A DNA stretch of 23,500 nucleotides, from positions 1-23,500 of IMG/VR virus record IMGVR_UViG_3300030119_000557; one strand, 5' to 3'. Both the position numbers and the translations under genes were made by a program. Positions 1 through 23,500 of this stretch are shown piece by piece. Numbering within the stretch: position 1 is the first letter of the stretch; every line of letters starts with the position of its first letter. The DNA comes from a virus. The notes below the pieces were generated by a model that worked only from the letters and a program-made list of their open reading frames with translations, ran no database searches and was not told the DNA's origin.

Positions 1-315
1 ACAGACCCACAACAGTTTCAGATAGCATTCGATAATGCAGTAGCTACAGCTGTAGCTGAAATTACTGAGAGTTTAGTAGTAGGTGAAATGCAAGCACAAG
101 CAAATAAACAAGATCCATTAGTTAGAATTAAGCAACAAGAGGTAGACTTAAGAGCTATGGATATGCAAAGAAAAGAAAATGAGGTAAGATTTAAACAAGA
201 CCAAGAAAATCAAAGACAAGCTAATAAATTAAACTTAGAGTATGATAGATTAGCACAACAAGATGAACAATCTGATAAAAGATTGGATATCGCAGAGAGG
301 AAGTTAGAAAAATAA
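1..315 (+). CDS. C-terminal end of probable portal protein (5' partial)
   Basis: The reading frame is open from the first base of the window, so this is the last 104 residues of a gene that begins upstream. The segment is almost entirely charged and glutamine-rich alpha-helix, with a KQQEVDLRAMDMQRKENE stretch near residue 44 that looks like a long coiled coil. In marine podovirus-like phages such a tail commonly ends the P22-type portal protein, the ring through which DNA enters and leaves the head. The position, upstream of chaperonin, scaffold and capsid genes, fits this. The identification is by pattern and context; a separate coiled-coil virion protein is possible. Its stop overlaps the next start (TAATG). 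Confidence 0.55.
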   Translation, partial: TDPQQFQIAFDNAVATAVAEITESLVVGEMQAQANKQDPLVRIKQQEVDLRAMDMQRKENEVRFKQDQENQRQANKLNLEYDRLAQQDEQSDKRLDIAERKLEK

Positions 316-515
316 TGGTTGCAAGATATTTTTTAGGAGTAGCATTTAAATTAGGTGATCCAATCGTCAAAGGTGCAACTAAAAAATTTAATAAACTATT
401 AAAAAAAGAATATAACGAAAACAGAGCTGCGGGTTTAAGCTCATCATCTGCACATAAAGAGGCAGCAAAAACAGTTAATAAACAATTAAAAGAATTCCCA
501 GATCTAAAGGATTGA
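315..515 (+). CDS. Small basic protein of unknown function
   Basis: Not recognised. The 66-residue product starts at an ATG overlapping the previous stop by one base, so it is probably translated by coupling. A short hydrophobic start (VARYFLGVAF) is followed by a lysine-rich helix and a KEAAKTVNKQLKEF segment near the C-terminus. There is no clear membrane span. It belongs to the run of small basic proteins between portal and head genes. Overlap with neighbours and phage-like composition make it a believable gene; no function can be assigned. Confidence 0.6.
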   Translation: MVARYFLGVAFKLGDPIVKGATKKFNKLLKKEYNENRAAGLSSSSAHKEAAKTVNKQLKEFPDLKD

Positions 516-516
516 T

Positions 517-849
517 ATGATTAGATTATTATTAACATCTGGTAAAGTTTTACTTACTTCGAATAAAAGTAAAATCAAAGATGCTTTAGCTAAAGGAGCT
601 AAAAAAATTACAAAAAAACAATCAGACAAAATCCTAAAAACAGATAAAGGTATTGGTAAAACTGTAGGAAAATTTTTGCAAAAAGATGAAAAGGTTATGC
701 AAGTTCCTATGGCAACAAGAGAACAGATGAGAAAAATCAGAAAAAATATTGGAGAGAGTGTAAAAGATTTCATGAGTAAAAATATTAAAAAGAAAAAAGG
801 TGGTGTAGTCACTTACAAAAAAGGAGGCTTTACATATGCCATTAAATAA
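517..849 (+). CDS. Lysine-rich small protein, unknown function
   Basis: Not recognised by name. The 110-residue product is extremely basic, with lysine tracts throughout (AKGAKKITKKQ near residue 27; KNIKKKKGG near 89) and no cysteine. An AAGGA sequence a few bases upstream of the ATG is a reasonable ribosome-binding site. Its last 14 bases overlap the next gene, whose own strong AAAGGAGG lies inside this one. Strong positive charge would suit nucleic-acid contact or packaging inside the head, but that is inference. The reading frame on the opposite strand here is a shadow produced by A-rich codons. Confidence 0.65.
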   Translation: MIRLLLTSGKVLLTSNKSKIKDALAKGAKKITKKQSDKILKTDKGIGKTVGKFLQKDEKVMQVPMATREQMRKIRKNIGESVKDFMSKNIKKKKGGVVTYKKGGFTYAIK

Positions 850-1135
850 AAAAGGTAAAAAAATTATGTCCGCCATGAGAGAGCAATATGGTGATGAAGC
901 TGAAGCAGTATTCTATGCATCAAAAAATAAAGGAACAATCTCAGGTGTAGAGAAAAAACGTAGAGGAGGAAGTCTAAGTGGCGGAAAAGAATTTGGACCT
1001 CCACCAGAAAGAGGACCAAACCCACAAGGACTCAAAGGGGGTGGTTGTCCACATAGAGAAGTGGGGGCAAGATCCGATATCAAAGGAATCTCTTCAATCC
1101 AAACCAGTGGCAAAAAATTTATCGGAGTCAGATAA
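836..1135 (+). CDS. Conserved small phage protein (MPLNKKGKKIM type)
   Basis: The 99-residue product begins MPLNKKGKKIMSAMREQYG and has an FYASKNKGTISGVEKK segment, a pattern I recognise from many uncultured marine phage genomes, always without known function. The second half is proline/glycine-rich (GPPPERGPNPQGLKGGGCPHRE, residues about 54-75) and ends SGKKFIGVR, also typical of such proteins. So the frame appears intact to its stop at 1133-1135. AAAGGAGG at 821-828 is an excellent ribosome-binding site for the ATG at 836. Its last 158 bases are also open in the frame of the following homing endonuclease, which is unusual. Confidence 0.8.
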   Translation: MPLNKKGKKIMSAMREQYGDEAEAVFYASKNKGTISGVEKKRRGGSLSGGKEFGPPPERGPNPQGLKGGGCPHREVGARSDIKGISSIQTSGKKFIGVR

Positions 1136-1514
1136 AGAAGCATATTACGCTGGTATTATTGATGGTGAGGGTTACATAAGTTACGAAACTACAAGACGGA
1201 AGGGAAACGTCAAATATCAGATTCCATCAATCTCAGTCGAAATGTCAGATTTAGATGTGGTTCAAAACATACACAGTTTTTTCAAATGTGGTTCAGTATT
1301 CACTATAAAACCAAGAATGAATCACCACAAATTTACTTATAGATGGCGTGCTCGAGGTAAAGCAGCAGTAAACATATTTTTTAAAATATATAGTTTTTTA
1401 TCGTTGCGAAGAAAAAATAAAATCGATATGGTGCTAAAAATGTACATTGATAATTTAAATCACAATGAAAAATATCGTAAACTTAACAAAGTATTGGAGG
1501 AAAAATGTGGCTAA
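978..1514 (+). CDS. Freestanding LAGLIDADG homing endonuclease
   Basis: A site-specific DNA endonuclease of the single-motif LAGLIDADG type, which normally acts as a homodimer and spreads its own gene into uninfected alleles. The diagnostic YYAGIIDGEGYIS lies at residues 56-68 (bases 1143 onward). It is followed by the usual beta-strand pattern (SISVEMSDLDVVQNI) and a YRWRARGKAAVNIF segment typical of these phage enzymes. The start is uncertain: GTG at 978 has a near-perfect AGAGGAGGA at 962-970, but the domain itself begins just after the neighbouring stop at 1135, and a GTG at 1107 would give a compact enzyme. About 50 N-terminal residues overlap the upstream gene in another frame. The gene ends ten bases inside the next one. 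Confidence 0.85.
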   Translation: MAEKNLDLHQKEDQTHKDSKGVVVHIEKWGQDPISKESLQSKPVAKNLSESDKEAYYAGIIDGEGYISYETTRRKGNVKYQIPSISVEMSDLDVVQNIHSFFKCGSVFTIKPRMNHHKFTYRWRARGKAAVNIFFKIYSFLSLRRKNKIDMVLKMYIDNLNHNEKYRKLNKVLEEKCG

Positions 1515-1888
1515 GTGCAATTAAAGTTGCGGTCCAAGCTGGTTCAAAAATATATGCGAATCGTCAAAAGGCTAAAATGGCAATGTCAGAAGCTCAACTA
1601 CTTCATGCTGAACGTCAAGCTCGAGGTGAGGAGGCCTACCAGGGCAAACTTCTTGAAGCTAGACAATCAGACTGGAAAGATGAATTCGTATTGTTAATTT
1701 TAAGTGCCCCGATTGCGGTGCTTGCCTGGGCAGTGATATCAGACGACCCGTCTGCTATGGAAAAGGTAAAAATCTTTTTCGAACATTTCCAGTCGCTCCC
1801 ATCATGGTTCACAAATTTGTGGATTCTTGTGGTTGCGAGCATATTTGGAATAAAGGGTACACAAATATTTAGAAACGGTAAAAAATAA
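1505..1888 (+). CDS. Two-helix membrane protein, holin candidate
   Basis: The 127-residue product has an amphipathic, alanine-rich N-terminal helix (residues 1-55, KIYANRQKAKMAMSEAQLLHA). Two membrane segments follow, at about 61-78 (FVLLILSAPIAVLAWAVI) and 102-118 (FTNLWILVVASIFGIKG), with a basic C-terminus. Proteins of this layout recur in marine phage genomes and have been suggested as holins, which open the inner membrane at lysis. The endolysin is 6.5 kb away, so context does not prove this; a membrane-active virion protein ejected with DNA is an alternative. A GGAGG just before the ATG (1497-1501) is the ribosome-binding site and lies within the endonuclease gene's end. Confidence 0.6.
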   Translation: MWLSAIKVAVQAGSKIYANRQKAKMAMSEAQLLHAERQARGEEAYQGKLLEARQSDWKDEFVLLILSAPIAVLAWAVISDDPSAMEKVKIFFEHFQSLPSWFTNLWILVVASIFGIKGTQIFRNGKK

Positions 1889-2070
1889 TGGATCTTGAAA
1901 CATTAGATCTAATTAAAAAACTTCTAAATAAAAGACTTGATAATGTTAAAACTAACCTTATCTATAATGTTGACGATGAAAAACAATTAATGTATCATCG
2001 TGGACAAATCAAATCCATGGAGGATTTGCAGCAAGACATTAAGGACTTGCTAAAAAAACAGGAGCTATAA
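1888..2070 (+). CDS. Short coiled-coil protein
   Basis: Not recognised. The 60-residue product is predicted helical almost throughout (LDLIKKLLNKRLDNV; SMEDLQQDIKDLLKKQEL) with a tyrosine/histidine-containing middle (LMYHRGQIKS). It shares one base with the stop of the membrane protein upstream (TAATG) and one with the start of the co-chaperonin downstream, so it is embedded in a tightly coupled operon. Size and helicity suggest a small assembly partner, but no function can be assigned. Confidence 0.6.
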   Translation: MDLETLDLIKKLLNKRLDNVKTNLIYNVDDEKQLMYHRGQIKSMEDLQQDIKDLLKKQEL

Positions 2071-2519
2071 TGACAACAAAGTCCACGGAGCAACCGAAAC
2101 GGACAGGAGGTCTTGAGAAAGCTTATAAGAATCAAGAAGAAGTCTCAAAGGTCTTAGACGAACAATCAATAGACAAAAAACTTTTAGATAGATTACCTAA
2201 TCCAACTGGATATAGGTTATTGGTATTGCCTTATGCAGGACCTAAAAAAACTAAAGGTGGTTTGATATTGGCTGATACAACTCATGACACAATACAAATG
2301 ACAACAGTTTGTGGGTTGGTGTTAAAGATGGGACCTCTTTGTTACAGAGACAAAGAAAAGTTTCCTTTTGGAAAGTGGTGCGAAGAAAGACAATGGGTCA
2401 TTTTCGGCAGATATGCCGGCTCTAGATTCAAAATTGAAGGTGGGGAAGTTAGAATCCTTAACGATGATGAAATCATCGCTCAGATAAATAACCCTGCTGA
2501 TATTTTGCACGCTTACTAG
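2070..2519 (+). CDS. GroES-like co-chaperonin
   Basis: A phage version of the 10-kDa co-chaperonin that caps GroEL. The GroES fold covers residues about 42-137: LPNPTGYRLLVLPY opens it, a mobile loop KTKGGLILAD (60-69) matches the GroES GGIVL-type GroEL-binding loop, and a GRYAGSRFKIEGGEVRIL strand pair closes it. An N-terminal extension of about 40 residues and a CYRDKEKFPFGKWCEERQW insertion make it longer (149) than bacterial GroES (about 97). T4 gp31 is a known precedent: a phage co-chaperonin needed to fold the capsid protein. Its location immediately upstream of scaffold and capsid genes suggests the same job. Confident on fold, inferred on substrate. Confidence 0.88.
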   Translation: MTTKSTEQPKRTGGLEKAYKNQEEVSKVLDEQSIDKKLLDRLPNPTGYRLLVLPYAGPKKTKGGLILADTTHDTIQMTTVCGLVLKMGPLCYRDKEKFPFGKWCEERQWVIFGRYAGSRFKIEGGEVRILNDDEIIAQINNPADILHAY

Positions 2520-2528
2520 GAGGAAAAA

Positions 2529-3533
2529 ATGGCGGATGAAAACCAAACACCTCAAAATGAGGTGGACTTAGACACTGATGGAGTCAATGAAGAAACTATC
2601 GATGTCAATCAAAAACAAGCAGAACCTGATCCAACACATCTCCCAAAAGAGAATGTTGACTTAGGATATACTGATATTTCAAAACCTGCAGAAGAAAAAG
2701 AAGCAAAGGTAGAAGAAAAACCAGTAGAAGAAAAAGTTGAAAAGCCTGCACAAAAAACAGAAACTGACAACTTAACAAAAAAAACTTCTGATTATCAGAA
2801 AAGAATCAATGAACTTGTGTTCAAGCAAAAAGAAGCTGAGCGTAGAGAACAAGCTGCATTAAAGTATGCTAAAGGTCTCAAAAAAAAGTTTGCTGATTTA
2901 GAAAAGACATCAGAAGAAACTAGCACCAACTATCTCAAAGAATATGACGCAAGAGTAGATTCTGAAACAGAAAAAACAAAGAAAATGTTGAAGGAAGCTA
3001 TTGAGGCACAAGATTCAGATAAGATAGCTGAAGCTAATGCTGCAATCGCTAAGCTAGCTGTAGAAAAAGAAAAAGTAAATGTTTCTATGTCTGCAAAAAA
3101 AGCAAAAGCGGAAGCAGCAAAAACCGACAAAGCTGAAGAGTCTAATGAAACAGAGGCAACACCACCGCCAGTCAGCGAAAAAGCGACTGATTGGGCGACG
3201 AGGAATCCGTGGTTTGGCACTGATGAAGTTATGACAGGTGCAGCGATGTCCATTCATCAGCAGTTAATCAACCAGGGGGTTGTTTCTGATACAGATGAAT
3301 ATTATAATAACATTAACAAACGTATGAAGGAGTATTTCCCTCAGAAATTTGCCCAAGATACGACGGAAGAGAAAAAGACACAAGCTAGCCGACCCGTCCA
3401 AAACGTAGCTTCTGTTAGTCGTAGACAAGGAGGACGCAAGTCTGTGAAACTCACCAAATCACAGGTAGTAATCGCTAAGAAATTAGGGGTGCCTTTAGAG
3501 GAATACGCTAAATACGTGAAGGAGGCAGAATAA
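2529..3533 (+). CDS. Probable head scaffolding protein
   Basis: A 334-residue, highly charged, low-complexity protein. It has an acidic N-terminus (residues 1-75, many Glu/Pro), a long coiled coil (about 80-205, including KRINELVFKQKEAERREQAA), and a linker rich in Thr/Pro. A small folded C-terminal region (about 218-272, DWATRNPWFGTDEVMTGAA) precedes a basic end, VKLTKSQVVIAKKLGVPLEE. This order, acid/coiled-coil then basic C-terminal capsid-binding helix, is characteristic of phage scaffolds that organise the capsid shell and then leave. It sits between the co-chaperonin and the capsid genes, with a strong AGGAGG ribosome-binding site at 2519-2524. No protease domain is visible. Confidence 0.78.
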   Translation: MADENQTPQNEVDLDTDGVNEETIDVNQKQAEPDPTHLPKENVDLGYTDISKPAEEKEAKVEEKPVEEKVEKPAQKTETDNLTKKTSDYQKRINELVFKQKEAERREQAALKYAKGLKKKFADLEKTSEETSTNYLKEYDARVDSETEKTKKMLKEAIEAQDSDKIAEANAAIAKLAVEKEKVNVSMSAKKAKAEAAKTDKAEESNETEATPPPVSEKATDWATRNPWFGTDEVMTGAAMSIHQQLINQGVVSDTDEYYNNINKRMKEYFPQKFAQDTTEEKKTQASRPVQNVASVSRRQGGRKSVKLTKSQVVIAKKLGVPLEEYAKYVKEAE

Positions 3534-3534
3534 T

Positions 3535-4005
3535 ATGACAAGTAAAATGAGAACTTCACGCCAGTCCACGACTAGAAGTAAGGAAGCTAGACGTAAAGAA
3601 TGGACTCCATCTTCCAGTTTAGATGCACCACCCGCACCTAACGGCTTTTCGCATCGTTGGATAAGATTAGCCACATCCGGTTTTGATGATACATCGAATG
3701 TATCAAGGAAACTAAGAGAGGGATGGGAATTTGTTAGAGCCGATACACTTTTAAGTGAAATTGGTGAAAACGATTTTCCTGTCATCGCTGAAGGAAAACA
3801 CACGGGTATCATCGGGATTGGAGGCCTTGCGTTGGCAAGGATACCGACAGAGATTTTAGAGTCTCGTGCCGAGTACTTCAAAGGAATTACTCAGGATCGA
3901 ATAGATGCGTTAGACCAAGATCTTATGAAGGAACAACACCCGGACATGCCAATCAATGTTGAGAGGCAGTCCAAAGTAACCTTTGGAGGTGGCCGTAAAA
4001 GTTAA
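3535..4005 (+). CDS. Conserved head-region protein of unknown function
   Basis: The 156-residue product has a basic, serine-rich N-terminus, then NGFSHRWIRLATSGFDDTSN (36-55) and REGWEFVRAD. A GIIGIGGLALARIP segment follows, then a C-terminal helix (ITQDRIDALDQDLM). I recognise the NGFSHRWIR/REGWEFV combination as recurring beside capsid genes in marine phages, without a proven role. The gene starts one base after the scaffold stop, with GGAGG upstream. Possible roles include head decoration, portal-capsid joining or internal protein; none can be chosen from sequence. Confidence 0.7.
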   Translation: MTSKMRTSRQSTTRSKEARRKEWTPSSSLDAPPAPNGFSHRWIRLATSGFDDTSNVSRKLREGWEFVRADTLLSEIGENDFPVIAEGKHTGIIGIGGLALARIPTEILESRAEYFKGITQDRIDALDQDLMKEQHPDMPINVERQSKVTFGGGRKS

Positions 4006-4040
4006 TTTATTAACGTTTACTACCGACAAGGTTGGTTAAT
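4001..4040 (+). promoter_or_regulatory. Palindromic leader before the capsid-associated gene
   Basis: GTTAAT-TT-ATTAAC at 4001-4014 is a perfect inverted repeat that starts inside the preceding stop region, and a third GTTAAT copy lies at 4035-4040. Between them, ACCGAC-AAG-GTTGGT (4022-4036) can fold into a short stem with one wobble pair. There is no T-run, so this is not a normal terminator. It may be an operator, an mRNA processing site or chance in AT-rich sequence. Confidence 0.3.
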
Positions 4041-4066
4041 TAAAACTATAATAGGAGAAAAAACAT

Positions 4067-4642
4067 ATGGCAAACGTAACCGAAAAGTTTGGTCTAAGAC
4101 CATACAGAAAACTAGACGGTACTCCATTAGTTGGTGCTCAGAATAGATATACAATTGCAAGTAACCATACGACTGCAATTTTCCAAGGTGATTTGGTAAT
4201 CCCAACAACTGCAGGAAATATTGACAGACATACGGCAAACAACTCAGCAGCTGTTATCGGAGTATTCAATGGATGTTTTTATACAGACCCTACAACGAAA
4301 AAACCGACCTTTAGAAATAGTTATCCAGGATCAATCGTAGCAAGTGATATTACAGCATTTGTTGTCGATGACCCAGATGCTGTTTTCTTAATGGATGCGG
4401 ACGCAACTTTCGCTAGAGCGGACTTGTATCAAAACTACTCAGTATCAACAGGTGGTGGAAACACAACAACAGGTATTTCTGAAGTGCAACTAGATGTATC
4501 TGTATCAGGAACAAATGCATCGTTTGTAATCCAAGCGATCGACATTTCTCAGGATCCAGACAATAGTGACACTGCAAACCCAAATGCTAACATTCTTGTA
4601 AGAATCAATAAGCATTTCTACAGAAATGGAACAGGAGTATAA
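4067..4642 (+). CDS. Probable capsid-associated (decoration-like) protein
   Basis: A 191-residue, cysteine-poor, Thr/Asn/Asp-rich protein with alternating beta-type hydrophobics and the opening MANVTEKFGLRPYRKLDGTP. Its C-terminus (NANILVRINKHFYRNGTGV) looks like a closing beta-strand. It lies directly before the major capsid gene with only a few bases between them and has a strong TAGGAG ribosome-binding site after an AT-rich leader, so high expression is likely. Small beta-rich proteins in this place in tailed phages often decorate or stabilise the capsid. The assignment rests on composition and position only; no catalytic motif is seen. Confidence 0.6.
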   Translation: MANVTEKFGLRPYRKLDGTPLVGAQNRYTIASNHTTAIFQGDLVIPTTAGNIDRHTANNSAAVIGVFNGCFYTDPTTKKPTFRNSYPGSIVASDITAFVVDDPDAVFLMDADATFARADLYQNYSVSTGGGNTTTGISEVQLDVSVSGTNASFVIQAIDISQDPDNSDTANPNANILVRINKHFYRNGTGV

Positions 4643-4645
4643 TTT

Positions 4646-5554
4646 ATGGCAATATCACGTAGTCAACTAGTTAAAGAACTAGAGCCAGGATTGAACGCCT
4701 TGTTCGGCCTGGAATATAACAGGTACGAAAATCAACACGCAGAGATTTTCGCTACTGAAACATCTGACAGAGCTTTTGAAGAAGAAGTAATGTTAAGTGG
4801 TTTCGCTTCTGCACCAACTAAACAAGAAGGTGCTGGAGTAGTGTTCGATCAAGCTAATGAAACATTCACAGCTAGATATACACACGAAACAATCGCTTTA
4901 GCATTCGCTATCACAGAAGAAGCGATCGAAGATAACCTATACGACAGACTTGCAGCTAGATACACTAGAGCACTTGCAAGATCTATGTCTAACACGAAGC
5001 AAGTAAAAGCAGCTAACATTCTAAACAATGCTGAAAATGCAGCTAACCCTGGTGGAGATGGTCAACCGTTAATATCGAATGCCCACCCATTAGCAACAGG
5101 CGGTACATTCAGTAACGTATTAGCAACTGCAGCTGACTTGAACGAAACTTCTCTTGAGCAATCGTTGATTGATATCTCAGGATTCGTCGATGAAAGAGGC
5201 TTAAAAATAGCATCTCAGGGTGTAAAAATGATAATTCCAAAAGAATTACAATTTACAGCTGAGAGAATTATGAAGTCTCCACAAAGAACGAGCACTGCAG
5301 ATAATGACATTAACGCAGTCGTTTCAATGGGAATGGTACCTCAAGGTTACAGAGTGAATAACTTTTTAACTGATACAGATGCCTTCTTCTTGATGACGGA
5401 TGTGCCTAATGGCTTCAAAATGTTCGTAAGAGCACCAATCAAAACTGCAATGGAAGGTGACTTCGATACTGGTAACGTTAGATTTAAAGCTAGAGAAAGA
5501 TACTCATTTGGATTCTCAGATCCAAGATGTGTATTTGGTAACGGTAAGTTATAA
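4646..5554 (+). CDS. Major capsid protein, HK97 fold, Mu gpT-like
   Basis: The shell-forming subunit. The 302 residues begin MAISRSQLVKELEPGLNALF and include YTHETIALAFAITEEAIEDN (about 78-97), the conserved helix-strand region of the Mu-like head subunit (gpT) family. After that come LISNAHPLATGG (about 141-152) and a C-terminal FKARERYSFGFSDPRCVF. Length matches that family (about 300), and there is no N-terminal delta domain, in keeping with a separate scaffold gene. It follows the decoration-like gene by three bases and is followed at once by hairpins and a strong terminator, as expected for the most abundant product. Fold family is inferred from these patterns rather than from an alignment. 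Confidence 0.85.
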   Translation: MAISRSQLVKELEPGLNALFGLEYNRYENQHAEIFATETSDRAFEEEVMLSGFASAPTKQEGAGVVFDQANETFTARYTHETIALAFAITEEAIEDNLYDRLAARYTRALARSMSNTKQVKAANILNNAENAANPGGDGQPLISNAHPLATGGTFSNVLATAADLNETSLEQSLIDISGFVDERGLKIASQGVKMIIPKELQFTAERIMKSPQRTSTADNDINAVVSMGMVPQGYRVNNFLTDTDAFFLMTDVPNGFKMFVRAPIKTAMEGDFDTGNVRFKARERYSFGFSDPRCVFGNGKL

Positions 5555-5560
5555 TCTAGC

Positions 5561-5581
5561 AAATACTAACTTATAGTATTT
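5561..5581 (+). repeat. AT-rich hairpin just after the capsid gene
   Basis: AAATACTA at 5561-5568 is perfectly complementary to TAGTATTT at 5574-5581, with a five-base loop. It stands six bases before the GC-rich terminator stem. Tandem 3' hairpins can protect abundant mRNA from exonucleases; that role is inferred here. Confidence 0.5.
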
Positions 5582-5586
5582 CATTT

Positions 5587-5617
5587 AAGGGGCGGTGTTC
5601 ACATCGCCCCTTTTTTT
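5587..5617 (+). terminator. Strong intrinsic terminator after the capsid gene
   Basis: AAGGGGCG (5587-5594) pairs with CGCCCCTT (5605-5612) around a ten-base loop, and the transcript continues with seven T (5611-5617). This is a textbook rho-independent terminator and the clearest in the window. It separates the head operon from the next transcription unit. Confidence 0.9.
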
Positions 5618-5626
5618 ATGTATAAT
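5598..5626 (+). promoter_or_regulatory. Sigma70-like promoter interlaced with the terminator
   Basis: TTCACA at 5598-5603 (one mismatch from TTGACA) is separated by exactly 17 bases from a perfect TATAAT at 5621-5626. The -35 element lies in the terminator loop and the spacer carries the T-run. Predicted start is near 5633, about 78 bases before the 5711 gene. It would restart transcription by host polymerase after the capsid gene; activity is untested. Confidence 0.5.
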
Positions 5627-5660
5627 ACAAATAACCTAGATAAAATTATCTGCAGACTGG

Positions 5661-5703
5661 CTAGGCAGACGCTATAGAGACTGCAGAGTAAAACTATAGG
5701 AGA
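5661..5703 (+). promoter_or_regulatory. Possible phage-type RNA polymerase promoter and leader
   Basis: GACGCTATAGAGA at 5668-5680, preceded by TAGG at 5662-5665, resembles the SP6/T7 class of single-subunit polymerase promoters (SP6 core GACACTATAGAAG). A second ACTATAGGAGA at 5693-5703 also carries the ribosome-binding site of the next gene. A flanking inverted repeat, TCTGCAG (5649-5655) with CTGCAGA (5681-5687), could fold the leader. No phage polymerase gene is visible in the window, so this is tentative. Confidence 0.3.
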
Positions 5704-5710
5704 AAATATT

Positions 5711-6247
5711 ATGGCAAATACTACATTCGATGGTCCAGTTAGATCGAGAAATGGTTTTCAATCTATTGGTCCAGGAGCTACAATAGCTCTTACTGCAGCA
5801 ACAGACTTATCTGTTGCAACACACGCAGGCAGAGTTTGCACGATGGATCCAGTTGGAAGTCCAACTGCGATAACTCTTCCATCAATCGTTGCTACCGCTG
5901 ATGGTGGCTCGGCTGGTCCAGGAAGTGATCCAAATAACGCTAATACTATTGGAACAACTTTTGAAATTCTTTTCATTGATGAGTTCACTGGAACTATATC
6001 AACTGATGGAACAGATAAATTTATTGGTTCAGTAATGGTAGGTGTTGATGACGGATCAAAAAAAGCTTTCGTGCCTGCAGCAGCTAATGATGTTGTAAAC
6101 TTAAACGGAGAAGCTGGAGCTGGTAACGCTACTAAAGGTGGTTTAATTGGTTCAAGAATTAAATTTACAGCTGTAGCAGCAAATCAGTATATGGTAGAAG
6201 GTTTATTAATTGGTGACGGAACAATCGTTACACCATTTGGTAACTAA
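5711..6247 (+). CDS. Probable virion structural protein
   Basis: The 178-residue product begins MANTTFDGPVRSRNGFQSIG, an opening I recognise from conserved structural proteins encoded next to the capsid gene in marine phages. The rest is Ala/Thr/Gly/Asp-rich beta structure with short turns (FEILFIDEFTGTISTDGTDK; FIGSVMVGVDDGS) and no catalytic motif. It is the first gene after the capsid terminator and has its own leader, promoter elements and a TAGGAG ribosome-binding site, implying separate and strong expression. A head or tail decoration role is plausible. It is followed by a UUCG-capped hairpin. Confidence 0.65.
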   Translation: MANTTFDGPVRSRNGFQSIGPGATIALTAATDLSVATHAGRVCTMDPVGSPTAITLPSIVATADGGSAGPGSDPNNANTIGTTFEILFIDEFTGTISTDGTDKFIGSVMVGVDDGSKKAFVPAAANDVVNLNGEAGAGNATKGGLIGSRIKFTAVAANQYMVEGLLIGDGTIVTPFGN

Positions 6248-6256
6248 TAATTAAAC

Positions 6257-6276
6257 GGTGCTCCTTCGGGAGCACC
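6257..6276 (+). other. UUCG tetraloop hairpin without a T-run
   Basis: GGTGCTCC (6257-6264) and GGAGCACC (6269-6276) form a perfect eight-pair stem closed by the extra-stable C(UUCG)G tetraloop. The following bases are AAATTAAGG, so U-tract release is not expected on this strand. It may stabilise the upstream mRNA's 3' end or mark an RNase processing site between the 5711 and 6296 genes. Confidence 0.75.
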
Positions 6277-6295
6277 AAATTAAGGAGAAAAAATT

Positions 6296-6586
6296 ATGGG
6301 TGGATCAAGTTTTTCATCAGACCAGTCGAGTGCTCATGCTACGGCTACCGCACAAATGGTGCCTACGACTAAGAGAGCAAGATTGACTTCAATACAAGCT
6401 AAAGGAAATTCAGCTAGTGGTTCTATCATCTTTAAAAGTGGCGGAGCTTCTGGCACTACGATAGCTACATATTTATTCGGAGAAGAGGGATTAGATATGT
6501 ATCTTCCAGGAAATGGAATTTTATTTGTTGAAGGTATTCATGCTACTATTGGTGGTACTGGTGGAGTAACAATAACATTCACGTAA
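6296..6586 (+). CDS. Small beta-rich protein, probably structural
   Basis: Not recognised by name. The 96-residue product is Gly/Ser/Thr-rich with clear alternating strands: RARLTSIQAKGNSASGSII, then GLDMYLPGNGILFVEG, ending GVTITFT. There is no signal peptide, membrane segment or cysteine. An AAGGAGA ribosome-binding site lies eight bases upstream of the ATG, immediately after the UUCG hairpin. A small jelly-roll or decoration-type virion protein is the most natural reading. Confidence 0.6.
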   Translation: MGGSSFSSDQSSAHATATAQMVPTTKRARLTSIQAKGNSASGSIIFKSGGASGTTIATYLFGEEGLDMYLPGNGILFVEGIHATIGGTGGVTITFT

Positions 6587-6623
6587 GATGAAAAATGGCC
6601 GATTAGAAATTATGGGCTATAAA

Positions 6624-6649
6624 CGTGGAGGAGATACCATGCCTCCACG
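6624..6649 (+). promoter_or_regulatory. Hairpin sequestering a ribosome-binding site
   Basis: CGTGGAGG (6624-6631) is perfectly complementary to CCTCCACG (6642-6649). The ten-base loop AGATACCATG ends with the ATG at 6639. The stem buries most of the GGAGGAG ribosome-binding site, so initiation at 6639 may need an upstream translating ribosome to open it. The same bases encode KRGGDTMPPR in an upstream-extended frame, so coding constraint could explain part of it. Confidence 0.5.
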
Positions 6650-6902
6650 AAGTAAAAAGTATTTTCGTTCTACAAAAAGTGGAGCGGGAATGACAGCAGC
6701 TGGTGTTGCAAAGTACAGACGGGATAATCCTGGTTCAAAACTTAAAACAGCAGTAACAGGAAAAGTTAAACCTGGATCAAAGGACGCAAAGAGACGTAAA
6801 TCATTTTGTGCAAGAAGTGCTGGACAAATGAAAAAGTTTCCAAAAGCGGCTAAAGATCCTAACTCTAGATTAAGACAAGCTAGAAGGAGATGGAAATGTT
6901 AA
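6639..6902 (+). CDS. Basic Cys-containing conserved phage protein
   Basis: A strongly basic 87-residue protein containing STKSGAGMTAAGVAKYRRDN, NPGSKLKTAVTGKVKPGSK, RRKSFCARSAGQMKKF and a closing SRLRQARRRWKC. This is one of the most recurrent small protein families in marine phages, function unknown. Start choice: the ATG at 6639 has the best ribosome-binding site (GGAGGAG at 6628-6633 region), but in-frame ATGs at 6588 and 6612 would add 17 or 9 residues and have weak sites. Two cysteines and the basic charge suggest nucleic-acid or zinc binding, unproven. Its stop overlaps the next tiny gene. Confidence 0.75.
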   Translation: MPPRSKKYFRSTKSGAGMTAAGVAKYRRDNPGSKLKTAVTGKVKPGSKDAKRRKSFCARSAGQMKKFPKAAKDPNSRLRQARRRWKC

Positions 6903-6976
6903 AAAGAATTTGGGACAAAATTAAAGGTCTATGGAACAAATGGGTTGCATGGATTTTTAAAGGGTTTTATAAATAG
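6896..6976 (+). CDS. 26-residue Trp-rich cationic amphipathic peptide
   Basis: A very short frame beginning MLKRIWDKIKGLWNKWVAW and ending IFKGFYK. It has four tryptophans, seven lysine/arginine residues and a single acid. On a helical wheel the hydrophobic residues (I, L, W, V, F) would fall mainly on one side, the pattern of membrane-active peptides. AAGGAG at 6884-6889 lies six bases before the ATG, an optimal ribosome-binding site, and the frame overlaps the previous stop. These points favour a real gene. It could be a membrane-permeabilising lysis accessory or a virion-associated peptide; neither is shown. Confidence 0.55.
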   Translation: MLKRIWDKIKGLWNKWVAWIFKGFYK

Positions 6977-6983
6977 GTAATTT

Positions 6984-7379
6984 ATGGCCTTAAAAATTTC
7001 CGAATCAGCAGCCGTGCAAATGCCAATGAAAACGGTTGCCAGTCTGATCGCAATAATCGCAATCGGAACATGGGCTTATTTTGGTATTCACGAAAAATTA
7101 AATCAACACTCTACAAAGATAGAGTTGATGCAAAAAGATTTAGACCAAAACTCAGAGTTTAGAATTAAATATCCAAGAGGTGAATTAGGTCAATCAGCTG
7201 GAGAAGCAGAACTTTTTATGATAGTAGAACATGTTAGTGGTCTATTAGAAGACGTAGAATCAGAGATTAAAAGCATGAGAAATAATGCAGTCAACATAGA
7301 ATTTTTAAAGAAAAGAACTGAAAAGTTAACTGAAGATGTAGAAAAAATAATTAGGAATGGCAATGGATCGAAACACTAG
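6984..7379 (+). CDS. Single-span membrane protein with coiled coil
   Basis: The 131-residue product has a short polar N-terminus and one hydrophobic segment at residues 17-34 (TVASLIAIIAIGTWAYFG). A largely helical, charged domain follows (IELMQKDLDQNSEFRI; EHVSGLLEDVESEIKSM), with a conserved-looking RIKYPRGELG around 60-69. I recognise this arrangement from many marine phage genomes, close to lysis genes. A holin-associated or inner-spanin-like role is possible because of the N-terminal anchor and coiled coil, but no outer-membrane partner lipoprotein was found. Function is inferred weakly. Confidence 0.7.
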   Translation: MALKISESAAVQMPMKTVASLIAIIAIGTWAYFGIHEKLNQHSTKIELMQKDLDQNSEFRIKYPRGELGQSAGEAELFMIVEHVSGLLEDVESEIKSMRNNAVNIEFLKKRTEKLTEDVEKIIRNGNGSKH

Positions 7380-7530
7380 AAAAGTATTACAATATATGGA
7401 AGATATGGAAAAAAAAGTTAAACAAATGAAGTTTATTAGAGATCTTAAAGTGGAGGTTGAAATAAATGGTACAGGCACACATAAATATAGATATAAACGT
7501 GGACCAAACAGAGGCAAAGTAACATCATGA
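7363..7530 (+). CDS. Short basic helical protein
   Basis: Not recognised. The frame reads MDRNTRKVLQYMEDMEKK onward for 55 residues and ends KRGPNRGKVTS. The ATG at 7363 is chosen over the ATG at 7357 because TAGGA (7352-7356) then stands six bases away. Both lie inside the end of the previous gene. Its stop overlaps the next start as ATGA (7527-7530), a typical translational-coupling junction, which is the main evidence that it is real. An N-terminal helix is followed by a short strand-like VEVEINGTGTHKYRY. Confidence 0.55.
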   Translation: MDRNTRKVLQYMEDMEKKVKQMKFIRDLKVEVEINGTGTHKYRYKRGPNRGKVTS

Positions 7531-7736
7531 TAGAAACTGTATTTGCACTTATACTAACTTTAAACGGAAATATGATAGAACATGTATATAAACCCTCATT
7601 ATCCGATTGTTTGAAATCTAAGAGGATAGCTCAGAACGAGGTAAACCCGGAAAGAGTCGTATTTACTTGCAAAAAAGTAAAAGCTCAAACAGAGATATAC
7701 ATGGACCGAAAAAAGATAGTCAAAATACTTGGATAA
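7527..7736 (+). CDS. Small protein with hydrophobic N-terminus
   Basis: The 69-residue product begins MIETVFALILTLNGNMIEHV, a short hydrophobic segment that could be a signal or membrane-contact strand. It continues with two cysteines (LSDCLKSKRIAQNE; RVVFTCKKVKAQTEIYM) that could pair if exported. The pattern is familiar from marine phage genomes without an assigned function. Coupling by ATGA to the gene before it supports expression. A periplasmic or membrane-associated role near the lysis genes is possible but not established. Confidence 0.6.
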   Translation: MIETVFALILTLNGNMIEHVYKPSLSDCLKSKRIAQNEVNPERVVFTCKKVKAQTEIYMDRKKIVKILG

Positions 7737-7739
7737 TTC

Positions 7740-8384
7740 ATGGCTTATCTTAACATTAACATTCCAACAGTGTATGCTAAAGTAAAGAAAGAATACTTAT
7801 ATGATCTCGATCCTAAGTATAAAAAAGAAAGTCTTGATTGCGTTATCTTTGGTATGGCGAGTATCACGGGGCGTTCATTACTTTTTCACTGTATGTTACC
7901 CAACGGTGCGGTCTATTGGAGGTTGCCTATCTCAGCGTTTTTCCAAAAACATTTTCCTAGAACCGAAGTGCCAGATATGTCGGTTGACCAGTTGGAATTG
8001 TGGAATTGTTTTAGTTACTATCCTAGTTGCACTGAATTTGATTTTCTTAGTGGTCAGCGTGGCAAATTTTTAGGAAAGGATAAGAAATTTTATCATGGAG
8101 AATATCAGTTTACAATCGACTGGGCGAGTCCAGAAATTAATGAAATCGATGCTGAACATTCTGAGATTCCTCAAGAACATAAGTGTGCACACATTTTGGC
8201 ACTTGATAACGGGAATTATGCTGCTCAGCCTAATAATCGTATCCTTTGGAGCGTTTCTAACTATACTACTGATCGATCTTGGCCAGACTATAAAGTTCAA
8301 ACTACAGAGTGGTCAGTCGAAAACAAAGATTGGGTGACAGATGATACAGACGATATGTTTTACAAAATTAAGGAGAAAAAATGA
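7740..8384 (+). CDS. Conserved phage protein of unknown function
   Basis: Not assigned. The 214-residue product has an aromatic-rich globular sequence: FGMASITGRSLLFHCMLPNG (about 37-56), VYWRLPISAFFQ, LELWNCFSYYPSCTEFDFL with two cysteines, then YQFTIDWASP. After that come an acidic stretch, a CAHILALDNGNYAAQPNNRI segment and WSVSNYTTDRSWPDYKVQT. I recognise this combination as a widespread marine phage protein encoded just before the endolysin. No enzymatic motif is evident. Its stop overlaps the endolysin start as ATGA (8381-8384), so the two are probably co-translated, which hints at a lysis-linked or late role. Confidence 0.7.
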   Translation: MAYLNINIPTVYAKVKKEYLYDLDPKYKKESLDCVIFGMASITGRSLLFHCMLPNGAVYWRLPISAFFQKHFPRTEVPDMSVDQLELWNCFSYYPSCTEFDFLSGQRGKFLGKDKKFYHGEYQFTIDWASPEINEIDAEHSEIPQEHKCAHILALDNGNYAAQPNNRILWSVSNYTTDRSWPDYKVQTTEWSVENKDWVTDDTDDMFYKIKEKK

Positions 8385-8851
8385 AATTAACTGCTAACAT
8401 AACTTTAGACGAACTTACTAAAAGCCAAGTAGCCGAAAGAAAAGGAATTAATAACAATCCTAGTCCTGAACAAATAGAAAATTTAAAAGCTCTTGCAGTA
8501 AACGTATTACAACCTATACGTTCACATTTCGATAAACCACTTATTATATCATCAGGATTTCGTTGTGCACAGCTTTGCACAGAAATAGGTAGCAGTGTTA
8601 ATAGTCAACATACGGCTCATGATGAGGCAGCTGCTGCTGACTTTGAAATACCAGGTGTAGACAATAGAGAACTAGCCCGTTGGATTAGAGATAACCTAGA
8701 AGTAGACCAAGGCATATTAGAATTTTACAAGGACGGCGAACCATCGTCGGGCTGGATCCATTGCAGTTATTCACGTAATTCAAATCGACAACAATGGTTG
8801 CGTGCTATCCGAGAAGATGGTAAGACAGTCTATAAACCATGGTTGAATTAA
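8381..8851 (+). CDS. Endolysin, peptidase M15 family
   Basis: A zinc peptidase expected to cut peptidoglycan stem peptides and release virions. The 156 residues show the M15A pattern: an N-terminal helix (TLDELTKSQVAERKGI), KPLIISSGFRC at 52-62, then SQHTAHDEAAAADFEI (75-90), and GWIHCSYS (124-131). Probable zinc ligands are His80, Asp87 and His127, with His77 nearby. The usual glycine in HxxGxAxD is alanine and a short insertion precedes His80. No signal peptide is seen, so release would need a holin. An AAGGAG ribosome-binding site lies inside the previous gene's end. Confidence 0.88.
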   Translation: MKLTANITLDELTKSQVAERKGINNNPSPEQIENLKALAVNVLQPIRSHFDKPLIISSGFRCAQLCTEIGSSVNSQHTAHDEAAAADFEIPGVDNRELARWIRDNLEVDQGILEFYKDGEPSSGWIHCSYSRNSNRQQWLRAIREDGKTVYKPWLN

Positions 8852-8852
8852 T

Positions 8853-9029
8853 ATGGCAATAGGAAGATCACAAATGACAAAACAAGTTGATGGCCAACTT
8901 AGAGGTGCTAGAAAAATAAAAAAAGTTGCTAAAGGTTTAGCAAAAGCATCTAGAACTCACGCCAAACAATCAAAAATATTAAAAGGAATATTAGGTGGAT
9001 CCAAGAAAAGGAACAGGAAAAAAGCCTAA
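8853..9029 (+). CDS. Short lysine/arginine-rich protein
   Basis: Not recognised. A 58-residue frame beginning MAIGRSQMTKQVDGQLRGAR and ending GGSKKRNRKKA. It starts right after the endolysin stop and its last 35 bases overlap the next gene in another frame. It is basic with no acidic region beyond one Asp and looks like the other small basic proteins here. There is no good ribosome-binding site, so coupling to endolysin translation is likely. MAIGRSQMxxQ-type openings recur in such phages, which supports it. Confidence 0.55.
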   Translation: MAIGRSQMTKQVDGQLRGARKIKKVAKGLAKASRTHAKQSKILKGILGGSKKRNRKKA

Positions 9030-9270
9030 AGGTTCTGGTCGTAGGTTATACACCGACGAAAATCCAAAGGATACTGTAGGTATTAAATTTGCAACAGCAG
9101 CTGATGCAAGAGCTACAGTAAAAAAAGTTAAAAATGTAAACAAACCTTTTGCAAGAAAAATACAGATCTTAACTGTTATGGAGCAACGTGCTAAAGTAAT
9201 GGGTAAAAATGAGGTAGTAAAAATTGCAAAAAAAGCCAAAGAATCCATACGCAAAACTCGTAAGGTCTAG
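8995..9270 (+). CDS. Conserved small basic phage protein
   Basis: A 91-residue protein starting at GTG with AAGGA at 8983-8987 correctly spaced. It contains KKPKGSGRRLYTDENPKDTV (9-28), a signature I recognise from many marine phages, followed by IKFATAADARATVKKVKNVN and a helical, lysine-rich C-terminus. Function is unknown; the charge suggests nucleic-acid or virion-interior binding. It overlaps the previous gene by 35 bases, and the next short gene begins within it in the +1 frame. Confidence 0.72.
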   Translation: MDPRKGTGKKPKGSGRRLYTDENPKDTVGIKFATAADARATVKKVKNVNKPFARKIQILTVMEQRAKVMGKNEVVKIAKKAKESIRKTRKV

Positions 9271-9373
9271 AACTTACAGACCGAAAGTGTTAAAATCAAA
9301 AAAGTTGTACGACCGCAAGAAGGAGAAAACATCTCTCAAAGTGGCCACTATAGAAGGAGAACAAAATGACTAA
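9224..9373 (+). CDS. Short basic protein with TTG start, overlapping frames
   Basis: Found by reading the +1 frame at the end of the preceding gene. A 49-residue frame from TTG at 9224 reads KKPKNPYAKLVRSRTYRPKV then LKSKKLYDRKKEK and ends at TAA 9371-9373, inside the next gene's start. The NPxAKxxRxxxYRxKVxKxKKxYxRKK pattern resembles a family of very small phage proteins of unknown function, the reason for believing it. It fills what would otherwise be a 95-base gap. The start is weak (GAGG at 9211-9214, spacing nine), and TTG is the only initiation codon after the in-frame stop apart from a late GTG. Confidence 0.5.
   Translation: MQKKPKNPYAKLVRSRTYRPKVLKSKKLYDRKKEKTSLKVATIEGEQND
9346..9360 (+). 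promoter_or_regulatory. SP6-like promoter core before the 9366 gene
   Basis: CACTATAGAAG at 9346-9356 is identical to the core of the SP6 polymerase promoter, and AAGGAGA follows as ribosome-binding site for the ATG at 9366. The upstream GTGGC is one base longer than SP6's GTGA, so the match is imperfect. The bases also encode ATIEG of the short 9224 gene, so it may be coincidence. Confidence 0.25.
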
Positions 9374-9755
9374 ACTATGTCCAAGAGGTAAGGCAGCAGC
9401 GAAGCGTAAATTTAAGGTGTACCCTTCGGCCTATGCTAATGCCTACGCATCAAAAATTTGTGCAGGTAAAATTAAAGATCCATCTGGTGTTAAAAGAAAA
9501 GACTTCAGAGGACCTAAACCAGCAGCCAAAGGTGCTATGATGAAAGCTAAATCAGGTAATATGGCAAAAATAAATAAAGTTGTAAAAGGTTTGCAGAAAG
9601 CTTCTAAATTACATTTGGGCCAAGCAAAGACTTTAAAGACAATCAAAGCAAACGAAGGAGCTTACATGGGCTCATACATTAAAAGTGAAATAGACGGAAA
9701 AAAAATTTCTAATAAATCTTACGAGAATTATTATAAAGGAATGATTGATGTCTAA
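9366..9755 (+). CDS. Conserved basic protein (LCPRGKAAAKRKFKVYPSAYA type)
   Basis: The 129-residue product begins MTKLCPRGKAAAKRKFKV and continues YPSAYANAYASKICAGKIKD, a domain I recognise from many phages of marine and other environments, function unknown. Two cysteines (5 and 32) flank the conserved core. A lysine-rich middle (about 50-95) and a C-terminal segment with tyrosines (YENYYKGMIDV) follow. The strong AGAAGGAGA ribosome-binding site suggests good expression. Cys pairing or metal binding plus basic charge suggests nucleic-acid contact; unproven. It overlaps the next gene by eight bases. Confidence 0.75.
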   Translation: MTKLCPRGKAAAKRKFKVYPSAYANAYASKICAGKIKDPSGVKRKDFRGPKPAAKGAMMKAKSGNMAKINKVVKGLQKASKLHLGQAKTLKTIKANEGAYMGSYIKSEIDGKKISNKSYENYYKGMIDV

Positions 9756-10332
9756 ACGAGGTTCATGTTGGGTAGGCTATGAACAAAAAGGAATGAAGAA
9801 AAAAGGTGGTAAACTTGTTCCTAACTGTGTGCCTGCCGGTATGAAAAAAGGAGGACTTAAAGAATGGTTCAGACAAAATTGGGTAGATATTGGGAGCAAA
9901 CGAAAAGATGGTTCTTATGCAAAGTGTGGCCGTTCAAAATTAGCGGCGGATCGGAAAAGAAAGTATCCAAAGTGCGTCCCTGCTGCCAAAGCGGCAAGGA
10001 TGACAGAATCCCAGAGGCGGAGTGCCGTTGCAAGGAAAAGAAGTAAAGCACAAGGTGTAGGTGGTAAACCAACAAACGTTAAAACTATTTTAAAAAGAGA
10101 CATGGGAGGAGATGTAAAAAAATTAAGACCAAAAGGAACATTTAAATTAGAATTATTTGAAATTAAAGGACCACCACCAGATCCTAATTTGGCCAAGTTA
10201 AAAGAAAATATTGAAATGTCAGAAGCGAGAATAAACCCAGAATTAAATTATAACACCATATATAAAAAGGGTGAGTTGAATGTGGGTATAAAAAAAGATA
10301 AATTTAGAATAGGATTTAAAAAGAGGTTTTAA
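9748..10332 (+). CDS. Basic protein with two PxCVPA segments
   Basis: A 194-residue protein. ATG at 9748 is chosen because AAGGA (9737-9740 region) lies seven bases upstream; an in-frame TTG at 9745 adds one residue only. Part one (1-36) reads SCWVGYEQKGMKKKGGKLVP then NCVPAGMKKGG. Part two (38-97) contains LKEWFRQNWVDIGSKRKDGS, CGRSK, KYPKCVPAAKAARMT and RRSAVARKR. Both parts recur as separate small proteins or joined in phages. Cysteines 7, 27, 60 and 76 could bind zinc, with PxCVPA repeated at 25-30 and 74-79. The C-terminal 70 residues are different and less basic. Function unknown. Confidence 0.75.
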   Translation: MSKRGSCWVGYEQKGMKKKGGKLVPNCVPAGMKKGGLKEWFRQNWVDIGSKRKDGSYAKCGRSKLAADRKRKYPKCVPAAKAARMTESQRRSAVARKRSKAQGVGGKPTNVKTILKRDMGGDVKKLRPKGTFKLELFEIKGPPPDPNLAKLKENIEMSEARINPELNYNTIYKKGELNVGIKKDKFRIGFKKRF

Positions 10333-10334
10333 TT

Positions 10335-11030
10335 ATGGCAACATCAGGAACAACATCATTTGATTTAGATATAGATGAAATTATTGAAGAAGCATATGAA
10401 AGATGTGCTATCAGAACTAATTCTGGATACGATTTAAAATCTGCTAGAAGAAGTTTAAATTTATTATTTTCTGAGTGGGGTAACAGAGGAGTACACCTAT
10501 GGAAAGTTGCATTAGTTGAAAATGCTTTAGTTTCTGGACAAGCTGAATATGCAACACCTTCAACAACTAGTGATGTATTGGAGGCTTTTGTTTCATCAAC
10601 AGCTGCTGCTTCTAATAATTCAAATACACAGGATGTTTCTTTAACTAAAATTGACAGATCAACATATTCTGCATTGCCTAACAAATTGGCAACAGGTCAA
10701 CCATCTCAATACTATGTTGAAAGACAAACAAATCCAAAAATATTTTTATATCAGGCACCTGATTTAAATACATATACAACACTAAAATATTATATCGTAA
10801 AAAGAATTGAAGACTCTGGAGCGTATACTAATCAAGCAGATGTGGCTTACAGATTTTTACCATGTATGTGTTCTGGACTAGCTTATTATTTAGCGATGAA
10901 AAAAAATCCTAATTTAGTACAACAAAACAAATTAATATATGAGGATGAATTGAAAAGAGCTTTAGATGAAGATGGTCAAAGAACGTCTACATTTATTACA
11001 CCACAATCATTTTATCCTAACGGGTTATAA
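10335..11030 (+). CDS. Head-tail adaptor, P22 gp4-like accessory factor
   Basis: The 231 residues begin with the helical pattern DLDIDEIIEEAYERCAIRTN, then SGYDLKSARRSLNLLFSEWG (31-50) and NRGVHLWKV, which is the hallmark of short-tailed phage adaptor proteins bound beneath the portal (P22 gp4-type). A beta-rich middle with YYVERQTNPKIFLYQAPD precedes a C-terminal helical bundle (RFLPCMCSGLAYYLAMKKNP). It joins head to tail and helps retain packaged DNA. The spacing to its neighbours is two bases, consistent with a neck operon. Family assignment is from motifs; a T7 gp11-like tail-tube adaptor is a close alternative. Confidence 0.72.
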   Translation: MATSGTTSFDLDIDEIIEEAYERCAIRTNSGYDLKSARRSLNLLFSEWGNRGVHLWKVALVENALVSGQAEYATPSTTSDVLEAFVSSTAAASNNSNTQDVSLTKIDRSTYSALPNKLATGQPSQYYVERQTNPKIFLYQAPDLNTYTTLKYYIVKRIEDSGAYTNQADVAYRFLPCMCSGLAYYLAMKKNPNLVQQNKLIYEDELKRALDEDGQRTSTFITPQSFYPNGL

Positions 11031-11032
11031 TT

Positions 11033-11473
11033 ATGGCAAAATACGCATCAGGAAAAAGATCTTTAGCAATATCAGATAGATCTGGTATGGCATTTCCATA
11101 TGATGAAATGGTGAAAGAATGGAATGGATCTTTGGTTCATAATTCAGAGTACGAATCTAAGCAACCACAAATAAGAAGAAGATACGCTGTAAGTGATGCC
11201 ATAGCTTTACAAAATCCTAGAAATATGAAATTTCAACAACCAAGAACGGTGGCTGAAAATGATAATACTAAAGCAGATTCTGGAGGTTCTTCTGTAGGCG
11301 TTATAAATTTAACTTTACCAGGAGATTTTGCTTTTCAAACTTTTTCAACAGAGATAAACACAAATGGTTTAGATACTAGTCAACAAAGTATGGAACCAAG
11401 AGATCCATCATTACAAAATAGAAGAAGACAAGCTACATGTTTAATTAACCCTGTAACTGTGGAGATATCATAA
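11033..11473 (+). CDS. Conserved neck/tail-region protein
   Basis: The 146-residue product contains MAKYASGKRSLAISDRSGMA, FPYDEMVKEWNGSLVHNSEY (21-40) and LTLPGDFAFQTF, and ends with an RNRRRQA-like SLQNRRRQATCLINPVTVEI. I recognise this set from virion gene clusters of marine phages, where it sits between adaptor genes. The role is not known. It lies two bases after the gp4-like adaptor and overlaps the next adaptor-like gene by one base, so a neck or tail-nozzle component is likely. No catalytic motif is visible. Confidence 0.68.
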   Translation: MAKYASGKRSLAISDRSGMAFPYDEMVKEWNGSLVHNSEYESKQPQIRRRYAVSDAIALQNPRNMKFQQPRTVAENDNTKADSGGSSVGVINLTLPGDFAFQTFSTEINTNGLDTSQQSMEPRDPSLQNRRRQATCLINPVTVEIS

Positions 11474-12126
11474 TGGCAATAACTCATGCAAATTTTTTAA
11501 CACAGGTCAGAAATTATACTGAAGTTTCTAGTAGTGTGCTCTCTGACAGTTTACTAGATCAATTTATAAAAAATACAGAACTTGATATAGCAAGTAAGGT
11601 AGATTACGATGATTTAAGAAAATTTTCTAATTCTACATTCACAGCTAGTAATAGGGCAGTTAGTCTACCAGGTGATTTAAAGTATCTAAGAGCAGTAAAA
11701 TTTACAAATGGATCTAATCAAGAAATTTTTTTAGAGAAGAGAGATCAAACCTTTATCGCAGAATTTAATCCTGGTAACAGCACTGGAGATCCAAAATATT
11801 ATGCTACTTACAATGATAAAAATATTATTGTTGCACCTACACCAGCCTCGGCTCTAACAATTCAAATACAATATATTAAAAATGCACCTCATTTTGACTC
11901 TTCGACTAGCACTATGTTATCAGATCAATATGAAAATCTTCTTCTTTACGGAGTATTGGTAGAGTGTTTTTCTTATCTAAAGGGTCCGCTTGATATGTAC
12001 AACCTATATAAAACAAGGTATGATAAAGCATTAGAAGCTTTTGCGTTAGAGCAAATGGGCTCAAGACGCAGAGGACAATATACAGATGGTGTACCGAGAG
12101 TAAAAATCGATTCACCATCACCATAA
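11473..12126 (+). CDS. Adaptor-type neck protein (SU10 adaptor-like)
   Basis: The 217-residue product has an N-terminal helical domain (HANFLTQVRNYTEVSSSVLS; LLDQFIKNTELDIASKVDYD), a beta domain (FSNSTFTASNRAVSLPGDLK; DPKYYATYNDKNIIVAPTPA) and C-terminal helices (QYENLLLYGVLVECFSYLKG). This is the helix-barrel-helix layout of the phage SU10-like adaptor family, which docks on the portal ring and starts the tail. It would be the second adaptor-like protein in this cluster. The C-terminus is basic and disordered. Family call rests on layout and sequence pattern. Confidence 0.68.
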   Translation: MAITHANFLTQVRNYTEVSSSVLSDSLLDQFIKNTELDIASKVDYDDLRKFSNSTFTASNRAVSLPGDLKYLRAVKFTNGSNQEIFLEKRDQTFIAEFNPGNSTGDPKYYATYNDKNIIVAPTPASALTIQIQYIKNAPHFDSSTSTMLSDQYENLLLYGVLVECFSYLKGPLDMYNLYKTRYDKALEAFALEQMGSRRRGQYTDGVPRVKIDSPSP

Positions 12127-12143
12127 ATTTATAGGAGAATAAA

Positions 12144-12587
12144 ATGGCAATAACAACTAACGCAATTACAAACTCATTCAAGGAAGAGATTCTTGAAGGT
12201 GTTCATGACTTTACTCCAACAACTGGAGATGTCTTTAAATTAGCTTTATACACTTCACAAGCATCAATAGGTGCTGACACTACAGCTTATCCAGGAGATT
12301 CTTCTGGTAACCAAGTGCCAGATTCTGGACAGTATGCACAAGGTGGAGGAGCTTTGGTAAACGCTCTTGTTTCTACACAAGGAACAGTAGCATTCGTAGA
12401 TTTTAGTGACTTATCTTTTACAGGTGTAACATTAACAGCAAGAGGTGCTTTAATTTATAACACTTCAAACAGTAACAAATCTGTTTGTGTATTGGACTTT
12501 GGCTCAGATAAAACAGCTACGTCAGGAACTTTTACGATTCAGTTTCCTAACCCAAACAACACACAAGCTATAATCAGAATCGCATAA
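12144..12587 (+). CDS. Virion structural protein, tail region
   Basis: The 147-residue protein opens with NSFKEEILEGVHDFTPTTGD, followed by VFKLALYTSQASIGADTTAY, YAQGGGALVNA and a closing TARGALIYNT...VCVLDFGSDKTA pattern. This family recurs beside fibre genes in marine phages and is probably a virion component, perhaps a tail or fibre-attachment protein. It is beta-rich, without transmembrane or catalytic signatures. The TAGGAG ribosome-binding site at 12132-12137 and a short AT-rich leader precede it. The role is inferred. Confidence 0.65.
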   Translation: MAITTNAITNSFKEEILEGVHDFTPTTGDVFKLALYTSQASIGADTTAYPGDSSGNQVPDSGQYAQGGGALVNALVSTQGTVAFVDFSDLSFTGVTLTARGALIYNTSNSNKSVCVLDFGSDKTATSGTFTIQFPNPNNTQAIIRIA

Positions 12588-12604
12588 TTTAGGAGCCTGG
12601 TGCA

Positions 12605-14518
12605 ATGGCAGACGTAACATTTAATATAACTGTTGCATCAGGTGCCCTCTATACCGGAGGCACCGGTAATGTTTACTATATTGACGGTGTAAGAAGTTCT
12701 ACTGGACCTGGCACAATAACTTGGCAACCAGGAAAAAGTTATAGGTTTGAACAAAGTGATTCTACTAATGATGGACATCCTCTAATTTTTTCATCAACGA
12801 CCGCACAAGCAAATTATTTAACATCTGATGTTACTTACTACTTAGATGGTGCTACCACTTACGCTAATTATGTTAACACAACAAATTTTAACGCTGCCAC
12901 AACTCGATATGTTGAGGTAACCCCTACATCAGCAACAAGCTTTTACTATTTGTGTTACATCCACGGCATCGGAATGGGTGGTATCATGGATCGAAAAACA
13001 CAATTAACTTATACTGTTACTGTAGCCACAGGAGATCTTTATCTTGGTGGAGGTGCACAAGGGAATGTCTATTATTTAGATGGAGTAAGAGATATTGATT
13101 TATCATGGGTTAAAAGCGGAGCTTTACGTTTTGATCAGTCTGCTTCAACTAATAATAACCATCCATTGTTTTTTGCTACACAGACATCAAATCCTCAATC
13201 TAATGTTTATAGCACTGGGGTAACTTATTTTTTAGATGGTGCTGTTTCTCAATCCACTTATACAAACACAACTAACTTTAATGCTGCCACCGTAAGATAC
13301 GTAGAGGTTGCTCCAGCTAGTGATGATACTTTTTATTATGCTTGTTGGGTGCACGGTATTGGAATGGGTGGAGAGATTGATATTACTCAGCAAACTTATG
13401 GTGCTTTATCTTGGAATGTCGGACAATGGGGAGAACAAGATAAACTTGATATCGACGTAACTGGTTTACAATTAGGTTCCTCTCTTGGTGATACAGTGCA
13501 ATTTCCAGACAGAGGTTGGGGCGGTAATACATGGTCTCATGGAAACTGGGGTGAAGTAAGTCAAACTGATGTTGCAGTTAGTGGAAGTCAACTACAATCA
13601 TCAATAAATGATGTAATTCCTTTTCCTGAATTTGGATGGGGTGGAGGTGTATGGAACTCTTCTAAAGGAGGTTGGGGAGATCTTGCAAACGTACAAATAG
13701 ATGCAACTGGATCACAACTTCAAACAAATATTGGTGAAGAAGGAACCGAAGGTGAAATTAATGCAGGTTGGGGTAGAAAAACTTGGAACAATAATGAAGG
13801 TTGGGGTATATCAGGCACTCTACAAGCAGATGGAATACAGTTACAAACTACAACTCCTGGAGTAGAAGTTGATGCTGAAATTAATGTTGGTTGGGGAAGA
13901 CTAGAATGGGGTAATGGTGCATGGAATGTAGGATACTCTGTTGAATTAGGTTCATTAAGCTTACAATCCAATGTTGGAGAAGAATCTGCTTTCACTGATT
14001 TTGTTGTTGAACAATCTGGTTTAAGTATTCAATCAACTGTCGGAGATGCACATGAAACTACTGCTGACAGTGATGTAGCTCCATTTGGTGTTCAAGCTCA
14101 AACATCGCAAGGTGAGGCTGTTGGTGCTCAAGACGTAGATCCAACTTTACAAAGTCTTGCAATACAATCTTCAGTTGGACCAGTAGAAGTCGGGGCATTA
14201 ACTTTAATAAATCCAGATGGTATTCAATTACAATCAAATATCGGTGAAGAATCAGCTGAAGGATTTGCAATCGTAAATGCTACTGGAATTGGAATGGCGT
14301 TTTTATCGCCTTCTGCAGATGCTGTTTCAGTAGCTGAAGCTACAGGTTCACAATTACAGACCTCTGTTTCAGGACCACAGGAAATTAATGGTAATGCTAC
14401 AGTAGATTTAACAGGCATACAGTTGACTGGCAGTCTCGGTTCACTTAATATTACACCATGGAATGAAGTAGATTTAGGAGTCAATAATACTTGGACTGAG
14501 GTTGATTTGGCGGCTTAA
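12605..14518 (+). CDS. Tail fibre-like protein with twin cupredoxin domains
   Basis: A 637-residue modular virion protein. Residues 4-126 and 134-256 are two copies of a plastocyanin-like domain; each has GHPL or NHPL (His58, His186) and a CYIHGIGMGG or CWVHGIGMGG end (Cys117, His120, Met124; Cys247, His250, Met254), the ligands expected of a type-1 copper site. Residues 266-440 carry tryptophan-glycine motifs (RGWGGNTWSHGNWG, NVGWGRLEWGNGAWN). About a dozen G-x-Q-L-Q-S/T units run from about 284 to 624, suggesting a repetitive beta-fibre. Position before the other fibre genes supports a tail or fibre role. Similar domains occur in marine virion proteins; copper binding is untested. Confidence 0.75.
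   Translation: MADVTFNITVASGALYTGGTGNVYYIDGVRSSTGPGTITWQPGKSYRFEQSDSTNDGHPLIFSSTTAQANYLTSDVTYYLDGATTYANYVNTTNFNAATTRYVEVTPTSATSFYYLCYIHGIGMGGIMDRKTQLTYTVTVATGDLYLGGGAQGNVYYLDGVRDIDLSWVKSGALRFDQSASTNNNHPLFFATQTSNPQSNVYSTGVTYFLDGAVSQSTYTNTTNFNAATVRYVEVAPASDDTFYYACWVHGIGMGGEIDITQQTYGALSWNVGQWGEQDKLDIDVTGLQLGSSLGDTVQFPDRGWGGNTWSHGNWGEVSQTDVAVSGSQLQSSINDVIPFPEFGWGGGVWNSSKGGWGDLANVQIDATGSQLQTNIGEEGTEGEINAGWGRKTWNNNEGWGISGTLQADGIQLQTTTPGVEVDAEINVGWGRLEWGNGAWNVGYSVELGSLSLQSNVGEESAFTDFVVEQSGLSIQSTVGDAHETTADSDVAPFGVQAQTSQGEAVGAQDVDPTLQSLAIQSSVGPVEVGALTLINPDGIQLQSNIGEESAEGFAIVNATGIGMAFLSPSADAVSVAEATGSQLQTSVSGPQEINGNATVDLTGIQLTGSLGSLNITPWNEVDLGVNNTWTEVDLAA
12614..13372 (+). repeat. Tandem duplication of a cupredoxin-like domain
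   Basis: Residues 4-126 (12614-12982) and 134-256 (13004-13372) of the fibre-like protein are homologous. Shared blocks include GNVYYxDGVR, TNFNAATxRYVEV and FYYxCxxHGIGMGG, in the same order and spacing. The copies differ clearly elsewhere, so the duplication is not recent. The His, Cys, His and Met positions are kept in both. Confidence 0.85.
13400..14515 (+). repeat. Degenerate GxQLQS repeats in the fibre-like protein
   Basis: About twelve copies of a short unit such as ATGSQLQTNIGEE, PDGIQLQSNIGEE, QSGLSIQSTVGDA and LTGIQLTGSLGSL, spaced irregularly at about 20-50 residues, the earlier ones separated by Trp-Gly spacers. The units vary at DNA level, indicating a protein-level repeat, probably strands of an extended beta structure. 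Confidence 0.7.
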
Positions 14519-14553
14519 GTTTAGTAAACTAACAATATAAGGATTTAATAATT

Positions 14554-15633
14554 ATGGCATCAACATATACATCACTCGGAGTAGAACTTCAGGTAACCGG
14601 CGAAAATGCGGGAACATGGGGTGATAAAACAAATACAAATTTACAAATATTACAACAATTAGTTGGAGGATTTAATCAAACATCAACTGCAGGCGGAGCA
14701 GGGACAACTGCATTAGATGTTGTAGACGGAAACACTACTGGAACAGCTCAACAAAACATGATTGAGTTGACAGGAACAATCACTGGTAACAGAGTAATTA
14801 CTATTCCAATAGACATCGAAAGAATGTACATTATAAGAAATTCTACATCGGGTGCATACACCGTAGAATTTAAATATGCATCAGGTTCAGGGTCGAGCGT
14901 AACTTTTGCAGCCACAGATAAAGGGACAAAACTGCTTTACGCAAAAGCTGATGACGTTACTAACCCTAACATCATCGATGTCGGCATGGTTGATTTAGCT
15001 GGTGTTCAAACATTAACAAATAAAACTTTAACATCACCTGCAATAGGAACTTCAATTTTAGATACTGGCGGAGCTGAGTTATTAAAAGTTACAGCAACTG
15101 GTTCTGCTGTAAACGAGTTAACTCTTGCAAACGCAGCGACAACAAATAATCCAACATTATCAGCAACAGGCGATGATTCAAACGTTGGTATTGATTTGAC
15201 TCCAAAAGGTTTAGGAGCAGTTAAATTTACAAGTATTGGTAGCATCGAAGCTTTACAAGAAAGAGCAACAATAGCTGCTACAGGTACAACTGGAACAGTA
15301 ACTTTCGATTTACTTACACAAGCAGTGCTCTACCATACATCAAACGCAGCGGGTAACTTCACAGTAAACTTCAGAGGCGATGGTTCAAATTCTTTGAACA
15401 ACGTTATGGCGACTGGTGATTCAATGACAGCTGCTTTTATAACAACTCAAGGTGGAAGTGCCTACTATAATTCTGCTGTGCAAGTAGACGGTTCAGGTGT
15501 TACTCCAGAATGGCAAGGTGGAACTGCACCTTCAGCTGGAAATACAAACTCGAACGATATTTACACATACGTAATTGTAAAAACTGGTGATGCAACATTC
15601 AAAGTGTTTGCAGCACAAAGTCAATTTGCGTAA
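14554..15633 (+). CDS. Tail fibre protein
   Basis: The 359 residues begin TSLGVELQVTGENAGTWGDK (5-24) and TNTNLQILQQLVGGF, an N-terminal pattern I recognise from fibre and collar proteins of marine phages. DLAGVQTLTNKTLTSPAIGT (about 146-165) is a second recurring fibre motif, followed by GIDLTPKGLGAVKF (about 212-225), typical of beta-helical shaft segments. The C-terminal half is beta-rich without enzymatic motifs. It lies in the fibre module and ends 20 bases before the glycine-rich adhesin. It probably forms or attaches the shaft carrying the receptor-binding tip. Confidence 0.75.
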   Translation: MASTYTSLGVELQVTGENAGTWGDKTNTNLQILQQLVGGFNQTSTAGGAGTTALDVVDGNTTGTAQQNMIELTGTITGNRVITIPIDIERMYIIRNSTSGAYTVEFKYASGSGSSVTFAATDKGTKLLYAKADDVTNPNIIDVGMVDLAGVQTLTNKTLTSPAIGTSILDTGGAELLKVTATGSAVNELTLANAATTNNPTLSATGDDSNVGIDLTPKGLGAVKFTSIGSIEALQERATIAATGTTGTVTFDLLTQAVLYHTSNAAGNFTVNFRGDGSNSLNNVMATGDSMTAAFITTQGGSAYYNSAVQVDGSGVTPEWQGGTAPSAGNTNSNDIYTYVIVKTGDATFKVFAAQSQFA

Positions 15634-15653
15634 AATTATAGAAGGAGGAACAA

Positions 15654-16679
15654 GTGCCTATTATTTCGACAATCGGAGCAGCAACCGCAAAAGGTTTTGG
15701 CTTTTCATCTGGTAGTAATCCACCAGTATCTTTTGATTATTTAGTAGTAGCCGGCGGGGGATCTGGCGGCGAAAATGTTGGAGGGGGAGGTGGAGCCGGC
15801 GGGTTTCGAACTTCTTTTCCAGGCGGAACAAAAATTGAATTAGATGGCGGAGGACACACTATAACTGTTGGAGCTGGTGGAGGACCTGCAACTCCAGGAG
15901 TATTATCTTTTTCTGCTGCACCTGTATCTCCAAATTACGATTACACGAGTGGAGAAAACAGTACCTTCAGCAACATCTCATCAACAGGTGGAGGAAAAGG
16001 CGGACAAATCGGACAAGTATCAGCTGCTCCAGGTGGATCTGGTGGCGGAGGCGGTTCAAATTATAACTCAGGCGGTCAGTCTGGGGCTGCTGGAAATGCT
16101 GGAGGCTATTCCCCGTCTGAAGGAAATGCTGGTGGAACTGGAGACAACGTAAGAAGAAACGATTTAGGTTTTGGCGGTGCCGGTGGCGGTGGCCACAATG
16201 CGACTGGAACAAACGGCGGGCCGGGCGGGACCGGCGGGGCTGGGGGTAACGGAACTGCATCAAATATTACCGGCTCATCTGTAACGTACGCTGGCGGTGG
16301 CGGTGGTGGAATTTACAATCATGGAAATCCATATGCACCTCCTGGTCTTGGTGGAGCCGGCGGATCTGGCGGGGGCGGTCATGGGGCTCCAACAGTAGCA
16401 GCCTTAGCTTTTCATAATTCTAATCAACCAGGTACTGCAGGAACCGCAAACACAGGAGGCGGAGGAGCTGGAACAGCTTACGGATACAATATTAGAAACG
16501 ACGTAACACCTGCTGCAAACATACCTTATGGTTATGCTGGTGGTTCAGGTGTAATTGTTTTAAGAGCACCAGGAGATTCAAAATTTAATGTATCACCAGG
16601 TTCAAACACAAAAGTTACAGATGGCCCTTCTGGAGATTTGATTGCAACATTTAACGTAACAGGGACACTAACTATATAA
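15654..16679 (+). CDS. Glycine-rich tail tip protein / adhesin
   Basis: A 341-residue protein starting at GTG after an AGAAGGAGG ribosome-binding site. After FDYLVVAGGGSGGENVGGGG (28-47) most of residues 33-280 consist of glycine runs split by short variable loops. It closes with SGVIVLRAPGDS. Glycine-rich tips of this kind, as in T-even gp38 adhesins, can form polyglycine-II lattices with variable loops that bind the host; FDYLVVAGGG is widespread in marine phage fibres. The segment is markedly GC-richer than the neighbours because of glycine codons. The last base is shared with the next gene. Receptor and exact role are inferred. Confidence 0.75.
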   Translation: MPIISTIGAATAKGFGFSSGSNPPVSFDYLVVAGGGSGGENVGGGGGAGGFRTSFPGGTKIELDGGGHTITVGAGGGPATPGVLSFSAAPVSPNYDYTSGENSTFSNISSTGGGKGGQIGQVSAAPGGSGGGGGSNYNSGGQSGAAGNAGGYSPSEGNAGGTGDNVRRNDLGFGGAGGGGHNATGTNGGPGGTGGAGGNGTASNITGSSVTYAGGGGGGIYNHGNPYAPPGLGGAGGSGGGGHGAPTVAALAFHNSNQPGTAGTANTGGGGAGTAYGYNIRNDVTPAANIPYGYAGGSGVIVLRAPGDSKFNVSPGSNTKVTDGPSGDLIATFNVTGTLTI

Positions 16680-17158
16680 TGGCTCACTTTGCTAAATTAG
16701 ATGAAAACAATGTTGTAACAAAGGTAGTTGTTGTTGGGAACGACATTCCTACAGCTAATGGACCTTTGGGTGAAAACGATATGCATCCTGATGGAGAAGC
16801 TTGGTGTGCACAAACATTAGGCGGTGTTTGGAAACAAACTTCTTATAATGGAAATTTTAGAAATAAATTTGCATGTAAAGGAAATATTTATAATTCTGAT
16901 ATAGATATTTTTACCTGTGCACAACCTTATTCAGATTTTACATTAAACCCAGCAACTGGAAATTGGGAAGGACCTGTGCCTGCACCAAATCAATTTGAGT
17001 ATCAATTTCAAGGACAAATTGATGAAGAAGGAAATATTGGTACAGTTACAGGCATAATAATTCGAATCTCATGGAATACAGCAGAGCAACGTTGGGAAGG
17101 TGTAGATATGGTTGGGGATAATCATATTTGGGATCCAAACACTAGCACTTGGTCATAA
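16679..17158 (+). CDS. Conserved phage protein, fibre-module partner
   Basis: The 159-residue protein starts MAHFAKLDENNVVTKVVVVG and has WKQTSYNGNFRNKFACKGNI (51-70), FTCAQPYSDFTLNPATGNWE and a C-terminal WDPNTSTWS. This is a very common family in cyanophages and other marine phages, often next to tail genes. Its function is not established; structural or assembly roles have been suggested. Tryptophan-rich loops and a two-part layout resemble small beta domains. Its start overlaps the stop of the glycine-rich gene by one base, so both are probably translated together. Confidence 0.75.
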   Translation: MAHFAKLDENNVVTKVVVVGNDIPTANGPLGENDMHPDGEAWCAQTLGGVWKQTSYNGNFRNKFACKGNIYNSDIDIFTCAQPYSDFTLNPATGNWEGPVPAPNQFEYQFQGQIDEEGNIGTVTGIIIRISWNTAEQRWEGVDMVGDNHIWDPNTSTWS

Positions 17159-17205
17159 TCATTTACTTTATTTAAAAATAGTTATATTGTGCTTCTATTA
17201 CTCAA
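17159..17205. promoter_or_regulatory. AT-rich boundary before the oxygenase cassette
   Basis: A 47-base spacer separates fibre genes from the accessory cassette. TATATT at 17183-17188 could serve as a -10 element, with TTTACT at 17162-17167 only 15 bases away as a poor -35. No terminator hairpin is seen. Sequence to the right is visibly more A+T-rich than to the left. Confidence 0.25.
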
Positions 17206-17823
17206 ATGGTTTTAGAACATTATTATTATTGGTTTCGAAAAGTCCTTCCAGAATCTTTTTGTAAACATGTTATAAAATTAGCAAAAAAACAGAATAGCAC
17301 AAAAGGATTAGTTTTTGGAGAAGAAAAAAAGGGTTGGAAAAAAACAAAAGAGGGAACTAAATTAAGGGATTCGGATTTAGTTTGGTTACGTGATGAATGG
17401 ATTTTAAGACAGATTTACCCTATCATAAAACAAGCTAATAAAGCAGCTGGTTGGAATTTTGAAATTAACACATCCGAAAGTATACAATTTACAATATACG
17501 GTAAAAATCAGCATTATGGCTGGCACACTGATTGTAGATCTGTACCTTATGATACCCCAAAAGATCCTAATTTACACGGTAGATTAAGAAAGCTATCAAC
17601 AAGTATAATATTAAATGACCCTAGTGAATATAAAGGGGGTGAGTTTGAGATTGAGTTTCCAATTGAAGGTAAAAAGGGATATAAAAGAGAAGTGGTAAAA
17701 CAATTAGATTCTGTTGGATCTGTTCTAGTTTTTCCGTCGTTTGTTAGACATAGAGTTAGACCTGTCACAAAAGGAGTAAGATACTCTGCTGTGCTTTGGT
17801 ATTTAGGGAGTCCTTGGAGATGA
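17206..17823 (+). CDS. Fe(II)/2-oxoglutarate dioxygenase, PKHD/prolyl-hydroxylase type
   Basis: Hydroxylase-type enzyme using Fe(II), oxygen and 2-oxoglutarate. The double-stranded beta-helix core spans about 90-203. HYGWHTDC gives His107-x-Asp109, RKLSTSIILND is the following core strand, and GGEFEIEF precedes VLVFPSFVRHRVRPVTKGVR with the distal His182 and 2-oxoglutarate-binding Arg192. The length (205) fits compact PKHD hydroxylases. Substrate is unknown: free amino acid, protein side chain or lipid are possible. It leads a plus-strand set, and its stop overlaps the next start as ATGA. No clear ribosome-binding site precedes the ATG; the AT-rich leader is the only visible control region. 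Confidence 0.85.
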   Translation: MVLEHYYYWFRKVLPESFCKHVIKLAKKQNSTKGLVFGEEKKGWKKTKEGTKLRDSDLVWLRDEWILRQIYPIIKQANKAAGWNFEINTSESIQFTIYGKNQHYGWHTDCRSVPYDTPKDPNLHGRLRKLSTSIILNDPSEYKGGEFEIEFPIEGKKGYKREVVKQLDSVGSVLVFPSFVRHRVRPVTKGVRYSAVLWYLGSPWR

Positions 17824-18425
17824 GTTTTGAAAAAAATGGATACGTTGTAATGAAGAATTTTATTTCAAAAGAAATTGCTTCTTTATCTTCTCATTATTTA
17901 ATGCAAAGGGGTGAAGTGCATAAAATTTTTAGAGATAATAATTTAATATCTCCCTTTGATAATAGGTTTGGTGTGTTTGGTGATGAACAAGTCCCAAATG
18001 TTTTTTGTTTATACGGAGACCCCTTAACAGATACTATAATGAAACTTATGACACCCGAAGTTGAGCAAGCCTCAAAAAGAAAACTAATTCCTAATTATAC
18101 TTATTGTAGAATATATGAAAAAGGATGTGATTTAAAAAGACATAGAGACAGATTAGCGTGTGAAATTTCTGGAACAATTTTTTTAGGAGGAGACCCTTGG
18201 CCAATATTTATAGATCCGACTGGTTCTACAAAAGGTAAAGGGAAGAAAATAGTTTTAAAAGAGGGAGACGCTTTATTTTATAAAGGTAATCTTTTAGATC
18301 ATTGGAGAGAGCCATTTGAAGGTAATATATGTATTCAAACTTTTATTCATTATAATACAACTACAACTCCTAACGCTAAAAATTTTGATGGTAGGCCTTG
18401 TTTAGGTTTTCCAATCATTGATTGA
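17820..18425 (+). CDS. Fe(II)/2-oxoglutarate dioxygenase-like protein
   Basis: A 201-residue oxygenase-like protein. ATG at 17820 is chosen over an upstream TTG because it gives an ATGA junction with the previous stop and follows TTGGAG. CRIYEKGCDLKRHRDRLACE (96-115) supplies His108-x-Asp110, VLKEGDALFYKG is the core strand, and LLDHWREPFEG carries the distal His161. The usual Arg/Lys that grips 2-oxoglutarate ten residues on is not obvious; Arg163 beside the distal His may substitute. An HWREPF-type motif is known among phage and bacterial members. Substrate unknown. Coupled on both sides, so part of one operon. Confidence 0.75.
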   Translation: MSFEKNGYVVMKNFISKEIASLSSHYLMQRGEVHKIFRDNNLISPFDNRFGVFGDEQVPNVFCLYGDPLTDTIMKLMTPEVEQASKRKLIPNYTYCRIYEKGCDLKRHRDRLACEISGTIFLGGDPWPIFIDPTGSTKGKGKKIVLKEGDALFYKGNLLDHWREPFEGNICIQTFIHYNTTTTPNAKNFDGRPCLGFPIID

Positions 18426-18988
18426 TGAAAAAAGAAACTCACGTTTTAACTGTTGATTTGGACTGGATACAGAATCAAAGACAGGGCTTAGAGCTAATTA
18501 AATTTTTAAAACCATTAGTAGAAAGCACTGAAACTATTTTCATAAGAGGACATCAACAAGCTTATGATTTAGTTGAACCTGAATCTCATTTATATAATAT
18601 AGATCATCATCACGATATGGCTTATGGGACTGAAGATAAAGCTTATAGAAATGCTATTGAGAAAGGTATTTTTTGTGAAGGTGAATGGGTATTAGCTGCA
18701 GTAAAGCATAAAAAATTAAAATCTTATACATGGATAAAAAATTATAATTCCTCAATGATTTATGCTAATGTCTCTCAACCAATAAGAGCTTTAGCTATTT
18801 TTCGAATGTTTGATGAATTAAAAGATTTTGAAAAAACTATGCCTAAGTTTAAAAGAATAATTATTTGTGAAAGTTTAGATTATGAGCCTGAGACTCCATT
18901 TTATTACGCTCTCTTTAAGTGTTTAGCAAAAAACTATAAAGAAGTGATTAATGATAATTTCAAATCTTATAGGCAAATAAAAAATTAA
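18425..18988 (+). CDS. Protein with IDHHHD motif, possible metal-binding enzyme
   Basis: Not confidently recognised. The 187-residue product begins THVLTVDLDWIQNQRQGLEL (5-24; Asp11, Asp13), then FIRGHQQAYDLV, YNIDHHHDMAYG (57-68) and SYTWIKNYNSS (100-110). The His/Asp cluster resembles metal sites of arginase-like or UPF0489-type proteins, and related sequences occur in cyanophages, without a proven activity. ATG 18425 is chosen over TTG 18422; it overlaps the preceding stop (TGATG). Its own stop shares TTAA with the stop of the convergent minus-strand gene. As the only non-oxygenase in the plus set with a catalytic look, it may act on the same substrate. Confidence 0.55.
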   Translation: MKKETHVLTVDLDWIQNQRQGLELIKFLKPLVESTETIFIRGHQQAYDLVEPESHLYNIDHHHDMAYGTEDKAYRNAIEKGIFCEGEWVLAAVKHKKLKSYTWIKNYNSSMIYANVSQPIRALAIFRMFDELKDFEKTMPKFKRIIICESLDYEPETPFYYALFKCLAKNYKEVINDNFKSYRQIKN

Positions 18989-19194
18989 ATTCTTTTATAT
19001 TGAAATCTATCAACAACAATCTGCAAATCAGCAATTTTTTTTTCATAATCTTCATTTATCTTCAATACTGTCGCTAATTGTAATTCTAGTCTTTTATTTT
19101 TGTGGATTAATTCTTTATTTAATATTACTTCACTATCTATTTGTGCTCTAGATAATTTTACCTCTGCTTTTAAATTTTTGATTTCCTCTTCCAT
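18985..19194 (-). CDS. Short coiled-coil protein on the minus strand
   Basis: The 69-residue product is a continuous coiled coil: MEEEIKNLKAEVKLSRAQID, then KNKRLELQLATVLKINEDYE and KKIADLQIVVDRFQYKRI, with regular leucine/isoleucine spacing. It is the only minus-strand gene inside the plus-strand cassette and occupies an otherwise empty 206-base gap. It lacks a good ribosome-binding site. Similar short coiled coils appear near oxygenase genes in cyanophages, which together with its heptad regularity favours a real gene. Possibly a subunit adaptor; no function assigned. Confidence 0.6.
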   Translation of the reverse strand: MEEEIKNLKAEVKLSRAQIDSEVILNKELIHKNKRLELQLATVLKINEDYEKKIADLQIVVDRFQYKRI

Positions 19195-19235
19195 ATGGAC
19201 TTTTTATAATATATAAATGGTTCACTGTAAATAGC
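19195..19235. promoter_or_regulatory. Short AT-rich divergent spacer with TATAAT
   Basis: A 41-base spacer between the divergent coiled-coil gene and the next plus-strand oxygenase. TATAAT at 19205-19210 matches a -10 box, but no -35 lies at a normal distance. TATAAATG at 19212-19219 resembles a T4-type late promoter by one mismatch. AT-richness makes chance matches likely. Confidence 0.25.
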
Positions 19236-19877
19236 ATGATAGAATATATAACAATTTTTCCTGAAAGTGTATGTAGGCAAAATATAGATCTTCCTGAAAA
19301 AGAGAGGAAAGCGATAGCTCAACACATTAAAAAATATAAGTGGATAACTTGTGCTAATCCTGAACAGTTACCATCTACAGATGCATCCGCTAATAAATAC
19401 ATTTTTCATGAACCCATCTATGATAATTTAAAAAAGAATATACTTAAAGAATTTGAAAGGTATGCAAGGCTTCATTATTTATATACAAACAAATTTATGA
19501 TAACGACCTCTTGGGCTACTAGAAGTAAACCCAAAGACGTATCCTATTATCATAGCCATAATAATTGTATGTTTTCTGGAGTTTATTATCCTGAAGTAAG
19601 AAAAGGAGAAAAAATTATTTTTAGACATAAAGATGCAATGATACATCAATTTAGATGCAATCCAAAAGCATACAATCATTATAATTCTCTTGATGTAAAC
19701 ATAAGTGTAAAATCAGGTGACGTAGTATTTTTTCGTTCACATATGTTGCACTCAATACCTCACAATCTCACAAACAAAAATAGATATTCTATTGCATTCA
19801 ATTTTATTCCTACTGGATATATAGGGTATGGAGATTCAGCTTTAGAAATACATTATGAAGAATTCAAAACAAAATAA
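19236..19877 (+). CDS. 2OG-Fe(II) oxygenase, HxH-type family
   Basis: A 213-residue member of the putative 2OG-Fe(II) oxygenase family with the YHSHNNCMFSGVYYPEV signature (105-121; His106, His108). A SGDVVFFRSHMLHSIPHNLT segment follows with distal His172, and NRYSIAFNFIPTGYIGYGDS has Arg183 as likely 2-oxoglutarate ligand. This family places a second His where most oxygenases have Asp or Glu, so metal geometry is less certain. It starts a new plus-strand group after the divergent spacer and overlaps the next oxygenase by 23 bases. Substrate unknown. Confidence 0.8.
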   Translation: MIEYITIFPESVCRQNIDLPEKERKAIAQHIKKYKWITCANPEQLPSTDASANKYIFHEPIYDNLKKNILKEFERYARLHYLYTNKFMITTSWATRSKPKDVSYYHSHNNCMFSGVYYPEVRKGEKIIFRHKDAMIHQFRCNPKAYNHYNSLDVNISVKSGDVVFFRSHMLHSIPHNLTNKNRYSIAFNFIPTGYIGYGDSALEIHYEEFKTK

Positions 19878-20439
19878 GATACCAACTTTTATTGAACAAT
19901 TTAAAATATCGCCAAAACTTTGTGATGATATGGTTACATATTTTAATTCAAATAAAACTCGTCATGCTGTCGGAGAAGTTGGAGAACACCACATACAAAA
20001 ACATATTAAAGATTCTATTGATCTTTGTTGTACACCTAAAGATAATACTTATCCCTTACGTGATTTTTATCTAGCTATTAATAAATGCATGCTTCAGTAT
20101 CAAGAAATATATCCTGAACTTAAAAGTCATTATTCATTTGATTTTACCGCTAATTACAATATTCAATATTATCCAAAGGGGGGTGGGTTCAAAGATTGGC
20201 ATAATGAAAGAATGAGTCCACAGGTCAACAATAGAATATTAGTTTTCATGACATACCTTAATGATGTGCCTAATGCTGGCACTGAATTTAAATATCAAAA
20301 GTTTAAATCTAAAGCTAAAAAAGGTTTGACTTTAATCTGGCCACCAGACTTCACCCATACTCATCGTGGTATAGTTACAGAGAAACATGAAAAAATTATA
20401 GCAACGGGATGGATAGACTTTCTTCCACAGAATCAATAG
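19855..20439 (+). CDS. Prolyl-4-hydroxylase-like 2OG oxygenase, HxE type
   Basis: A 194-residue protein with the prolyl-4-hydroxylase core. NIQYYPKGGGFKDWHNERMS (102-121) gives His116-x-Glu118, NRILVFMTYLNDVPNAGTEF is the signature strand pair, and GLTLIWPPDFTHTHRGIV supplies His168/His170. Lys180 ten residues after His170 matches the lysine that binds 2-oxoglutarate in this family. Glu replaces the usual Asp. The N-terminal half (FKISPKLCDDMVTYF; KHIKDSIDLC) is shared with the minus-strand gene 21721-22278, a clear paralog. Its start lies inside the previous gene, and the next gene begins inside it, so translation is probably coupled. Confidence 0.82.
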   Translation: MKNSKQNKIPTFIEQFKISPKLCDDMVTYFNSNKTRHAVGEVGEHHIQKHIKDSIDLCCTPKDNTYPLRDFYLAINKCMLQYQEIYPELKSHYSFDFTANYNIQYYPKGGGFKDWHNERMSPQVNNRILVFMTYLNDVPNAGTEFKYQKFKSKAKKGLTLIWPPDFTHTHRGIVTEKHEKIIATGWIDFLPQNQ

Positions 20440-20768
20440 TTAAAAGATTTTCTAAATGCTTAACAAGCATTGAATACCCCAAAGTAAAATCTTCATGGAA
20501 CATAGCCGGCATATTAAAAAATAGGAATGCATTTTATAAGTATGATGTGAGAGGTATGAAGATGCTTTCAAGCGGTGAGTGGGCTAAATCTGGAACAACT
20601 AAAACTAAAGCAGACAAAATGGTTTTTGAATTAAAACGTCATTGGTTAATCATTGATATAAAAGAGTTACATGATTATTTAAAAATAACAAAAACAAGAA
20701 TAGTAAAATTAGAAGAACTTGATAGGTGCTTGGAATGGAATATTAAAGTTTTACGTAATTCAAATTGA
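20409..20768 (+). CDS. Uncharacterised small protein, end of plus-strand cassette
   Basis: Not recognised. The 119-residue product has TSIEYPKVKSSWNIAGILKN (19-38), an AFYKYDVRGMKMLSSGEWAK segment and a helical C-terminus (ADKMVFELKRHWLIIDIKEL; RIVKLEELDRCLEWNI). The ATG at 20409 overlaps the oxygenase stop by 31 bases; no better start is in frame. Its final 26 bases overlap the end of the convergent minus-strand oxygenase. It has no His-x-Asp motif. Real coding is likely from the cassette's dense packing, but function is unknown. Confidence 0.5.
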   Translation: MDRLSSTESIVKRFSKCLTSIEYPKVKSSWNIAGILKNRNAFYKYDVRGMKMLSSGEWAKSGTTKTKADKMVFELKRHWLIIDIKELHDYLKITKTRIVKLEELDRCLEWNIKVLRNSN

Positions 20769-21243
20769 TAACAACTCTTCTATATTTATCTGAACAATTA
20801 GCTCCAGTGTGCTGCATTTTGTAATCAAACTCTACAAATTTATTTTCTTCTGAGCCAACTTTTTTTCCATTACTAAATTTTGTATATCCATTATTTGTAT
20901 CTAAATAATATATTCCAGTATAAATTTTTAGACCTCTAGGAGCATTTGGATTATCGATGTGCATAAAAGATTCTCTTGGTTTTTCAGTTTGCGGCAATAG
21001 ATTCACTTTAGCTTTAATTAATACATAAGGATTTATTTTTACCAGTATGGGTTTAATCATTTCAAAATATGGAGATCTAGGAGCTCCATGATTATAGAAA
21101 TTATGTATAAACTGAAAATCATATCTTGCTCCTGTATAACCAACTATACTATCATTAAAATACCATGGGAATGTTTTAGAATAAATTTCATTTCTAATGT
21201 GCTCGAAATCAGAACTATGTAAAAAATTTTTATATATCTTCAT
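20743..21243 (-). CDS. 2OG-Fe(II) oxygenase-like protein, last of minus operon
   Basis: The 166-residue product has FPWYFNDSIV (25-34), IHNFYN, KAKVNLLPQTEKPRESFMHI (78-97 region, His95-x-Asp97), IYTGIYYLDTNNGYTKFSNG (107-126) and FVEFDYKMQHTGANCSD with distal His145. YRRVVINLNY then gives the 2-oxoglutarate-type Arg156. This lean architecture matches small oxygenases common in T4-like cyanophages, with a proposed but unproven hydroxylase role. It is a paralog of 21230-21724 on the same strand and overlaps its end by 14 bases. It converges on the 20409 gene. Confidence 0.78.
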   Translation of the reverse strand: MKIYKNFLHSSDFEHIRNEIYSKTFPWYFNDSIVGYTGARYDFQFIHNFYNHGAPRSPYFEMIKPILVKINPYVLIKAKVNLLPQTEKPRESFMHIDNPNAPRGLKIYTGIYYLDTNNGYTKFSNGKKVGSEENKFVEFDYKMQHTGANCSDKYRRVVINLNYVKL

Positions 21244-21724
21244 CTGTAAAATAATTAAAATTTATAACTATCCTTTTGTCTGTATCATTTTGTGTTACAG
21301 CTCGATGCTTGGTATTTTTAAATATAATAAATTTGTTAGCTTCACTTTTAATTATTTTTTTTGGTTTTTTAAATTCAGTATATCCATTATTGTTATTCAA
21401 ATAAAATATTGCTGTTCTATGTTTGGGGTCTTGTTCGTGATAGTCTGTATGGAAAGGTGTTTCAAAAATTTTATTTTTACTGACTGTAAGATTTGCTCTA
21501 ATGTGTAATAATTTTGAAGGTTTCATTAAAGGATAAAAAGGTTCAAGAAGATATGTAAAGTCAGAATTAGTTTGTCCAAATTTTATAAATAAATGTGAAA
21601 AGTAAGAAATTTTATCTCCATCTACAGAACTATCACTATAATACCAAGGAAAGTTTGTGCTGTTCATCACATCATAAGTAAGTTTATATTTTTCTTTTGT
21701 TAATGCTTTTTTAATTATCTTCAT
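21230..21724 (-). CDS. 2OG-Fe(II) oxygenase-like protein, paralog of its neighbour
   Basis: A 164-residue protein when started at the ATG at 21724, chosen because it forms an ATGA junction with the preceding stop (an upstream in-frame ATG at 21739 would add five residues). Motifs: NFPWYYSDSSVD (24-35), LLHIRANLTVS, ETPFHTDYHEQ (88-98; His92-x-Asp94), AIFYLNNNNGYTEF (105-118), FIIFKNTKHRAVTQND with His140, and KRIVINFNY with Arg151. Same layout and order as 20743-21243, so the pair arose by duplication. Substrate unknown; two similar enzymes may act on different positions. Confidence 0.78.
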   Translation of the reverse strand: MKIIKKALTKEKYKLTYDVMNSTNFPWYYSDSSVDGDKISYFSHLFIKFGQTNSDFTYLLEPFYPLMKPSKLLHIRANLTVSKNKIFETPFHTDYHEQDPKHRTAIFYLNNNNGYTEFKKPKKIIKSEANKFIIFKNTKHRAVTQNDTDKRIVINFNYFTDEDI

Positions 21725-22278
21725 ATAAAATTGTAACACCCAGTTATAATGTATTTTGTTTGATTACTTATTTGTCCTTTATGCATATGCGTAAAATCTG
21801 AAGGCCATATAAGAGTTAAACCTTTAATAGCTTGTGTTGTTATATTTTGATATTTAAAATTTGTTCCCCCATTTTTTACCGTGTTTAAATAAGTCATAAA
21901 AACTAGACACCTGTTAATAGGTCCATCTCTTTCACAATGCCAAATTTTATAACCTCCGTTCGGTTTATATTTTTGTATGTTATAAGGTTCAACACCTGAT
22001 GAAAATCGTGATAAGTCATTTACTTCAGGATATATTTTTATATACTCTTTTAAACAATTACCTAACTGTTTATTATAATCATCAAGTAAAGTATCACCAG
22101 CAGCCAAATTCATATCAATACTGTCTTTAATTTTTTTATCTCGATTACCATTACCAGTGGTGCCTACCTTTTGTCTGTGAATATTTTTTTCAAAATACGT
22201 AATTAAATCATCACATACTTTTCCATCTATGTACCAACCACCTATAAAACTATCTTTTTTGTAATTAACCTTTTTCAT
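21721..22278 (-). CDS. Prolyl-4-hydroxylase-like 2OG oxygenase, HxE type
   Basis: A 185-residue homolog of the plus-strand gene 19855-20439. Shared blocks are KVCDDLITYF, KKIKDSIDM, YNIQKYKPNGGYKIWHCERD (99-118; His114-x-Glu116), INRCLVFMTYLNTVKNGGTN and KGLTLIWPSDFTHMHKGQI with His164/His166. Lys175 is placed as the probable 2-oxoglutarate ligand. Its ATG lies 14 bases inside the halogenase end, so it is probably translated in coupling with it. This proximity suggests that halogenation and hydroxylation act on the same or a related substrate, which remains inference. Confidence 0.82.
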   Translation of the reverse strand: MKKVNYKKDSFIGGWYIDGKVCDDLITYFEKNIHRQKVGTTGNGNRDKKIKDSIDMNLAAGDTLLDDYNKQLGNCLKEYIKIYPEVNDLSRFSSGVEPYNIQKYKPNGGYKIWHCERDGPINRCLVFMTYLNTVKNGGTNFKYQNITTQAIKGLTLIWPSDFTHMHKGQISNQTKYIITGCYNFI

Positions 22279-23500
22279 GTATCTGTTTTAAATAATCATA
22301 TAATAGAGGCACTTTTGCAACAGCTTTATTCCATGTATTTTTTTTCATATTCAAATGATTAGCTATTTGTTTTAAGTCCGTTCTAAGTTCTTTTGTGTCA
22401 TAAAAAACATTTTCATACATCAAAGAAATTTTGTCTGCAGGGGCATAATCCATGCCGGCTGATATAAAAGAAAAACCGTGATCTGCTCCATTCTTAAAAT
22501 CTTTATATTTATTAAAGGCTGCTTGTAAAAAATATCCAGCTAACACTGGTCGTAAATTTACCACTCCATCATCCCAAGTTTTATTAAAATTTGCTTTCCA
22601 ATACGGTGTGTCTGTCCTTTGAGATAAAGCATAATGCATAGCAACGAATTCAGCAAATACATAGAAAGCATGCTTACAAGCAAAACTAAAAGCATCTTTC
22701 TCGTATTGTGTAACAACATCTCTTCTCAATGTCCTTGATAAATGAAACAAAAATTCATGCACTGAGTACAAACCATTACTCTCTAACGGTTCAATAAAAC
22801 CTGCTGATAAACCTATAGCAACTACATTTTTAACCCATAGTCTTTTTTGTATACCAACTCTCATCTTAATCTTTTTAAAATCTAAATCTCTTTTACCAAG
22901 GTAAGTTTTAAATTCTTTTAGTGCATCATCATCAGATATAAATTTATCAGAGTAGACATAACCTGTACCCATCCGTGACCACAGAGGGATATTCCATATC
23001 CAGCCATTGTTATAAGCTGTGCAATTAGTATAAAGATTTAGTTCTTTCTTTTTATTAGTATAAGGTATCCTCGTAGCCCAAGCAGAATTGTTAGGTAACA
23101 TATGCTCTAAATTTTCAAATGGCTCTTTTAATGTTTTTTCTAAAAGCATTGATTTAAATCCAGTGCAGTCAATATAAAGATCTGCTTTATGTTTTTTGTT
23201 TAAAGATAGTATTCCATCTTCATTTTGTTCTATTGTTCTAATTTCTTCTTTAATGTGTCTTACTCCATTTGGTTTACAGATGTTGTCTCTAAGCCAAATG
23301 CCAAATTTAGTTGCATCAAAATGAAAAGCAGAGTCTTTTTGGTAATTAAAATCTAATGTAGGTATAGGTTTGTCTGTGTATTTATTGGCGTTGACTAATG
23401 CCATTTGAGGAGACATACAATCGGCATAATCATTTAAAGGTGTTTTAGGAAAAGCCTCTTTTTTAAACCACCAGTCATTAACTCCTGTTGTATTACCTTC
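22265..23500 (-). CDS. Tryptophan-halogenase-type flavoprotein (5' partial)
   Basis: The C-terminal 411 residues of a FADH2-dependent halogenase. The frame stays open past the ATG at 23416 to the window edge (GVNDWWFKKEAFPKTPLNDY), so the true start and the FAD-binding GxGxxG lie outside. Visible signatures counted from the 23416 ATG: ADLYIDCTGFKS (78-89), GWIWNIPL (138-145), matching the WxWxIP motif that distinguishes these halogenases from monooxygenases, and NVVAIGLSAGFIEPLESNGL, the second FAD-contact region. The catalytic lysine region is beyond the edge. Viral halogenases of this family, one shown to iodinate, are known from cyanophages. It is the first gene of a coupled minus-strand operon with three oxygenases. 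Confidence 0.85.
   Translation of the reverse strand, partial: EGNTTGVNDWWFKKEAFPKTPLNDYADCMSPQMALVNANKYTDKPIPTLDFNYQKDSAFHFDATKFGIWLRDNICKPNGVRHIKEEIRTIEQNEDGILSLNKKHKADLYIDCTGFKSMLLEKTLKEPFENLEHMLPNNSAWATRIPYTNKKKELNLYTNCTAYNNGWIWNIPLWSRMGTGYVYSDKFISDDDALKEFKTYLGKRDLDFKKIKMRVGIQKRLWVKNVVAIGLSAGFIEPLESNGLYSVHEFLFHLSRTLRRDVVTQYEKDAFSFACKHAFYVFAEFVAMHYALSQRTDTPYWKANFNKTWDDGVVNLRPVLAGYFLQAAFNKYKDFKNGADHGFSFISAGMDYAPADKISLMYENVFYDTKELRTDLKQIANHLNMKKNTWNKAVAKVPLLYDYLKQIHEKG

Follow-up and report, generated by a model that had tools for sequence, protein, structure and literature searches.

Pelagiphages of the HTVC023P type are known to carry eight distinct, non-orthologous 2-oxoglutarate (2OG) oxygenase genes, which often lie near each other and adjoin genes labeled as ferrochelatases (Wittmers et al. 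2022, PMC9599517). The phage described here belongs to the same group, and HTVC023P gp65-67 occupy the corresponding position. However, the oxygenase genes of that report are nearby but not adjacent, whereas those of the present locus abut and overlap, and the main text of that paper contains no occurrence of the word halogenase, while the present cassette encodes one. Fe(II)-dependent oxygenases (8) have likewise been counted among the host-recognition genes of marine phage metaviromic islands, which are similarly variable and located in the fibre region (Mizuno et al. 2014, PMC3909814). In the available excerpt of that study, the oxygenases are listed singly, and no arrays or halogenase are described.

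A further parallel is found in Syn9, a T4-like myovirus of cyanobacteria, where gp41-gp54, following the tail-fibre assembly genes, comprise two halogenases and then 2OG-type genes of families E, F, H and B (letters as in the gene list below) together with DUF6445. Unlike the present cassette, this run contains neither G nor C, and its genes have been labeled one by one, as halogenase, endonuclease V, minor coat protein or ferrochelatase. In the cyanomyoviruses Syn9, S-WAM1 and Sf-CH11, halogenase-oxygenase runs lie next to genes for tail fibres, fibre assembly or structural proteins; the halogenase of cyanophage S-B64 adjoins replication and repair genes, and some cyanophage halogenases lie outside such runs. 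In the literature searched, we found no description of pelagiphages that pair a halogenase with a 2OG array, nor of a bounded slot, a copy number of up to 12, protein G or fibre-side co-variation.

Enzymes of the cassette

The window is the whole 23,500-nt stretch that was analyzed. Its source is an HTVC023P-like phage with a capsid protein 88% identical to that of a cultured pelagiphage and is related to isolated viruses of the SAR11 bacteria abundant in the ocean. Positions 17206-23500 encode seven oxygenases of the 2OG-Fe(II) fold class, a flavin-dependent halogenase, an IDHHHD protein and an orphan protein:

A, 17206..17823, plus strand: P4H-like 2OG-Fe(II) oxygenase, core member (PF13640, E 1.1e-13)
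B, 17820..18425, plus strand: 2OG-fold oxygenase, core member, database label "ferrochelatase" (phrog_2954, E 4e-43)
C, 18425..18988, plus strand: IDHHHD protein, UPF0489-like, rare optional member (PF12640, 18.1 bits against a cut-off of 27)
E, 19236..19877, plus strand: oxygenase of the 2OG-FeII_Oxy_5 type, HxH...H (PF13759, E 8.7e-15)
F, 19855..20439, plus strand: P4H-like 2OG oxygenase, HxE...H (PF13640, E 6.7e-9)
G, 20409..20768, plus strand: orphan conserved 119-aa protein, weakly PD-(D/E)XK-nuclease-like
H, 20743..21243, minus strand: 2OG oxygenase (phrog_274, labeled "DNA endonuclease V", E 4e-42)
I, 21230..21739, minus strand: 2OG oxygenase, 33% identical to H (phrog_274, E 1e-37)
J, 21721..22278, minus strand: P4H-like 2OG oxygenase, 46% identical to F, HxE...H (PF13640, E 3e-5, slightly under the Pfam cut-off; phrog_61, E 2e-32)
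K, 22265..23500, minus strand: flavin-dependent halogenase (PF04820, E 3.8e-71)

The nine genes named in the original prediction (the oxygenases, the halogenase and the IDHHHD protein) were all found where it had placed them. Its claim that each oxygenase has a His-x-Asp/Glu/His and a distal His also held: the metal triad is intact in all seven, with HxD in A, B, H and I, HxE in F and J and HxH in E, and the ligands are conserved across family members. A lack of metal or 2OG binding in most of the oxygenases was not found, and the metal sites are predicted to be intact. In A, B, F, H, I and J, the triad is the HxD/E...H of the 2OG-Fe(II) oxygenase superfamily and is kept across relatives. H107, D109, H182 and R192 of A occur in 100% of 81 relatives; in relatives of F, H116 and H170 are present in 100% and E118 in 89%. 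A basic residue that would anchor 2OG follows the distal His in A (R192), F (K180, 89%) and H and I (R156, at least 90%). E departs from the canonical triad; its HxH...H ligands (H106, H108 and H172) are present in 100% of 81 relatives, and it is filed only under the putative-oxygenase family PF13759. Overall, the enzyme identities of the cassette are strongly supported.

Paralogy among the oxygenases was detectable by BLAST only for F and J (46%) and for H and I (33%), and J matches L014 better than it matches F. The array is therefore not the product of recent tandem duplication. For eight island genes (A, B, C, E, F, G, I and K), dN/dS values against the near relatives L003 and L004 were 0.02-0.20, and these genes are under purifying selection.

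The longest reading frame of B opens at TTG 17796, but its likely start is ATG 17820. H108-x-D110 and H161 are invariant among 26 sequences, and the AF2 model (pLDDT 92.5) has a double-stranded beta-helix fold. In VIA comparisons with solved structures, the model reached Z 17.1 with SnoN and approximately 16 with P4H/PHD2 over 160-178 residues, and B also matched P4H with an E of 4.6e-9. An EF-Tu prolyl hydroxylase is among the closest solved fold relatives, and small-molecule oxygenases such as SnoN score equally with protein hydroxylases. As B has no Pfam match up to E 1, and as the listed solved matches of its model are 2OG enzymes, its identity as a ferrochelatase was ruled out. What has been described as a "ferrochelatase" partner of pelagiphage oxygenases is thus itself a 2OG-fold enzyme by its modeled structure, and its re-assignment would leave no basis for the heme or iron-insertion partnership suggested in published work. 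The basic residue that normally anchors 2OG behind the distal His is missing from B, where invariant Q173 and H177 take its place, so we infer its cofactor use. HHalign of the B profile with the A/F/J profile was not significant; therefore, the kinship of B with the other oxygenases rests on structure. Among 84,980 species genomes, B was found at only 8 cellular loci, at least 7 of which also carry phage fibre, TAIL150 or VSP genes (the latter two are described below), which argues against a host-derived metabolic gene.

The endonuclease V label of H and I was likewise ruled out. Neither has a Pfam hit above the cut-off nor an endonuclease V match up to E 1, whereas the HxD...H...R pattern is conserved (H95, D97, T121 and H145 of H invariant in 27 sequences), and the I profile matches that of A/F/J with E 0.0005 and with the HxD...H...R residues aligned. 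No significant sequence relatives of H or I were found in the PDB.

K was predicted to be a WxWxIP halogenase, and indeed it matches PF04820 and contains WIWNIP as well as AGFIEPLESNGL, the catalytic Glu region (EPLES). Its N terminus is missing where the record ends, and phrog_2928 is matched only from position 99. A complete orthologue is present in L003 and L004 (L004:1618-3153), and the closest solved structure to the latter is VirX1 (PDB 6QGM; 375.7 bits). The catalytic motifs of the two align, including the N-terminal FAD-binding GxGxxG (GGGSAGW) and the catalytic Lys (SIKLSIKF) seen in the L004 orthologue. VirX1 itself has reportedly been studied in vitro with added substrates. C was found only in this phage, L003, L004 and L191, and has no significant sequence relatives in the PDB.

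G (20409-20768) was missed in the original gene list. It occurs at 391 places in IMG/VR, but tblastn detected none in 50,697 phage records, cultured phages included. In relatives, it is usually the array member adjoining VSP. The top VIA rows for its AF2 model (pLDDT 85) were PD-(D/E)XK nucleases at borderline Z (8.0 for Eco15I, 7.3 for I-Ssp6803I and approximately 5-6 for Hjc/RecU), and the best Foldseek E values were 0.37 in the PDB and 0.014 in BFVD.

A variable island in a fixed slot

Three genes lie on the fibre side of the cassette:

FIB1, 14554..15633, plus strand: fibre-region tail protein upstream of the island (phrog_31104), in the same fibre cluster (f0) as FIB2
FIB2, 15654..16679, plus strand: Gly-rich fibre-like protein with a Gly_rich_2 domain (PF21722, E 1.8e-9); members of its cluster have a mean Gly content of 32%
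TAIL150, 16679..17158, plus strand: left boundary of the island, approximately 159 aa and Trp-rich (phrog_7759)

The slot is fixed but the island in it varies: this cassette is one form, and relatives carry swapped versions there. The order fibre, TAIL150 (159 aa), 2 to 12 oxygenases and VSP (phrog_3287, labeled "virion structural protein") is repeated in 120 closed slots holding at least two oxygenases (103 non-redundant), and nearly every closed slot has TAIL150 directly on the left side of its array. In L003 and L004, VSP follows directly beyond the halogenase, and the island is therefore closed. The dense oxygenase-halogenase cassette beside fibre genes is genuine, and comparison across related genomes found it linked rather than scattered.

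Among 30 closed slots in a sample not chosen by enzyme genes (ascertained by TAIL150), 21 contain 2-9 oxygenases. Every one of these 21 arrays includes both A and B, whereas only 7 slots of the set include G. K is an optional member (2 of 21 arrays in this set, 3 of 20 in the B set and 4 of 44 in the G set), and most arrays consist of oxygenases only. Sulfotransferase and Nol-like carbamoyltransferase genes occur inside some arrays, with glycosyltransferases downstream. Content differs even between close relatives: H and J are missing from L003 and L004 as clean single-gene differences (490 bp and 545 bp, respectively), while I is retained. Approximately 47% of non-redundant array pairs have no member in common at the similarity threshold used.

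Rank correlation linked array content to TAIL150 (r 0.16, p 0.002) and to the fibre (r 0.08, p 0.01); no link appeared with the adjoining VSP (r -0.02, p 0.72). Even the VSP-side half of the array gave r 0.15 with TAIL150 (p 0.002) versus -0.04 with VSP. This fibre-side co-variation is weak and could stem from block recombination of fibre and array rather than from function. The Trp/Tyr content of fibre, TAIL150 and VSP did not differ according to whether the array had K, and a tie between the halogenase and Trp/Tyr-rich flanking proteins was rejected.

Candidate substrates of the island enzymes

The original prediction read the density of oxygenases together with a halogenase as a particular multistep pathway. 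This was not borne out, as arrays of this size typically lack a halogenase and content differs between close relatives. Because the halogenase is rare and content variable, a variable set of independent modifications fits better than a fixed pathway. Of the substrates then suggested, the phage's own virion proteins are favored by the position of the island, its co-variation with fibre-side genes and the parallel cyanomyovirus arrangements, and an aromatic-metabolite pathway is rated lower. We give an even chance to the view that a modular, swappable enzyme set hydroxylates, and sometimes halogenates, host-recognition virion proteins of HTVC023P-type phages. The island has a fixed place between the fibre/TAIL150 genes and a virion structural gene of these SAR11-infecting phages. 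Its enzymes would most likely work at a late stage, on freshly made proteins associated with the fibre (the Gly-rich fibre and/or TAIL150). Side chains would be hydroxylated by the 2OG-Fe(II) oxygenases, and the halogenase, where present, would halogenate aromatic residues with reduced flavin supplied by the host; the cassette showed no flavin reductase. The sulfo-, carbamoyl- and glycosyltransferases that other phages of the group carry in or beside the island could cap the hydroxyls so formed, and whole-gene gain and loss would alter the surface chemistry facing receptors or host defenses. The late timing, the protein substrates and the selective benefit are what we infer.

These same transferases usually act on sugars or small molecules. 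Their presence, together with the placement of the islands in the host-recognition region, would also suit enzymes that alter a host or shared extracellular molecule (surface glycan, lipid or signal), thereby blocking superinfection or changing adsorption. We consider this rather unlikely, as oxygenases stand alone in most arrays and the fold relatives of B include a protein hydroxylase, although SnoN scores equally. The antibiotic-tailoring role of SnoN, the best fold match of B by Z, and the relationship of K to VirX1 and tryptophan halogenases agree with stepwise oxidation and halogenation of an aromatic metabolite. Such a small-molecule tailoring pathway is unlikely, given the optional halogenase, the shifting membership, the many array pairs without a shared member and the fact that no scaffold-building enzyme was seen in the 23,500-nt window.

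The clean presence/absence of H and J, the great variation in content and the borderline resemblance of G to nucleases could instead reflect a hotspot of recombination where oxygenase genes accumulate, in part selfishly and perhaps mobilized by G. This is distinctly unlikely, as every island gene compared is under purifying selection, and each of the 21 TAIL150-set arrays has A and B, whereas G occurs in only 7 slots. A general metabolic or DNA role has been proposed for cyanophage 2OG oxygenases, namely, 2OG drawdown and nitrogen signaling (Sullivan 2010) or AlkB-like DNA repair (Weigele 2007, cited in Clokie 2010) (PMC3037559, PMC2984593). For the islands it is highly improbable: the arrays lie among structural rather than repair genes, many divergent non-paralogous families would be needless merely to burn 2OG, and the halogenase would be left unexplained.

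Modification of virion proteins thus remains our preferred reading. More tentatively, we propose that a previously undescribed combinatorial island of posttranslational modification, with up to 12 oxygenases and an optional halogenase, carbamoyltransferase and sulfotransferase, rewrites tail-fibre chemistry in surface-ocean podoviruses and T4-like myoviruses and gives viral halogenases a protein to act on. Virion decoration can be tested in the cultured phages HTVC023P, HTVC027P and Syn9. If fibre-side oxygenase islands do decorate virion proteins, phage host recognition would include a widespread and rapidly changing layer of enzymatic side-chain chemistry, which would provide a substrate class for viral halogenases and for the many 2OG "auxiliary metabolic genes" now read as metabolism or repair.

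Oxygenase-type enzymes of the cassette

The window comprises one complete IMG/VR record, from a phage whose major capsid protein shares 88% identity with its counterpart in HTVC023P, a cultured Pelagibacter phage. A virion gene block reaching into the fibre region is common to the window, HTVC023P and HTVC027P. Beyond the fibre genes and the gene for a tail protein of about 159 aa (TAIL150) lie seven oxygenase genes (A, B, E, F, H, I and J), together with genes for an IDHHHD protein (C), an orphan (G) and a halogenase (K):

978-1514, LAGLIDADG homing endonuclease near the window start, upstream of the GroES-like gene (PF00961, 29.5 bits; cut-off, 23.1)
2070-2519, GroES-like co-chaperonin (PF00166) within the virion gene block
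7740-8384, 214-aa protein that clusters with HTVC023P gp44, annotated as PurM
from 17206, plus strand, A, B, C, E, F and G, in this order
18985-19194, minus strand, 69-aa coiled-coil-like ORF between C and E, without a significant family match
after G up to the record end, minus strand, H, I, J and K, in this order

For the 214-aa protein, Pfam gave no PurM match, only an insignificant hit, and the PHROG label is ferredoxin; pelagiphage genes labelled purM may thus be misannotated.

A, E, F and J matched Pfam families of 2-oxoglutarate (2OG) oxygenases, and K matched Trp_halogenase (E value of 4e-71). The Pfam search returned no significant family for B, H and I, and their strong PHROG matches carry misleading labels. 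An AlphaFold model of B built from 26 relatives (pLDDT of 92.5) had a 2OG oxygenase fold, with an EF-Tu prolyl hydroxylase as best Foldseek match (E value of 4.6e-9) and Z scores of 16 to 17 against SnoN and the prolyl hydroxylases P4H and PHD2; HxD and a distal His were invariant in B. Across 27 diverse sequences of H and I, H95-x-D97, H145 and R156 were invariant or nearly so, and the triads aligned when the H/I profile was compared with that of A, F and J (E value of 0.0005). The metal ligands of E were unusual (HxH...H). All seven are therefore oxygenase-type enzymes with intact metal sites. The original prediction of seven oxygenases with metal ligands was thus borne out by family matches, the B fold and ligand conservation; use of 2OG by B, like the chemistry of the E ligands, is inferred.

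Boundaries and turnover of the island

The window record stops inside K. The extension past the halogenase that had been proposed with the original prediction was obtained from two near relatives, L003 and L004, both fetched through K, in which a phrog_3287 "virion structural protein" (VSP) gene directly follows. The cassette is therefore closed, with TAIL150 and VSP as its two borders. Within it, L003 lacks H and J, each as a clean single-gene unit (window 20751-21241 and 21727-22272), and the DNA flanking these gaps is 89 to 92% identical between the window and L003. The dN/dS values of the island genes ranged from 0.02 to 0.20.

The family of orphan G (window 20409-20768; relatives L168 to L242) was found at 391 places in IMG/VR and in none of 50,697 phage records. 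G is usually the array member adjoining VSP, and its model suggests a borderline PD-(D/E)XK-like protein. TAIL150 proteins (window 16679-17158 and relatives) are unusually Trp-rich, with means of 4.7 to 4.9% with or without a halogenase.

Occurrence of the arrays and relation to earlier work

At least three oxygenases were present in 64 of 80 loci found by a search with K, and searches with B or G recovered similar oxygenase densities, mostly without K. A TAIL150 search provided a sample picked by a non-enzyme gene. Of its 30 closed slots, bounded on both sides by TAIL150 and VSP, 21 held 2 to 9 oxygenases, always including both A and B, and K occurred in two of these 21 arrays. Eight of the nine empty slots had divergent VSPs; the ninth (L271) carried A and B on the opposite side of TAIL150. 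All sets pooled gave 120 closed slots with at least two oxygenases (103 non-redundant; 12 oxygenases in the biggest array). As search matches were ranked by likeness to the query, slot counts are not population frequencies. Two slots (L243 and L244) lie on contigs of about 60 kb from single-cell Pelagibacteraceae genomes, which is consistent with a SAR11 host; these contigs probably represent phage genomes, derived from cells that were infected or carried a phage.

Similar arrangements occur in cyanomyoviruses. In Syn9 (L330), fibre-assembly genes are followed by two halogenases and then a run of oxygenase-type genes; S-WAM1 is arranged likewise, and Sf-CH11 has a shorter set adjoining a structural protein gene, whereas S-B64 is an exception. 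Syn9 gp52, annotated as "minor coat protein" (L330 14618-15229), matches a DUF6445 cluster whose members keep HxD...H...R, and gp49 (L330 12802-13512) by eye resembles a JmjC-type cupin.

In the same phage group, a number of different 2OG genes accompanied by "ferrochelatases" have been noted (Wittmers et al. 2022, PMC9599517). 2OG genes and prnA were reported in cyanophages, with proposed nitrogen or repair roles (Sullivan 2010, PMC3037559; Clokie 2010, PMC2984593), and the former also lists a ferrochelatase-domain protein. In Mizuno 2014 (PMC3909814), Fe(II) oxygenases are counted with host-recognition island genes. Relative to the literature searched, the adjacency and copy number of oxygenases between fixed borders, the optional presence of a halogenase in the arrays, the fold of the "ferrochelatase" B, the orphan G, the single-gene turnover and the fibre-side co-variation appear to be new.

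Candidate substrate

Array content co-varied with TAIL150 and the fibre, with small correlations, and showed no co-variation with VSP; the fibre-side co-variation was also seen when the array half nearest to VSP was considered. Block recombination could yield such fibre-side correlations. The presence of K had no link with the Trp/Tyr content of the flanking proteins. While the enzyme part of this account is secure, three lines, namely the fixed position, the accessory enzymes that could cap hydroxyls and the co-variation, point with roughly balanced chances of being right to fibre-side virion proteins as the substrate.
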